Assembly (NCBI GenBank): GCA_029237825.1
Contig: JAQZBQ010000006.1
Coordinates: 62,001-126,000 of the forward strand
Source: Bacteroidota bacterium
GTDB taxonomy: Bacteria; Bacteroidota; Bacteroidia; B-17B0; Aurantibacillaceae
Direction of reading: 5' to 3'
DNA length: 64,000 nucleotides
Shown: positions 1-64,000 of the stretch, piece by piece
How positions within the stretch are numbered: the stretch's first letter is position 1
How the letters are laid out: each line of letters starts with the position of its first letter
Position numbers and translations under genes: made by a program
Notes under the pieces: model-generated
Seen by the model: the letters and a program-made list of their open reading frames with translations, nothing else
What the model was told of the DNA's origin: nothing
Database searches by the model: none

Positions 1-2593
1 CTTTAGATTGAACCTGGCAAACGGTTACTGAGGTAACACTTAAAACCGGTGGCAGTGTAACACTAATGGTGTTCGTGAATACAGAACTGGAACCATTTGC
101 ATTGGTTGAAACCAAAGAAACAGTGTAAACTCCCGCCGCAGTGTAGGTAACCGTTGGATTCTTTACGGAAGATGTTGCTGAGGATGAGCCTGTAAGTGTC
201 CAACTCCAGGCTGTAGGAGTTCCTGAAGACTGATCCGAAAAAACAATGGGAATGTTTATGCAAGCAGACGAAAACGTAGTGGAATAATTCGCAACCGGTG
301 CAGCGGTGGGATCAGAATACAAATTCGATTCCCAAACGCCCCTGCCGTAGGTTGCCGCCCTGATTTTACCCGTTGGATAAAATATTTCGAAATCGTTTAC
401 AATTACATTTGGCAGTCCGGTCATGAAAGGAATCCATGAACTCATACTTCCATCTCTATAATACACACCTACATCGGTTCCCACATATATCGCATCATTT
501 GAATTGTTTTGGTAAGTAACGCAATTTACAGGCAGATTCGGTAATCCGGCTGAAATGTTCGTCCACGTTGCGCCTCCATCTGTGCTTGTGAATACTTTAT
601 TTGCAGAAGAATAACCCGAAAAAGTTACGAAAATATTGTTGGCGTCAGTGTTATCAACAGCCACCCTTGTAATTACCGCGCTAGCCACAGGTAAACCTGC
701 TGTTATAGATGTCCAGGTTGACCCGCCATTTGTTGTTTTAAAAAGTCCTGAACCAGTAGCTGCAAAAAGAACCAACGAATTGGAAGGCGCGGCAGCGAGG
801 TAAAGAATTTCTCCTCCGGCACTGATATTCCCTATCTGTGTCCATGAAGAGCCACGGTTAGTTGTCTTAAATACCTGCTCGTATCCACAATAGTACGTAT
901 TTGCTACATGTGGCGACTGAATGATTGGTGCAACCCAGGCGGCAGAACCTGTTAAACCAGAAACAATTCCCGTCCAGCTATTGCCGCCGTTGGTAGAAAG
1001 GTTAAAATCACCATATACGTAGCTTTCCACCATGATGTTATTATTACTCCAGTCAACAAAACAATCTGCACCATCTCCTCCATATACTTCTTTCCACGTG
1101 GTTCCATTTAATAAATTTGTTCCATTGTCCTGATGTCCTGAAAGGACATAATTAGCAGTAGTGGATGATTGACCGATGCGGTATGATTGCGAGATATCCA
1201 TCTGCCCATTAATCGTAAGCCATGAATTACCGCCATCAGTAGTAACTGCAACACCTCCGTCTGTGCCGAGGTAGCATACCGACCCGCTAACATATTCTAC
1301 AGCGTGAAGATCAGCGTGTACATATGGAGCTCCTCCTCCGCCATACCAGTGTGTATTTAGGCTCCAGGTAGCGCCGCCATCGATAGATTTCCATGTATTT
1401 ACACCTCCACAAATAATCTCATTTTTGTTGGTTGGGGAAACGCCGCAGGCAATATCATACCAACCTTGTCCGCCACTGTCAGTCCCACTTGTATTCCATC
1501 CGAAAATATTGGGTGAATTTGACATTAATGTAAAACTTGTACCTGCATTGACAGAGCGGTAAACACCACCAAAGGAATTATCGGAGGCACTTCTTAAAAT
1601 ATATACATAATCCGGATCAGCAGGTGTAACAGATATAACCTGTCTTGAACCACTAGTTGGAATTCCGCTTGAAATTTGCATAAACGATGCTGACGTATTT
1701 CCACCAGTTACCGATTTAAAGAATTGGCTCGACGTTACCGCGTAGACTGTGCTTGTATCTCCCGGACGATACTCCATATCTTTAAAATTACCGGAACGAA
1801 TAAGAGCCCACGTTGCTCCCGCATTATTTGTTCTATATATTCCCAGAGATGTGGCTGCAAATAAAATATTAGGATTTAATGGGTTAATTAACATTCTCCC
1901 AATTCTTCGTCCGCTAGACACCGGCCATGTCAGGCCAGTTGAATTCCAGGAAGTGCCACCATCTGTTGATTTAAGAATACCCACTGCATAGGTATCGCCG
2001 GCATCAATATCACCTGTAGCAAGGTACATAATGTTAGTATTTACTGGGTCAATTGCCAGGTCAGAGCAGCCTAATACGGCTAATGAATTTGTATTTGTGC
2101 TCCAGTTGCCTCCTCCATCGGTTGAAACCCATAAACCGCCGGCGCCGGTACCAACAAATATCGTATTTGTATTGCCTGGCATAAAGCGAATAAATGTTAT
2201 TCTACCGGCATCACCGTTAATAGGAGATCCAAAAGGTCCCATTGGCGTCCAGTTCCCCGTTGTTGAAGAAACGCTACCGGGCTTTAATTTCTGAGCAACC
2301 GTTGGATTTTGTTCAAGATAATTCTGAAATTCTTCAAACGCCTTTGAACGAGATCCATATTTTAAATCACCTGAAGGAAATACTCTTGGCTCTGTAAACC
2401 ATTCCCAACGTCGGAAAGCTTTATATCCTTTACCACGTTCATAAGGCTTGTTTTTCCAATAAGTATTGAATTCCTGCTGGATCGTGTAAAAATTTTGAGA
2501 CGAATCCTGCATCTTATCGACCCAACTTTGCGCCTTCGCATTAAATTGTATAAATAGAAATAAGATCAGGAAGGGTTTCAGGAATGGTTTCAT
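1..2593 (-). CDS. Secreted Asp-box (BNR/VPS10-like) repeat protein with PKD domain, 3' end outside window
   Basis: The reading frame is open from an ATG at 2593 to the left edge, so about 864 N-terminal residues are visible and the C-terminus is missing. It begins with a hydrophobic signal peptide (MKPFLKPFLILFLFIQFNAKAQ). The body carries about ten Asp-box motifs of the form S/T-x-D/N-G-G-x-T/S-W (for example STDGGTSWN, TTDGGNSWL, STDGGATWT), which mark beta-propeller blades of the sialidase/VPS10 type. Near the left edge a PKD-type Ig-like domain follows (from about ANYSTTFSSACINIP to VYTVSLVSTNANGSS). Proteins with this layout in Bacteroidota usually end in a T9SS sorting domain, but that part lies outside the window, so export by T9SS is inference. 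It is probably a cell-surface or secreted binding protein; no enzymatic residues were recognised. It is separated from yidC by a terminator and seems to be transcribed alone. Confidence 0.85.
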   Translation of the reverse strand, partial: MKPFLKPFLILFLFIQFNAKAQSWVDKMQDSSQNFYTIQQEFNTYWKNKPYERGKGYKAFRRWEWFTEPRVFPSGDLKYGSRSKAFEEFQNYLEQNPTVAQKLKPGSVSSTTGNWTPMGPFGSPINGDAGRITFIRFMPGNTNTIFVGTGAGGLWVSTDGGGNWSTNTNSLAVLGCSDLAIDPVNTNIMYLATGDIDAGDTYAVGILKSTDGGTSWNSTGLTWPVSSGRRIGRMLINPLNPNILFAATSLGIYRTNNAGATWALIRSGNFKDMEYRPGDTSTVYAVTSSQFFKSVTGGNTSASFMQISSGIPTSGSRQVISVTPADPDYVYILRSASDNSFGGVYRSVNAGTSFTLMSNSPNIFGWNTSGTDSGGQGWYDIACGVSPTNKNEIICGGVNTWKSIDGGATWSLNTHWYGGGGAPYVHADLHAVEYVSGSVCYLGTDGGVAVTTDGGNSWLTINGQMDISQSYRIGQSSTTANYVLSGHQDNGTNLLNGTTWKEVYGGDGADCFVDWSNNNIMVESYVYGDFNLSTNGGNSWTGIVSGLTGSAAWVAPIIQSPHVANTYYCGYEQVFKTTNRGSSWTQIGNISAGGEILYLAAAPSNSLVLFAATGSGLFKTTNGGSTWTSITAGLPVASAVITRVAVDNTDANNIFVTFSGYSSANKVFTSTDGGATWTNISAGLPNLPVNCVTYQNNSNDAIYVGTDVGVYYRDGSMSSWIPFMTGLPNVIVNDFEIFYPTGKIRAATYGRGVWESNLYSDPTAAPVANYSTTFSSACINIPIVFSDQSSGTPTAWSWTLTGSSSATSSVKNPTVTYTAAGVYTVSLVSTNANGSSSVFTNTISVTLPPVLSVTSVTVCQVQSK

Positions 2594-2650
2594 GAGGTGT
2601 GAATTAATTTTAATGTACTAATTTAACGGAATAATCTGTCATATCCAATT

Positions 2651-2675
2651 TCACACCGCTTTATTTACAGTGTGA
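2651..2675 (-). other. Short inverted repeat in the 5' leader of the Asp-box protein gene
   Basis: TCACAC (2651-2656) and GTGTGA (2670-2675) form a six-base inverted repeat with a 13-base spacer, about 60 bases upstream of the start codon at 2593. It could be a leader hairpin or an operator. No clear -7 element was found near it. Confidence 0.25.
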
Positions 2676-2703
2676 TTCTTAGCTGACTATACTAAATTTG
2701 CTA

Positions 2704-2731
2704 TAAAAAAAAGTCTGCTTTTCAGCAGACT
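2704..2731 (-). terminator. Rho-independent terminator of yidC
   Basis: On the minus strand an eight-base stem (AGTCTGCT / AGCAGACT, 2712-2731) with a four-base loop is followed by eight U residues (2704-2711). It lies six bases past the yidC stop codon. Confidence 0.9.
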
Positions 2732-2736
2732 CTCAA

Positions 2737-4629
2737 TTATTTCTTTTTTTGTGGCAATTGCTGTCGTTGCTTAGCCATTTCTTCTAATTTTGCCTGAAAA
2801 CTCGATTTTTTTTCAGGTTTTTTCATATTTGCTAACAGTTGCTCCCTGATTTTTCCATCATCAATGAATTTCTTCATCAACCATGTTTGGAGGAACGTAA
2901 TTATGTTTGCAAGGAAGTAATACCAACTTAATCCGGCAGCATAACTGTTCATTACCGCAAGGAAAATAACAGGCATAAGGTACATCATGTATTTCATGCC
3001 CGGCATTTGCGCTTGCTGTGGCTGAAGCATGGCCTGGTTCATCCATGTATAAATAATAGTAGAAGCAAACATTAACAGGGCAAACAAACTCACGTGGTCA
3101 CCGAATCCCCACACTTCAAAACCAAAATCATAAATTGAGTCATAAGTAGATAAGTCGTCTGTCCAAAGAAATCCCTTTTGCCTCAATTCGATAGCTGCCG
3201 GGAAAAAACCAAAGAGTGCGATTAAAATTGGAAACTGCAGCAACATAGGTAAGCAACCCGAAAGTGGATTGGCTCCCGCACGACGGTATAAAGCCATGGT
3301 TTCCTGTTGCTTTTTCATAGGATCATCATTCTTTTCATATTTCGCGTTGATCTCATCAATTTCCGGTTTAAGAACACGCATCTTTGAACTGCTCATATAC
3401 GTTTTATAAGCAATTGGGAATAATAAAGCTTTTAAAACTAAGGTTAAAATTAATATGATAATTCCGCTGTTTAGCCCAGAGAATAAAGTAAACAAAGGAA
3501 TTACCATCCATTTGTTGATATAACTGAAAACGCTCCATCCAAGCGGAATTATCTTTTCAAGGTTAAGATCATATGTTTTCAATAGCTGGTATTGAGTTGG
3601 CCCAAAATAGAAAGCCATGCCAAAACGTTCGGATTGTGAATGATTAAAAGGAATTGAAACTTCCGCAGTAATTGTTTTCACGAAATCTTTAGACGCCGGA
3701 TTTTCAGAAGTCTTCACATAACTTCCTTCTTTTAAAAATTCTGTGTCAGCAATTAAAGTAGAATTAAAAAACTGTTGTTTAAAGCAGATCCATTTAAGAT
3801 TGTTTTCGGCGAAAATCTTTTCTTCATTTTTTCTCGCGTTAATATAATCAACACCTTCATTTACTTCATTGTAATAAACCGTAGCTGCTTCTCGCTCTTT
3901 TTCAATGTGTTTTTCCTGAGATGGAAGGGCCTGGGACCAATGTAAAGTAACTTTCTTATCACGTGCGGAAATGATGTTTTGCATTCCAACGAAATTCACA
4001 TCGTAATCCAATAGGTATTCTGATCCCTTCAAGGTGTAAATAAATTCAATGTATGCGTTAGGATTTGAAGTTTCTAGTTTGAATACGATACTTTTTGAAG
4101 CACTACCTTTTGATACTTCAGCCACCGATGAAGGTTTGAAATAAAAGCTATCGGTTGTTAAACGCATATTGTTTGCATACGCATTAAACTCAAGGAATTG
4201 TGAAGTGGAATCTTTGTCGAATAAAATAAGCGGCTGTGTGTGTGCGTATCGTTTATAATTTTTAAGGATAACCTTCTCAACCCGCGCACCTTTAGTAGAA
4301 ATAAATACTTTAATGTTCTCGTTTTCCAATGTTACTACTTCTGATTTGCCTTTAGCAGATACGGCAAAATCCTTATACAGGGACACATTTTCCAATTGCT
4401 TTAATGAATCTGAAACCATTGGATTTGCAGCAGAATCTGCAATTGATGCTATCTTTTTTGCAGCAGCTTTTGCCTCTTCTTTAACCAGTTCTACTTTAGT
4501 GGCAAGTTCGATCGAATCTCTAATTTGTTTGTTGCGTGCAATTTGTTCTTTAGTTGGTCCGGTCATTGCCAGCCATCCAATTAAAATAGCAGCAATTAAT
4601 CCTAAACCAATAAGCGATTTTTTATCCAT
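2737..4629 (-). CDS. yidC: Membrane protein insertase YidC
   Basis: YidC inserts and folds inner-membrane proteins, alone or with SecYEG. This 630-residue protein has the long Gram-negative architecture. There is an N-terminal membrane anchor (about residues 5-22, LIGLGLIAAILIGWLAMTG), then a large periplasmic beta domain to about residue 350, then the conserved five-helix insertase core from about residue 370 to 590. The core contains the arginine after TM2 expected in the substrate groove (R418 in SSSKMR) and the conserved NPLSGCLPMLLQFPIL segment between TM2 and TM3. The tail is lysine-rich (KKPEKK, ending PQKKK), as often seen in YidC proteins that contact the ribosome. The start at 4629 has a good -7 element 23 bases upstream. 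A strong terminator follows the stop codon, so the gene appears monocistronic. Identification is secure. Confidence 0.97.
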   Translation of the reverse strand: MDKKSLIGLGLIAAILIGWLAMTGPTKEQIARNKQIRDSIELATKVELVKEEAKAAAKKIASIADSAANPMVSDSLKQLENVSLYKDFAVSAKGKSEVVTLENENIKVFISTKGARVEKVILKNYKRYAHTQPLILFDKDSTSQFLEFNAYANNMRLTTDSFYFKPSSVAEVSKGSASKSIVFKLETSNPNAYIEFIYTLKGSEYLLDYDVNFVGMQNIISARDKKVTLHWSQALPSQEKHIEKEREAATVYYNEVNEGVDYINARKNEEKIFAENNLKWICFKQQFFNSTLIADTEFLKEGSYVKTSENPASKDFVKTITAEVSIPFNHSQSERFGMAFYFGPTQYQLLKTYDLNLEKIIPLGWSVFSYINKWMVIPLFTLFSGLNSGIIILILTLVLKALLFPIAYKTYMSSSKMRVLKPEIDEINAKYEKNDDPMKKQQETMALYRRAGANPLSGCLPMLLQFPILIALFGFFPAAIELRQKGFLWTDDLSTYDSIYDFGFEVWGFGDHVSLFALLMFASTIIYTWMNQAMLQPQQAQMPGMKYMMYLMPVIFLAVMNSYAAGLSWYYFLANIITFLQTWLMKKFIDDGKIREQLLANMKKPEKKSSFQAKLEEMAKQRQQLPQKKK

Positions 4630-4651
4630 GATGGGAACAATTTTTAGGCTG

Positions 4652-4659
4652 CAAATATA
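4652..4659 (-). promoter_or_regulatory. Probable -7 element of the yidC promoter
   Basis: On the minus strand this reads TATATTTG, a full match to the Bacteroidota -7 consensus TAnnTTTG, 22 bases upstream of the yidC ATG. No TTG stands exactly at the expected -33 position; the nearest sequence there is TTAG. Confidence 0.5.
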
Positions 4660-4718
4660 ACTGTTTTTATTAAGGCTAATTCCCGAAAAAACGATAAATA
4701 ATAACGGGTAACCGGTAT

Positions 4719-5120
4719 TTAAACCTGTGGAATATGAGCTCTGATTTGAGCGGCATTAGTGAGAAATTCCTCTGGTTCGAGCTTAAGTTTGGAATTCGAA
4801 AAATTTACGTCACTTGTGGTATTCATAGGAATCAAGTGAACATGCGCGTGAGGCACTTCGAGGCCCATAACGGATATTGCAATTCGTTCGCAGGAAATAG
4901 CTTTTTTCATTGCTATTGCCACCACTTTTGCAAATTCCATTAAGCCGCAGTAAACATTATCATCCAAATCGAAGATATAATCCACTTCAACTTTTGGTAT
5001 TACCAGCACGTGACCTTTTTTTAGCGGGAATGCATCAAGAAAAGCAAAGTAATGATCATTCTCTGCTATCTTATAACAGGGAATCTCACCATTTACGATT
5101 CTGGAAAAAATTGAGGGCAT
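4719..5120 (-). CDS. HIT family nucleotide-binding hydrolase
   Basis: HIT proteins hydrolyse or transfer nucleoside phosphoramidates and related nucleotides. The 133-residue protein has the catalytic histidine triad HAHVHL at residues 91-96 and the typical N-terminal start (MPSIFSRIVNGEIPCYKIAEND) of the HinT-like branch. The C-terminal tail is short. It starts three bases after the greA stop codon, so the two genes are almost certainly co-transcribed and translationally coupled; this pairing is familiar in Bacteroidota. The precise substrate cannot be read from the sequence. No convincing terminator is visible between its stop and yidC. Confidence 0.93.
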   Translation of the reverse strand: MPSIFSRIVNGEIPCYKIAENDHYFAFLDAFPLKKGHVLVIPKVEVDYIFDLDDNVYCGLMEFAKVVAIAMKKAISCERIAISVMGLEVPHAHVHLIPMNTTSDVNFSNSKLKLEPEEFLTNAAQIRAHIPQV

Positions 5121-5123
5121 TTT

Positions 5124-5597
5124 CTATAAAGAAATCTCAATTACCTGAAATGGAATAACGCCGGCGGGTACAGTTACATCCACTTTATCTCCTACTTTCT
5201 TGCCTACAAGGCCTTTTCCAATTGGAGAATCGATGGAAATCTTGCCTGCTTTTAAATCCGCTTCGTTCTCAGCAACAAGTGTGTATTTCATCTCCATGTT
5301 ATTTTTCAGGTTTTTAATCTTAACCGTAGTTAAGATACTCACCTTGGTAATGTCAAGCTTCGAACTATCAACCACTCTGGCGTTTGAAACAATTTCTTCG
5401 AGTTTGGCAATTTTAATTTCCAATAAACCCTGCGCATCTTTCGCCGCATCGTATTCGGCATTTTCTGATAAATCACCTTTATCCCGGGCCTCAGCAATCT
5501 GCCTGATTACGTTTTTTCTTTCAACCGTTTTTAATTGTTGCAACTCGTCTTTCAGTTTTTGCAATCCTTCCTCTGTGTAGTAAGCAACTGTAGCCAT
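5124..5597 (-). CDS. greA: Transcription elongation factor GreA
   Basis: GreA rescues backtracked RNA polymerase by stimulating cleavage of the extruded 3' RNA end. The 157-residue length is normal. The N-terminal coiled-coil hairpin (about residues 8-75) carries the acidic tip sequence GDLSENAEYDAAK, with the metal-coordinating D42 and E45. The C-terminal FKBP-like domain ends with VPAGVIPFQVIEISL. The start at 5597 is preceded by AAAAAGGATAAG, a possible purine-rich ribosome binding stretch. A perfect -7 element and a terminator-like hairpin lie between it and the PorV-like gene upstream, so the hairpin could terminate the upstream operon, attenuate greA, or both. The HIT gene follows after three bases. 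Confidence 0.97.
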   Translation of the reverse strand: MATVAYYTEEGLQKLKDELQQLKTVERKNVIRQIAEARDKGDLSENAEYDAAKDAQGLLEIKIAKLEEIVSNARVVDSSKLDITKVSILTTVKIKNLKNNMEMKYTLVAENEADLKAGKISIDSPIGKGLVGKKVGDKVDVTVPAGVIPFQVIEISL

Positions 5598-5609
5598 CTT
5601 ATCCTTTTT

Positions 5610-5642
5610 AAAATAAAAGAATCCCGAATAAATTCGGGACTC
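5610..5642 (-). terminator. Terminator of the TonB receptor / PorV operon, or greA leader attenuator
   Basis: On the minus strand TCCCGAAT and ATTCGGGA pair around a two-base centre (5622-5639), extended by flanking GA/TC, and are followed by TTCTTTTATTTT. It lies 31 bases past the PorV-like stop codon but also downstream of a possible greA -7 element at 5661-5668, so it may sit inside the greA leader. Confidence 0.8.
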
Positions 5643-5660
5643 TTAAAAATTTGCGTTAAA

Positions 5661-5668
5661 CAAATATA
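5661..5668 (-). promoter_or_regulatory. greA: Possible -7 element of the greA promoter
   Basis: Minus-strand TATATTTG matches TAnnTTTG fully. It falls immediately after the PorV-like stop codon and upstream of the hairpin at 5610-5642. A TTG is present only at a wide spacing (24 bases, 5693-5695), so the -33 match is weak. Confidence 0.4.
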
Positions 5669-5672
5669 GTAA

Positions 5673-6761
5673 TTATAAATTAACTCTCACACCAAATGAA
5701 TGTACGCCACCGAACGGGTTCGTAAACCGGTATGAATAATCTACTCCAAACGTTGATTTTTTCTCACCAAATGGAACTTCAATGGTTGCACCGCAGGATG
5801 GTCCTGTAAATGCCGTGGTACGGTTTCCTTCTCCTTTGAAAATTCCTTTCTCAGTTGCCATGCCTGCGCGCACCATCACGATATCTTTCCATCCATATTC
5901 TAAACCAACTAAGAAATTGTCTTTAGTAAATGAATTAGACGTGAAATTTCCAGCAAGTGTAACTCTGTGGGTTTTTGATCTTCCGGTTGTATCTTTCAAT
6001 AAATAAATATCATAGGCACCAGAAATATTTAATAATGCAGGTAATTCAAACGCTGCGGATTTATTATCTATCGTTAACTCATATTCTGTACCGTATGCAT
6101 TTTCAACCATGCGTTGAGTAGACAAACCGTCACCTTTATATTGCATTTTAGGTCCTACGTTTTTCAAAGCAACACCCAAATGAATCTGCTCGTATTTTCC
6201 TGTGTGGTACTGGATACCTGCATCAATAGAAACACCTTGCGCTTTCACGTTGTCGATACCTTCAGAAATTACACGTAAGGTAATACCCCCGGCAATATTA
6301 TCAGAGAAGCTCTTTGCATAAGACAAACCAATGTTTGTAAACCGCGGCGTGAATGTACCTAAACCACCTTCAGGAAGGTCTTCCGTTGTTCTTTCAATTT
6401 TTCCTGCATTAATGGACATAATCCCTAACGCGATCGCACCGGTTTCACCAACACGTTGTGACAACCCGAAGGTATTAATGTTGATACCTGTTCCAACTAA
6501 CCAAGCTGAACGCATGAACATCAACTCTGTTTTTTTTGTAGCAGAAACACCAGCAACGTTTGTGTATTGGGATTCAAGGCCTTTGGATCTTGCGCCATTA
6601 GCTCCTGCCCAACCGGCTGAACGGCCATACGGGTTGATCAGTAATTGCGAAGCTCCTGCCTGACCAGCTCTTTCCGGGTTACCTGCAGTTGCCGTGTAAC
6701 CTGAAACCATTAAACTGCCGGTTAAAACAACACCAAGGGATAAATTTAAAAATGACTTCAT
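5673..6761 (-). CDS. PorV/PorQ-like outer-membrane beta-barrel protein
   Basis: The 362-residue protein has a signal peptide (about residues 1-26) and then the segment ASQLLINPYGRSAGWAGA, typical of the PorV/PorQ (UPF0164-like) family. The rest consists of alternating beta strands and ends in the barrel-like tail FGVRVNL. Family members are outer-membrane barrels; PorV shuttles T9SS cargo from the translocon to the attachment complex. This copy lies 27 bases after the large surface-protein gene and is the last gene of the receptor operon, so it may be a dedicated partner for that protein rather than the general PorV. That specialisation is inference from context. An all-barrel protein with no PorV role is the alternative. 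Confidence 0.8.
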   Translation of the reverse strand: MKSFLNLSLGVVLTGSLMVSGYTATAGNPERAGQAGASQLLINPYGRSAGWAGANGARSKGLESQYTNVAGVSATKKTELMFMRSAWLVGTGININTFGLSQRVGETGAIALGIMSINAGKIERTTEDLPEGGLGTFTPRFTNIGLSYAKSFSDNIAGGITLRVISEGIDNVKAQGVSIDAGIQYHTGKYEQIHLGVALKNVGPKMQYKGDGLSTQRMVENAYGTEYELTIDNKSAAFELPALLNISGAYDIYLLKDTTGRSKTHRVTLAGNFTSNSFTKDNFLVGLEYGWKDIVMVRAGMATEKGIFKGEGNRTTAFTGPSCGATIEVPFGEKKSTFGVDYSYRFTNPFGGVHSFGVRVNL

Positions 6762-6788
6762 GTTTTCTATATTAATACGTATTAAAGA

Positions 6789-9700
6789 CTAGTAACTTTG
6801 TAAATCTAAAGGTCTCATTACACCGAACCACTTCAGGATTTTTTCTCCAACTCCCGGCACATCAATATGAATGATATATAAACCACTTGCTACTGTAATA
6901 CCACTTTGATTTTTCAAATCCCAATCCTGGAATGGTAAACGCTTCGATCGAACAAACTCGGATTCACTCACATTGATGTCTTCCTGACCGCTCACATCAC
7001 GATCGAAAGTTCTTATTAATGTACCATTCAAAGTAAATATTTTGATTTTGCATTTACTCGGCAGGTTTGTGATCCTTACCACATTATCAATTCTGCTTCT
7101 TTCATAAGAAGAATATGCATAATATGGATTAGGGACTATGTTTATTAAATCCAATGCTGATTTCATTTTATCCGCATTGTTTACCTCAGTAAAAATATCA
7201 GCCGTATTAAATGTATACAAGTTGTAATTATTGTTAGCTGAATTTGAAACTGTATCAGTACTTTGACGACTATTTGTATTTGCTGCATTACTGATTGGGA
7301 AAATAGGCATAGTTACAGGCGCATAGTTATTCGAATTCAATGCCAGTGTAGGGTTCACATATCCTGCTTGTGTATAAGTAGATGGCAAAGTTTTTACGTG
7401 TCCGGCCAAACTTGGTCTATAAGCCTTTTTAACTCTTAAAGAAACTTTAGCATCACCCGGCATATCGGCTGGGTTTTTAAAATTATATCTTTGATTAATC
7501 GTGATAGGAATATTCACCCACATTGCATCAGCCCATGTATTTGTTAATACAACACCACCGCTCGCACGAAGCACAGCATTTGAATTCAAGGACTTACCAG
7601 CACCCCATTTGTAAGTGTATGCAAAATCCCTGAAGTCTCCATAATTTCCGGCACCTATGATTTTACCATCCAATTCAGCAGGAACATATCCTGAGGTAAC
7701 GGCAGGATTTTTTTCATATTTAGTACCGCTGCGGTTGTTTCCAAATACATAGATGTAGTGTCTTCCACCGAACGACCAATTATAAAGTGGATCGTATACC
7801 ACATGGTTTGGATTCCACATCATGTCATTTCCGTTATTATTAATCTGGTAAGAATCCTCTCCAAAAGCAATGTTTAAACGTTCACCGGTCTCAAGATTGA
7901 TTGCATAGCCCGGGAACCAGCTTAAACCAGTCTGGAATGGCACACCCGGAACAGAGTCGAATGATGCCTCCGCCGTGTTACATCCCGGCTCACCTAAAGC
8001 AATTCCCTGTTTATCAACAGATTTATGTCTCCTTGGTTCAAGTTTGGTCGCTTGTGTAGGAATAGCAGAAGGTTCATCACATTCTTCCAATACTAAACAA
8101 CGTGTCCATTTACTCTTATCTTTTGTAAATACAATGTCAACGCTGGCCATTGACCGTAAATCGAATACGGCAGGGAGTACAGCTGATGCACTCGTTAATC
8201 CACCAAAACCTGGAGCCGCTTCCGTACTGTTACCGGCAACAGTTTTTGTGGCTGCAACTAACGGATAAGGTGCCCAGGTACCGCCTAATACTTTTTCAAA
8301 ATACTGGTTTTCATCCACAAAAACTAAATTGGTACCTGCAGAACTGTTACTCATTTGATAATCGCTTGCGGATTCTTTATCATTCTGTTTATAAGTTCCT
8401 GAACGGATCCAGTTAAAAGGGTTGTCGCCATCCACGTCAGGAACGCCACTTAACCAAGTTTCATTGGCATTAGCAAAGCTGATACTTGCACCAATAATGT
8501 CGTCTTCTTTTAACAAACGGTCTGTAGCTGAATTAAATGGTGTACTGATATTCGCTAAATCACTTGCGCCACCTATACCCACAGAAAGACCTAACTCACT
8601 GAAGTAAAACTCTTCGCCCACACGAATTGATTTACATGAGTAATATTTTTTCTGAGTTGTTAAATCCGTTAATACCCATGTTGCAGTGTCCTGGTTTACT
8701 CTACCATATATGTTACTGTTTGATGTAAGCTTAGGATAGGCCATTGCCGTGTGAGAACCAACCGCCTTACAAGGATCTGCATCAATTACGCTATTGATAT
8801 AAGCATTTAATGCTGCGGCGTTCGTTGGACCGGTAAGCGTATCATTTCTAAAGAAATAATTTCTGCTGATTAATTTCAAAGAAAATGTAGAATTAGGAAC
8901 ATTTAATGGATCTACAACTTTAATACCAACAGGACCACGGCCATTCTGGTAAGTAATTGCTGTTTGTTTACCAGTAGGGCTGTTTAAAATAGCGTTGACA
9001 GATTCGTCTGTAAGATCCAGGTAATTCCCACCATTACCTTGTCCTTCTAACCGTGTTACTTTTGGTCCGTAACCGTAAGCTGAATTCATTACTGAACCCG
9101 ATTTTTCAGGGGCAGGGTTATGAGGAATACCAAATGCTTTCTTAGACTTTCTTCCTTCCAGGTATGGTCTCTTTTGTCCTTCACTACTTGGTACTCCCAC
9201 AGATGTGAAAACCTGATCCTCTTTATAAACCCCATATTCATTATACGCATAGGCAACACAAAAGAAATAGTATTCTTTATTGTTTACTACCTTCTTACTT
9301 TGTGAAGTGGAAAATTCATCTCTTGTAAAATGGAAGGATGATTTAATCCCTTTATCACTGTATTCGTTTTGATCCACTTTTACTTTTGGTACATCACCGC
9401 CGGTAGTAGCATCATATTCATAGTTAATTAAACGGGTAATGCCATTCTGAACATCACAGTTAAATATCAATTTAGCTTTAGAAGGATCTGTTAATTCTTC
9501 CTGCGTAATTTGGTTGTTTTTTAACTGGTATAATTTGTATCCTTCAAAACGGTAGAAGTTATCTGCATTAGGAAAATGCGTTGGATCGACGATAATTGAC
9601 ACGTCTAATTCTTTATACTGATTTAAATAGTTGTTGGAAGAAGGTTTGTTAGAAAAATAAATAATTAATTCGTTCTCTAATTCCTGGATAGTTAAATCCG

Positions 9701-11252
9701 GGGCTTCAGGACCACTTAATACACGGAAACAGTTGTCAAATAATGCCTGAGCCTTGTCATCCGCAATTTTTAACAAAGGAATTGAAGCTGCAGGATCAGT
9801 AGATGTAGTACGGGCCCAAGGTAAACCAACTGTGATGTAGTTTACAGCACCAGGCAATAACGTAAACGGACCTGAAGATTGCATAAAGCGTCGGTCACCA
9901 GCAACGCCTGATTCTGACCATGGAGTTGCACCACAAGGACCATTGGTATAAGTAGCTGCCGGATAAACGAAATCCGTTGGAATACTTCCACCATATCCAT
10001 TTCCACCACAGGTGAAAGGGGTTCCGTCTCTCCAGTAACCGGTCATATATTGGTAATACTGGGTTGCATTCTGAGGGTCGGTAGTTTGAATTGGTACACC
10101 TGCAAAAGAGTTATTGAAATACAGGAATTTTGTCATTCCCATTTGCTCGCCTGGTTCATCGAGGCTACCATCATTATCATCGTCAACCCCATTATTGGCA
10201 TCAGCCAAAGGTCCTTGAAAAAAGTCGCAGCCTAAAGCCGGAATATAATTACCGTAACCAATAACACCGGAAACTGTTTCATCATAAGAATCCGCGTTAT
10301 AAATATACCCTAAACCTCTTTTAACATCACAACCAATATAATCGTCTCCATAATACCCCATGTCGGCATCTGTCCACACTGTCATGTATGTATTTTGAAG
10401 TGCGAAGGAAGAACGGTTTACCAATTGGTAATTGTAAAACGTCATGTTGTTGATTTCATCTGTCGTTTTAAAGGCAAAAGCCTGGGCGCGGATTTCCATA
10501 CCTATTGACTTTCCACCTGTTGCCACGTGATTATTTCCGTTGTCATTATAAACCCACCATAAGGTTTCATCCCCAAAAACGCGGGCTTTACAAACACCCA
10601 AATTATCTTTTAAACCAGTGTTATACACATCATAATACGGATAATCCCCTTCTTCAGGCACGTAACGATTGTCGCCGTTCACATCCACAAAAGGAGCCAG
10701 AATTTCAGCCTGATCCAGTGAAATGTCACCATTTCCCGGCCATTCCTTAATTCCTTGTGTAATAGGTCCGCCTGATAATACAAAAGCGTCTACATCCGAT
10801 CGTTTCAAACGGTAGATTTTATCATACTTATTACATACATCAGAAGAAACAGATGCATCCACTGTACTTAAAGGACCTGTCCAGAAGTCGACTCCCCCTT
10901 GTCTGTAAGTTTGAGCTGCAATTTTCAACTGCCCGCCCACGTCTAACCCTCCAAACCAAACGTTACCTGCAAAGTTGGAGTTTGCCCCTTTTGAACGGTC
11001 TTCCACTTTTGGTACCAGGTACCATGCGTTTTGTGTTCCAAACAAATCCCACCACATATCGGAACCAGAGAAAATAACGGTTCTAACGTTATTTACCGCC
11101 AATTCTGCGGAAGATTGGGCAGGGCTACAGCCGGCCATCACTCTTTCAGGGGCCGCGCTTCTAAAAACGTTGCCATATTTCTCCCTAGCATTTCCAGACA
11201 GAGCACCGAGCGCAACTGCTGCAACTAAAAGATGTTTGTTTAACTTATTCAT
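6789..11252 (-). CDS. Large surface-exposed protein with T9SS-like C-terminal domain
   Basis: About 1487 residues. The start at 11252 (MNKLNKHLLVAAVALGALSGNA) gives a clean signal peptide; an in-frame ATG three codons upstream (11261) is possible. The middle has several Asp/Asn-rich, calcium-binding-like loops (DVNGDNRYVPEEGDY, NGVDDDNDGSLDEPGEQ) and no recognised enzyme domain. The last about 110 residues resemble the T9SS type A Ig-like sorting domain: INIVPNPYYAYSSYE, then a beta-rich segment with KIKIFTLNGTLIRTF and SGLYIIHIDV, although the extreme end (VMRPLDLQSY) is unusual. It is encoded 27 bases after the TonB-dependent receptor and before the PorV-like barrel. In this position a SusD-like lipoprotein would be expected in a sugar-uptake system, but this protein has no lipobox and no SusD features. 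Function is unknown. Confidence 0.85.
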   Translation of the reverse strand: MNKLNKHLLVAAVALGALSGNAREKYGNVFRSAAPERVMAGCSPAQSSAELAVNNVRTVIFSGSDMWWDLFGTQNAWYLVPKVEDRSKGANSNFAGNVWFGGLDVGGQLKIAAQTYRQGGVDFWTGPLSTVDASVSSDVCNKYDKIYRLKRSDVDAFVLSGGPITQGIKEWPGNGDISLDQAEILAPFVDVNGDNRYVPEEGDYPYYDVYNTGLKDNLGVCKARVFGDETLWWVYNDNGNNHVATGGKSIGMEIRAQAFAFKTTDEINNMTFYNYQLVNRSSFALQNTYMTVWTDADMGYYGDDYIGCDVKRGLGYIYNADSYDETVSGVIGYGNYIPALGCDFFQGPLADANNGVDDDNDGSLDEPGEQMGMTKFLYFNNSFAGVPIQTTDPQNATQYYQYMTGYWRDGTPFTCGGNGYGGSIPTDFVYPAATYTNGPCGATPWSESGVAGDRRFMQSSGPFTLLPGAVNYITVGLPWARTTSTDPAASIPLLKIADDKAQALFDNCFRVLSGPEAPDLTIQELENELIIYFSNKPSSNNYLNQYKELDVSIIVDPTHFPNADNFYRFEGYKLYQLKNNQITQEELTDPSKAKLIFNCDVQNGITRLINYEYDATTGGDVPKVKVDQNEYSDKGIKSSFHFTRDEFSTSQSKKVVNNKEYYFFCVAYAYNEYGVYKEDQVFTSVGVPSSEGQKRPYLEGRKSKKAFGIPHNPAPEKSGSVMNSAYGYGPKVTRLEGQGNGGNYLDLTDESVNAILNSPTGKQTAITYQNGRGPVGIKVVDPLNVPNSTFSLKLISRNYFFRNDTLTGPTNAAALNAYINSVIDADPCKAVGSHTAMAYPKLTSNSNIYGRVNQDTATWVLTDLTTQKKYYSCKSIRVGEEFYFSELGLSVGIGGASDLANISTPFNSATDRLLKEDDIIGASISFANANETWLSGVPDVDGDNPFNWIRSGTYKQNDKESASDYQMSNSSAGTNLVFVDENQYFEKVLGGTWAPYPLVAATKTVAGNSTEAAPGFGGLTSASAVLPAVFDLRSMASVDIVFTKDKSKWTRCLVLEECDEPSAIPTQATKLEPRRHKSVDKQGIALGEPGCNTAEASFDSVPGVPFQTGLSWFPGYAINLETGERLNIAFGEDSYQINNNGNDMMWNPNHVVYDPLYNWSFGGRHYIYVFGNNRSGTKYEKNPAVTSGYVPAELDGKIIGAGNYGDFRDFAYTYKWGAGKSLNSNAVLRASGGVVLTNTWADAMWVNIPITINQRYNFKNPADMPGDAKVSLRVKKAYRPSLAGHVKTLPSTYTQAGYVNPTLALNSNNYAPVTMPIFPISNAANTNSRQSTDTVSNSANNNYNLYTFNTADIFTEVNNADKMKSALDLINIVPNPYYAYSSYERSRIDNVVRITNLPSKCKIKIFTLNGTLIRTFDRDVSGQEDINVSESEFVRSKRLPFQDWDLKNQSGITVASGLYIIHIDVPGVGEKILKWFGVMRPLDLQSY

Positions 11253-11279
11253 AATTTCCATTGTAAGTGCGTTTTATAA

Positions 11280-14200
11280 TTAAAAATCTAATAATACCCC
11301 AATTCTAATGGTGCGAGGACGACCATAGTTGTATGGGTTATTGATGTAAATGTTATACTGATCTGTAAAAGACGTTGCTGTTGCCGGGTTGCTGTTCACG
11401 TATAACTGACCCTGAGCGGAAGCCAGGTAAGCATCATCCTCAGGGTTACCTGTGTAACCATAAACACCAAGGATATTACGTGTATTTAACAAATTTAAAA
11501 CCTGTAAGTAAATATTCAAATTAGCTCTCTTTTGAGAATCGCCATCTTTTTTGCCCCATGTTAACTCGATATTTTTATCAATCCGTAAGTCTGTTCTGAA
11601 CTGCCAAGGTTTAGATGAGCCGTTTACTGATCCGGCAATATTTGATCTTCCACCAATCGGGTATGCCGCAATATTACGGGTATAAGGAGAACCAGAACCG
11701 ATACTAAACTTCAAGTTAGCACCAACATTTTGTAAAACCTGTACGGTTTGCACGGCATCCTTCTTTTTTCGATTAAACTGCGGGCCTTTGTAATCTTTTC
11801 CTTCGCCAAAACGGTAATCTAAAAGAAGTGTAATTGTGTGTCGCTGGTCATAGTCTAAAGGTAAAGTGATACGAAGGTTCGGTTGATCTGAAGAAGCCAG
11901 GTTTGCACCTGAATTGGCATTTGATCCAGAACCTTCAGCAAACTGCAACATGTAGTTTGCAGTTACTGAAATACCACCTGTACGGCGTAAGTCAAATTCA
12001 GCAGTTAATCCTTTCACTGTACCAAAATCTTTGTTGGCGTAAGTTCTGTAGGTTCTAGGATAAGCATTTGATAAAGAAACCTGTGTAATCTGATCTCTTA
12101 ACTCACGATAGAATGCCGTAATTTTTAATGCCGCATTTTTCTTTTGATTTAACACCTGTTGGTACCCAATTTCATAATCAATGGTTTTTTCAGGTCTTAA
12201 GTTTGAATTTGTGATGAATGGGTTTGCCGTTGAATTGATGAAATAATAATTCTTTGGATCAAAACGCATTAATCCGTCAGAAGGACGTTGTGTTAACACG
12301 TCATAATGCGCGAAGAAGTTAGCTACGTCAGAAATCGGGAACGAGAAAGCCACACGTGGCATGACATTAATTTGTGGCTTATAGTCTTTAAAAGCAGCCG
12401 TACTAAAAGCATTTTTGCTAGCAAAATCTGCATCCTTTAACCAAGGTGATAATTTACCATCACTTACCAGTAATTTTGGATCGGATGTTTCTTTACCTTC
12501 GGAATTATACCAGGTAGTTGCACCTGTTTTTTCGTCGGTATGTCTGTACCCCACAACATTTAAACTGCTTAAATTGTCAACATACACAACATAATCATCT
12601 TTAATGTTATCCGGCTTACCTTCAGGCTTGTCTTTTGCGGTATACGCTTCGTGGAATAAATACTGATCTTTTAATACTTTTTGATTGGCATCGAAACGAT
12701 CGACACGCACACCCACGTTGAATTTAATGTCACGGAAGTCAAATTTATCCTGGATGTACCCGGCAACATAAATTGGTTTGTAGCCACCTACAGGCAATAA
12801 TTGATTTCCGTTAGCATCTTTGTCATTCACAAACTTATCAAGGTTTGTAGCATTTTTGTCTTTATTACCAAGGTAATCATACCCGTAATAATCAACCAAT
12901 GATCCCACACCACTTTGTAATAAATCCTGAGCACTGAACATATCCAAACGCAAATCATCTGGTGAAAATGCATCTGAGTTAATTAAAGTTTGATTATCCG
13001 CGCCTAAACCAAGAGCTTGTCTTAAAGATTTATCAATTTGGTTCTGGCTTGCTGCATCATATTTATAACGGTAATAGTATTTATCTAACTCACCATTTTG
13101 CCCTGGAATAATGATGGGATTTTCTGTATCTAATGTTGTTAAATGTGTATTGGTTAAGTTCCTCATACGCTCCCATAAGCCGATGGCACTAACGAAATAG
13201 CCGCTTTGGTTACGTTGATCGTATTCAACACCTACCGAAATAGCATGATTTTTAAAATCGGCTGAGAAGCTCGAAGCAAAACGCAATTGTGTAGATTCAG
13301 CAATATTATAACCTCCATACTGACGGCCAGTTGGGAAAAATAAACTGTTAATGCTTTGTGGACGGTCGCCGTTAACGAAGGCATTGTTAGACTGAGCATC
13401 CTGAATAGTTGGAAGAGATCCCCTGAAATCAAACACCTGAGTTGAATAGTTTGCAGTTGTAGGATTTAGCTCACTTCTTTCAAAGGTAACCGGACCTCTT
13501 TTTGGCCCTTTGTAATCCATCCACTGGTATAATGTTGAAGGATTGGTTTCCATTTCATAATTTGAAACGGTATCAGGCGTCCAGTTATATTTACCCTGGA
13601 AACCATAGCGGAATACTTTGTCTTTGTGGGTATCGTCCTGCGTAACCCCTTTTGCTTTTTCGTAACTTCCGAGAAATGAGAAATAAGCGTTAGAGATCGC
13701 AGACTGCGTCTTTTCTTTTTCGCTACTAGTAAGATTAGCACCGAACTTTTGGTTAATTCTGGCATATGTTCTCCAGGTTGTGTTAATTACCTGTGGATTG
13801 TTTTGCGCGTTGAACAGTGAATAATCATAAACGAAATCATGTCTGTTTCCGTAATCAAATGCACCCCCGATTTGTAAATCGGTATTTGGAGCTACTTTGA
13901 TTTTGATATTTCCGTTTAACTGAATGGAGCGGCTTGCGACATTCTGACGAACCGGTGTTTCAGTCATATCGTCTTTAGTAATATAATCCAATTCACGGAA
14001 GAATACATCTTCTGCACCAATGGTAACTAAACGTAAAGGGGTTTTCTCTAATTGCGCTAATTTATCATCATTCAATTTCCACATTTTAATATACGCCGGA
14101 TCAGGATCTTTTTCATAAGTTCCCTGACCAGAAAGGAAGAAGCCGATAATTGGCTTTTTTTGGCCGGTTGAATCACGCTTTTGCAATATAGGACCACCTA

Positions 14201-14972
14201 AAGAGAAGCCTAATGAGTTGTAACCATATTTATCCGTTAACTGAGAAGAAATTAATTCTACCCCGCCGCTGAATTTACTTTGTGGCCCGCGTGTTGTTAC
14301 TGAAATGATCCCAGAGGTTGCATCCCCGTATTGAGCAGGAACTCCACCGGTAATTACGTTAATTTGTTCAACACCCTGCTGAGGAACTCCAGTGGCTCCA
14401 CCTAAAACTTTTACACCATCTACGAAATAAATAGTGGATGAAGAACGGCCCCCGCGAACGTTAAGTGCAGAACCTTCATCAGCCTGATAAACACCTGCTG
14501 TAGTAGCCGCAACCGAGTTAATATTTTTTGTTGCCATGTTCTGGTATTCCTCACGGGTTACGGTTCCACCAGATTTCATATCGCTATCAATCAATGGTTC
14601 CTGGTAATCCACAACCACAACCTCGTCTAACCGAACACCCTCACCGTTAGACAATTCAATTGTAACATACGCTGTTTTAGCCTCACCAACCACAATACCT
14701 TTAATTTCCTGAGCCTGGTAACCAACGTAAACTCCTTTTACATCGTACTTTCCGGGAGCCAGAGGCTTGATCATGGCGTAACCATCCATATCCGTAGTAC
14801 CTACACCTACCTGAACGCCGTTTTGATAGGCAACCACGTTAGCAAACGGTATAGTTTCCCCGTTAGTCTTGTCTTTTAATAAAACTTTAATGGCTCCCCC
14901 ATTGTTTTGGGCCATTAACGAGGTACCAGCTACTAAAAGTGTTACGATTGAAAAGTAAATTTTTCTTAACAT
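11280..14972 (-). CDS. TonB-dependent receptor with carboxypeptidase-like regulatory domain
   Basis: Outer-membrane active transporter of 1230 residues. It has a signal peptide (about 1-21), then a carboxypeptidase-D-like regulatory domain (about 25-115; ETIPFANVVAYQNGVQVGV ... APGKYDVKGVYVGYQ). The TonB plug follows (about 140-240; LNVRGGRSSSTIYFVDG and GGVPAQYGDATSGIISVTTRG). A 22-strand barrel then runs to the aromatic C-terminus (RIGVLLDF). It is the first gene of a three-gene operon with the large surface protein and the PorV-like barrel. It lacks the SusC-type neighbour SusD, so the substrate is not predictable; a peptide, protein or metal complex is possible. The upstream region is AT-rich with only a near-match -7 element (AATATTTG on the minus strand, about 15042-15049). 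Confidence 0.93.
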   Translation of the reverse strand: MLRKIYFSIVTLLVAGTSLMAQNNGGAIKVLLKDKTNGETIPFANVVAYQNGVQVGVGTTDMDGYAMIKPLAPGKYDVKGVYVGYQAQEIKGIVVGEAKTAYVTIELSNGEGVRLDEVVVVDYQEPLIDSDMKSGGTVTREEYQNMATKNINSVAATTAGVYQADEGSALNVRGGRSSSTIYFVDGVKVLGGATGVPQQGVEQINVITGGVPAQYGDATSGIISVTTRGPQSKFSGGVELISSQLTDKYGYNSLGFSLGGPILQKRDSTGQKKPIIGFFLSGQGTYEKDPDPAYIKMWKLNDDKLAQLEKTPLRLVTIGAEDVFFRELDYITKDDMTETPVRQNVASRSIQLNGNIKIKVAPNTDLQIGGAFDYGNRHDFVYDYSLFNAQNNPQVINTTWRTYARINQKFGANLTSSEKEKTQSAISNAYFSFLGSYEKAKGVTQDDTHKDKVFRYGFQGKYNWTPDTVSNYEMETNPSTLYQWMDYKGPKRGPVTFERSELNPTTANYSTQVFDFRGSLPTIQDAQSNNAFVNGDRPQSINSLFFPTGRQYGGYNIAESTQLRFASSFSADFKNHAISVGVEYDQRNQSGYFVSAIGLWERMRNLTNTHLTTLDTENPIIIPGQNGELDKYYYRYKYDAASQNQIDKSLRQALGLGADNQTLINSDAFSPDDLRLDMFSAQDLLQSGVGSLVDYYGYDYLGNKDKNATNLDKFVNDKDANGNQLLPVGGYKPIYVAGYIQDKFDFRDIKFNVGVRVDRFDANQKVLKDQYLFHEAYTAKDKPEGKPDNIKDDYVVYVDNLSSLNVVGYRHTDEKTGATTWYNSEGKETSDPKLLVSDGKLSPWLKDADFASKNAFSTAAFKDYKPQINVMPRVAFSFPISDVANFFAHYDVLTQRPSDGLMRFDPKNYYFINSTANPFITNSNLRPEKTIDYEIGYQQVLNQKKNAALKITAFYRELRDQITQVSLSNAYPRTYRTYANKDFGTVKGLTAEFDLRRTGGISVTANYMLQFAEGSGSNANSGANLASSDQPNLRITLPLDYDQRHTITLLLDYRFGEGKDYKGPQFNRKKKDAVQTVQVLQNVGANLKFSIGSGSPYTRNIAAYPIGGRSNIAGSVNGSSKPWQFRTDLRIDKNIELTWGKKDGDSQKRANLNIYLQVLNLLNTRNILGVYGYTGNPEDDAYLASAQGQLYVNSNPATATSFTDQYNIYINNPYNYGRPRTIRIGVLLDF

Positions 14973-15276
14973 ATTGATAGTTTTTTAATTACGTTCGAAT
15001 TGTACGAGCGGATAAATATATAAATGATAGGTAACTGGTGCAAATATTTCTATTAGAATTTTGTAATATTCTGATTATGTGACCGTTATTTTCCAACTTT
15101 TTTTCGTTAAAGGGTATTAAAACTTAACAAGAATTAACACGAAATTACAAATAGGGTGGGTGATAAATTTTACAAACTAATAAATGGACGTAACAACTTG
15201 ATAAGTGGCGGGATTTTCGAAATAAGTGGTAAAAAATCCTCTTCCTCTTAAAATTTTGACCTGTTTGCCAAAATGA
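14973..15276. other. AT-rich intergenic region upstream of the TonB receptor
   Basis: No gene is supported here. It must contain the receptor promoter, but only a near-consensus -7 (AATATTTG, minus strand, near 15045) was found, with no properly spaced TTG. A short direct repeat ATAAGTGG occurs twice near 15200-15230. A 62-codon minus-strand frame reaching into this region overlaps the basic exported protein and has no family features. Confidence 0.4.
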
Positions 15277-15651
15277 TTATTGCTGAACCTTGGGCGCTTT
15301 TTCTTTAGACTGTCGGGAGCCTTTGCCTCTTTTCTTTTGAAACATGCGTTGAAAAAAAGGCTCACGCTGATGGGTATTATTCCGGATGGCCTTACCCTTA
15401 CTTTTTTTCATCCGCTTACGCACTTCTTTAGTTTGGATACGCTTGTGGTGGTCGCGGATTTTTTTTTCTTCAAGGCGTTTATTTTTCCGATCCTCTTTCC
15501 ACTTTTTTTTGTCGGCCTGGCGCTGCTTTCTTTTGCTTTTAATCGACTGGTCTTTTTTTGGCGGGTCTGATTTTCCGCCGCTCTCCTGAGCAATACCCAC
15601 AGTTTGCAGGGAAATAACAAAGAATATAAAAAAGCAGATTCTTAAAATCAT
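15277..15651 (-). CDS. Small, highly basic exported protein of unknown function
   Basis: The ATG at 15651 gives a 124-residue protein with a clear signal peptide (MILRICFFIFFVISLQTVGIAQ). An upstream ATG at 15723 would overlap the deaminase gene and put a hydrophilic stretch before the signal sequence, so it is less likely. After cleavage the protein is extremely rich in Lys and Arg (KSKRKQRQADKKKWKEDRK, RKRMKKSKGKAIR) with almost no hydrophobic core, so it is probably disordered and binds a polyanion such as lipopolysaccharide, peptidoglycan or nucleic acid in the periplasm. That role is inference from composition. Small Lys/Arg-rich exported proteins are common and unnamed in Bacteroidota. 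It follows the dCMP deaminase gene after 43 bases. Confidence 0.65.
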   Translation of the reverse strand: MILRICFFIFFVISLQTVGIAQESGGKSDPPKKDQSIKSKRKQRQADKKKWKEDRKNKRLEEKKIRDHHKRIQTKEVRKRMKKSKGKAIRNNTHQREPFFQRMFQKKRGKGSRQSKEKAPKVQQ

Positions 15652-15694
15652 AATTATTTTTTTTATTTTTCGATAACGGTTACCAGCTACCTCA

Positions 15695-16144
15695 TTATTT
15701 ATAATGCACCACTTCCACACCAAATTTTCTTAAAAAATCCACCCCTTCATCACTCGGTATTTTTTTAAATTCGGCATAACTGTGTTTATAGTATACTTTT
15801 TTTATTCCAGTTGTAAAAATAACCCGCGCGCAGGCAATGCAGGGCGATAAAGTGACATACAGCGTTGTTCCTTCGATGGACATGTTGTTTTTCACTGCAT
15901 ACAGGATGGCATTTTGTTCGGCATGCAGGGCCAGGGAGCAGCTTCCTTTACTATCGCGGGCGCAACCATGTTCCGGCCACTCTTCATCACAGTTATGTGT
16001 TCCAGCTGGTGGTCCGTTGTAGCCAATCGACACTATGCGTGTATCTTTTGTCAACACCGCCCCCACCTGCGCTTTAACGCAGTGTGACCGGAGGGCCAGC
16101 TTTTCAGCCAGCTCCATGTATATTTCTTCGTAACGCGGTTTCAT
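15695..16144 (-). CDS. dCMP deaminase family protein
   Basis: Zinc-dependent deoxycytidylate deaminase, which turns dCMP into dUMP for thymidylate synthesis. The 149-residue protein has the zinc and catalytic motif HAEQNAI, with the proton-shuttling Glu, and the second zinc motif PCIACARVI. The N-terminal segment KPRYEEIYMELAEKLALRSHC and the GYNGPPAGTHNCDE loop are typical of the family. The start at 16144 is supported by the conserved N-terminus. The basic exported protein gene follows after a short gap and may be co-transcribed. No consensus promoter was seen directly upstream. Confidence 0.93.
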   Translation of the reverse strand: MKPRYEEIYMELAEKLALRSHCVKAQVGAVLTKDTRIVSIGYNGPPAGTHNCDEEWPEHGCARDSKGSCSLALHAEQNAILYAVKNNMSIEGTTLYVTLSPCIACARVIFTTGIKKVYYKHSYAEFKKIPSDEGVDFLRKFGVEVVHYK

Positions 16145-16326
16145 TTTGGTTGTAAATATCTAAATTTTAGGGGAATAATAAGTTTCATTTCTTTAATGTT
16201 CCAGTTTATTTCACCTATGGCCAATCCTTAATAAAAAGGTCATTTAGACCATGCTGATTTTCAATAAGATGAATGGTTTAGCATCGGGAGGTAGATTTTC
16301 TACAGAAAGTCGAGCTAAACACGCAC

Positions 16327-16373
16327 TATCTACGGAGTATCTACGGAGTATCTACGAAGTATCTACGAAGTAT
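16327..16373. repeat. Four tandem copies of an 11-base unit
   Basis: TATCTACGGAG occurs twice (16327-16348), followed by TATCTACGAAG twice (16349-16370) and a partial TAT. The units are directly adjacent with no spacers. The shared base change in the last two copies suggests stepwise slippage duplication. Confidence 0.9.
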
Positions 16374-16430
16374 GTTATGATTTATACTTTAATATTCTGA
16401 TCAAGGATTTACAATTGATTGATATTTAGG

Positions 16431-16512
16431 ATGTTCCCGACGGGAGCCGGGCCGGGCTATCCATTGCAATCTTTTTGCAGGCAAAAAGGATTTCCATTGC
16501 AGTCCCTAACAC
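16431..16512 (-). repeat. Structured intergenic repeat, copy A
   Basis: Read on the minus strand it contains GGAAATCC, then a hairpin with arms TTTTTGC / GCAAAAA, then ATTGCAATGGATAGCCCG, and then a second GC-rich hairpin (TCCCG / CGGGA). The same order of boxes is found in copies B and C, with different but still complementary stem sequences. Confidence 0.75.
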
Positions 16513-16559
16513 AATTCTCATTCTTTTTTCACTTTAAATTTTAAATTGACGATTAGCCT

Positions 16560-16658
16560 GCGTGAAGGATAGAACGGAAATCCTCTGCAAAGCTTCAGCG
16601 ACGCAGAGATTGGAGTGATAGCCTGACGGCGCCGTGTCTTTTGCGCCGGCACGCCCAC
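16560..16658 (+). repeat. Structured intergenic repeat, copy B
   Basis: Order on the plus strand: GCGTGAAGGATAGAACGG, AAATCC, hairpin 1 (CTCTGC / GCAGAG), ATTGGAGTGATAGCCTGAC, hairpin 2 (GGCGC / GCGCC), GGCACGCCCA. The first box and the GATAGCCYGAC box are nearly identical to copy C. It lies 26 bases from the typA terminator. Confidence 0.8.
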
Positions 16659-16684
16659 AAAATATTAATCTAACTGAGTTCGTA

Positions 16685-16722
16685 AAAATAAAAAGGCAGA
16701 AAAACAATGTCTCTCTGCCTTT
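16685..16722 (-). terminator. Rho-independent terminator of typA
   Basis: AAAGGCAGA (16692-16700) pairs with TCTGCCTTT (16714-16722). On the minus strand the stem is followed by a U-rich run. It lies about 20 bases past the typA stop. Confidence 0.85.
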
Positions 16723-16742
16723 AACTCAATAATATAAACTTG

Positions 16743-18554
16743 TTACTTAGATACCAATGTTTTACCCATGCGTTTACGCTCGTTTTCATCTAAATAGATT
16801 TTACGTAAACGGATGTGGTTAGGCGTAATTTCAACGTATTCATCTCCCTGGATGTATTCCATGGCTTCTTCCAAACTGAAGTTGATCTTCGGTACAATTC
16901 TCATTTTATCATCCGTACCCGAAGCACGCATGTTCGTTAATTGTTTTTCAGTACAAATGTTTACTACTAAATCATCCGGACGGATATGTTCTCCGATTAC
17001 CATTCCAGGATAAATTTCATCACCGGCTTCAACAAAGAACTTACCACGATCCTGTAATTTATCAATAGAATACGCAACAGCTGTTCCTTTATCTTTAGAA
17101 ATTAATACGCCTGCGATACGGCTTGGGATTGGCCCTTTCCAAGGCTCATAGTCCTTGAAACGGTGTGCCATGATGGCTTCACCAGCGGTAGCAGTTAAAA
17201 CGTTATTACGTAATCCAATAATACCACGGGAAGGAATTTCGAACTCAATGTGCGTTAAATCACCTTTTGCTTCCATGATCAATAAATTACCTTTACGTTG
17301 CGTAACCAAATCGATAACCTTAGATGCTGATTCCTGAGGAACATCCACTGTTAACACCTCAATTGGCTCGCATTTCACTCCATCAATTTCTTTAACGATT
17401 ACCTGAGGCTGACCTAATTGTAATTCATATCCTTCGCGACGCATGGTTTCAATTAAAACCGATAAGTGAAGGATACCACGGCCGAAAACCAAATACGAAT
17501 CAGGTGAAGAAGTTTCTTCGACACGCATTGCTAAGTTTTTTTCCAACTCTTTGTATAAACGATCGCGTAAGTGACGAGACGTTACGAACTTACCGTCCTT
17601 ACCAAAGAAAGGAGAGTTGTTGATGGTAAACAACATACTCATGGTTGGCTCATCAATTTTCATCGTTGGCATTGCCTCCGGGTTTTCAAAATCAGCAACG
17701 GTATCACCAATTTCAAAACCTTCAATACCTGTAAATGCACAAATGTCGCCGGTTTGAACCTGAGTAACTTTTACTTTCCCTAAACCTTCGAAAACGAATA
17801 ATTCCTTAATACGGGATTTCTGAATGCTGCCATCACGTTTTACAACGCTTACAGGCATGTTTTCCTTGATGATTCCTCTGTACACACGGCCTACTGCAAT
17901 ACGACCAATGAATGAAGAATAATCCAAAGAGGTAATCTGAATCTGTAAAGTTCCTTCACGTTCAGGCGCTGTTGGTATTTTTTCTAAGATTGTATCAAGC
18001 AGGTAAGTAACATCCGTTGTAGGCGTTTTGTAATCCGGGCCCATCCAACCATTTTTACTTGAGCCATACACTGTTGGGAAATCCAGCTGGTCTTCAGTTG
18101 CTTCGAGGTTAAAGAATAAATCAAACACGTTATCATGAACTTCTTCAGGACGACAGTTTGGTTTATCCACTTTATTGATTACCACGATGGCTTTTTTACC
18201 AGCCGCAATAGCTTTTTGTGTAACGAAACGTGTTTGAGGCATAGGGCCTTCGAAAGCATCCACTAATAAAATTACCCCATCCGCCATGTTTAAGGTACGC
18301 TCTACCTCACCACCGAAGTCGGCGTGGCCCGGTGTGTCAATGATATTGATCTTGGTTCCTTTATACGTAACAGATACGTTTTTCGCTAAAATGGTAATAC
18401 CACGTTCACGCTCTAAGTCGTTGTTATCAAGGATCAATTCCCCTGAAGCCTGGTTTTCACGAAATAAATTACACTGGTGTAAAATTTTGTCTACTAATGT
18501 TGTTTTCCCGTGATCGACATGGGCAATGATGGCAATGTTTCTAATTTCTGACAT
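16743..18554 (-). CDS. typA: Translational GTPase TypA/BipA
   Basis: Ribosome-associated GTPase of the EF-G family involved in ribosome assembly and stress or low-temperature growth. The 603-residue length is normal. GTPase motifs are complete: G1 AHVDHGKTTL, G3 DTPGHADFGGEVER, G4 NKVDKP. These are followed by the EF-Tu-like domain II, the EF-G domain III and V folds and the TypA-specific C-terminal domain (DELV-region equivalent DDLVVNICTEKQLTNMRASG). The start at 18554 is supported by a near-perfect promoter just upstream and by the conserved N-terminus SEIRNIAIIAHVDHG. It is transcribed alone, with its own promoter and terminator. Both flanks hold copies of the structured intergenic repeat. 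Confidence 0.97.
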   Translation of the reverse strand: MSEIRNIAIIAHVDHGKTTLVDKILHQCNLFRENQASGELILDNNDLERERGITILAKNVSVTYKGTKINIIDTPGHADFGGEVERTLNMADGVILLVDAFEGPMPQTRFVTQKAIAAGKKAIVVINKVDKPNCRPEEVHDNVFDLFFNLEATEDQLDFPTVYGSSKNGWMGPDYKTPTTDVTYLLDTILEKIPTAPEREGTLQIQITSLDYSSFIGRIAVGRVYRGIIKENMPVSVVKRDGSIQKSRIKELFVFEGLGKVKVTQVQTGDICAFTGIEGFEIGDTVADFENPEAMPTMKIDEPTMSMLFTINNSPFFGKDGKFVTSRHLRDRLYKELEKNLAMRVEETSSPDSYLVFGRGILHLSVLIETMRREGYELQLGQPQVIVKEIDGVKCEPIEVLTVDVPQESASKVIDLVTQRKGNLLIMEAKGDLTHIEFEIPSRGIIGLRNNVLTATAGEAIMAHRFKDYEPWKGPIPSRIAGVLISKDKGTAVAYSIDKLQDRGKFFVEAGDEIYPGMVIGEHIRPDDLVVNICTEKQLTNMRASGTDDKMRIVPKINFSLEEAMEYIQGDEYVEITPNHIRLRKIYLDENERKRMGKTLVSK

Positions 18555-18573
18555 GTTTTATTTAATAAGGGCG

Positions 18574-18603
18574 CAAAAGTACGGCTTTTTAACGAGAAAG
18601 CAA
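18574..18603 (-). promoter_or_regulatory. typA: typA promoter (-33/-7)
   Basis: Minus-strand TTG (18601-18603) and TACTTTTG (18574-18581) are separated by 19 bases, a full match to the Bacteroidota promoter pattern TTG-N17-23-TAnnTTTG. The -7 box lies 19 bases upstream of the ATG. Confidence 0.75.
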
Positions 18604-18711
18604 TTATATCTGGTTGAAAATCTTGCAATTGGCGTTAATTAATGTTTAATGTATAGGGATGATAGGGTAATGAATAATAGGCTAAAGACATAGCAGGGTG
18701 TTACTAGGACG

Positions 18712-18794
18712 CATTTGGGCGTTCTTCTTAAGGGATGGATTTTAGGCATTCGCATTTCTTTTCGTATTTGGGCGTGCCCTAAAGGGTCGGAAGC
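18712..18794 (-). repeat. Truncated fragments of the structured intergenic repeat
   Basis: Two partial copies of the 3' end of the repeat. The one at 18765-18794 reads (minus) CCGACCCTTTAGGGCACGCCC and keeps the second hairpin; the one at 18712-18722 keeps only ACGCCCAAAT. They lie in tandem with copy C in the same orientation. Confidence 0.6.
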
Positions 18795-18824
18795 AATAGG
18801 TAACGTTAAGAATATTCTATTTCT

Positions 18825-18908
18825 ATTTGGGCGTGCCCCTGCGGGTCGGGCTATCTCTCCAATTCCCGCATGGAAAATGCGGGGGATTTCCGTTCTATCC
18901 CTCACGCT
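18825..18908 (-). repeat. Structured intergenic repeat, copy C
   Basis: Read on the minus strand: GCGTGAGGGATAGAACGG, AAATCC, hairpin 1 (CCCGCAT / ATGCGGG, five-base loop), ATTGGAGAGATAGCCCGACC, hairpin 2 (CCCGCAGGGG), CACGCCCAAATA. It matches copy B almost exactly in the conserved boxes while both stems have different sequences that still pair. Confidence 0.8.
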
Positions 18909-19021
18909 CACCGTTCTATTATGAATTCATTGGCAAAACAAACCTGTCTAGTCTTGTCTTGACAGGCGGTGTGCATTTACTTATGTGTGAGTAATAAAAA
19001 ACTCTTTTCAATTTGTTATGT

Positions 19022-19029
19022 TAAATTTG
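19022..19029 (+). promoter_or_regulatory. Possible -7 element of the multiheme/TPR gene
   Basis: TAAATTTG matches TAnnTTTG fully, 17 bases upstream of the proposed TTG start at 19047. No TTG lies at the -33 distance. If used, it rules out the GTG start at 18969. Confidence 0.35.
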
Positions 19030-19046
19030 AAGCTATAAACTTCACG

Positions 19047-21110
19047 TTGAGAGTTGGAATCACATATTTAATTTTTCTTCTGATATTGACTATTGGTTTA
19101 ATTATGTATTCCTGTCAAACTCCGGAAGGGAAAACGACACCAGAAATTATAAAAACCGATACTTTACAATACCTGAATCATTCGGACACGGCTAAATATG
19201 TTGGTATTAACACCTGTAGATCGTGCCATCAGGACATTTACAACAGCTATATTAAAACCGGAATGGGTCAATCGTTTGACGTTGCAAACAAAGGAAAATC
19301 TTCCGCCAACTTTGAACATTCTGTCATTTATGACAAAATGGGGGATTACTATTACAAGGCGTTTTGGATGAATGACAGTCTCCAAATTTTAGAATACCGG
19401 CTTAAGGGTAAAGACACCATCTATAAACGTCAGGAAACCGTTGATTTTATTATTGGATCGGGGCAACATACCAATTCGCATATTCAATCGGTAAATGGTT
19501 ATTTAAACCAAATGCCCATGACGTTTTATACACAGAAAAAAAAGTGGGATTTACCCCCAGGATTTGAAGAGGGGCACAATAGCCGCTTTATGAGAAAAAT
19601 CGGTCTTGAATGCATGAGCTGTCACAATACTTACCCGGAGTTTGTATTAGGGTCAGAAAATAAGTTTGCATCCGTTCCAGAAGGAATCAACTGTGAACGG
19701 TGCCATGGGCCAGGAAGCATTCATGTTACTCAACGCCAAACCGGAAGCAGGATTGATACATCCAAATATATTGATTACAGCATTGTAAATCCTGCAAAAT
19801 TAAGCATTGATGCGCAATTTGATATTTGCCAACGCTGTCACCTTCAGGGAAACACTGTACTAAAAGAAGGAAAATCGTTTTATGATTTTAAACCCGGCAT
19901 GAAACTAAATGATTTTATGACCGTGTTTTTACCTAAATATAAAAACGCTGATGATGAATTTATCATGGCCTCTCATGCAGATCGTTTAAAACAAAGTCCA
20001 TGTTTTATTGCCTCCTTAAGCGCCTCAAAAAAAACCGGGCCTAACAAATTAAAGCCCTACAAAAACGCTATGACCTGTGTTACCTGTCATAACCCACATG
20101 TAAGCGTTAAAGAAACCAATACCAATGTATTTAACGATGCTTGTTTGAAGTGCCATGGAGACCGAACTATAGATCAAGATTTAAAGGGTAAAGAGAATTC
20201 AACCATTGCATCGAACATATTTTGCAGTAAAAAAGGGATTACCAAAAAAGATAACTGTGTGAGTTGCCATATGCCGAAGTCGGGCTCTATAGACATTCCT
20301 CATGTAACAGTACACGACCATTATATTCGGAAGCCCATTACAAAAAAAAATAAAAATGCTATCAAACAATTTATTGGTTTGTACGCGATTAATGACCGAG
20401 CGCCAAATTCATATATAAAAGCGAAAGCGTACATTAACCAATATGAGAAGTTTGAAAACACATCTTACTATTTGGATAGTGCCAAGATTTATTTAAAAGA
20501 ACAATCGACCGCTGATGTTAAAACCAATTTTTTGTTATTAGTGCAGCTTTACTTTATAAAAAATGATTTTAATAAAATTATTGATATTGTGAACCATTTA
20601 ACGGATGCGTTTGTGTTAAGTGAACACTTAGTTAAACAATCTTATTCAAATGATCATGCATGGGCGAGCTATCGAATTGGTGAAGCCTTTTATAATTCCG
20701 GAAATTTACAACGTGCAATCACCTATTATAAAAATGCAGTTGACTTAGCACCTTATGAATTAGATTTTAGAAATAAGTTTGCAACGGCCCTTGCTGCGAA
20801 CGGATTATTACCAAATGCTGAAAAAGAGCTGAGAGAAATTATCAAGGAAAACCCAAAACATGTTTCGGCGTTAACTAACCTTGGTTTTGTGAAGTTAAGA
20901 CAGAACAAACTGCGTGATGCTGAACAGCTGTATTTTAAAGCACTTGCGCTCGATCCGGATTACGAAGCTTTGCTGCTAAATATTGCCGGATTGTACGCGT
21001 ACAAAAAAGATTTTATACAATCTGAACTTTACCTGAAACGTATTTTAAAACGAAACCCTAAACATCAAAAAGCCAATCAGGCTTTACAACAAATTAAGCA
21101 AATCAAATGA
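19047..21110 (+). CDS. Multiheme cytochrome c / TPR lipoprotein
   Basis: The proposed TTG start at 19047 gives 687 residues and begins directly with a lipoprotein signal (LRVGITYLIFLLILTIGL then IMYSC, lipid Cys at residue 23). The frame is also open to a GTG at 18969, which would add 26 residues before the signal. Seven CxxCH haem-binding motifs follow: CRSCH (57-61), CMSCH, CERCH, CQRCH, CVTCH, CLKCH, CVSCH. This makes it a periplasm-facing or surface multiheme electron carrier of the cytochrome c554/c3-like kind. The last about 200 residues are tetratricopeptide repeats (AWASYRIGEAFYNSGNLQRAITYYKNAV and following), a protein-interaction scaffold. Haem-plus-TPR fusions occur in Bacteroidota and Planctomycetota; the electron partner is unknown, and no terminal reductase gene is adjacent. 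Confidence 0.85.
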   Translation: MRVGITYLIFLLILTIGLIMYSCQTPEGKTTPEIIKTDTLQYLNHSDTAKYVGINTCRSCHQDIYNSYIKTGMGQSFDVANKGKSSANFEHSVIYDKMGDYYYKAFWMNDSLQILEYRLKGKDTIYKRQETVDFIIGSGQHTNSHIQSVNGYLNQMPMTFYTQKKKWDLPPGFEEGHNSRFMRKIGLECMSCHNTYPEFVLGSENKFASVPEGINCERCHGPGSIHVTQRQTGSRIDTSKYIDYSIVNPAKLSIDAQFDICQRCHLQGNTVLKEGKSFYDFKPGMKLNDFMTVFLPKYKNADDEFIMASHADRLKQSPCFIASLSASKKTGPNKLKPYKNAMTCVTCHNPHVSVKETNTNVFNDACLKCHGDRTIDQDLKGKENSTIASNIFCSKKGITKKDNCVSCHMPKSGSIDIPHVTVHDHYIRKPITKKNKNAIKQFIGLYAINDRAPNSYIKAKAYINQYEKFENTSYYLDSAKIYLKEQSTADVKTNFLLLVQLYFIKNDFNKIIDIVNHLTDAFVLSEHLVKQSYSNDHAWASYRIGEAFYNSGNLQRAITYYKNAVDLAPYELDFRNKFATALAANGLLPNAEKELREIIKENPKHVSALTNLGFVKLRQNKLRDAEQLYFKALALDPDYEALLLNIAGLYAYKKDFIQSELYLKRILKRNPKHQKANQALQQIKQIK

Positions 21111-21129
21111 CAGATTTGAATTTAATACT

Positions 21130-21175
21130 TCTATATTTTCTTTTTTTCTTGATAAAAAAAGAAACAAAAAAAATT
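21130..21175. other. Poly-T/poly-A inverted repeat after the multiheme gene
   Basis: TTTCTTTTTTTC and a following AAAAAAAGAAAC-type run form a weak T/A hairpin about 25 bases past the stop codon. It might act as a weak terminator. The rest of the gap to aroB shows no gene. Confidence 0.3.
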
Positions 21176-21302
21176 AAGCACGAACGCCAACTTCAAGTCT
21201 GGACATGCACAGCCTGCGCAACAAGCTGCCCAGCTAGCAACGTTCTTGCACTTCGACCGAGCTGTTATCAACATAAGCATCAACTAATTTATTTTTTATA
21301 GA

Positions 21303-22367
21303 ATGTCTATTATAAAATCTACTAGCTACAACATTCATATTGGCAACGGTTGTTTTGACGCGCTTAATGCTTTTTTAAAAAAATCAAAGTGTAGCGGATA
21401 CTTCATTATCTGCGACGAGAATAGTTTCAGTCACTGCCTGCCAACCCTTTTATTTCATGTGCCTTTATTAAATGATGCCGAAATCATAGAACTGGAAAGC
21501 GGCGAGGATAAAAAAACGCTTGAAACGTGTTTACAGGTTTGGGGTGCGCTAACAGATACCGGAGCTGATAAAAAAAGCCTGATCATTAATTTAGGAGGCG
21601 GTGTGATCTCTGACCTCGGAGGATTTGTGGCCTCAACTTTTAAGAGAGGTATTGACTTTATCAATATACCAACTACTTTGTTGAGTATGGTTGACGCCAG
21701 TGTTGGTGGCAAAACCGGAGTGGATTTTGAAGGCATTAAAAATCATATTGGCACCACCTATGAACCAAAGGGAATTTTTGTGAATCCCGGTTTTTTAGAA
21801 ACTTTATCTGAGAGGCAGATCAGAAACGGTTATGCTGAGATTATAAAAATAGCTCTGATTGCTGATTTTATGTTTTGGAAAAAACTAACGAAATTAAAAT
21901 CTGCGGCAGAGTTCAGTTCGGAACTTGTTATTAAACGGGCAATTGAATTAAAAAATGATATTGTAAAAAAAGACCTGCGTGAACGGAACATCCGTAAATC
22001 GTTAAACTTTGGCCACAGTATTGGCCACGCATTGGAAAGCGCGCTGCTGGAGCAAAAGAAAGATATTTTACATGGAGAAGCTATTGCGGCAGGAATGCTA
22101 ATGGAAGGGGCGATCGGCTTAAGCCTCCAAACTATTTCATCGAAGGAATTTAAAATGCTATCCAACTACATTAATTCGATTTATACCAAAATCAAAATTT
22201 CGAAAGACACGGAAAAGCTGCTAATGAACTACATCATTCACGATAAAAAAAATGAAGGATCAGAACTTTGTTTTGCATTACCAAAAGGGATTGGAACCTT
22301 TGAATTGGTGTGTGGCATAGAACCACTTCTTGTAAAGAAAACCCTTGAAAATTATCAGCAGTTATAA
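21303..22367 (+). CDS. aroB: 3-dehydroquinate synthase
   Basis: Second step of the shikimate pathway: converts DAHP to 3-dehydroquinate using NAD and a divalent metal. The 354-residue protein contains the NAD-binding and active-site segment GGGVISDLGGFVASTFKRG and the following INIPTTLLSMVDASVGGKTG. Metal ligands are recognisable as the Glu in YAEIIKIALI and the His residues in NFGHSIGHALE and LHGEAIAAGM. The start at 21303 fits the family N-terminus. It is convergent with the TPR-SpoIIE gene, with only 58 bases between the stop codons and no clear hairpin there. No other aro gene is in the window. Confidence 0.96.
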   Translation: MSIIKSTSYNIHIGNGCFDALNAFLKKSKCSGYFIICDENSFSHCLPTLLFHVPLLNDAEIIELESGEDKKTLETCLQVWGALTDTGADKKSLIINLGGGVISDLGGFVASTFKRGIDFINIPTTLLSMVDASVGGKTGVDFEGIKNHIGTTYEPKGIFVNPGFLETLSERQIRNGYAEIIKIALIADFMFWKKLTKLKSAAEFSSELVIKRAIELKNDIVKKDLRERNIRKSLNFGHSIGHALESALLEQKKDILHGEAIAAGMLMEGAIGLSLQTISSKEFKMLSNYINSIYTKIKISKDTEKLLMNYIIHDKKNEGSELCFALPKGIGTFELVCGIEPLLVKKTLENYQQL

Positions 22368-22425
22368 CGGCTTGGATTACCCACATTTGTATCCTGTTGT
22401 TTGAATCACCCCCGACCGGTAGTTT

Positions 22426-24435
22426 CTAAAATCTGATCCCGATAACGCACACGTCATCCACTTGTTCAAGAGGTCCTTTCCACCGTTCAAATTCCGCATT
22501 CAATAAGTGTTCCTGTTCCTGAATAGATTTTGCGGAGTTTGCCAACAAAAACTCTTCCAATTGCTTATACTTGTATTTCTTACCTTTTTCACCTCCAAAC
22601 TGATCTGCAAAACCATCGGAAAACAAATACACACAATCACCCGGGTTGATATGTATATCTATGGTTTGAAATTTCTTAAGTGCTTCCCCATAAAAACTTC
22701 CAATAGGATGTTTATTGCCCTTAACAATGTTAATTTGTGTACCAGAAATATGATAAACAATGGTATTAGCACCGGCAAATTCAAGTTTATTAATGCGTGG
22801 ATCCCATTTACACAGGGAGATTTCCATCCCGTCTTTTACGGCACTTTCTTCGAGGGTTTGTTTAAGGGTTTCATTCAAGTCGATGTTTACCTGATTGAGA
22901 ATGTCAGCCGGATCGGTACACTTATTCTCATGTATAGCTTTATTCAGTAAGTTAAAACCCACGATACTCATAAAAGCGCCTGGCACACCATGCCCGGTGC
23001 AATCCACCACTGCTACCAGCACAGAACCATCCAGGCCTTCATCAACCCAATAAAAATCGCCACTGACAATATCTTTTGGACGAAAATAGGCGAAGGCCTG
23101 AGGTAGCAATTTTGAAAAATAGGCCTGCGAAGGGAAGATGGCTTCCTGTATGCGTTTCGCGTACTTGATACTATCGGTGATATCCTTATTTTTTTCAGAG
23201 AGCTCATGGTAGGCCGTGTCAATAATTTTCTTTTGTATCTCGATGGCTTTATTTTTCTCGCTAAATTCTTCCGCCACCTGTTTCTTTTCTTTGAAACGCT
23301 TTAATAATAAAATGGCAAGCAACAATATAAATACACCTACAATGGAAAGAATTAAAATGGAATAATTTTTTCTCTTTAACTTCTCAGCATTCTCAGCTTC
23401 CTTTAATTCCTGTGTAAGTTTTACCTCAGCAAGTTCCACTTCTTTTTCTTTATTTTTAAACTTGGCTTCGAGCTCTGCTATCTCACTGGCATTGTCGAGA
23501 TTTCGCAAACTATCTTTCAGGTCCATTAATTTATTAATAATAGCGTTGGCACTTTTATAATCCTGCTTTAACTCATACGCGTCTTTTAAATTATAGTACG
23601 CTGACTTCATGTCTTCTTTTGCCCCTAAACGGCTGGCAATGGATAATACTTTTAACGATAAAGGAATTGCCTGGTCGGGGTCTTTTTGTGCGATGAAAAT
23701 ACTGCCAAGGTTCCCCATACTAGCGAGCATACCAATGGAGTCGTGCAGAGATTCCCTGATTTTATAACTCCTTAAATTGTATGAACGTGCTTGCGAAAAA
23801 TCGTCTTTTTGCTTAAATATTAACGACATGTTGTCTAAACAAGCCGCTGTTTGCGCCGGGCGTTTGGCGTTTTCAAAGATAGCCAGGGCTTTCTTGTAAT
23901 ACACCAGGGCTTTATCAATTTCTTTATTCTCATCGTGCAGAATGGCGAGATTCCCATAACTTGCTCCGAGTCCATTCATGTCATTTAACTCCAGACAGAT
24001 TTCAATATTCTTTTTATAATATTCTTCTGCTTTATCGAAAAAGCCCTGATACCAATATATCACACCCATTGCCGTATAACATTGGGCCAGTTTAGGTTTT
24101 ACTTTATTTTTTTTGCTTAGATCGGATGCGATGAGAAAACAATTCAACGCCTCCTTGTATCTTCCGTTGGCTTCATGCGCATAACCAATAAGCATATTGG
24201 CTTCGGCAATGAGCGCTTCATCATTGATTTTTTTTGATTCCGCTAAGGCTGAATTTCCACATGCCATGGCTGAATCAATATTGTGATGCAGAACCCTGTC
24301 GCCATAAACCAGCAGAGCTGCCGTTTTGGATTTAGGATCTTTTGCGCTTAAATAAACCTGGTAAAGACTGTCGATATTCTGAGAAAAACCAGAAAACCCA
24401 GCAACTAAAAAAAATATGTAGAGTAATGATTTAAT
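22426..24435 (-). CDS. TPR protein with C-terminal SpoIIE/PP2C phosphatase, apparent ATT start
   Basis: The C-terminal about 200 residues form a SpoIIE-type PP2C serine phosphatase (FRPKDIVSGDFYWVDE, VAVVDCTGHGVPGAFMSIVG, LFSDGFADQFGG), with the metal-binding Asp residues of the family. Before it come a coiled coil, one membrane helix (YSILILSIVGVFILLLAILLL) and several TPR repeats. The first ATG in frame is at 24267, but the frame upstream encodes a signal peptide (SLLYIFFLVAGFSGFSQ) and TPR sequence matching the paralogue at 25645-27711. It closes at a TAA with no ATG, GTG or TTG before it. ATT at 24435 is the only plausible start, giving 669 residues. A small frameshift error is the alternative. 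It probably acts in partner-switching control through anti-sigma antagonists; no partner gene is adjacent. Confidence 0.8.
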   Translation of the reverse strand: MKSLLYIFFLVAGFSGFSQNIDSLYQVYLSAKDPKSKTAALLVYGDRVLHHNIDSAMACGNSALAESKKINDEALIAEANMLIGYAHEANGRYKEALNCFLIASDLSKKNKVKPKLAQCYTAMGVIYWYQGFFDKAEEYYKKNIEICLELNDMNGLGASYGNLAILHDENKEIDKALVYYKKALAIFENAKRPAQTAACLDNMSLIFKQKDDFSQARSYNLRSYKIRESLHDSIGMLASMGNLGSIFIAQKDPDQAIPLSLKVLSIASRLGAKEDMKSAYYNLKDAYELKQDYKSANAIINKLMDLKDSLRNLDNASEIAELEAKFKNKEKEVELAEVKLTQELKEAENAEKLKRKNYSILILSIVGVFILLLAILLLKRFKEKKQVAEEFSEKNKAIEIQKKIIDTAYHELSEKNKDITDSIKYAKRIQEAIFPSQAYFSKLLPQAFAYFRPKDIVSGDFYWVDEGLDGSVLVAVVDCTGHGVPGAFMSIVGFNLLNKAIHENKCTDPADILNQVNIDLNETLKQTLEESAVKDGMEISLCKWDPRINKLEFAGANTIVYHISGTQINIVKGNKHPIGSFYGEALKKFQTIDIHINPGDCVYLFSDGFADQFGGEKGKKYKYKQLEEFLLANSAKSIQEQEHLLNAEFERWKGPLEQVDDVCVIGIRF

Positions 24436-24497
24436 AAAAGATTAAAACCTATACTAAGGTAAAATAAATTGTGAATTAAAAAAAAATGTAAGGTCAT

Positions 24498-24527
24498 AAA
24501 AAAGCCCCGGCTGGCCGGGGCTTTTTT
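24498..24527 (-). terminator. Rho-independent terminator of the SRPBCC/GyrI-like gene
   Basis: AAAAAGCCCCGGC and GCCGGGGCTTTTTT form a strong GC-rich hairpin flanked by A and T runs, 16 bases past the stop codon at 24543. The symmetric flanks mean it can work on both strands. Confidence 0.92.
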
Positions 24528-24542
24528 AAAAGGCTTTTTAAA

Positions 24543-25547
24543 TTACTTTACAAGATAGAATATATCTGTTTGCCATTTGGCCGTATCCTTTTCCGTTCCC
24601 GGATCAGTCACATATTCTTCAATTACAAACGTTTGGCTAAGGCCTTTTTCTTTCATATAAGCATCCATCGCATAATGCGCGTTAGCAGATTTATCATATG
24701 CTCCAAAATATTCAATCTTCAACACTTTCCCGGCAGGAGTTTCAAATTTATCAACCCCTTCAAGCTTAATACCATTGGCAACTTCCATAACAGCCGCTAC
24801 TTCTGTGACCATGGTTTTCTCATCGAATGAAAAATAAATTGCTTTTGGCATTCCTATCGGTTGAGCTTTTGCCTTTCCTAAAGCTTCACCAATTTTACCA
24901 TAGGTGGTGCCAAAGAATGCTGCGATTTTTTCAAAAGAAAGGGTCTCTTTTTTTCCATAAAATGTTTTTGCATCCCATTGCGTTTCTTCTATGTTATAAT
25001 TCGCAACAGGTTCTGATGCAGGCATTGCTTCCAGTTCGGACTTCAATTTTGCTAAACCTTTTTCAAAATCAGGACCAACCATTTTATCCATGTTCATGAA
25101 CAACGTCATTGGACGAAATGCAAAAGGAATGTCGTTTTCCATTACCCAGCTGACTTTTGAAGTGGAAGCTCCGGTAGAAGTTACAATATGATAAATCTGA
25201 GCTTCACCCTGACCGTCGAAATATAGCGACTCCATGATGGTGTCTCCGTGTGTGTATTTATAGGTCATCGACCCCTTGCCAACCTCTTTATGATCGCTTT
25301 CCCACGCCATAGAGCTGCCCTCTTTACCAGTTTCGCCACTGTAGGTTACTTTCATTCCAGGATCTTTCTCTGTCCATGGAGACCATTTTTCCTGAAAGAA
25401 TTTAAGATCGGTCATTTTAGTGCGTACCATATCGGCCGGAGCGTTAACCTCAGTGGAGCGTTCCACTTTTACATGAGAACTACCCACCAGGCATAGTATC
25501 AGATATACCACAACTAAACCAATTAATACATAAAGAATTTTTTTCAT
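24543..25547 (-). CDS. SRPBCC family protein with GyrI-like effector-binding domain
   Basis: The start is placed at 25547 because MKKILYVLIGLVVVYLILCLVG gives an N-terminal membrane anchor; the longer frame from 25661 overlaps the next gene. The product is 334 residues. Residues about 28-165 resemble the SRPBCC/polyketide-cyclase fold (VERSTEVNAPADMVRTKMTD, WSPWTEKDPGMKVTY), a lipid or hydrophobic ligand pocket. Residues about 180-334 resemble the GyrI/AraC effector-binding domain. This fusion is common in Bacteroidota and usually annotated only by domain. It lies between the two TPR-SpoIIE genes; a strong terminator follows it, so it is not co-transcribed with the gene at 22426-24435 unless there is read-through. 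Ligand and function are unknown. Confidence 0.85.
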   Translation of the reverse strand: MKKILYVLIGLVVVYLILCLVGSSHVKVERSTEVNAPADMVRTKMTDLKFFQEKWSPWTEKDPGMKVTYSGETGKEGSSMAWESDHKEVGKGSMTYKYTHGDTIMESLYFDGQGEAQIYHIVTSTGASTSKVSWVMENDIPFAFRPMTLFMNMDKMVGPDFEKGLAKLKSELEAMPASEPVANYNIEETQWDAKTFYGKKETLSFEKIAAFFGTTYGKIGEALGKAKAQPIGMPKAIYFSFDEKTMVTEVAAVMEVANGIKLEGVDKFETPAGKVLKIEYFGAYDKSANAHYAMDAYMKEKGLSQTFVIEEYVTDPGTEKDTAKWQTDIFYLVK

Positions 25548-25644
25548 AGTTTTTGTTTTTTTGAATGTTTGCGTAAAAGTAAGTAAAAATGATATAGTTA
25601 TGACAGTTGATAATAAACCGGTTGTGTCGTGTATCAAAATAGAT

Positions 25645-27711
25645 TTATACCCGTATTCCAATCACACACACGTCATCCACCTGCTCTAAACCACCTTTCC
25701 AGTTTTCAAAAACTTCATCAAGTTTTTGTTTTTGTGATTCCAGGGTTTCATCTGCAATTGACATTAGTAATTCTTCTAACTGTTTGTACTTGAATTTCTT
25801 TCCATTTGGGCCGCCGAATTGATCGGGAAAACCATCCGTTAAGGTATACACCATGTCACCCGATTGCAAATTAAATTCGTTCTGAGTGAAGGGAATCGCA
25901 TCCTTATCATGCTTTCCTACCGGCATGCGCTCGGCAGTTAAGGGAATGAATTTTTTATTTCTGACCACCCAAACCGGATTATTTGCAGCCGCATAGCTTA
26001 ATTTTTTGTTTTGAAAATCAAAGCTAATCAAACTACAATCCATTCCGTCTTTACCACCTCCGTCGCTACCGTCGTTTGATAAATGCTCAATGACTTTTCT
26101 TCTGGTTGCATTGAGAATTTCTGCAGGTTGCGTTAATTTATCCGCATTAATGGCTTCATTCAAACAACTGATATTGAGCATACTCATAATAGCGCCGGGC
26201 ACTCCATGCCCGGTACTATCAGCTGTTACTAAAACGAAATTATTGTTACTTAGCTTTGTTCCCCAGTAAAAATCACCGCTTACTACATCTTTTGGTTTAA
26301 AGAATAAAAAATAATCCTTTAAGTTTTCATCCAATAATTTTGTACTTGCTAATAAGGAATATTGGATGCGCCTAGCGTAATTGATGCTGTCCAGAATTTC
26401 CTGTTGTTTTTCCTCAGCGAGCTTACTCTTCACAATCACTTCATTTTTTTGTATACGTATAATTTCATGGTCCCGTTTTTTTCTTCTGTACCCCGTTATT
26501 AAAATCATAATGGTGATGAGAGAAATAAAAGAAGCCCCAATCAACAGATAGTTGATGGTCTTCTGCTTTTGCTGCGCGTCGCTTAAAAGCTGGATCTGAC
26601 TTTCTTTTTTCTCAACTTCATGTACCGTGTTTATCTCAGACAACTTCTCCTTTAAATTTTTACTGTATAAAGAATCCTTCAGGTTTAACGCATCCATCAA
26701 TACGACATACGATCGTTCAAAGTCTCCACTTTTGTGAAGCATCTTACCGAGTTGGTATTTAAGGCCAATCTCTTTCCCAAAATCCGGCGAATCTTTAAGC
26801 ATTTTCAAAGCAGAGTCTACGAAATTAACTGCCTCTTTATAATGGCCGTGGTGGGCTAATATCTCTGCCTGATTGCTAAACGACGTTGTTTTAAGATAAT
26901 CCTCTATCTCGTAATTACGAATTAAAAACAACGATTCGTCACTGAATTTTTTAGCCATAGTGAAGTTCTTTAAATCAATGTATTCATGGCAAATATTGTT
27001 ACACACCAGGATCAAGTCGGAATAATTACTATCGGATTTAACCGCTGCGTAACTTTGATGATACAAAGCGAGGGCCTCACGTGGCTTATTCATGGAACCG
27101 TACACATTTGCCAAATTTATCTTCAAAGAATAATTCAGCGGGGTATCGTCCATTTTTTCGGACAGGGCGATCCCCTTCTTATAATATATAACACTATTCC
27201 TGAAATCGCTGATACTGTAAAACAAAGACCCCATACTATTATATAGTTTGGACAAACCGATTTCAAAATCTGCCTTGGTGAATTTTTCTTCAGCCTCTAA
27301 AAAGCATTTAATCGCTTTATCATTTAAACCACTGCTGGTATAGGCTATTCCGATGTTTGTAAGCGAGCGGCCTATCCCTAAATCATCCAGAATGGAACGC
27401 TGAATCGCCAGTGCCTGCTGATGGTAATACACTGCAGAATCATTGTTACCTGCATAATTATATCCTGATCCAATTGTATTTAAGGCATACGCCAGAAGTC
27501 GAGCATTGCCCGCTTGTTCTGCCAATACACGTGACTCGAAAGCAGTAGCCAACGACTTTTTAGGATGTAACGTAAATAATGACCTGGCTTCGTCAATTTT
27601 TAACTGTACGTTGACTGTATCCTGGGAGTAAACAAAAGCACCAGAAAAAATACAGCAAAGACAAATTACTATTTTAGCGGCTATGCAAGAGTTGCTGTTT
27701 TTCTTCTCCAA
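25645..27711 (-). CDS. TPR protein with C-terminal SpoIIE/PP2C phosphatase (paralogue)
   Basis: 688 residues with the same plan as the protein at 22426-24435: signal peptide (KIVICLCCIFSGAFVYSQ), TPR array (about 40-360), membrane helix (YLLIGASFISLITIMILITGY), coiled coil, then the SpoIIE-type PP2C phosphatase (FFKPKDVVSGDFYWGTK, VTADSTGHGVPGAIMSMLN, YTLTDGFPDQFGG). The final residues (GGLEQVDDVCVIGIRV) are almost identical to the paralogue, so the pair probably arose by duplication. The TPR part should face the periplasm and sense a signal, with the phosphatase in the cytoplasm. It starts 27 bases after the icmF stop and is likely co-transcribed with it. Confidence 0.93.
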   Translation of the reverse strand: MEKKNSNSCIAAKIVICLCCIFSGAFVYSQDTVNVQLKIDEARSLFTLHPKKSLATAFESRVLAEQAGNARLLAYALNTIGSGYNYAGNNDSAVYYHQQALAIQRSILDDLGIGRSLTNIGIAYTSSGLNDKAIKCFLEAEEKFTKADFEIGLSKLYNSMGSLFYSISDFRNSVIYYKKGIALSEKMDDTPLNYSLKINLANVYGSMNKPREALALYHQSYAAVKSDSNYSDLILVCNNICHEYIDLKNFTMAKKFSDESLFLIRNYEIEDYLKTTSFSNQAEILAHHGHYKEAVNFVDSALKMLKDSPDFGKEIGLKYQLGKMLHKSGDFERSYVVLMDALNLKDSLYSKNLKEKLSEINTVHEVEKKESQIQLLSDAQQKQKTINYLLIGASFISLITIMILITGYRRKKRDHEIIRIQKNEVIVKSKLAEEKQQEILDSINYARRIQYSLLASTKLLDENLKDYFLFFKPKDVVSGDFYWGTKLSNNNFVLVTADSTGHGVPGAIMSMLNISCLNEAINADKLTQPAEILNATRRKVIEHLSNDGSDGGGKDGMDCSLISFDFQNKKLSYAAANNPVWVVRNKKFIPLTAERMPVGKHDKDAIPFTQNEFNLQSGDMVYTLTDGFPDQFGGPNGKKFKYKQLEELLMSIADETLESQKQKLDEVFENWKGGLEQVDDVCVIGIRV

Positions 27712-27738
27712 AGTTCTTCAACAGTTTGGTTTAACAAA

Positions 27739-30700
27739 CTACATATTCCTCCTGTACTGTCCGCCAACTTCAAACAATGCTCGGGTGATTTGTCCCAGCG
27801 ACATATACTTTACAGCATCCATTAATTCAGTAAAAATATTCTTGTTCTGAATGGCGGCATGCTGAAGTCTCTTCACATAGTCATCATGTTCTGCTTTATG
27901 TGTTGCGTGCAACTCATTTAGCATCGCTATCTGGTATTCTTTCTCTTCTTTAGTAGAACGAATTACTTCCTGAGGAATTATTGTCGGGCTTCCTTTACTT
28001 GACAGGAACGTATTTACACCAATGATCGGGTATTCGCCATTATGCTTTAAAGTTTCATAGTAAAGGCTTTCTTCCTGGATTTGTCCGCGTTGATACATGG
28101 TTTCCATGGCGCCCAACACACCTCCACGTTCAGAAATGCGATCAAACTCTGTTAGAACCGCTTCTTCCACAAGGTCTGTCAGTTCTTCAATAATGAAAGA
28201 ACCCTGTAACGGATTTTCGTTTTTTGCCAGGCCTAATTCCCGGTTAATGATTAATTGAATAGCCATTGCCCTGCGAACGGATTCCTCAGTAGGGGTTGTA
28301 ATTGCTTCGTCATAGGCATTTGTATGCAACGAATTGCAATTATCATAAATCGCGTATAGTGCCTGAAGCGTAGTACGGATATCATTAAAATCAATTTCCT
28401 GGGCGTGCAGTGAACGACCGGAAGTTTGAATGTGGTATTTCAGCATCTGGCTTCTTTCGTTTCCGCCATAACGGAGTTTCATCGCTTTTGACCAGATACG
28501 CCGGCTCACACGGCCAATAACACTGTATTCAGGATCGATTCCGTTACTGAAAAAGAAAGACAAATTCGGTGCAAAATCATCAATATGCATTCCGCGGCTT
28601 AAATAGTACTCAACAAACGTGAAACCGTTAGCCAGGGTAAAAGCCAATTGCGAAATTGGATTAGCGCCTGCCTCGGCGATGTGGTAACCGCTAATGGATA
28701 CGGAGTAAAAATTACGCACTTTGTTATCGATAAAGTACTGCTGCACATCCCCCATCACGCGTAAACTGAATTCCGTACTGAAAATACATGTATTTTGAGC
28801 CTGGTCCTCCTTTAAAATATCTGCCTGAACAGTTCCTCTAACCTGGGTTAAGGTTTTTGCTTTTATGTTTTCATAAACTTCTTTTGGCAACACCATGTCG
28901 CCGGTAACGCCCAACAACATCAATCCTAAACCATTGTTTCCATCAGGTAACGCTCCCTGATATGTTGGTCTAACCGTTCCTTTGGCTTTATAGATCGCCG
29001 CGATTTTTTCTTCAACTTCTTTTTCCAGTCCATTTTCCTTAATGTACAATTCACATTGCTGATCGATGGCCGCATTCATGAAAAAAGCCGCAATGGTTGG
29101 TGCAGGTCCATTAATCGTCATGGAGACAGAAGTTTTCGGATCTGCTAGATTAAACCCACTATACAATTTCTTGGCATCATCCAGGCAACAAATACTCACT
29201 CCTGAATTACCAACTTTTCCGTAAATATCCGGGCGATAATCAGGATCGTTTCCATACAGCGTAACACTGTCGAATGCCGTGCTCAGACGGGCCGCTGGCA
29301 AACCTTTACTTACATAATGAAAGCGTTTATTGGTGCGTTCCGGACCACCTTCACCGGCAAACATACGCGTCGGATCTTCGCCCTCTCGCTTAAAAGGATA
29401 AATACCTGCCGTGTATGGGAAATCACCGGGAAAATTTTCCTGCAAATTCCATTTTAAAATATCGCCCCATGCCGTATATTTTGGCGAGGCAATTTTTGGT
29501 ACTTGAGTATGGGAAAGGGATTCATAATGCGTGGCGATTTTTAAAACTTTATCGCGCACTTTAAATTCATAAAACTCATTACTGTATAATTTCTTTTTAG
29601 TTTCCCAATTTTCAATTATCAATAAATTGTATGGGTCCAGATCCAACTTTGTTTTCTCAAATGCTTCCCTTAGGCTTTTAACCAGGCGATCCTTGTCATC
29701 CATTTTAGACTCCGAAATGGTTTCGATCGTTTTCTGGATACCATACAATTTCTGAGCTACTTCTGCCTGTTGATTCGCTCTTTTGTCGTAACTGCGGTTA
29801 TTCTCAGAGATCTCGGAAAGGTATCGTGTTTTGGCTGGCGGAATGATATAAATTTTTTCACTCATTTCCTCCGTGATTTCAAAGTGCGAAACGAGGTTCT
29901 TATTCCCGGTTTTATCAACCATTTTATTCATAACCGCTTTATATAAACGGTTCATGCCCGGATCGTTGAATTGGGATGCGATGGTTCCGAAAACCGGAAT
30001 TTCCTCATCGGCAATTTCCCAGAGATTATGGTTGCGCTTGTACTGTTTCTTGACATCGCGAATAGCATCCAATGCGCCGCGTTTATCAAATTTGTTCAAT
30101 GCAATGATGTCGGCAAAATCCAGCATGTCAATCTTTTCCAATTGTGTTGCAGCACCATATTCAGGGGTCATTACGTACAAACTCATGTTGGAATGTTCGA
30201 TGATCTCGGTGTCGGATTGTCCGATTCCGGAAGTTTCAAGAATAATTAAATCGAAATTTGCGGCCTTGCAAATGTTAACAGCATCCTGTACATATTTACT
30301 TAACGCTAAATTGCTTTGGCGGGTAGCCAGGGATCGCATGTAAACACGTTCGTTTTTAATGGCGTTCATCCGGATACGATCTCCTAATAAAGCGCCACCC
30401 GTTTTCCTTTTAGAAGGATCTACCGAAATAATTGCAATTTGTTTGTCTTTAAAATCAATTAAAAATCGTCGTACTAATTCGTCCACTAAACTTGATTTTC
30501 CCGAACCACCTGTTCCGGTAATTCCCAAAACAGGGGTTTCCGACGATGCGGCTTTTGTTTTTAATTCCGCTAACAAAGCAGCGTTTTCATCATTGAAATT
30601 TTCTGCGGCTGAAATGATTCTGGCCAGTGATTTATGGTCTTTTCCTGTTAATTTTTCAATATCAGACTTAATATCTTTACCCGTAGCGAAATCACATTTC

Positions 30701-31119
30701 CTTAACAAATCGTTAATCATTCCCTGAAGGCCCAATTCCCGTCCATCATCAGGAGAATAGATCCTGGTAATTCCATAAGCGTGCAGTTCTTCAATTTCAG
30801 TAGGAAGAATCACACCGCCACCGCCACCAAACAACTTTATGTGCTCGCAACCCTGTTCTTTCAACAGGTCGTACATGTATTTAAAATACTCGACATGTCC
30901 GCCCTGATAACTTGTAACAGCAATGGCATTAGCATCTTCCTGGATGGCACAATTTACAACTTCCTGAGCACTCCGATCGTGGCCCAGGTGTATCACCTCG
31001 GCTCCACTGGATTGAATAATACGGCGCATGATATTGATAGCCGCGTCGTGCCCGTCAAAAAGCGCAGCAGCTGTAACTATTCGAACTTTGTGTTTAGTTT
31101 GGTAAGGTGTAGTTTCCAT
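27739..31119 (-). CDS. icmF: Fused isobutyryl-CoA mutase (IcmF type)
   Basis: Adenosylcobalamin-dependent radical mutase that interconverts isobutyryl-CoA and n-butyryl-CoA, and related acyl-CoAs, with a built-in G-protein chaperone. Domains in order: B12-binding domain (about 10-145; D22 and H24 of the DxH motif in FDGHDAAIN, then SYQGGH and GGGGGVI); MeaB-like GTPase (about 195-420; Walker [10 protein letters not shown] near 202-210, NKFD guanine motif); linker; substrate-binding mutase barrel (about 550-1126; [38 protein letters not shown]). This order, and the [18 protein letters not shown] segment, match IcmF rather than ordinary methylmalonyl-CoA mutase. The substrate could also be pivalyl- or isovaleryl-CoA, as reported for IcmF family members. 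The upstream small membrane protein is separated by about 100 bases. Confidence 0.95.
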
Positions 31120-31218
31120 GGGGAAATTAAATTTTAAAAAGAGTTGACTAATATAAAGTTTTTTAACCTGCGGGGATAAAATTTAGTCGATTTTGAGCGT
31201 ATGAGTCCTGACCGATGA

Positions 31219-31566
31219 TTAAATACCTGCTTTGGCATTCCCCTTCCACCGGGTGTAATAAAAAATACCAACGAAAAGAAACCCGAGCAGAAAAGGAATG
31301 ATAACGAAACCCCGCAGGTAAGTGTAATCAAAAAATTCGAGTAACATCCAGAAACTATTGGCAGAGATCCAAAACAAAATGGCCATGTTAATGAACACAT
31401 CCGACGTCTTCCATGTATGGTGTACAATTACTACCGCTAAACAAACGGTAGGTAAAATCATAAGTGTTCCTAGAATTTTGTACTCCATCATCCAGCAGGT
31501 GTCCTTTAACAACCATAGAACAATGTGCAGGTTCTCGAATTGCTTTATTCTGTTTATCAGATCCAT
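31219..31566 (-). CDS. Small conserved integral membrane protein
   Basis: 115 residues with three to four predicted membrane helices: ILGTLMILPTVCLAVVIVHHTW, INMAILFWISANSFWMLLEFF and FVIIPFLLGFLFVGIFYYT. A short amphipathic N-terminus precedes them (QFENLHIVLWLLKDTCWMMEYK). The Trp-rich, hydrophobic but ordered sequence and the start fit a real gene. Similar small proteins are found in Bacteroidota without assigned function. It is divergent from the M16 protease gene and is upstream of icmF on the same strand. A second frame at 31134-31427 on this strand overlaps it and is a shadow. Confidence 0.7.
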   Translation of the reverse strand: MDLINRIKQFENLHIVLWLLKDTCWMMEYKILGTLMILPTVCLAVVIVHHTWKTSDVFINMAILFWISANSFWMLLEFFDYTYLRGFVIIPFLLGFLFVGIFYYTRWKGNAKAGI

Positions 31567-31642
31567 AACCGCTGGTAAAAATAGGAGTTTTTTACCATCG
31601 ACAACACCATGAATGGAATGTTGCGAATTTCATTTTACGCAC

Positions 31643-31670
31643 TTGGATAACCGGCTTTTTAGTATCTTTA
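31643..31670 (+). promoter_or_regulatory. Probable promoter of the M16 protease gene
   Basis: TTG (31643-31645) and TATCTTTA (31663-31670; seven of eight positions of TAnnTTTG) are 17 bases apart. The -7 box lies 24 bases upstream of the ATG. Confidence 0.45.
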
Positions 31671-31694
31671 AGTTCAAAATAGTACCAAACATTT

Positions 31695-32948
31695 ATGATT
31701 CAATTCGAAAAATTTAAACTTAAAAATAACCTCACTGTAATTGTTCATCAGGACAAAAGTACACCCATGGCCTGCCTGAACATTATCTTTGATGTTGGTG
31801 CAAGGGATGAAAATGAAAACAAGACCGGTTTCGCACATTTATTTGAACATTTAATGTTTGGAGGAAGCGTTAACATTCCTAACTACGATGAACCATTGCA
31901 ATTAGTTGGGGGTGAAAACAACGCATTTACTACAAATGATATTACCAATTACTATTGTACCGTACCTGCTGAAAACCTGGAAACTGCTTTTTGGCTGGAA
32001 AGTGACCGCATGTTGAGCCTTGCTTTTGATAAAAAAAGCCTTGAAGTGCAACGGAATGTTGTTATTGAAGAATTTAAACAACGGTACCTCAATCAGCCTT
32101 ATGGGGACGTTTGGTTGTTGTTACGACCCCTCATTTATAAAGTTCATCCTTATAAATGGGCCACGATAGGCAAGGAGATAAAACACATTGAAGAAGCAAC
32201 AATGGACGATGTCAAAAACTTTTTCAAGGAACATTATAATCCGAGTAATGCAGTTTTGGTTGTTGCAGGAAATGTTGATGTGAACGAGGTTAAACAGCTT
32301 GCTGAAAAGTGGTTTGAACCTATTGACGCTGGGGTCAAGCCAAAACGAAATATACCGGCAGAACCGCCTCAAACTGAATACAGAAGCCTTACCGTTGAAA
32401 GGGATGTGCCCATTAGTTCACTTTATCGCGCATACAGGATGTGTGCCCGCGTTGATCCGGAATACCACACCATTGATTTGATCTCCGATATTTTGTCGCG
32501 GGGAAATTCATCCCGTTTATATAAAACGCTTATTAAAGACAAACAATTGTTCTCTGACCTGAATGCATATGTGATGGGCGATTTTGATAAAGGTTTATTT
32601 GTGATTTCTGGAAAATTGAATGATGGGGTAAGTATGGAACAGGCCGAAGCAGGTCTTGATACGGAACTTCTAAAACTTGAAACCGAACTGGTTGGAGCGG
32701 ATGAACTTCAGAAATGCAAAAATAAAGTGGAGTCAACCGTAACATACAGTGAAACTGATGTGCTGAACAAGGCCACTAATCTAGCTATTTCTGAGTTACT
32801 GGGAGACGCGAACCTGATTAACCTTGAAATAGAAAATTACCAGAAAGTGACTGCGGAACAAATCAGAGATGAGGCAACCAAACTCTTCAAGAAGACTAAT
32901 TGCAGTACTTTATATTATTTAAAAAAGCGACAGGTGTCACAACAATAA
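31695..32948 (+). CDS. M16 family zinc metallopeptidase
   Basis: 417 residues, the size of a single half of an insulinase/mitochondrial-processing-peptidase type protease. The inverted zinc motif HLFEH is at residues 48-52, with the catalytic Glu51, and the distal Glu ligand is in VVIEEF (about residue 125). The N-terminal catalytic half and the C-terminal inactive half of the M16 pair are both recognisable (SSLYRAYRMC ... SRGNSSRLYKTLIKDKQL). There is no signal peptide, so it should be cytoplasmic, in contrast to many periplasmic Bacteroidota M16 proteins. It is first in a run of plus-strand genes with variable spacing. Confidence 0.94.
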   Translation: MIQFEKFKLKNNLTVIVHQDKSTPMACLNIIFDVGARDENENKTGFAHLFEHLMFGGSVNIPNYDEPLQLVGGENNAFTTNDITNYYCTVPAENLETAFWLESDRMLSLAFDKKSLEVQRNVVIEEFKQRYLNQPYGDVWLLLRPLIYKVHPYKWATIGKEIKHIEEATMDDVKNFFKEHYNPSNAVLVVAGNVDVNEVKQLAEKWFEPIDAGVKPKRNIPAEPPQTEYRSLTVERDVPISSLYRAYRMCARVDPEYHTIDLISDILSRGNSSRLYKTLIKDKQLFSDLNAYVMGDFDKGLFVISGKLNDGVSMEQAEAGLDTELLKLETELVGADELQKCKNKVESTVTYSETDVLNKATNLAISELLGDANLINLEIENYQKVTAEQIRDEATKLFKKTNCSTLYYLKKRQVSQQ

Positions 32949-33034
32949 TCGCAAACGAATCAGAACCGAGATAAATTATCACATAAATAGTTAACACAGC
33001 AGTTTGGCTACCTAAAAAATCAGAGATCACATTA

Positions 33035-33637
33035 ATGATTGTATTTTCTTCCATAGACCCTAAACTTAGTTTTGCTGAGTTACTTGAAGTAGAACGCCGG
33101 GAGTTTGCCACGCACCAGGAAATTGATTTTAGGGAATACAAAAAACAGCGACTGGCTTTTCTTGACACCCAAAAAAACCCAAATGCGAAAACACTTTACG
33201 ATTTTGTAAAATCTAACCAGCCTAAAATTGGAGTATTTGCGGGAAGTTTCAATCCTTTTCATAAAGGACATTATAATGTTCTGAAAAAAGCAGAAAAATT
33301 ATTTGACAAAGTCATCATCGCTTTTGGAAAAAACCCTGAAAAGAATGACAGGAGCTGGCCAGTACCAAAGACTATCGCTAACAGGCAACTCACCGAATAC
33401 CATGGATTATTGACAGACCATATAGAGTCTTTTGGATACGACGTAACTGTAATCAGGGGCCTGAGAAATTCTACAGATTTCCAATACGAACAAAACCAGT
33501 ATCGCTATATCCAGGAACTGAAACCTGATATCAGAATCATCAATATTTTTTGCGATAAGGAATTTGAACACATCAGCTCTTCGGGAATTCGTACGCTTGA
33601 GAAATACAACAAACACCAGAGCTATCTATTGGATTAA
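33035..33637 (+). CDS. CoaD-like nucleotidyltransferase with N-terminal extension
   Basis: Residues about 64-200 form a cytidylyltransferase-like Rossmann domain with the nucleotide motif GSFNPFHKGH (70-79) and the second motif ISSSGIRTL near the C-terminus, both as in phosphopantetheine adenylyltransferase. The first about 60 residues (SFAELLEVERREFATHQEIDFREYK) are not part of standard CoaD, which is about 155-160 residues and starts at the GSFDP motif. The GSFNPFHKGH form also occurs in NadD-like enzymes. So the substrate may be 4'-phosphopantetheine or a relative. It could be a paralogue of a true CoaD elsewhere in the genome. It lies 86 bases after the M16 gene and 12 bases before the subtilase. 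Confidence 0.8.
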   Translation: MIVFSSIDPKLSFAELLEVERREFATHQEIDFREYKKQRLAFLDTQKNPNAKTLYDFVKSNQPKIGVFAGSFNPFHKGHYNVLKKAEKLFDKVIIAFGKNPEKNDRSWPVPKTIANRQLTEYHGLLTDHIESFGYDVTVIRGLRNSTDFQYEQNQYRYIQELKPDIRIINIFCDKEFEHISSSGIRTLEKYNKHQSYLLD

Positions 33638-33649
33638 ACACGTTACGTC

Positions 33650-36451
33650 ATGAAAACCTATTTTACACTCATTTTTTTCATCCTGGCTTATTGTGTTTGT
33701 CCGGGGCAAAAATTATTTCAACTGCCAGAAAATATAACGGCAGCCGATTACCTTCCTCAAACGGTGATTGTGAAGGTTAAGCCGCAATATTCAGAGTCCT
33801 GTTCTAATGAACGCATCCAGCTTCCTGATTTTGCATTGTTATCCCAGGTACTCGAGATAACTCAGATTCACAAGAAATTTCCCCATGATAAAAGTCCGGT
33901 TCGCCAGAAGAATAGTTTAGGACAGATGTATGCAGATTTGTCATTGATCTATGAGTTAAACTATGCTCTGAATATTCCTATTGAAAAAGTAATCAATAAG
34001 CTCCTTGCAACGAAACTGTTTGTTTATGCCGAGCCGCATTATTTACCAAAAGCTTCTTATGTTCCTAATGACCCCCTTGCTACACCAGGAAGTCAATACC
34101 ATTTACAAACCATTAATGCATATAATGCCTGGAACATCAATAAAGGGGATTCGGCAATTGTGATTGGAATTACAGATACGGGAACTGATTTCACACACGC
34201 CGATCTGTATAATAACGTTAAACGTAATTACGCGGATATTCCGGATGGAATTGATAATGATGGAGACACTTACACCGATAATTACATGGGCTGGGATGTA
34301 GGAATGAATGATCAGGATGCATCATGGGATGCCAATGCGCATGGCGTTCATGTGAGTGGGCTGGCATCGGCCGGCACAGATAATAATTTAGGTGGTGCAG
34401 GTGTAGGATTCCACTGTAAGTTCTTGCCTGTAAAAATTTCAAATGCTTCAGGTGCATTAACTGCGGCTTATGAAGGAATTAAATACGCGGCAGATCACGG
34501 CTGCCAGATCATTAACTGCTCTTGGGGCGGCGGTGGATCCAGCCAGTTCGGGCAAGATATTATTGATTACGCCACCATTAACAAAAATTGCCTTGTGGTT
34601 TGCGCCGCCGGAAACAATAATACAGATGGTGATTTTTATCCGGCTGCGTACAATTATGTATTATCTGTGGCTAACACAACAATGAATGACACTAAACAAG
34701 GATCGTCCAACTATGGTTACATGGTAGATGTGTGCGCACCTGGCGACAATGTGAATGCAACATGGCCGGGAAGTTTCTATATCACCCAATCAGGAACCTC
34801 TATGTCGTCGCCTATTGTTGCCGGCGCTGCGGGAATCGTTAAACATCATTTCCCGTCATATAACGGTTTGCAGGTTGCCGAGCGCTTAAAAGTAACCTCG
34901 GATAATATTTATCCATCAAACCCCGCATATTTAAATAAACTGGGGAAAGGGAGGATTAACCTCTTCCGGGCTTTAACTGACCCGGCCACCCCAGGTGTGG
35001 TAATGACTGACAAGAGCGTAACCGACAAAAATGACCTCGCCTTTATCAGTGGGGATACATTATTTATTACCGGTAACTTCATTAATTACCTTGATCCTAC
35101 GACTGCATTAAATGTGACGGTAACACCTTTATCTCCTAATGCAACGCCAATTGATCATACTACGGCATTGGGGTCGATAAATACTTTAGTGACTGCGACC
35201 AACACTTCTGACCCTTTCACCTTTAAATTAACAGGAGTAATACCGATTAACCAATCGATTGACTTTGAAGTATTGATGAAAGATGGGAGTTACGAGGCGC
35301 GCCAGTATTTTACACTCTTCGTGAATGTTGATTATATAAACATAGATATTAACGATGTTACGACGACCGCTACAAGCAAGGGGAAAATAGGATATAACCA
35401 AAATGCTCAAACACAAGGAATGGGTTTTACCTATAAAAACGTTGACCTTTTATATGAGGGTGGATTAATGGTGGGCTGTGATACAACGAAAGTGTCGGAC
35501 TGCGTCCGCGGGATTAATACGAGTGCGGGGGATGCCGATTTTAGTACGTTGAGTAGAATTGTACGTCAGATACCATCTATGTTTTCAGATTTTGATACGA
35601 GATCAAGAATGAATGACAACGCTTCGGTTTTATCCTTACCTGTGACAATTCAACAAAATACTTATGCCTGGGCAACGGTGCCAAATAAGCAATTTGTGAT
35701 CTGGGAATATATAATTAAAAACAGTCACTCCACCGATACCCTAAAAAAACTTTATGCAGGAATTTTTGCCGATTGGGATATTGACGGTGGAACATTTGCA
35801 CAGAATAGAAGTGGCTACGATATCTCCACTAAAATGGGGTATAGCTTTTATACGGCAAACGGTGGTAAATATGGTGGAATTAAATTGCTTACTTCCTCTG
35901 CGCCGCCAAACTTTTATGCCGTTGACCATGTGAGTGGCGGAAATGGAGGCCTGGATCTAGCTAATGGATTTGACACTAAAGAAAAATACCTGAGTTTGTC
36001 GACCCAGCGTTTAGCTGCAGGCATGTCTGGGAATGGCGTAGACGTTATTAATGTTATGAGTAGCGGGCCCTTCGTCATTGCTCCAGGGGATTCAGTAAAA
36101 GTTGCTTTTGCTTTGCTTGGCGCAGATAGTTTATCGCACCTGATTGCGGGCGCACAGCAGGCGCAAATCAAGTATAACGGAACGCCAACGGGCGTACAGA
36201 GTTTAAACACGGGCGCCAATAGCTGTACAATTTTTCCTAACCCGGCAAAAAACAACCTCACATTTTCGCAAACTGATTACATGTTTAACCAACTTGAAGT
36301 TTTTGACCTGAACGGGAAATCCCTTATGACTAATCGTGTTCAATCGCTTCATCACCATATAGACCTTTCCGGATTTTCTGAGGGCATGTACGTGTTGAAA
36401 CTGGTGGGAGATCATAATACAGACTATAAAAAATTTATAGTTATCCATTAG
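33650..36451 (+). CDS. Subtilisin-like serine protease with T9SS sorting domain
   Basis: 933 residues. Signal peptide 1-19 (YFTLIFFILAYCVCPGQ), an inhibitor-like propeptide to about residue 140, then the S8 catalytic domain. The catalytic residues are Asp176 (GITDTGTDF), His231 (AHGVHVSG, with Val in place of the usual Thr) and Ser384 (SGTSMSSP); the oxyanion Asn is in CAAGNNN near 322. After about residue 450 there are beta-sandwich domains. The last about 80 residues are a T9SS type A sorting domain (CTIFPNPAKNNLTF ... GMYVLKLVGDHN ... KFIVIH). It is probably secreted or cell-surface anchored through the T9SS machinery. The start is 12 bases after the CoaD-like stop. Confidence 0.95.
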   Translation: MKTYFTLIFFILAYCVCPGQKLFQLPENITAADYLPQTVIVKVKPQYSESCSNERIQLPDFALLSQVLEITQIHKKFPHDKSPVRQKNSLGQMYADLSLIYELNYALNIPIEKVINKLLATKLFVYAEPHYLPKASYVPNDPLATPGSQYHLQTINAYNAWNINKGDSAIVIGITDTGTDFTHADLYNNVKRNYADIPDGIDNDGDTYTDNYMGWDVGMNDQDASWDANAHGVHVSGLASAGTDNNLGGAGVGFHCKFLPVKISNASGALTAAYEGIKYAADHGCQIINCSWGGGGSSQFGQDIIDYATINKNCLVVCAAGNNNTDGDFYPAAYNYVLSVANTTMNDTKQGSSNYGYMVDVCAPGDNVNATWPGSFYITQSGTSMSSPIVAGAAGIVKHHFPSYNGLQVAERLKVTSDNIYPSNPAYLNKLGKGRINLFRALTDPATPGVVMTDKSVTDKNDLAFISGDTLFITGNFINYLDPTTALNVTVTPLSPNATPIDHTTALGSINTLVTATNTSDPFTFKLTGVIPINQSIDFEVLMKDGSYEARQYFTLFVNVDYINIDINDVTTTATSKGKIGYNQNAQTQGMGFTYKNVDLLYEGGLMVGCDTTKVSDCVRGINTSAGDADFSTLSRIVRQIPSMFSDFDTRSRMNDNASVLSLPVTIQQNTYAWATVPNKQFVIWEYIIKNSHSTDTLKKLYAGIFADWDIDGGTFAQNRSGYDISTKMGYSFYTANGGKYGGIKLLTSSAPPNFYAVDHVSGGNGGLDLANGFDTKEKYLSLSTQRLAAGMSGNGVDVINVMSSGPFVIAPGDSVKVAFALLGADSLSHLIAGAQQAQIKYNGTPTGVQSLNTGANSCTIFPNPAKNNLTFSQTDYMFNQLEVFDLNGKSLMTNRVQSLHHHIDLSGFSEGMYVLKLVGDHNTDYKKFIVIH

Positions 36452-36527
36452 GATTAAATATGTTTCAAGGATTACGGAAAATACCTTTCCTCAAATTTTC
36501 CCTATATTTACCCTTTATTTTTAAATT

Positions 36528-37883
36528 ATGGAATTAAATACTTTAACTGCTATTTCCCCGGTTGACGGGCGCTATCGCAAAGTCACCGAGGAACTGGCTT
36601 CTTATTTTTCTGAATTCGGATTAATTCGTTACCGTGTACAAGTAGAAATAGATTATTTTATTCTGCTATCGCAACAAGGCTTGCCTCAGTTACCAAAACT
36701 GAATGGGAATCAAGTAGAGAACCTGAAATCCGTTTACAAAAATTTCTCTTTTGCTGATGCCGAAATCATCAAGGAAACAGAGAAGACCACCAATCATGAT
36801 GTTAAAGCAGTAGAATATTTTATCAAAGAAAAATTAAAAGCTCAGGGATTAGAAAACTATTTGGAATTTGTACATTTTGGATTGACTTCGCAGGACATAA
36901 ATAATACCTCAATTCCTCTATCACTTAAACAGGCGAATAATGATGTGGTTTTACCAACCTTAGATAAAGTTAATGCTAAGTTGGCTGGTTTGGCGAAAGA
37001 TTGGAAGCACGTTTCTTTACTTGCCAGGACACATGGCCAACCGGCTTCCCCTACCCGTTTAGGGAAGGAAATATATGTATTTGTTGATCGCTTACAGGTA
37101 CAAATCAATCAATTAAAAAACATTCCATTCTCAGCTAAATTCGGAGGCGCTACCGGCAATTTCAATGCACATTACGTAGCTTATCCCAAAAATGACTGGA
37201 TGAAATTTGGAAATGAATTTGTCAATGACATCTTAGGCTTGAGCAGAAGTCAGTTTACCACTCAGATAGAACACTATGATAACATTGCCGCTTACTGCGA
37301 CGCATTAAAACGCATCAATACAATTTTACTGGATCTTTGCCGCGATATCTGGACTTACGTTAGCATGGATTATTTCAAACAAAAACTTAAGGCCGGTGAG
37401 ATTGGTTCGTCGGCGATGCCGCATAAAGTAAACCCGATTGATTTTGAAAATGCAGAAGGAAACTTAGGAATCGCCAATGCAATTTTGGAACATCTCTCGG
37501 CAAAACTTCCGGTTTCTCGTCTGCAAAGAGATTTAACGGATAGTACAGTTTTGAGAAATCTTGGTGTTCCGATTGCTCATGTTTTAATTTCCTACAAAAG
37601 CATTTTAAAAGGACTTGATAAATTGATTTTAAATGAAGAGGTCTTTAACCGCGACCTTGAAAACAATTGGGCCGTTGTGGCTGAAGCTGTTCAAACCATT
37701 TTACGTCGTGAAGGTTACCCAAAACCGTATGAAGCGCTGAAAGACCTGACGCGTACAAATTCCGTTATAACAAAAGATTCGATGCATATTTTTATTAAAG
37801 GATTGGATGTAAACGATGAGGTGAAAAACGAACTATTGCAGATAACCCCGCAAAATTTTGTTGGGCAAAATCCTGAGTTTTAA
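36528..37883 (+). CDS. purB: Adenylosuccinate lyase
   Basis: Catalyses two beta-eliminations in purine synthesis: SAICAR to AICAR and adenylosuccinate to AMP. The 451 residues match the E. coli-type class. The N-terminal start MELNTLTAISPVDGRYR is typical. The signature SSAMPHKVNPIDFENAEGN carries the catalytic serine loop, and the TSQDINN and ARTHGQPASPTRLGKE segments carry active-site residues. No other purine gene is in the window. A near -7 match (TATATTTA) lies upstream near 36502 but has no partner TTG, so promoter assignment is uncertain. Confidence 0.97.
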   Translation: MELNTLTAISPVDGRYRKVTEELASYFSEFGLIRYRVQVEIDYFILLSQQGLPQLPKLNGNQVENLKSVYKNFSFADAEIIKETEKTTNHDVKAVEYFIKEKLKAQGLENYLEFVHFGLTSQDINNTSIPLSLKQANNDVVLPTLDKVNAKLAGLAKDWKHVSLLARTHGQPASPTRLGKEIYVFVDRLQVQINQLKNIPFSAKFGGATGNFNAHYVAYPKNDWMKFGNEFVNDILGLSRSQFTTQIEHYDNIAAYCDALKRINTILLDLCRDIWTYVSMDYFKQKLKAGEIGSSAMPHKVNPIDFENAEGNLGIANAILEHLSAKLPVSRLQRDLTDSTVLRNLGVPIAHVLISYKSILKGLDKLILNEEVFNRDLENNWAVVAEAVQTILRREGYPKPYEALKDLTRTNSVITKDSMHIFIKGLDVNDEVKNELLQITPQNFVGQNPEF

Positions 37884-37945
37884 CTCTTCGAGTCCAATTA
37901 AAGTGGCGTATTTATCAATTGGAGTGAAATTGAAGAACAGATAAC

Positions 37946-38818
37946 ATGAAAGTAACCGGTTTTACCATCATACGCAACGCGATTAAATTCGACTATCCGG
38001 TGGTAGAAGCAATTACTTCTATACTTCCTCTATGTGATGAGTTTGTAGTAGCCGTCGGTAATTCTGAAGATGAAACCTTGCAATTAATCAGAAGCATTGA
38101 TTCAAGTAAAATAAAAATCATTGAAACCACCTGGAATGATTCGTTAAGGCAAGGAGGACAGGTATTAGCGATTGAAACCAACAAAGCTCTTGATGCTATT
38201 AGTACAGACACAGATTGGTGCTTTTACATTCAAAGCGACGAATGCGTTCATGAAAAACATTTAGCAACCATCAAAGACGCTATGTTAAAATTTAAGGATG
38301 ATAATGAGGTGGACGGCTTGCTGTTTAATTACGTACATTTTTATGGATCATATCAATATGTCGGTAATTCGCGACGCTGGTACCGAAAGGAAATCCGTAT
38401 TATCAAAAATGATAAAAACATTCGCTCTTACAAAGATGCGCAAGGCTTTCGTAAAACAGATAATTCCAAGTTAAATGCCAAGCCTATAAGTGCCGAAATT
38501 TATCATTATGGTTGGGTAAAACCACCCAAAGCGCAACAGGCCAAGCAGGAAAACTTTCACAAAATGTGGCATGATGATGAATGGATGAAAAAGAACATTG
38601 CACAGGTTGCTGAATTTGATTATTCCGAGATTGATAGCCTGGAGAAATTTAAAGGCTCGCATCCAAAAGTTTTCCAAAACCGGGTAGCTAAAGCTGACTG
38701 GACATTTCACTTTGATTCTTCGCAAATCAAGCTGAGTCTGAAAGACAAGGTTCTTTTGTTTATTGAAAAAACTACGGGTTGGAAAGTTGGAGAGTATAAG
38801 AACTATAAAGTTGTTTAA
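37946..38818 (+). CDS. Glycosyltransferase family 2-like protein
   Basis: 290 residues. The N-terminal half has the GT-A pattern: KVTGFTIIRNAIKFDYPVVEAI, then CDEFVVAVGNSEDETLQLI, where a typical enzyme has the nucleotide-binding Asp, and DTDWCFYIQSDECVHEKH in the place of the DXD motif, with D/E residues suited to metal binding. The C-terminal half (HYGWVKPPKAQQAKQENFHKMW) is Trp/His-rich and resembles related Bacteroidota glycosyltransferases of unknown sugar. No membrane segment, so it should be cytoplasmic. It lies between purB and the porin-like gene. It may act in lipopolysaccharide or exopolysaccharide synthesis with the O-acylation genes nearby, but that link is inference. Confidence 0.85.
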   Translation: MKVTGFTIIRNAIKFDYPVVEAITSILPLCDEFVVAVGNSEDETLQLIRSIDSSKIKIIETTWNDSLRQGGQVLAIETNKALDAISTDTDWCFYIQSDECVHEKHLATIKDAMLKFKDDNEVDGLLFNYVHFYGSYQYVGNSRRWYRKEIRIIKNDKNIRSYKDAQGFRKTDNSKLNAKPISAEIYHYGWVKPPKAQQAKQENFHKMWHDDEWMKKNIAQVAEFDYSEIDSLEKFKGSHPKVFQNRVAKADWTFHFDSSQIKLSLKDKVLLFIEKTTGWKVGEYKNYKVV

Positions 38819-38833
38819 AGAAATAATTGCATA

Positions 38834-39913
38834 GTGAGAAATTGGCTTACCCTCATAATGTTAGTTTTAATTAATGGCCTCGCTAATGCCCAGGATTCAG
38901 TTGACAAAAGTCCAATAACGGTTTCCTTCTACCTGGAGGCTTTTTATAGTTACGACTTCAGTAATCCCAATAACCATGTTAAGCCGCCTTTTCTTTATAA
39001 TTTCAACCGACATAACGAAGTCAATTTAAACCTCGGATATATTTAGACAAACTACCTTACAACAAACGCGAGAGGAAACTTTGCACTAATGGCAGGAACT
39101 TATGCTCAATACAACATGAGTAACGAGCAAGGCTTACTGAAAAATATTTTTGAAGCTAACGCGGGTTTCAAACTGTTGAAAAATAAAAACCTATGGCTTG
39201 ATGCAGGAATTTTCCCATCTCACATTGGTTTTGAGAGTGCCATTGGTAAAGATTGCTGGAACTTAACGCGCAGTCTCCTGGCTGAAAATTCGCCTTATTA
39301 TGAAGCAGGTGCGCGTTTAAGCTATACCACAAAAAATGAGAAACTGTATTTAGCGTTACTTTATTTGAATGGCTGGCAGAGAATTCAAAAAAGGAGTGGT
39401 AACCAAAGTCCGGCTATTGGAACACAACTAACCTATAAATCGAACTCAAAATTTACATTTAACTGGAGTACTTATGTAGGGAATGACGTACCAGACAATG
39501 TTTCACAATATAGAATCTTCAATAATTTTTATACCCAGTTGCAAGTCACAGAAAATATTGGCCTCACTGCCGGTTTTGACATCGGATTTCAACAAATTAA
39601 AAATGATGCAAACGCTTTCCATAATTGGCACTCACCAGTTCTCATCGTTCAGTTTAAACCAACTGAAAAAATAAGAATAGCTGCCCGGGGTGAGTATTAC
39701 TCAGATGAGAACGGAGTTATTGTTGCAACAGGAACTTCAAATGGATTTCAAACAATTGGTTACTCACTTAACTTCGATTATGTGGTGAGCGATAATGTTT
39801 TGTGGAGAATTGAAGGCCGTAGTTTGCACAGCATAGATCCTATTTTTATTCAGCACAAGAAAATATCACGCGAAAATTACGCAATCACATCATCATTGGC
39901 AATCGGTTTTTAA
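38834..39913 (+). pseudogene. Porin-like outer-membrane barrel gene interrupted by an in-frame TAG
   Basis: A GTG start at 38834 gives a signal peptide (RNWLTLIMLVLINGLANAQ), then TVSFYLEAFYSYDF and VNLNLGYI, then TAG at 39044-39046. The same frame continues without another stop to TAA at 39913, encoding LTTNARGNFALMAGTYAQYN and a barrel ending in SLAIGF. The two parts join in one frame and look like the family of Bacteroidota outer-membrane porins of unknown specificity, in which the position of the stop is usually occupied by a Lys or Gln codon. One substitution (CAG or AAG to TAG) would explain it. Nonsense mutation, stop-codon read-through or sequencing error are all possible. The end overlaps the convergent MBOAT gene by four bases. 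Confidence 0.8.
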
Positions 39914-41577
39914 AACTGGAAATAGATAAAGGGCTGCATTTCCCCACTCACCATCTGGTAGATGCAAAACGCAAAAACAACTACGGCCACGCTCATAGCA
40001 GGTAAAGGTAATTCAGCAAAGCGAGATCGATACTTTTCTTTTACAGATTCAGGGATCCAATGAATCAGGTATCCAAGTAACATTACAGCAAATACAACGG
40101 CATACCCCCTTATGATATCAAAGGTCAAAGCTGCTCCAAAATGATTGGTGATGCGATCGAAAATTAAACTAACGGTTTCGAGGCTATCGCTCCTGAAAAA
40201 AATCCTTGTGAAACTGATAAACGTTAAAGTAAATAAAACCAATAATCCTTTTACAAATAAAGAATTGGATTCTTTGAACGGCGAAATTTTACACCACAGT
40301 TTATGAATGATAAGCCCTAATCCGTTTAATCCTCCCCAAATAATAAACAGCCATGAGCTCCCGTGCCAGAAACCACCTAGCAGCATGGTTACTAACAAAT
40401 TGATATTGGTATTGACGCTTTGTTTAACTCTCGGGAAAAAGTATGCTAGCATAACAAGCATAATGGCAAGAAAAAGTAACACCAGCAACAACCAGATTTT
40501 TCCGGTAAGGAGAATCAATACAAAAGACAAAAACGCGATACAAATATAAGAACCAATTGTTCCTTTTTTATTTCCTCCTAAAGGGATATACAAATAATCT
40601 TTTAACCAGGTAGAAAGTGAAATGTGCCAGCGTTTCCAGAATTCGCTTACATCCTGCGCTTTATAGGGCGATTTAAAATTTGTTTTTAAACGGTAGCCTA
40701 ACAGTAAGGCTATGCCTATGGCAATATCTGTGTAGCCGCTAAAATCGGCATAGATTTGCAAGGAATAACCGAAAATGCCAAACACCGTTTCCACTCCCGA
40801 ATAATAATTAGGATTGTCGAAAATGCGGTCGATGTAGTTCACGGCAATATAGTCGGCCATGATCTTTTTCCCAAGTCCGTTTATAATCCAGAAAATCGCG
40901 TATCCAAATTCTTTCCTTGTTAAGTTATAAGGCTGGTAAATCTGATACAGAAACTCATTGGCCTTAACAATTGGCCCGGCCACTAAGTGCGGAAAAAAAC
41001 ATACAAAAAAACCATAATCAACAATCGATTTAACGGGTGTTACCTTTGCCCGATACATGTCAATTGTATAGGAAATGGATTGAAACGTAAAGAAAGAGAC
41101 CCCAACCGGTAATATCAGTTTTTCCAAAGGATCGTTTGTTCCGAAATAGGTATTACTGAACTGTGTGAAATAGTTAAAGAAATGAATGTCTGTCCCGGCC
41201 AACTGATTCACGCTATCCACAAAAAAATACGCATACTTAAAGTAACACAGCAGTGATAAATTCAATATCATGCTGATGGCGAGAAATACTTTCTTTTTCC
41301 TCACAGATTCCGTTTTATAAATTAAACGCCCCCAGTTATAATCGCTGATGATCGTAAAAATCAATAATAAGAGAAAGATACCACTGGTTTTATAATAAAA
41401 GAAAAAACTAACCAGTAATAAATAAAACGTTCTGGCATTATTTTTTTTGTAAAGCAAGGAATATACCGCGAGCACCACTGCAAAAAAACCCCAGAAATAC
41501 AATTGGGTGAAAATAACGGGTTGGCCTTTTACATAGAGAAATAAAGGCTTCAGGTATGTAAGAATATCGTTAATCAC
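39910..41577 (-). CDS. MBOAT family O-acyltransferase
   Basis: Multi-pass membrane protein of 555 residues with about 11-12 helices. It contains the AlgI/DltB/PatA-type active-site segments: SEFWKRWHISLSTWLKDYLYI with the His at 318, and GGFWHGSSWLFIIWGGLNG with the essential His at 405. MBOAT proteins of this branch pass acetyl groups across the inner membrane for O-acetylation of polysaccharides. Its start overlaps the stop of the SGNH gene by four bases (ATGA), and a second SGNH gene precedes that, so the three form one operon. The pairing with periplasmic SGNH esterases resembles PatA/PatB or the alginate acetylation system. The sugar target is unknown. Confidence 0.93.
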   Translation of the reverse strand: MINDILTYLKPLFLYVKGQPVIFTQLYFWGFFAVVLAVYSLLYKKNNARTFYLLLVSFFFYYKTSGIFLLLLIFTIISDYNWGRLIYKTESVRKKKVFLAISMILNLSLLCYFKYAYFFVDSVNQLAGTDIHFFNYFTQFSNTYFGTNDPLEKLILPVGVSFFTFQSISYTIDMYRAKVTPVKSIVDYGFFVCFFPHLVAGPIVKANEFLYQIYQPYNLTRKEFGYAIFWIINGLGKKIMADYIAVNYIDRIFDNPNYYSGVETVFGIFGYSLQIYADFSGYTDIAIGIALLLGYRLKTNFKSPYKAQDVSEFWKRWHISLSTWLKDYLYIPLGGNKKGTIGSYICIAFLSFVLILLTGKIWLLLVLLFLAIMLVMLAYFFPRVKQSVNTNINLLVTMLLGGFWHGSSWLFIIWGGLNGLGLIIHKLWCKISPFKESNSLFVKGLLVLFTLTFISFTRIFFRSDSLETVSLIFDRITNHFGAALTFDIIRGYAVVFAVMLLGYLIHWIPESVKEKYRSRFAELPLPAMSVAVVVFAFCIYQMVSGEMQPFIYFQF

Positions 41578-42821
41578 TTTCTCACTGTTGTGTTATACCG
41601 ATAACTCCTGTTGATAGCGTCAAACATGAGATCAGCAAGTATGCGGTATCCTCTGCCATTAAAATGTACTTTGTCTTTTGCTGCCAGGCCCGCTTTTTGC
41701 CATTTATAAATGGACTTATATCCTCCCATAACTGCATATAAATCATATACGGCCGCGCCGTGCCTTTCCATCAATTCGTACATAGCCTCCTGGCCTTTTA
41801 TGGGCCGTTTATTAGAGACTTTTCTGCTCATGTAATTATCGGTTACGGTTGTAAATAAAAACGCACACCGGGGCGACGCTATTTTTATCAGGGTAATAAG
41901 ACTGTCATAATTAGCTATAAACCGCTCTTTTGAAAAATTAGCATCGTGCGTATCATTTACTCCAAGTGAAAAAATTACCAGGTCTGGAGGAATTGTAGCC
42001 AGCTCGTTTACAAATTCCTGGCACCGTAAATACGATGACGTACTTGCGCCATTCACACCAATGGCTGCATAATAAAATCCCGGGTTTGTATTATCAATAC
42101 TAAACCCCCGTAACATGAAATCTTTAATGATTGTATCCTTCCGTAACAGGTTAAAATTGACAGAATCAATAAAGGTTTCAAAGTGAAATTCAGTGTATCC
42201 CAATTTTGGATTGTCCGTTCTTACGTAATGGAGGTCTTCCTGAACCGGAAGAGAAAATTCAAAACTTGGATTGAAATTATGGTAAAGCCTTAAAGAATTG
42301 AAGGTTTGATGATGATTATTTTTTAAAATTTTAAAACCGAACGTATTCGCGCTGTCATTGGTAATCCCAGCCATCCCGGCTAAACCAAGGTTGTCGCACA
42401 TTTCCTTGGCAAGGGCGCTACGTTTTCGAACCCACTTCCCGGTTGTAAATGATTTGAAAAAATTAGGGCTGTTTGTTTTTACAATTCTAAAGGGGAAAAT
42501 AAATGTTCCCCCGCCTTTAAAATTTCCCAGGCTTTGAAATCCGTCCATCAGTACTTCTGTCCAAAATCCTGCCTGAATGTGTGAACCTCCAAAATGAACA
42601 ACAGTCACTTTATTTCGTTTGCCTTCGCGAAGCTCGTCAATCTTTTTATAAAATTTCATGATTTGGGAACTGTCCTTTGCCATGAAAATTCTGCTCTGAT
42701 CGTAATTGATGAAGGTGTATTGCTGGGCATTTACACTGAAGGATGAAAGGAAAAAGACCACAAATAAAAAACCTGCGAACTTCTGAATTAATGCTTTTGC
42801 TATAGTGCCGTATTTTATCAT
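41574..42821 (-). CDS. SGNH/GDSL-like acyl esterase or transferase (first)
   Basis: 415 residues. Signal peptide about 1-32 (FLFVVFFLSSFSVNAQ). SGNH blocks: block I FGGSHIQ with Ser80 (the Asp of GDS replaced by Gly), the oxyanion Asn in SLGVND (289), and the catalytic pair Asp383/His386 in KDKVHFNGRG. This suits a periplasmic transfer partner of the MBOAT protein. The start is 22 bases after the upstream SGNH stop, and the stop overlaps the MBOAT start by four bases. It may hand acetyl groups from MBOAT to polysaccharide or remove them; which is not visible from the sequence. Confidence 0.9.
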   Translation of the reverse strand: MIKYGTIAKALIQKFAGFLFVVFFLSSFSVNAQQYTFINYDQSRIFMAKDSSQIMKFYKKIDELREGKRNKVTVVHFGGSHIQAGFWTEVLMDGFQSLGNFKGGGTFIFPFRIVKTNSPNFFKSFTTGKWVRKRSALAKEMCDNLGLAGMAGITNDSANTFGFKILKNNHHQTFNSLRLYHNFNPSFEFSLPVQEDLHYVRTDNPKLGYTEFHFETFIDSVNFNLLRKDTIIKDFMLRGFSIDNTNPGFYYAAIGVNGASTSSYLRCQEFVNELATIPPDLVIFSLGVNDTHDANFSKERFIANYDSLITLIKIASPRCAFLFTTVTDNYMSRKVSNKRPIKGQEAMYELMERHGAAVYDLYAVMGGYKSIYKWQKAGLAAKDKVHFNGRGYRILADLMFDAINRSYRYNTTVRK

Positions 42822-42843
42822 TTATTTATCCTGGATCTAATTT

Positions 42844-44289
42844 TTACTTCTTTCTCGCAAACTCATTATAGTCATTCATCAATGAAGAATACAATAACAC
42901 CGCGATTTTTCTCGCTCCCCCTGAACTGAAATGAATATAATCCTTTGCTCCAATTCCCTGCTCTACCCAGGCAAGCATACTGTTTCGGCCTCCCATGCAA
43001 TTATACATATCAAAAAAAGCGCAATCCGTGTCAAAGGCCGACCGTTTTATTGCGTCACGTAAATTCTCTAATTGTGGGTGGGTTTGGTAATCTGCTCCAA
43101 CCTTAATACTCATATCAGCAGGCCCAATCACTAAAATGGAAGCTTGTGGCGCCAGCTTTTTAATAGTCACAATTTGTGACTTCAGGTAATTGCCAAAACC
43201 ATCCGCCTGTTCTTTGCTGGTGATATATGGCAGTGAATTCCCTCCAAACTGCAAAATGATTAAACGGGCATTGAGATAATCATAAAATTGTTTTAATTGC
43301 CCGAAATTGATCTGATTAAAAAATGTCCCGGAGCTTCCACGCAACCCGAAATTGTCTACCATTACCCCTTTATTTCCTTCCAGCGACACACCGTAAAAAT
43401 CGGGGCTATCTTTACCTCTGAATTTGAACTCCTGTAACAGAGCTCCCTGGTTAAGGTTAAATTCTTTAATGTTAAAATTCCCGCCCGTGAGAAGTGAATC
43501 CGCGGCATTGAGTGTACCGTTTTCATACAGCTCCACATAGGTTTTGGTTTGAGCGCCACCATAAAATAACTTTATTTTTTTGTAGGCTGCTGCTTTTGGT
43601 CCTCCGTTTTTACTGGTCACTACTTTTACCCAAGCCGACTTAACCTGTGTTGTATCGGTAACCGGCGCGTAATTATAAAACCGCGTAATGTGTGCCAACG
43701 CGCCAAAATTATTATGTTTAACGCGCTTATCTTTTCCCGCGAAAACCGGATAACGGTCCCACCCGGGACTCCATGAAATTTTATTTACAACGCTTGGTGC
43801 CACTGGCATAAATGAAATTAAGCCGGGGCCTTCACCTCCAAACTGACTTTGTAATTTTAAGCGAAGGTAATCACTGATGCGGTCTCCTTCAATTTGCGAA
43901 TCGCCATAATGTAAAATACGAATGCTCTTTTCTTCTTTTCCTATGTTTGCAAGTGAATTAAAAAAATTAGCCATCGCGCTCTTCGTCGCATTTTTGTACT
44001 GAATACTGGTATTAAGTTTAACTGTAGAGTCTTTGGTACTAAGTGGAATTGGTGGTAACGAATCAGTCGCAGTTTCACTTGCTTTATCTTCCGCATCGGC
44101 AAGGGCAACAATTTTTGATATATCCGTTTTTTCTGGTTTCTTCTCAAAGAATAAAGAAGTAAAAGTCGGGTATTGAATAAACAACCTTTCGCCCAGATAA
44201 ATGCCTTTCTCGGGAAACACCAGGCTAATGAGGCCCAACATCGTAAATGTAAAGAACAAAAACAGCAAAGTATGAAACGGCTTATGCAC
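42844..44289 (-). CDS. SGNH/GDSL-like acyl esterase or transferase (second)
   Basis: 481 residues with an N-terminal membrane anchor (LLFLFFTFTMLGLISLVF) and a Ser/Asp/Lys-rich linker to about residue 110. Block I is intact: HYGDSQIEGDR with Ser131. The catalytic pair is D450/H453 in KDYIHFSSGG. The position matching the oxyanion Asn is GGNSLPY, which lacks the following Asp. It differs from the downstream SGNH protein, so the two are not recent duplicates; they may do two steps of one acylation reaction. It is the first gene of the operon and is divergent from tig. Confidence 0.9.
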   Translation of the reverse strand: MHKPFHTLLFLFFTFTMLGLISLVFPEKGIYLGERLFIQYPTFTSLFFEKKPEKTDISKIVALADAEDKASETATDSLPPIPLSTKDSTVKLNTSIQYKNATKSAMANFFNSLANIGKEEKSIRILHYGDSQIEGDRISDYLRLKLQSQFGGEGPGLISFMPVAPSVVNKISWSPGWDRYPVFAGKDKRVKHNNFGALAHITRFYNYAPVTDTTQVKSAWVKVVTSKNGGPKAAAYKKIKLFYGGAQTKTYVELYENGTLNAADSLLTGGNFNIKEFNLNQGALLQEFKFRGKDSPDFYGVSLEGNKGVMVDNFGLRGSSGTFFNQINFGQLKQFYDYLNARLIILQFGGNSLPYITSKEQADGFGNYLKSQIVTIKKLAPQASILVIGPADMSIKVGADYQTHPQLENLRDAIKRSAFDTDCAFFDMYNCMGGRNSMLAWVEQGIGAKDYIHFSSGGARKIAVLLYSSLMNDYNEFARKK

Positions 44290-44352
44290 TGTGGTAATTT
44301 TTGAATTAGCAAGATGCTAAATTGTTTGTACACTGTTCCCAAGGCAATAATT

Positions 44353-44376
44353 AGTTTTTCACAAAAAATGTGTAAA
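44353..44376. other. A/T-rich hairpin between the O-acylation operon and tig
   Basis: TTTTTCACA and TGTGTAAAAA pair across a short loop near 44353-44376. It stands between two divergent genes, so it would not terminate either; it may be part of the leader of the SGNH operon. The remainder of 44290-44500 shows no gene. Confidence 0.3.
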
Positions 44377-44501
44377 AACCCATGGTACATGAACTTTCAT
44401 TAAATAACTTAATCCAAAAGAACATTCTTGACCAAAGACATAAAATATCTTAAAATCATATAAGTAAGAGCGGGTATAGGCTAAAAAAACACTTTAAATC
44501 A

Positions 44502-44531
44502 TTGATTTTTAGGGAAAATCCCGTATTTTTG
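44502..44531 (+). promoter_or_regulatory. tig: tig promoter (-33/-7)
   Basis: TTG at 44502-44504 and TATTTTTG at 44524-44531 with a 19-base spacer, a full match to the Bacteroidota promoter pattern. The -7 box lies 29 bases before the ATG. Confidence 0.75.
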
Positions 44532-44560
44532 CAACCCCTTTAACACGTAAGAAAAATAAC

Positions 44561-45901
44561 ATGAACATATCTAAAAAAGACATCAACGCATTAACTGCCG
44601 AATTAAGTATCACTTTAGCTCCAGCAGATTACGAATCAAAAGTAGAAAATGCCATTAAAAAAGTGCAAAAACAGGCAGCTATGCCAGGATTCAGACCAGG
44701 AAAGGTACCCGTTGGATTAATTAAAAAGCAGCATGGAAAATCGATTTTAGTGGATGAGATTAATAAAATTCTGAATGAAACGCTTTATAATTACATCAAC
44801 GAGAATAAGATTGAAATTTTAGGAAATCCAATGCCTAAAGAAGATAATAAAATTGATTTTGAAAATCAAACTGAGTGGACATTTAACTATGAATTAGGAT
44901 TAAGTCCTCAGTTTGACGTCAAATTGGATAATTCGCAAACCTTTGTTTACAACACTGTAAAGATTGATGATGAATTAGTGGAGAAGTATCTGAAAGACGT
45001 AAAACGTAACTACGGTAAACCATCGAATCCTGAAGTGGCAGAAGCTAAAGATGTTCTTTACATTGATATTGTTGAATTAGATGCTGAAAACAACATTGTT
45101 CCGGGTGGAATTTTCAAATCAACCAGCATTGGAATTGACCGTCTCAAAAATGAATCGGCAAAAGCAAAATTAACAGGTGCTAAAAAAGAAGATAAAATCA
45201 TTATTAACGCAAACGAACTTTACGATTCAGCAGTCGATAAATCGATTTCATTAGGTATTGATAAAGAATTAGCGGAAAGCTTTAATTCGAACTTACAGTT
45301 AACGGTACGCAATATTGCCCGTATGGAAGATGCCGAATTGAACCAGGAACTATTTGATAAATTATACGGTGCCGGTACTGTGAATTCTTTAGAAGAATTT
45401 AAAGAAAAAATTAAAGGTGAATTAGCACTTATGTTTGCGCAGGATACTGACCGTAAATTTGTGGAAGGTGTTGAAAAAACATTGGTTGAAAAATTAAACA
45501 TTTCTTTACCGGATGATTTCTTAAAACGCTGGTTAATGGCTGTAAATGAAAAACCGTTAACTAAAGAACAACTCGAAGCTGAATATCCTTCCTATGCTAA
45601 GTCAATGCAGTGGAAACTCATCGAAAACAAAATCATTAAGAACAATAACATTGCAGTAACCGCAGAAGAAGCTAAGGAAGAAGCTGGACAATACGTTCGT
45701 TCGCAATTTGCACGTTACGGACAGGTTCCTGAAGAGAAAGAGGTGGCAAAAATTGTTGATGGCATCTTAAGCAAAGAACAAGAAGCTCAGAAGATTTTTG
45801 AAGGTTTGTATAGCAAAAAAGTATTGGATGTTTTAAAAACATCCTGTAAATTAGATACAAAAGAAGTAAGTTATAACGAGTTTTTCGGTATTAACGAGTA
45901 A
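44561..45901 (+). CDS. tig: Trigger factor
   Basis: Ribosome-associated chaperone for nascent chains. The 446-residue protein has the ribosome-binding N-terminus with the signature-like GFRPGKVP (about 45-52), followed by a central domain (about 150-230) in which the peptidyl-prolyl isomerase fold is expected, then the helical C-terminal arms. The Bacteroidota version is usually divergent in the isomerase domain, as here. It has its own promoter. The KAS III gene follows after 43 bases, so partial co-transcription is possible; no terminator was found. Confidence 0.95.
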   Translation: MNISKKDINALTAELSITLAPADYESKVENAIKKVQKQAAMPGFRPGKVPVGLIKKQHGKSILVDEINKILNETLYNYINENKIEILGNPMPKEDNKIDFENQTEWTFNYELGLSPQFDVKLDNSQTFVYNTVKIDDELVEKYLKDVKRNYGKPSNPEVAEAKDVLYIDIVELDAENNIVPGGIFKSTSIGIDRLKNESAKAKLTGAKKEDKIIINANELYDSAVDKSISLGIDKELAESFNSNLQLTVRNIARMEDAELNQELFDKLYGAGTVNSLEEFKEKIKGELALMFAQDTDRKFVEGVEKTLVEKLNISLPDDFLKRWLMAVNEKPLTKEQLEAEYPSYAKSMQWKLIENKIIKNNNIAVTAEEAKEEAGQYVRSQFARYGQVPEEKEVAKIVDGILSKEQEAQKIFEGLYSKKVLDVLKTSCKLDTKEVSYNEFFGINE

Positions 45902-45944
45902 AAGATATTGTTTTAAACAAATCCGGATAAAGCCAAAATAAAAA

Positions 45945-47084
45945 ATGCAGGGAGTTTATATCACCAAGGCAGCAAAGTATTTACCTAACGAACCCATTTC
46001 TAATGAGGAGATGGAAGACTATTTAGGTATGATTGATGGTGTACCTTCTAAAGGGAAACGATTAACACTGCGTAACAATGGAATTAAAACCCGTTATTAT
46101 TCCATTGACAAAACAGGGAAGTCTACACATACCAATGCAGAAATGGCTGCCCGAGCAATTGAAAAACTCACGGATGAGCATTTTAAAATTGATGATATTG
46201 AAATGCTTGCCTGCGGAACGGCTTCTCCTGATAACCACATGCCTTCGCATGCGGTAATGGTGCACGGAGAGCTTAAAAACAGCAAACCATTGGAATTAAT
46301 TTCTCCGGCGGGATCCTGCTGCGCAAGCATGCAATCACTTAAAGCCGGTTACTTATCTATATTAGCGGGTAACACCTCGAACGCGGTAGTGAGTGGTTCG
46401 GAAAAACTTTCTTCGTTCATGCTGGCGTCTCATTTCGAAAAAGAAACCGAACGCTTAGCAGAGTTTGAACAAAATCCAATGATTGCGTTTGAAAAAGATT
46501 TCTTACGCTGGATGCTATCGGATGGAGCAGCTGCTTTGTTGCTTGAAAACAAACCCCGACCAGATTCTTTGAGTTTAAAAATTGAATGGCTTGAAATTCG
46601 TTCATATGCTAATCAATTGGAAACATGTATGTATGTTGGCTCCGAAAAAAATGAAGATGGTAGCATCAAAGGATGGAAAGAGTTTACGCCTGACGAATGG
46701 CTTGAAAAATCCATTTTTTCGTTTAAGCAGGACACTAAATTATTGGGACGAGAGATCGTTCCAACCGGCACCAAATACCTCAAGGAAATATTAGATAAGC
46801 GCGGATTCGATGTTACTACCATCGACTATTTTCTTCCGCACCTGTCATCTGAATTTTTCAGGTCTAAAATCGCTGATGAAATTTTAAAATATGACATTCA
46901 GATTCCTCAGGAAAAGTGGTTTACAAATTTGACGTCAACAGGAAACATTGGTTCGGCTTCTATCTTTATGATGGTAGAAGAATTAATGAATTCAGGGAAA
47001 TTAAAAAAAGGCCAGAAAATCCTTCTCATGGTTCCTGAAAGCGCGCGGTTTACCTATGCCTACTGTTTACTAACAGTTTGCTGA
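45945..47084 (+). CDS. Beta-ketoacyl-ACP synthase III family protein
   Basis: 379 residues with the thiolase fold. The catalytic triad is visible: Cys126 (in SCCAS), His299 (FLPHLSS) and Asn334 (STGNIGS). Compared with FabH (about 320 residues) it is longer, and the Cys stands in GSCCASMQ rather than AACAGF, so a condensing role with another acyl starter is likely (DarB-like or a relative). It may also act without condensing, as an acyl transferase. The gene is the first of three tightly packed genes; the unknown gene starts 15 bases after its stop (or overlaps, with an alternative start at 47078), and the BtrH-like gene overlaps the end of that one. A link to acyl carrier protein biochemistry is supported by both partners. 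Confidence 0.9.
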   Translation: MQGVYITKAAKYLPNEPISNEEMEDYLGMIDGVPSKGKRLTLRNNGIKTRYYSIDKTGKSTHTNAEMAARAIEKLTDEHFKIDDIEMLACGTASPDNHMPSHAVMVHGELKNSKPLELISPAGSCCASMQSLKAGYLSILAGNTSNAVVSGSEKLSSFMLASHFEKETERLAEFEQNPMIAFEKDFLRWMLSDGAAALLLENKPRPDSLSLKIEWLEIRSYANQLETCMYVGSEKNEDGSIKGWKEFTPDEWLEKSIFSFKQDTKLLGREIVPTGTKYLKEILDKRGFDVTTIDYFLPHLSSEFFRSKIADEILKYDIQIPQEKWFTNLTSTGNIGSASIFMMVEELMNSGKLKKGQKILLMVPESARFTYAYCLLTVC

Positions 47085-47098
47085 TTTTCCCAATTGAA

Positions 47099-47515
47099 AT
47101 GAAAAAAGAAGAATTACCACAGGATCATTCTGCACTGAGCGGTGTAACCCGCGAAGTTTGTTATGTAAAAGACGCCAATGGTAAATACGTTTCTGACCTG
47201 AGCACAGGATGGGAAGTTAAAAAACAAGCGCTTGATAATGCCTGGGACGATATTAAAGAGCGCGTAGAAGAAGCCTCGTTAAAAGTAAGGAATGGCGAAG
47301 TAAGCCCCGTCTTTTACTTTATGGAACTTAAATTAATGGATCTTTCTGTATTATCAGGTTATACCGGTTTCTGGAAATGGACCATCAAACGTCATTTCAA
47401 GCCCTCTGTCTTCAAAACCCTGAGTGATTCCAAATTAAAAATCTACGCTAAAGTTTTTGACATTAGTATAGAAGAACTGAAAAACTTTAATGGAAAAACT
47501 AATTCTTCCTTATAA
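47099..47515 (+). CDS. Small protein of unknown function in the KAS III / BtrH-like cluster
   Basis: The start at 47099 (MKKEELPQDHSALSGVTREVCYVKD) gives 138 residues. An ATG at 47078 is also in frame but overlaps the KAS III gene. The sequence is soluble, has no signal or membrane helix, and shows a helical centre (KKQALDNAWDDIKERVEEASLKVRN) and a second helical part (GFWKWTIKRHFKPSVFKTL). No family is recognised. Conserved position between a condensing enzyme and a BtrH-like protein suggests a cognate scaffold or acyl-carrier adaptor, but there is no phosphopantetheine Ser motif, so it is not an ACP. The end overlaps the next start by 26 bases, so translation is coupled. Confidence 0.75.
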   Translation: MKKEELPQDHSALSGVTREVCYVKDANGKYVSDLSTGWEVKKQALDNAWDDIKERVEEASLKVRNGEVSPVFYFMELKLMDLSVLSGYTGFWKWTIKRHFKPSVFKTLSDSKLKIYAKVFDISIEELKNFNGKTNSSL

Positions 47516-48512
47516 CCACATTCAAACCGCGCATTGTGAAAACGGCGTAGCTACAGGACTTTTACGGCACCATGGACTGGAATTTATGACCGAACCGCTC
47601 ATGTTTGGGCTTGGATCTGGCATTTTTTACATTCATATTCCCTACCTGATGGTAAACGGCGGGCCTGCGGTTTCGTACCGAAGTATGCCGGGCTGGATTT
47701 TTAGCAGGGCCAGTAAACTTTTAGGAATTAAAGTGAATCGCAAAAAATTCAGCAGCGAAAAAGAAGCATACGAATACCTGAACAAACAAATTAAACTTGG
47801 CAACCCGGTTGGATGCCAGGTTGGTGTGTTTAATTTACCGTATTTTCCCTCTGAATACCGCTTTCATTTCAATGCCCATAATTTAGTGGTGTACGGCAAA
47901 GAAAATGGTAATTACCTGGTAAGTGATCCTGTAATGGAAACAGTGACTAGTTTATCGGAAGACGACATGCTGAAGGTGCGTTTTGCGAAAGGACCTTTGG
48001 CGCCGAAAGGACACGTATATTATCCCGAAAATGTGAAGCCGGTATCCAAGGAACATTTGCAGAAGGTTATCTATAAATCCATTCGCCGTTCAGCATTTGA
48101 CATGTTGAGTATTCCTGGTCCGATTGTAGGTGTAGACGGTATTCGTTACACAGCAAGACAAGTGAGAAAATGGCGTGAAAAATTGGGCCCGCGTAAAGCA
48201 GGATTATACCTGGGCCAGATTGTTCGAATGCAGGAAGAAATTGGAACCGGGGGTGGTGGATTCAGGTTTTTATATGCCGCATTTTTAGAACAAGCTAGTG
48301 AAATAACAGGTAACACCAAACTTTTGAAAATCTCTGATGAATTTACGAAAGCAGGAGATTTATGGAGAGCCAGCGCTGTTAATATGGGTAGGATTTATAA
48401 AGGTCGCCTAAACGATCAAAAAGATTTTAACGAGAGCGCCAACATGCTGGATGAAATTGCAGAAATTGAACGGGCTGCATTTAAAGAGTTGCGGAAGATT
48501 AAAGGTATTTAA
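47490..48512 (+). CDS. BtrH N-terminal / DUF4872-like protein
   Basis: 340 residues. The N-terminal half resembles the C39-peptidase-like fold of BtrH: Cys16 in AHCENGVATGLLRHHG, His130 in RFHFNAHNLVVYG, and an Asp in YLVSDPVME (146) in triad order Cys-His-Asp. The C-terminal half is helical (DUF4872-like; KSIRRSAFDML, YTARQVRKWREKLG). BtrH of Bacillus circulans transfers a gamma-glutamyl-GABA acyl group from an acyl carrier protein to butirosin; this one pairs with a KAS III protein, so transfer of a fatty or keto-acyl group from ACP to an unknown acceptor is proposed. The domain call is from recalled family features, and a cysteine-protease role is the alternative. Confidence 0.75.
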   Translation: MEKLILPYNHIQTAHCENGVATGLLRHHGLEFMTEPLMFGLGSGIFYIHIPYLMVNGGPAVSYRSMPGWIFSRASKLLGIKVNRKKFSSEKEAYEYLNKQIKLGNPVGCQVGVFNLPYFPSEYRFHFNAHNLVVYGKENGNYLVSDPVMETVTSLSEDDMLKVRFAKGPLAPKGHVYYPENVKPVSKEHLQKVIYKSIRRSAFDMLSIPGPIVGVDGIRYTARQVRKWREKLGPRKAGLYLGQIVRMQEEIGTGGGGFRFLYAAFLEQASEITGNTKLLKISDEFTKAGDLWRASAVNMGRIYKGRLNDQKDFNESANMLDEIAEIERAAFKELRKIKGI

Positions 48513-48517
48513 TCCCT

Positions 48518-48565
48518 AACCTGAAATTGATTCAGGGTTTCGAGATGCTGAGTCGAGTTCAGCAT
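48518..48565. repeat. Two small hairpins after the BtrH-like gene
   Basis: AACCTGAA / TTCAGG (48518-48536) and ATGCTGA / TCAGCAT (48545-48565) form adjacent hairpins. The second, with GAGTCGAGTTCAGCATG, is the type of REP-like sequence common in Bacteroidota intergenic regions. No U-run follows either, so terminator function is unclear. Confidence 0.45.
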
Positions 48566-48602
48566 GCCAAATCCAAAATAACTTAGTTAGAATTACAAAA
48601 GT

Positions 48603-48634
48603 TAAGAAGTTCCGTTGATAAATCCAACTTCTTA
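48603..48634. repeat. Nine-base inverted repeat between convergent genes
   Basis: TAAGAAGTT (48603-48611) and AACTTCTTA (48626-48634) with a 14-base loop. It lies between the convergent BtrH-like and adhesin genes and may help termination of either. Confidence 0.4.
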
Positions 48635-48683
48635 GTTCAATCTGTTACACAACACGGAGTCGAAATGCGACAAAAGTACTTAC

Positions 48684-51600
48684 CTATTTATTCAAAACAA
48701 TCTTCTCACGTTTCACAATCCGATCATTCTGATATACATTGACAAAGTAAATACCATTAGCAAAATCATCTAAATGCAATGTATGAGTAAAGTTAGTTGG
48801 AACTTCGCCTAATAATATTTTCCCATCAACAGAAATTACCTCAATTTTTTGTAAGCCTGCTTTTGATTTAATTGTTAATGAGCCGTTTGTTGGATTTGGG
48901 CTAATTGAAATTATATTGCCATTTAATTCAAAGACATCAACACTTGCACCAATGGCTAATAAGGTTCCACTACCGGAGGTTAAAGGAGAAATTAAGCCTG
49001 ACGTTTCTGACTTATACGCCTGTACTAAACCCACATTTAATACTTCGTCTGTTGTTAAACTCGATAAGATTCTATAATGTAACACAGCAATTAATCCGCT
49101 TCCACTCACATTATTATTTACGGTATGTGTAGTTGCAGTAAATAAATAGTTACCCAGGAAATCCAGTTTCCTGAAATGCAAATTTTGATTTGCATTATTA
49201 ATAAATGAAGCCGGATACTCTATCCAAATTGAATTAGACTCAATTAATGTATGATCAAAGCTTACAGTAAATGCTATACCATTAATATCATTAACCGGCG
49301 TTGCAGTTTCCCCTAAATAAACCGATGCAGTTCCCCAATTTCCTTTAGCAACGAATGGCTGGTCCGGAATAACACTTAATTCAGCTACCGTAGCTACCTG
49401 TGCGTTTGGCCTGAATGAGTGGGTTAATCCATAATTATTAAAAATAGCCAATGTATCATCATCATTGATTGTCCCATCTCCATTACAATCGCTGTGGTTT
49501 ACATTTTTCCCATTGGTGATAGTTCCTGCCCAATTATTAGAATAAAACGATTGCCATGTATTACTTAAACCTGTTGGCCGCACAGGCCCGGATTGTAAAT
49601 AATGCAAGCCTAATTCTAATATATCCAGGTAATCGGCCCAGCCATCACTATTTGCATCTCCTGGCCACACATCCTGGCAGGAGCTGTCCATTACTACACT
49701 AACAGTTTGTGTATTGCTACAGTTGTTAATATCCTCTCCAGTTACTGTGTAGGTACTTGTTACTGTAGGAGTAATTGAAATACTTGAGCCTGTAACTCCT
49801 GTACTCCAGGTATATGTATTGGCACCTCCCGAACTTAATTGTATGCTACTTCCTTCACATATAGTAGCACTTGATGAAGCAGTAATTGTAGGCGTCAAAT
49901 TAACCACAATTATACTAACTGCTCCAACATTATCTTCGCAAGCGTTTGCATCTGTTCCTGTCACTGTCACAGTTGTATTACTCATAGGATTCGTAATAAT
50001 ATTACTTCCACTACTAAACGTATAAGTACTGGCGCCCACCGGGCTTATTGTAAAACTTTCAGTACTGCAAATGGTTCCACTATTAACTGTAATCGTTGGT
50101 GTTGGATTCACAACAACAGAGCAGATTGATGTGCCTGTAACCGCACACGTTAGTGAACCTAAAGCAGTAATTGTATAACTTGTTGTAACCGATGGAGAAA
50201 CTACAGCGCTACCACCGCTATAAGAATATGTCGATGCCCCTGAAGGAGTGATCGTAAAGCTGGTTCCGTTACATATAGTTCCACTATTAACGGCAACAGT
50301 TGTTGGAAATGAAGCGCTTACAGACGCATTACTGATAGCAGTATTTATACAACCAAATGAATCGGCCCCGGTAACCGTATACGAAGAATTGACGGTTGGT
50401 GCTACCGTATTACTTCCGGTACTATACACATAAGTCACTCCTCCCGTAGGCGTCATGGTATATGCGCCTCCTATGCAAACATTTTCACTATTTACTGAAA
50501 TAGTTGGCAAAGGACGCACTGTTACCGAACTGATCGCTGTATCAATGACACATCCATTCAAATCGAATCCTGTAACCGTATAGGTTGAAGTCACCGTTGG
50601 CACAACCATAGTCGAACCATTGCTGTAAGCATAAACATTAGCGCCGGATGGTTCCATCATAAAAATATTGCCAGTACATATCGTCCCGCTATTAACCGTT
50701 ATCATTGAACTAGTTGGAGTTGACAACACTACCGCAGCAGTTTTTGAATCTACGCAGCCATTACCAGGTGATATTTCACCTGAAACAGTATATGTAGTAC
50801 TGGTGGCAGGCACAGTTATGCTATTTGCATTTGCACCTGTATTCCATGTATACGTAGTTGCACCTACAGCTGTAAGTGTGGCAGGAATACCGGGACATGC
50901 CGTAACACTATTTACGGTTAATAGAGGAATGGGAAGTACCGTAACGGAAAAAGTTTTTGAGGATGAACACTGTCCCTGATTTGTGCCATAAACTACATAT
51001 GTTTGATTACTTGAAGGATTAACTGTATAAGTAGTTGTATAAACACCGACGGCCCATTGATATGTATCTGCTCCGCTGACAGTAAATGTTATTGGTACAT
51101 TAGCACATGTAATCGTTGGGCCGGCAACAGTCAATGTCGGTGATACTATAGGAGTTATCTGTACTGTATTACTTATTACACCGCAACCATTTGTGGCATT
51201 AATAGTATAAACCGTTTGAGATGCAGGGAAAGGATTTACATAAAAATAACCGGGGCCAACACCACTTGTTGTAATTACTTCCGGTTGCGGAGAAGAAAAA
51301 ACACAATTATTTCCATTCAGATTCAAAGAAGGATTGGCGTCGGAACAAGCCGTATAAGAGCTGGCTGGCATTGTGAAATTTGGTAAAACACTGGCAACTA
51401 TAACTTGCTTATTAAAATTTGACGAACAGCTACTCCCGCTCCATAAGGCGTTAACACTGTAAGTTGTCGTTACAGTAGGTGAAACTACCACGCTTTGACT
51501 TGCTGAAGAATTAAACCAGGTGTTCGAAGAGGCCCCAACTACAGTAAGCGTTGCGGACTGACCTGTACAAATTGGATAAGACGGATTTACAGATACTGAT

Positions 51601-53420
51601 ACAGGATTAGAAATTACCGAAATCGATTGAGACGCTGTATTCTTGCACCCATTTCCATCAGCACCGATAACGGTATAGGTATTACCTACAGTAGGAACAA
51701 AGCTTACGTTATTTGTAATTCCTCCTGTCCAGGTATAACTTGTTGCGCCACCACCATATAAGTAAACAGAGCTTCCGGCACAAATTGTTCCACTGGGCTG
51801 ACTACAATTTGCCGTAACCACGGGAACTGGATTAACTGTAACCGTAAATACAACTTGTTTTATTCCACAACTGGCTGTTGAAGCAGTCAATGTATAAGTA
51901 GTAGTCACCGAAGGTTTTAAAGTAACGGAATTTGTTAATGAGCCTGTACTCCAGGTGTAACTTGTGGCTCCTGTCCCGGTAACGGTGATGCTATCTCCCA
52001 AACAGTATTTTAAACCAGGCTTGTTATGAGTGATTTTAATATTACCCAATACTTTCACACTATCTGAGGTATTTACTACGCAGCCATTAGCAGTTGCATG
52101 ACTCACTATGTAATTTGCACTTACAGAAGGTGTGACCACAATTGAACTGGTTGTTGCTCCGGTATTCCAGGTGTAGGATGGGGCTCCGGAAGCAGTAAGA
52201 GTGGCAGAATTACCAATACAAAACTGATTGTTACCAGTTGTTATACTTAACGTTGGAACGGGATAAAGATTAGCGGTATAGTTAGTTGTTGCTAAACAGC
52301 CATACGCATTTACTCCCGTTAATTTATAAACAGTTGCCACAGTGGGATACGATTTAAAATTTGGATTGTAGCTTACTACAGTAGGTGTGCCTGGACCTAT
52401 AGCTGTCCAGGTATAATTGGAAGCTCCGGTCGCAGACAAATTAATTTCGGATCCCGAACAAACAATAGCGGGCGAAGCAGTAGCTGTTATAGTAGGGCTG
52501 GTTCCAATACTGAATGTGACGGCCGATGTATTGGAACAGGCTGCCGATTTATTCATCATTAAATTATAAACTCCCGGCTGAGTTACAGATACACTTTGGG
52601 TAGTGAGTCCGTTAATTGCACCTCCCGACCAGGAAAAACTGGTTGCGCCAACTAATGGTGCAGTTATTCTGACCGTATCTATATTGCATATACTTATAGA
52701 AGACTGCGCCTGAATTAAATTATAAAGATTTCCATTTACAGTAACATTAGACGGCGTGAATACATTATTGCACAAAGAAGCGTCAATATATGCATACCCG
52801 GTGTGCGCCCCCTGACTTAAGTCACAACCAGATACAAGAACTTCAATAGTAATATTTGTCCCTACAAAGGTTGAAAGATCATATGAAACTGTATTCCAGT
52901 TTTTATATTCATATTGATTGAATGTTAAAAAGCTTGGGTCTCCGCTGCTGCAGGATGCACTGCCAACAATTGTATTAATATAGGCTCCCGGAATAACATT
53001 TCCTGAATTATCTTTGAGAGTAAAATTGAAATAAGGCTGCTCATTGCAGGGATGACCACCATTTTCCATAACCAAAGCGTAACTAAACGCCAATGAGGAT
53101 GCCGAATTAACAAGATAGGTTTGGTTTAATTTATAGGTGTACCCCCCAAAAGAAGTACGGCCAAATCTTAAGAAATTTCCACCTAAAGGTGATGTCATAG
53201 ATATGGGAACAGTGTTCTTTTCTGTCGATCCCGGCAACATTACAGAGTACTCAGTAGATGCAGCATAAGAATACACTGTGTGGAACTGAGAGTCCGCATT
53301 TCCTCCCTCCTGTAAAGTCCAGCCATTTAAGTTGCCTGAACCAAAATCCAAATTTACAGGTTGAGAAATACCAAGTATGGAAAAAGTACAATAAAAACAG
53401 AATAAGACGATTTTTTTCAT
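48684..53420 (-). CDS. Giant Ig-like-repeat surface adhesin with T9SS sorting domain
   Basis: The start at 53420 (MKKIVLFCFYCTFSILGISQ) gives a clean signal peptide and 1578 residues; an ATG at 53450 would add 10 residues before it. After an N-terminal domain (about 20-230) come about 13 tandem Ig-like repeats, each about 60-80 residues, with a pattern such as TITVNSGTIC-x-G-x-SFTI-x-P-x-GA-x-Y-x-Y and ending TVTG-x-D-x-NGC. Cys near the start and end of many repeats could form disulphides. About residues 1200-1290 hold two dockerin-like calcium motifs (GDANSDGWADYLD, DCNGDGTINDDD), then a cohesin-like beta domain, and the end is a T9SS type A sorting domain (ISISPNPTNGSLTI ... GIYFVNVYQ ... 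REKIVLNK). It resembles adhesins or SprB-like surface proteins; the ligand is unknown. Confidence 0.9.
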   Translation of the reverse strand: MKKIVLFCFYCTFSILGISQPVNLDFGSGNLNGWTLQEGGNADSQFHTVYSYAASTEYSVMLPGSTEKNTVPISMTSPLGGNFLRFGRTSFGGYTYKLNQTYLVNSASSLAFSYALVMENGGHPCNEQPYFNFTLKDNSGNVIPGAYINTIVGSASCSSGDPSFLTFNQYEYKNWNTVSYDLSTFVGTNITIEVLVSGCDLSQGAHTGYAYIDASLCNNVFTPSNVTVNGNLYNLIQAQSSISICNIDTVRITAPLVGATSFSWSGGAINGLTTQSVSVTQPGVYNLMMNKSAACSNTSAVTFSIGTSPTITATASPAIVCSGSEINLSATGASNYTWTAIGPGTPTVVSYNPNFKSYPTVATVYKLTGVNAYGCLATTNYTANLYPVPTLSITTGNNQFCIGNSATLTASGAPSYTWNTGATTSSIVVTPSVSANYIVSHATANGCVVNTSDSVKVLGNIKITHNKPGLKYCLGDSITVTGTGATSYTWSTGSLTNSVTLKPSVTTTYTLTASTASCGIKQVVFTVTVNPVPVVTANCSQPSGTICAGSSVYLYGGGATSYTWTGGITNNVSFVPTVGNTYTVIGADGNGCKNTASQSISVISNPVSVSVNPSYPICTGQSATLTVVGASSNTWFNSSASQSVVVSPTVTTTYSVNALWSGSSCSSNFNKQVIVASVLPNFTMPASSYTACSDANPSLNLNGNNCVFSSPQPEVITTSGVGPGYFYVNPFPASQTVYTINATNGCGVISNTVQITPIVSPTLTVAGPTITCANVPITFTVSGADTYQWAVGVYTTTYTVNPSSNQTYVVYGTNQGQCSSSKTFSVTVLPIPLLTVNSVTACPGIPATLTAVGATTYTWNTGANANSITVPATSTTYTVSGEISPGNGCVDSKTAAVVLSTPTSSMITVNSGTICTGNIFMMEPSGANVYAYSNGSTMVVPTVTSTYTVTGFDLNGCVIDTAISSVTVRPLPTISVNSENVCIGGAYTMTPTGGVTYVYSTGSNTVAPTVNSSYTVTGADSFGCINTAISNASVSASFPTTVAVNSGTICNGTSFTITPSGASTYSYSGGSAVVSPSVTTSYTITALGSLTCAVTGTSICSVVVNPTPTITVNSGTICSTESFTISPVGASTYTFSSGSNIITNPMSNTTVTVTGTDANACEDNVGAVSIIVVNLTPTITASSSATICEGSSIQLSSGGANTYTWSTGVTGSSISITPTVTSTYTVTGEDINNCSNTQTVSVVMDSSCQDVWPGDANSDGWADYLDILELGLHYLQSGPVRPTGLSNTWQSFYSNNWAGTITNGKNVNHSDCNGDGTINDDDTLAIFNNYGLTHSFRPNAQVATVAELSVIPDQPFVAKGNWGTASVYLGETATPVNDINGIAFTVSFDHTLIESNSIWIEYPASFINNANQNLHFRKLDFLGNYLFTATTHTVNNNVSGSGLIAVLHYRILSSLTTDEVLNVGLVQAYKSETSGLISPLTSGSGTLLAIGASVDVFELNGNIISISPNPTNGSLTIKSKAGLQKIEVISVDGKILLGEVPTNFTHTLHLDDFANGIYFVNVYQNDRIVKREKIVLNK

Positions 53421-53436
53421 GCAATAAATTATATAA

Positions 53437-53464
53437 CAAATATACCCCAATTATTCTCAGGCAA
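53437..53464 (-). promoter_or_regulatory. Promoter of the adhesin gene (-33/-7)
   Basis: Minus-strand TTG (53462-53464) and TATATTTG (53437-53444) are separated by 17 bases; the -7 box is a full match to TAnnTTTG and lies 16 bases before the ATG at 53420. Confidence 0.6.
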
Positions 53465-53503
53465 TCTACCATTAAACGGATTTTTAGCACATTTCCATGA
53501 AAC

Positions 53504-53533
53504 AAAAAACCCCGATATTTCTACCGGGGTTTT
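53504..53533 (-). terminator. Rho-independent terminator of the rpoBC operon
   Basis: AAAACCCCG (53506-53514) pairs with CGGGGTTTT (53525-53533); on the minus strand the stem is followed by a U-rich run. It lies about 60 bases past the rpoC stop. Confidence 0.9.
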
Positions 53534-53559
53534 AATTTTATTATTGAGATTATTGTTTA

Positions 53560-53584
53560 CACTTCGACTTCGCTCAGTGTGACA
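53560..53584. repeat. REP-like short palindrome after rpoC
   Basis: ACACTTCGACTTCGCTCAGTGTGAC contains the pair ACACT / AGTGT (53560-53564, 53576-53580). Sequences of this type are recalled as dispersed elements in Bacteroidota. It lies between the rpoC stop and its terminator. Confidence 0.45.
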
Positions 53585-53591
53585 AAATTGA

Positions 53592-56500
53592 TTAAGCTTC
53601 TTCTTCGATCTCTTCTTTTGATGCCATTAAGCGTTCGTACTCTTCTTTACTTCCAACAACGATTTTCTCGTATTGACGTAAACCTGTACCAGCCGGAATT
53701 AAATGTCCAACAATTACGTTTTCTTTTAATCCTTGTAATGTATCTACTTTTCCGTTTACTGCTGCTTCGTTTAATACTTTGGTTGTTTCCTGGAACGATG
53801 CCGCAGAGATCCAACTGTTAGTTTGTAACGATGCTCTTGTAATACCTTGTAAGATCGGAGTTGCCGTTGCAGGAACTGCATCACGTGCTTCAACCAGTTT
53901 TAAGTCTTTACGACGTAATACGGAGTTTTCATCACGCAATTTACGAGCTGTAACAATTTGTCCACGTTTCAGGTTTTCTGAATCACCTGGCTCAACAATA
54001 ACCTTCTTACCATATAAGTTGTCATTTTCTTCCATGAAATGGATTTTGTTGATCAACTGTAACTCCAAGAAAGACGTGTCACCCGGATCTTCGATTTGAA
54101 CTTTACGCATCATCTGACGAACGATCGTTTCGAAGTGCTTATCATTCAGTTTCTGACCTTGTAAGCGGTAAACCTCCTGGATCTCATTCACTAAATATTC
54201 CTGAACTGCTGTAGGGCCTTTGATTGCTAAGATATCTCCAGGAGAAGTCGCGCCATCAGATAATTGCTCACCTGCTTTCACAAAATCATTTTCCTGCACA
54301 AGGATATGTTTAGATAAAGACACTAAGTAACGGTGTTGCTCACCAGTTTTAGCTTCTACAATCACTTCACGGTTACCACGCTTGATTTTACCAAAAGTAA
54401 CGATACCGTCAATTTCAGAAACCACAGCTGGATTAGATGGGTTACGTGCTTCGAATAATTCCGTTACACGAGGTAAACCACCGGTGATATCTCCTGTTTT
54501 ACCAGTAACACGCGGGATCTTCACTAAAATCTGACCTAACTCTACTTTTGCACCTTCGTTTACAACGATGTGCGCGCTGATAGGTAAGTTATAGGTTTTT
54601 AAAGCTTCGCCTTTCTTGTCAACAATTCTGATTAACGGAGATAACGTTTTGTCCCTGCTCTCGATAATTACTTTCTCACGGAAACCGGTTTGTTCATCCG
54701 ATTCTTCACGGTAAGTAACGTTTTCTTTAATTCCTTCGTACTCTACAGCGCCTGCGAATTCAGAAACGATAACCGCGTTATATGGATCCCAGTCACAAAT
54801 TACATCACCTTTTTTCACTTTCGCGCTTGGTTTGATGTATAACTGCGAACCGTAAGGAATATTTCCAGTGGTTAATGTAATTCCTGTGTTTGCATCAACG
54901 ATACGAACCTCAGTAGAACGGCCGATTACAACATTGGCTTTAGTACCATCCGGGTTTGTACGTTCAACAGTACGTAATTCATCAATTTCAGCGATACCAT
55001 CGTATTTCGCTACATAACTAGACGATGCAGCCGTATTTGATGCAGTACCCCCAACGTGGAATGTACGTAATGTTAACTGTGTACCTGGTTCACCGATGGA
55101 CTGTGCAGCAATTACACCAACTGCCTCACCTAACTGAACCTGACGGCCATTAGATAAGTTACGTCCGTAACATTTTGCACAAACACCTAATCTTGATTCA
55201 CAGGTTAATACCGAACGGATTTCAACAGATTCAATTGGTGACTTTTCAATTACGCTTGCAACATCTTCATCAATCATTTCACCACCGGTTACAATTAAGT
55301 CACCAGTTGTTGGATGATATAAATCATTTAATGAAATACGTCCTAAAATTCTGTCAGATAATGATTCAACGATATCGTCATTGTTTTTCAATGCCATAGC
55401 CGTTAATCCACGTAATGTACCACAATCTTCTTCGTTGATAATCACGTCTTGAGCAACGTCAACCAAACGACGGGTTAAGTAACCAGCATCCGCTGTTTTC
55501 AACGCCGTATCCGCTAAACCTTTACGGGCACCGTGGGTTGAAATAAAGTATTCTAAAATGGATAAACCTTCACGGAAATTAGATAATACAGGGTTCTCAA
55601 TAATGGAAGCCGTTGTATCACCTGCTTTCTGTGGCTTAGCCATCAAACCACGCATACCACTTAACTGCTTAATCTGTTCTTTAGATCCACGGGCACCAGA
55701 ATCCAACATCATGTATACTGAGTTGAAACCTTGCTTATCTGTGCTTAACACGTCCATTACCTTCTTGGTAACTTTTGAGTTAGCATGTGTCCAGATGTCA
55801 ATTACCTGATTGTAACGCTCGTTGTTAGTAATGAATCCCATTGCATAGTTATTCATTACTTCTTCAACCTGCGCACGTGCATCTTTGATGATTTTGAATT
55901 TCTCATCCGGAGTTTCAATATCACCTAAGTTAAATGATAATCCTCCACGGAAAGCTGTTTTAAATCCTAAATCTTTGATATCATCCAGGAACTTGGCAGT
56001 TTTAGCCATACCTGTTTTCTTAACCACCATCCCGATAATATCACGAAGCGATTTCTTGGTCAACAATTCGTTGATGTAACCTACTTCATGCGGAACAACC
56101 TGGTTAAACATAACACGACCAACGGTTGTGTCGATGATTTTTGTCACCAATTTATCGCCATCCAGCGCGTTTGTTACGCGGATTTTGATTTGCGCGTGAA
56201 TATCCACCTGCTTTTCATTTAAAGCAATGTTTACTTCTTCAGCGCTATAGAAAACTTTTCCTTCACCTCTTACCGCATCATTAGGCAGGTTCTTTTTAGA
56301 TTTAGTTAAATAGTATAAACCTAAAACCATGTCCTGAGATGGAACCGCAACCGGTGCACCGTTAGATGGATTTAAAATGTTATGAGATGCAAGCATTAAG
56401 ATCTGAGCTTCCAAAACTGCGGCATGTCCCAATGGAACGTGTACCGCCATTTGATCCCCGTCGAAATCGGCGTTGAATGCCGAACAAACTAATGGGTGTA

Positions 56501-57887
56501 ACTGGATCGCTTTTCCTTCGATTAATTTTGGCTGGAAAGCCTGGATACCTAACCTGTGCAATGTTGGTGCACGGTTTAACATCACAGGGTGTCCTTTCAA
56601 AACGTTCTCTAAAATATCCCAAACGATTGGCTCTTTCTTATCTACAATTTTCTTTGCAGACTTAACCGTTTTCACGATACCACGCTCAATCATTTTACGA
56701 ATGATAAATGGTTTGAAAAGCTCTGCAGCCATTTCTTTTGGTAAACCACATTCGTGTAATTTCATTTCAGGCCCAACAACAATTACCGAACGAGCCGAGT
56801 AATCCACACGCTTACCTAATAAGTTCTGACGGAAACGTCCTTGCTTACCTTTTAATGAATCTGATAACGATTTTAACGCCCTGTTTGATTCAGTTTTAAC
56901 TGCGTTTGATTTACGGGAGTTGTCGAATAATGAATCAACCGACTCCTGTAACATACGCTTTTCGTTACGTAAAATTACATCCGGTGCTTTGATCTCGATC
57001 AAACGCTTTAAACGGTTGTTACGGATTATTACACGACGGTATAAATCATTTAAATCGGATGTCGCAAAACGGCCACCATCCAATGGAACTAACGGACGCA
57101 ATTCCGGTGGAATAACCGGTACTGTTTTAATGATCATCCATTCAGGACGATTTTCAATATGTCCTTGTGCTGAACGGAACGCTTCAATTACCTGCAAACG
57201 TTTCAAGGCTTCGTTTTTACGTTGCTGAGAAGTTTCGGTATTTGCTTTGTGACGTAATTCGTAAGATAAATCATCTAACTGTAAACGGGATAATAAATCC
57301 TGAAGTGCCTCAGCACCCATTTTAGCGATGAATTTATTAGGATCGTTATCATCCAATAAATGGTTATCTTTTGGTAAAGTCTCAACCAGGTTCAGGTACT
57401 CTTCTTCCGTTAAGAAGTCTAAGTACTGTGTTCCGTTTTGAGCGGCTGTACCGGCATTAATTACTACGTAACGTTCGTAGTAAATGATCATATCCAGTTT
57501 TTTGGTAGGTAAGCCCAATAAGTAACCAATTTTATTTGGTAATGAACGGAAATACCAGATATGTGCAACTGGCACCACTAAATTAATATGGCCCATGCGC
57601 TCACGACGCACTTTTTTCTCAGTTACTTCAACTCCACAACGGTCGCAGATAATTCCCTTGTAACGAATACGCTTGTATTTCCCGCAGTGGCATTCGTAAT
57701 CTTTAACCGGCCCAAAAATACGCTCACAAAACAAACCATCTCTCTCTGGTTTGTAAGTACGGTAATTGATGGTCTCTGGTTTTAGAACCTCGCCAGAACT
57801 ACGCTGAAGAATAGTTTCGGGAGAAGCTAAACTAATCGTGATCTTGGAGAAGTTCGATTTTACTTTGTTATCTTTTCTTAAAGCCAT
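53592..57887 (-). CDS. rpoC: RNA polymerase subunit beta'
   Basis: Largest catalytic subunit of RNA polymerase, 1431 residues. The active-site motif [12 protein letters not shown], with the three Mg-binding Asp residues, is intact. The zinc finger [20 protein letters not shown] near the N-terminus and the second four-Cys motif ([16 protein letters not shown], with upstream Cys) are present. The acidic C-terminal tail ([10 protein letters not shown]) is typical. It is encoded 96 bases after rpoB, with a hairpin in between, and is followed by a strong terminator. The start at 57887 gives [24 protein letters not shown], as expected. Confidence 0.98.
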
Positions 57888-57934
57888 TTTTTTGCTTTTT
57901 GGTTTTAGTGATAATAAAAATTCTTTTACTTATT

Positions 57935-57971
57935 TCCTTTGTTGACTTCGAGTTTCTCAGCCAACAAAGGA
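57935..57971 (-). other. Hairpin in the rpoB-rpoC spacer
   Basis: TCCTTTGTTG (57935-57944) and CAACAAAGGA (57962-57971) form a perfect 10-base stem with a 17-base loop. No U-run follows, so it is unlikely to be a terminator. It may be a processing site or a stabilising element in the rpoBC mRNA. Confidence 0.5.
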
Positions 57972-57983
57972 TTAAAGTGTTTC

Positions 57984-60900
57984 TTAGTCAAGTGTTACAT
58001 CCAATGCCAATCCACGTAATTCGTGCATCAATACATTAAATGATTCAGGGATACCCGGAGCAGGAATGTTTTCGCCTTTTACAATTGCCTCGTAAGCTTT
58101 TGCACGGCCCATCACGTCATCCGACTTGATAGTTAATAATTCCTGTAACACGTTTGCAGCACCATAAGCTTCTAATGCCCAAACCTCCATCTCACCAAAA
58201 CGCTGACCACCAAACTGTGCTTTACCACCAAGAGGTTGCTGCGTAATCAATGAATAAGGTCCGATAGAACGTGCGTGCATCTTATCATCAACCATGTGAC
58301 CTAATTTTAACATGTAGATGATACCTACAGTTGCCGGTTGGTCAAAACGTTCGCCAGTGCCACCATCAATTAAGTATGTACGGCCATACTGAGGAATACC
58401 TGCTTTTGTAGTGTACTCATCAATTTGTTCCATAGACGCACCATCGAAAATAGGTGTGGAGAACTTCAAACCTAATTCTTTACCAGCCCATGCCAATACT
58501 GTTTCATAAATCTGTCCGATGTTCATACGGGATGGTACACCTAATGGATTTAAAACAATATCAACCGGAGTTCCATCATCAAGGAATGGCATGTCTTCGT
58601 CTTTTACAATACGAGCTACAATACCTTTATTTCCATGACGACCAGCCATCTTATCACCTACTCTTAACTTACGTTTCTGAGCGATGTAAACTTTAGCTAA
58701 TTGAACAATACCATTTGGTAACTCATCACCTACAGTAATTTGGAATTTCTCACGCTTGTACTGACCTAAGAAATCATTATACTTGATCATGAAGTTGTGT
58801 AACAAACGCTCAATTTGCTCATTCTTATCTTTATCGGTTGTCCAGTTTCCAGGATTCACCTCAGAGAAATCAATTTTCTCTAATAATTTTTGAGTAAACT
58901 TAGTTCCTTTAGTAATAACTTCTTCACCTAAGATATTATGAACACCCTGAGATGTACGGCCATTTACCAATTCAAATAATTTTTCAATTAATTGGTATTT
59001 GATATTAGCAACCGCTTTGTGATGATCAGCATCCAGTTTTTCAACTAATGGTTTTTCATCCGCTTTTTGCTTTTTATCTTTTATAGCACGTGAGAATAAT
59101 TTTTTATCAACGATAACGCCTTTAATTGATGGAGACACGCGTAAAGAAGCGTCTTTCACATCACCGGCTTTATCACCAAAGATGGCGCGTAATAATTTTT
59201 CTTCAGGAGACGGATCTGTTTCACCTTTTGGAGTAATTTTTCCAATTAAGATATCACCTTCCTTAACCTCAGCACCAACACGGATAATACCTTTTTCATC
59301 CAGGTCTTTGGTTGCTTCTTCACTTACGTTAGGAATATCCGGAGTTAATTCTTCCATTCCACGTTTTGTGTCACGCACTTCTAAAGAATATTCATCAATG
59401 TGGATCGATGTAAAAATATCGTCACGAATGATTCGTTCAGAAATTACGATCGCATCCTCAAAGTTATAACCTTTCCAAGGCATGAACGCTACTTTTAAGT
59501 TACGCCCTAAAGCTAATTCACCTTTGTCGGTAGCATAACCATCACATAATACCTGACCTTTTACCACTTTATCACCTTTCTTAACGATTGGTTTTAAGTT
59601 CATACAGGTACTCTGGTTAGTTTTCTGGAATTTAGTTAATTTATAAGTTCTAACATCACCCTCAAATGATACCAGCTTCTCATCGTTGCTTCTGTTGTAA
59701 CGGATAACAATTTCTCTTGCGTCAACATATTCAACAACACCATCACCTTCCGCATTGATCAATACACGGCTATCTTCTGCCACACGGGCTTCAATACCTG
59801 TACCAACAATTGGTGCTTCAGGACGCATTAATGGAACTGCCTGACGTTGCATGTTCGATCCCATCAGGGCACGGTTAGCATCGTCATGCTCAAGGAACGG
59901 AATTAAAGATGCCGCAATGGATGCAATCTGGTTTGGCGCAACATCCATTAAATGGATTTTGTTTGGCTCTAAAACCGGGAAATCACCTTCATAACGGGCA
60001 GTAACTTTATCATGAATAAAGTTCCCTTTTTCATCTAATTCAGCACTTGTCTGAGCAATATTTTTCTGATCTTCTTCTTCAGCGGTTAAATAAGTAATTC
60101 CTTTATTTACATCCACTTTTCCGTTATTTACTGTACGGAAAGGCGTTTCAATGAATCCTAATTTGTTCACTTTCGCGAAAACGCATAAAGATGAAATCAA
60201 ACCAATGTTTGGTCCTTCCGGAGTTTCAATAGTACAAAGACGACCGTAATGAGTGTAGTGAACGTCACGCACCTCGAAACCTGCACGCTCACGGGATAAA
60301 CCTCCTGGCCCCAATGCCGAAAGACGACGCTTGTGCGTAATCTCCGATAACGGGTTGGTTTGATCCATGAACTGTGATAACTGGTTAGTTCCAAAGAAAG
60401 AATTAATTACAGATGATAATGTTTTAGCATTGATCAAATCGGTTGGAGTAAATACCTCGTTGTCACGTACGTTCATACGCTCACGGATAGTACGCGCCAT
60501 ACGCGCTAAACCAACACCAAACTGAGAGAACAATTGCTCACCAACTGTACGTACACGACGGTTAGATAAGTGATCGATATCATCCACATCCGTTTTTGAG
60601 TTAATTAATTCGATCAAATATTTCATGATCAAAATAATATCTTCTTTGGTTAATACACGGATATTCATAGGAATATCAATGCCTAACTTCTTGTTGATAC
60701 GGAAACGGCCTACTTCACCTAAATCATAACGTTTATCCGAGAAGAACAACTTGTCGATTACACCACGCGCTGTTTCTTCATCTGGTGGCTCAGCATTACG
60801 AAGCAAACGGTAGATATACTCAATCGCTTCTTTTTCTGAGTTAGTAGAATCTTTTTGTAAAGTATTGTAGATAATGGCAAAGTCCGCAGTATTAACGTCT

Positions 60901-61796
60901 TCTTTATGCAAGATAATAGATTTAACACCGGCATCAGCAATTAAGTCAATGTGGTTGTCATCTAAAATTGTTTCACGGTCTAAAATAACTTCGTTACGCT
61001 CGATTGAAACTACCTCTCCGGTATCTTCATCCACGAAATCCTCGATCCATGTTTTTAAAACACGTGCAGCCAGCCTGCGACCAACTTCACGTTTTAAACC
61101 AGCTTTTGAAACTTTCACTTCATCAGCTAAACCAAAAATTTCTAAAATTTGTTTATCGCTTTCAAAACCAATAGCACGTAATAACGTGGTAACTGGCAAT
61201 TTTTTCTTACGATCGATATAGGCGTACATCACGTTGTTGATGTCGGTAGCAAATTCAATCCAGGAACCTTTGAAAGGAATAACACGAGCACTATATAATT
61301 TAGTACCATTGGCGTGACGGCTTTGGCCGAAGAACACGCCCGGCGAACGGTGTAACTGGGAAACAATAACACGTTCAGCACCATTGATCACAAATGATCC
61401 TTTAGGTGTCATGTACGGGATTGTTCCCAGGTAAACGTCCTGCACGATGGTTTCAAAATCTTCATGTTCAGGATCGGTACAGTAAAGCTTTAACTTAGCT
61501 TTTAACGGCACCGAATAAGTTAAACCACGGCTGATACACTCTTCAAGTGCGTAGCGTGGCGGATCAACGAAATAATCCAAAAATTCCAACACGAAATTAT
61601 TTCTCGCATCAGAGATAGGAAAGTTTTCGGCAAATACACGGAATAAGCCTTCGTTCTTACGGTTATCCGGTGTGGTTTCTAATTGAAAGAAATCCTGGAA
61701 GGATTTCACTTGTATATCCAGAAAATCAGGATACTCAATCGGAAATTTGTTTGAAGAGAAATTAATTCTCTGTGATTTTTTAATTGCTGTAGCCAA
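57984..61796 (-). CDS. rpoB: RNA polymerase subunit beta (non-ATG start)
   Basis: Second largest RNA polymerase subunit, 1270 residues, highly similar in pattern to other Bacteroidota Rpo[20 protein letters not shown] near the N-terminus, the rifampicin-pocket segment [19 protein letters not shown] with [19 protein letters not shown] unchanged, and the C-terminal [20 protein letters not shown]. Reading [14 protein letters not shown], the only reasonable start is TTG at 61796; no ATG is in frame before the upstream TAA. The end of rplL, as sequenced, overlaps this start by 17 bases, an unusual arrangement. In the pocket region the sequence [10 protein letters not shown] has Thr where many bacteria have Pro; this is also seen in related lineages as far as recalled, and is not taken as resistance. 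Confidence 0.97.
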
Positions 61797-62136
61797 TGTA
61801 ATGAAGTTTATTAGTTAGTATTCTAAAAGAGTTACGCCATTCTTTAACCGCTTTTGGAGCACCATCAACTAAGTCTTTAGCTTCTTTCAAACCTAAACCA
61901 GTTAAGTCTTTTACAACTTTAACTACACCTAATTTTGCTGCACCAGCTTCAACTAAAATTACATCGAAAGATGTTTTAGCTGCTGCTGCGTCTCCGCCTG
62001 CTGCACCACCACCTGCTACAACTACTGCTGCTGCTGGCTCGATACCATACTCGTCTTTTAATACTGTTGCTAATTCCTGAACTTCTTTAACTGTCAGGTT
62101 TACTAATGTTTCAGCGATTGCTTTTACGTCTGCCAT
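61780..62136 (-). CDS. rplL: Ribosomal protein L7/L12, C-terminus apparently lost
   Basis: Stalk protein that recruits translation factors. Residues 1-99 are a normal L7/L12: N-terminal dimerisation domain (about 1-32), Ala/Gly-rich hinge (about 33-52), and CTD beginning [26 protein letters not shown], with the factor-binding [17 protein letters not shown]. Here the usual last about 24 residues (after KE: GVSKDEAE ... GAEVE-K) are absent. Instead [19 protein letters not shown] runs to a stop inside the start of rpoB. The missing part forms the last helix and strand of the CTD. Removing one T after residue 99 restores Gly-Val but then stops after five residues, so a simple frameshift does not rescue the end. 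A deletion of about 70 bases is the most direct reading. Confidence 0.9.
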
Positions 62137-62143
62137 TTTATTA

Positions 62144-62617
62144 TTAGTTTAATTTTGCACCCATCACGCGTTGGATAGGAGCTTGTAACAAGCCAATGAT
62201 GTCTCCGATTAATTCGTTTTTCGATTTTAATCCTGCTAAAGCTTCCAATTTATCGTCACCGATAAAAATCATCTCTTCAACATAAGCTGCTTTTAATTGA
62301 GGTTTATCACCACCTTTGCGGAACTCTTTAATTAATTTAGCAGGTACATTTGATGTGTCTGTTAAAATTAAAGCAGTCTGGCCTTTTAATGCAGGGATAA
62401 GTTCAGCTAGTTTGCTGTCGTTTGCACGCTCTAAAGCTTTCGCTAATAAAGTGTTTTTAACAACGGACATGCTTACTTTCTTATCATAGCAAGAACGGCG
62501 TAATTGATTAACCTTTTCTACTGACAAAGAAGAACAATCAGCTAAATAGATCTTGTTATTGTCATTTAAAATGGCAACTAGTCTATCTATTTCCTGTGTT
62601 TTTTCTTGTTTGTTCAT
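62144..62617 (-). CDS. rplJ: Ribosomal protein L10, short C-terminus
   Basis: Scaffold of the L7/L12 stalk. 157 residues; the globular domain (about 1-130) is complete with [12 protein letters not shown] and [25 protein letters not shown]. It ends [15 protein letters not shown], whereas Bacteroidota L10 proteins usually continue about 15 residues more in the helix that holds the L7/L12 N-terminal domains (about 165-175 residues in total). The stop is directly followed by two more in-frame TAA codons and the rplL ATG only seven bases later. So the last helix is shorter than expected. Start at 62617 is standard, 20 bases after rplA. Confidence 0.93.
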
Positions 62618-62637
62618 ACTGATAGAATTTGTTTAAA

Positions 62638-63330
62638 TTAATTAAATGATTTGGTGTCGATTTGAATACCTGCACTCATTGTGCTGCTCATGTACACTGA
62701 TCTAACATATGTACCTCTCGCAGAAGACGGTTTTAATTTCACGATCGCATTTAAAACTTCCATTGCGTTCTCAGTTAATTTCTGAGCATCGAATGATGCA
62801 CGGCCAATTCCTGTGTGAACGATACCAGCTTTATCTACTTTGAAATCAATTTTACCACCTTTTGAGTCAGAAACGGCTTTACCAACATCCATGGTAACTG
62901 TTCCTGTTTTTGGGTTAGGCATTAATCCGCGAGGACCTAAAACACGACCTAAAGCACCAACTTTACCCATTACTGAAGGCATAGTGATGATTACGTCTAC
63001 GTCTGTCCATCCACCTTTGATTTTTTCGATGTATTCGTCTAATCCAACGTAGTCAGCACCTGCTGCTTTAGCTTCCGCTTCCTTATCAGGGGTAACGATT
63101 GCCAAAACGCGCAAAGTTTTACCTGTACCGTGAGGTAAGGTAACGGTGCCACGTACCATTTGATTAGCTTTACGAGGATCAACTCCTAAACGGATCGCAA
63201 GATCCACGGACGCATCAAATTTAGTAGTGGTAATATCTTTCACCACTTTTGAAGCTTCAGCAACAGTGTATGCTTTGCTCGCATCGAACTTAGCGTCTGC
63301 TGCTTTTCTTTTTTTAGTTAACGTTGCCAT
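62638..63330 (-). CDS. rplA: Ribosomal protein L1
   Basis: Large subunit protein at the L1 stalk, helping release of tRNA from the E site; in many bacteria also a translational repressor of its own operon. 230 residues, normal length. Domain I (about 1-70 and 160-230) and domain II (about 70-160) are recognisable; [22 protein letters not shown] near the end is conserved. The core [18 protein letters not shown] carries the family signature. It is encoded between rplK (37 bases upstream) and rplJ (20 bases downstream). Confidence 0.97.
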
Positions 63331-63366
63331 TTTTTAAAGCTTGTTATTGATTAATAATTAATTTAA

Positions 63367-63810
63367 TTAAGGCTTTACAGGTGCCTCGCCTGTGGTGGTA
63401 ATTCCCATACTACGGGCAGTACCCGCAACCATTGACATAGCAGATTCAATTGTAAAACAGTTCATGTCTACAATTTTATCCTGTGCGATGGTACGAATCT
63501 GATCCCAGGAAATGGAACCAACTTTTTTACGGTTGCTTTCCCCTGAACCTTGCTTAACTTTGGTTGCCTCTAAAATCTGAACTGCTACAGGTGTACGCTT
63601 GATAATGAAATCAAACGTTTTGTCAACGTAAACATTGATCAATACAGGTAATACCTTACCTGCTTGTTCCTGGGTTCTTGCATTGAACTGCTTGCAGAAC
63701 TCCATAATGTTTACACCTTTTGCACCTAATGCAGGACCAATCGGAGGCGACGGGTTAGCAGCTCCACCTTTAATTTGAAGCTTTACAATTGCTGATAACT
63801 CTTTTGCCAT
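63367..63810 (-). CDS. rplK: Ribosomal protein L11
   Basis: Large subunit protein at the GTPase centre, binding 23S rRNA helices 43/44. 147 residues, normal. The N-terminal domain has the Pro-rich [21 protein letters not shown], and the C-terminal RNA-binding domain has the [22 protein letters not shown] segment and [11 protein letters not shown], where the conserved rRNA-binding residues lie. The start at 63810 is standard. It is preceded by a leader with a candidate hairpin and by the end of nusG. Confidence 0.97.
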
Positions 63811-63838
63811 TTTTTTGTTTTTATTTATTTGTTTATCC

Positions 63839-63874
63839 GAAAAGCAATCAATGGCTCATCATCTTTTGCTTTTC
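63839..63874 (-). promoter_or_regulatory. Candidate leader hairpin upstream of rplK (possible L1 site)
   Basis: GAAAAGCAA (63839-63847) pairs perfectly with TTGCTTTTC (63866-63874) around an 18-base loop. On the minus strand the loop contains AAGATGATGAGCC. It stands about 30 bases before the rplK start. L1 binds its own mRNA near rplK in many bacteria, so this is a candidate autoregulatory site, by position only. Confidence 0.35.
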
Positions 63875-63966
63875 ATTTATATTGGGGCTTTCATTTCGGG
63901 AGATTACTTTGAGTTGGAAGCAGCAAAGCGTCTCATATTCCCTGATTACTAACCGTCAATTCCCTT

Positions 63967-64000
63967 TTATTCTCTTTCTACTTCCCCGAAGCTTAATTCA
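63967..64000 (-). CDS. nusG: C-terminal end of transcription antitermination factor NusG (partial)
   Basis: The frame ending in TAA at 63967-63969 reads ELSFGEVERE up to the right edge. It matches the expected C-terminal strand of NusG (VEL-x-F-x-x-VE-x-), and its position right before rplK fits the conserved nusG-rplK-rplA order. Only about ten residues are visible, so the call rests partly on context. Confidence 0.55.
   Translation of the reverse strand, partial: ELSFGEVERE

Follow-up and report, generated by a model that had tools for sequence, protein, structure and literature searches.

A probable darB-darG-darH unit of a dispersed flexirubin-type pigment pathway in a Bacteroidota genome

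Layout of the locus and gene boundaries

The window, i.e., the whole stretch of 64,000 nucleotides analysed here (positions 62,001 to 126,000 of contig JAQZBQ010000006.1, assembly GCA_029237825.1), contains a compact three-gene array whose upstream neighbor is tig, with a gap of 43 bases between tig and darB:

44561..45901, + strand: tig, the trigger factor gene (TIGR00115, 192.8 bits against a cut-off of 180.2; synteny)
45945..47084, + strand: darB, StlD/DarB-family ketosynthase/cyclase (NF053539, NF005293; match to 5gk0; invariant residues)
47099..47515, + strand: darG, small flexirubin biosynthesis protein (NF053545, NF053536; AF2 model; SinR-like fold)
47490..48512, + strand: darH, BtrH_N + DUF4872 acyltransferase (NF053550, PF14399, PF16169; AF2 model; PDB fold matches)
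47490..47515, + strand: darG/darH overlap of 26 bases (junction compared with eight relatives)

As originally predicted, the three genes run in one direction (open reading frames 45945-47084, 47078-47515 and 47490-48512, all on the + strand), and the last two overlap by exactly 26 bases (47490-47515). The mechanically delimited darG frame (47078-47515) opens at a TTG at 47078; the true start is the ATG at 47099, as indicated by the MKKExxPQD motif conserved among relatives. Comparison with eight relatives indicates that the 26-base overlap is peculiar to the window's genome because the darG stop codon of the relatives has been lost: in overlapping relatives darG ends in GGA-TAA, with the stop lying within darH codon 2 (GAT), whereas in the window this codon is GAA, which turns GGATAA into GGAAAA and extends darG by six residues to the next stop. 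In the other named loci the distance from the darG stop to the darH start mostly falls between -11 and +4, single values being approximate as the start sites were chosen by a script; hence, close coupling of the two genes is normal. Scanning the tig-darB gap for promoters and terminators returned none above chance.

Family assignments and conserved residues

The three proteins were named with the curated NCBIfam 2026 models at the cut-offs of those models. DarB scores 604.8 bits against the DarB model NF053539 (cut-off 550) and 581 bits against NF005293, and bears the NCBIfam label dialkylresorcinol cyclase, StlD family. Its closest solved relative, matched over the full length, is StlD, the stilbene ketosynthase of Photorhabdus (5gk0, E 2.8e-128); StlD acts in stilbene formation, whereas DarB lies above a DarB-specific cut-off. 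Of the triad first assigned to this condensing enzyme, Cys126-His299-Asn334, the histidine and asparagine stand, but the nucleophile is the neighboring Cys125: Cys125, His299 and Asn334 are invariant across 14 sequences and Cys125 aligns with the StlD cysteine, whereas Cys126 is only nearly invariant.

DarH scores 451.8 bits against NF053550 (cut-off 300; BtrH-related acyltransferase) and combines a BtrH_N domain (PF14399) with a DUF4872 domain (PF16169). The earlier call of a BtrH-like domain was borne out in an HMM search (157 bits for PF14399 against a cut-off of 29.7), as was the proposed Cys16-His130-Asp146 arrangement, with all three residues invariant in 39 sequences. Solved relatives of DarH were not found by sequence search and were recovered by fold search alone: the only strong solved fold matches of the AF2 model (pLDDT 92.7) are AziU2-U3, CcbD and CtaG, at 12-17% identity. 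Together with BtrH, these proteins (BtrH from the butirosin, CcbD from the celesticetin and CtaG from the closthioamide system) form a group that shares the BtrH_N domain and overall fold with DarH. The matches include CcbD crystallised with its PCP and the C11A, H128A and D144N mutants of CtaG, whose Cys-His-Asp residues correspond, with nearly the same spacing, to C16/H130/D146 of DarH. CcbD and CtaG act on acyl groups bound to carrier proteins, and BtrH, CcbD and CtaG acylate amines. For CtaG, transfer of a hydroxybenzoyl group off the carrier protein has been proposed (PMC6772006), and BtrH_N stands beside the C39 peptidases in a survey of papain-like enzymes (PMC10318531). More distant BtrH-like proteins (26-27% identity; L025 and L026) are found in two genomes without darA and probably belong to other acyl-transfer pathways.

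The middle gene had been described as lacking a recognised family, which holds for Pfam but not for NCBIfam: DarG scores 193 bits against the flexirubin biosynthesis model NF053545 (cut-off 170) and also matches NF053536, and the DarG model is matched by all 53 DarG sequences gathered from different Bacteroidota. The single sequence gave no match in Pfam, PHROGs or the PDB sequences; a match of the DarG profile to 4mud_A (E 0.015) was dismissed as chance, and HTH_26 is weakly matched by 23 of the 53 members (best E 0.0003). In the AF2 model, a low-confidence start is followed by a long helix (residues 38-64) and then by a compact helical domain (70-128); pLDDT exceeds 90 across residues about 50-130 and reaches about 95 or more within the compact domain. 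Foldseek matches it to SinR-type XRE HTH domains (prob 1.00, TM by target 0.73-0.78, no E below 0.07) and also to the helical domains of HppE/HEPD/MPnS. DarG, so far a name only, is thereby predicted to comprise an N-terminal long helix and a C-terminal XRE-like HTH domain; its recognition-helix region has conserved IKRH residues with an invariant His99, and the domain is basic (pI 9.3).

These features raise the possibility that DarG regulates the dar genes by binding DNA and has no role as an enzymatic partner, to which we would give somewhat less than an even chance. It is favored by the SinR-like fold of the C-terminal domain, the weak HTH_26 matches and the basic charge. However, almost every locus, dispersed ones included, has darG coupled immediately to darH, mostly with an overlap; the HppE/HEPD/MPnS enzymes match the same helical domain, and therefore the DarG-type fold has uses beyond transcription; and its NCBI name is that of a biosynthesis protein.

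Gene order in relatives

Scanning the DarH alignment against 84,980 species genomes yielded 80 named Bacteroidota loci, which are biased to close relatives because they are the best-scoring ones. The usual block in these 80 is darA-darB-darG-darH-ABC ATPase-ABC permease-ketosynthase, and this canonical arrangement is seen in most of them, including those of Dyadobacter and Mucilaginibacter. Within this set, darG lies immediately 5' of darH in 79 loci and darB-darG-darH is intact in 71, in keeping with the earlier expectation that the trio is kept together in relatives; darA occurs within 10 kb in 68. ABC transporter genes, also anticipated near the trio, are absent from its vicinity in this genome but present in most relatives (within 10 kb, the ATPase in 70/80 and the permease in 68/80).

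Within the genus, we compared eleven relatives over about 19 kb each. Nine have tig-darB-darG-darH, interrupted in one of them by a DUF1702-like gene that separates darB from darG, while the remaining two have, respectively, darH alone and darG-darH without darB; no darA was found in these eleven stretches. Although the tig-darBGH order is preserved in the genus, tig itself is outside the pathway.

The remainder of the pathway

In the window's genome, the flexirubin pathway is split over at least six places; beyond the trio, its components are:

contig C22, 427211-428131: darA (61% identical to the homologue of the relative L032)
contig C27, 18.0-20.5 kb: dehydratase-ABC ATPase-ABC permease
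contig C33, 55.9-60.7 kb: FlxA tyrosine ammonia-lyase + KR + KS + ACP + LPLAT acyltransferase, beside an O-methyltransferase
contig C26, 34.8-39.9 kb: second polyene set (deacetylase, two KS, KS-like/CLF, ACP)
contig C27, 216.4 kb: flexirubin-type halogenase (71% identical to that of a relative)

None of the NCBIfam or Pfam models identified darA, and the gene was recognised by sequence and by the place of its L032 homologue between darH and darB. FlxA scores 819.5 bits against NF053541 (cut-off 700), and a search for the 4-coumarate CoA ligase FlxY returned three AMP-binding proteins, none of which could be pinned to FlxY. Across 60 genomes, comprising this one and its relatives, DarA is present in all 24 with a close DarH and absent from 35 others, the single exception being an incomplete genome with darA but no close DarH (Fisher p 7e-16, a value that ignores shared ancestry). 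Despite this co-occurrence, darA and darH are often unlinked.

These observations bear on the original prediction, which viewed the trio as sufficient for a small lipid or lipopeptide-like product. Its core, a conserved unit that pairs a condensing enzyme with a putative ACP-acyl transferase of the BtrH type, agrees with the NCBIfam and HMM calls and with the conservation of gene order, but sufficiency does not hold, as DarA and the aryl-polyene genes are needed and lie elsewhere in the genome. A stand-alone, new ACP-acyl transfer pathway might still be read from the fact that the three genes form a unit flanked by no further dar or polyene genes; against this, the calls to dar genes are at the equivalog level and the missing partners are encoded in the same genome and co-inherited, making it a most improbable reading. 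We accordingly rejected a free-standing new lipid pathway given the presence of darA and the polyene genes.

Proposed pathway and mechanism

Flexirubin is an orange pigment that many Bacteroidota carry in the outer membrane. We propose, with considerable confidence, that the trio represents darB-darG-darH of the pathway for such pigments (aryl-polyene dialkylresorcinol esters), acting as follows. DarB would condense and cyclise two fatty-acid-derived thioesters to a cyclohexanedione, which DarA, encoded elsewhere here, would aromatise to a 2,5-dialkylresorcinol; for this genome, both activities are assigned by orthology. This step is known from Chitinophaga pinensis, whose darA/darB produce the flexirubin resorcinol (PMC3992019), and from further homologues; in Flavobacterium johnsoniae, mutation of darB gives a flexirubin-negative strain (PMC3992019). 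In parallel, the polyene gene set would generate an ACP-bound aryl polyene from tyrosine. DarH, as a papain/C39-like Cys-His-Asp transferase, would then take the finished aryl-polyene acyl group from the ACP onto Cys16 and pass it to a phenolic hydroxyl of the resorcinol, yielding the ester pigment, which the ABC transporter and lipid-carrier gene products would subsequently handle. DarG would be a small, co-translated partner of DarH, working as a scaffold for DarH and the ACP, as their specificity subunit, or else as a local regulator.

The formation of the aryl-polyene/resorcinol ester is the simplest and most likely reading of DarH, making it a testable candidate for the ester step of flexirubin. 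In contrast to the amine acceptor earlier suggested for DarH after BtrH, a phenolic hydroxyl is the most likely acceptor; this would be an extrapolation from BtrH, CcbD and CtaG, a fold group in which amines are acylated, to a member that probably acylates a phenol. Pseudomonas chlororaphis makes free resorcinol via darABC with the regulators darSR and no listed BtrH-type gene (PMC6403133), which is consistent with DarH acting after resorcinol formation. The literature searched held no biochemical evidence on DarH or DarG; under these names it offered only the table for Azoarcus, where the letters denote other genes.

It is also conceivable, though rather unlikely, that the trio functions in the dialkylresorcinol pathway while the ester is made by a FlxW-like ligase or an LPLAT-type acyltransferase, with DarH shuttling fatty acyl groups between the ACP and DarB/DarA or editing stalled ACPs. 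The position of darH directly behind darB and darG and away from the polyene genes, both here and in relatives, would fit such a role, and the ligase-like FlxW was put forward by Schoner et al. as the enzyme of ester formation (PMC3992019). However, a heterologous host needs no more than DarA and DarB to form the resorcinol (PMC3992019) and Pseudomonas makes it free with no BtrH gene listed (PMC6403133), indicating that an acyl-shuttling step is unneeded; further, the fold relatives of DarH are terminal acyl transferases.

Returning to the ester-forming reading of DarH, a more specific version might be entertained tentatively, as something to be doubted rather than expected: DarG could be an HTH protein no longer on DNA that has become the obligatory partner of DarH for carrier-protein docking or acceptor positioning, with DarH being the long-missing ester-forming enzyme of flexirubin, an O-acylating version of the BtrH fold.

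Comparison with known clusters

The dar/flx clusters of C. pinensis and F. johnsoniae share with this genome darB with darA, an FlxA-type tyrosine ammonia-lyase and KS/KR/ACP polyene genes, but here these occupy at least six loci, and darBGH sits behind tig, at a distance from both darA and the ABC transporter. The Azoarcus dar cluster has the order darA-darB-(conserved hypothetical)-(BtrH-like)-ABC, and the organism makes an aryl-polyene-DAR ester (PMC3949708). This arcuflavin cluster of Azoarcus sp. BH72 (darA-darB-darD-darE-darF...) has, after darB, a small conserved hypothetical gene and then a BtrH-like one, as in the window; its darD/darE equate to DarG/DarH by position only, with different gene letters, and its single dar cluster is unlinked to the xanthomonadin-type polyene genes. 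The pathway is a known one in a new arrangement, and apart from its splitting the find is an ordinary one. The analysis establishes what the trio is and unites scattered genes in a single pigment pathway, whose unlinked parts would make it escape cluster-based tools.

Flanking and accessory genes

Upstream of tig, 39910-44289 (- strand) encodes an MBOAT acyltransferase and two tandem SGNH-hydrolase-like proteins (named by eye), which keep their order with tig-darBGH in the genus and look like an exopolysaccharide O-acetylation module. On the other side, 48684-53450 (- strand) encodes a protein of 1588 aa that contains numerous Ig/PKD-like repeats and ends in a C-terminal tail like those of type IX secretion; counterparts of it, variable in length, adjoin darH in many relatives from the genus. 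A gene that we take to be DUF1702-like and that has no match in NCBIfam (L042:10133-10936, - strand; L069; L090) is a possible flexirubin tailoring gene: one relative carries it inserted in the darB-darG interval, and in others it lies close to the halogenase and to darG or darB. Finally, an O-methyltransferase (L060:12686-13753, - strand) is divergently oriented from the flexirubin tyrosine ammonia-lyase gene of the same genome and is a candidate for the ring methylation enzyme.
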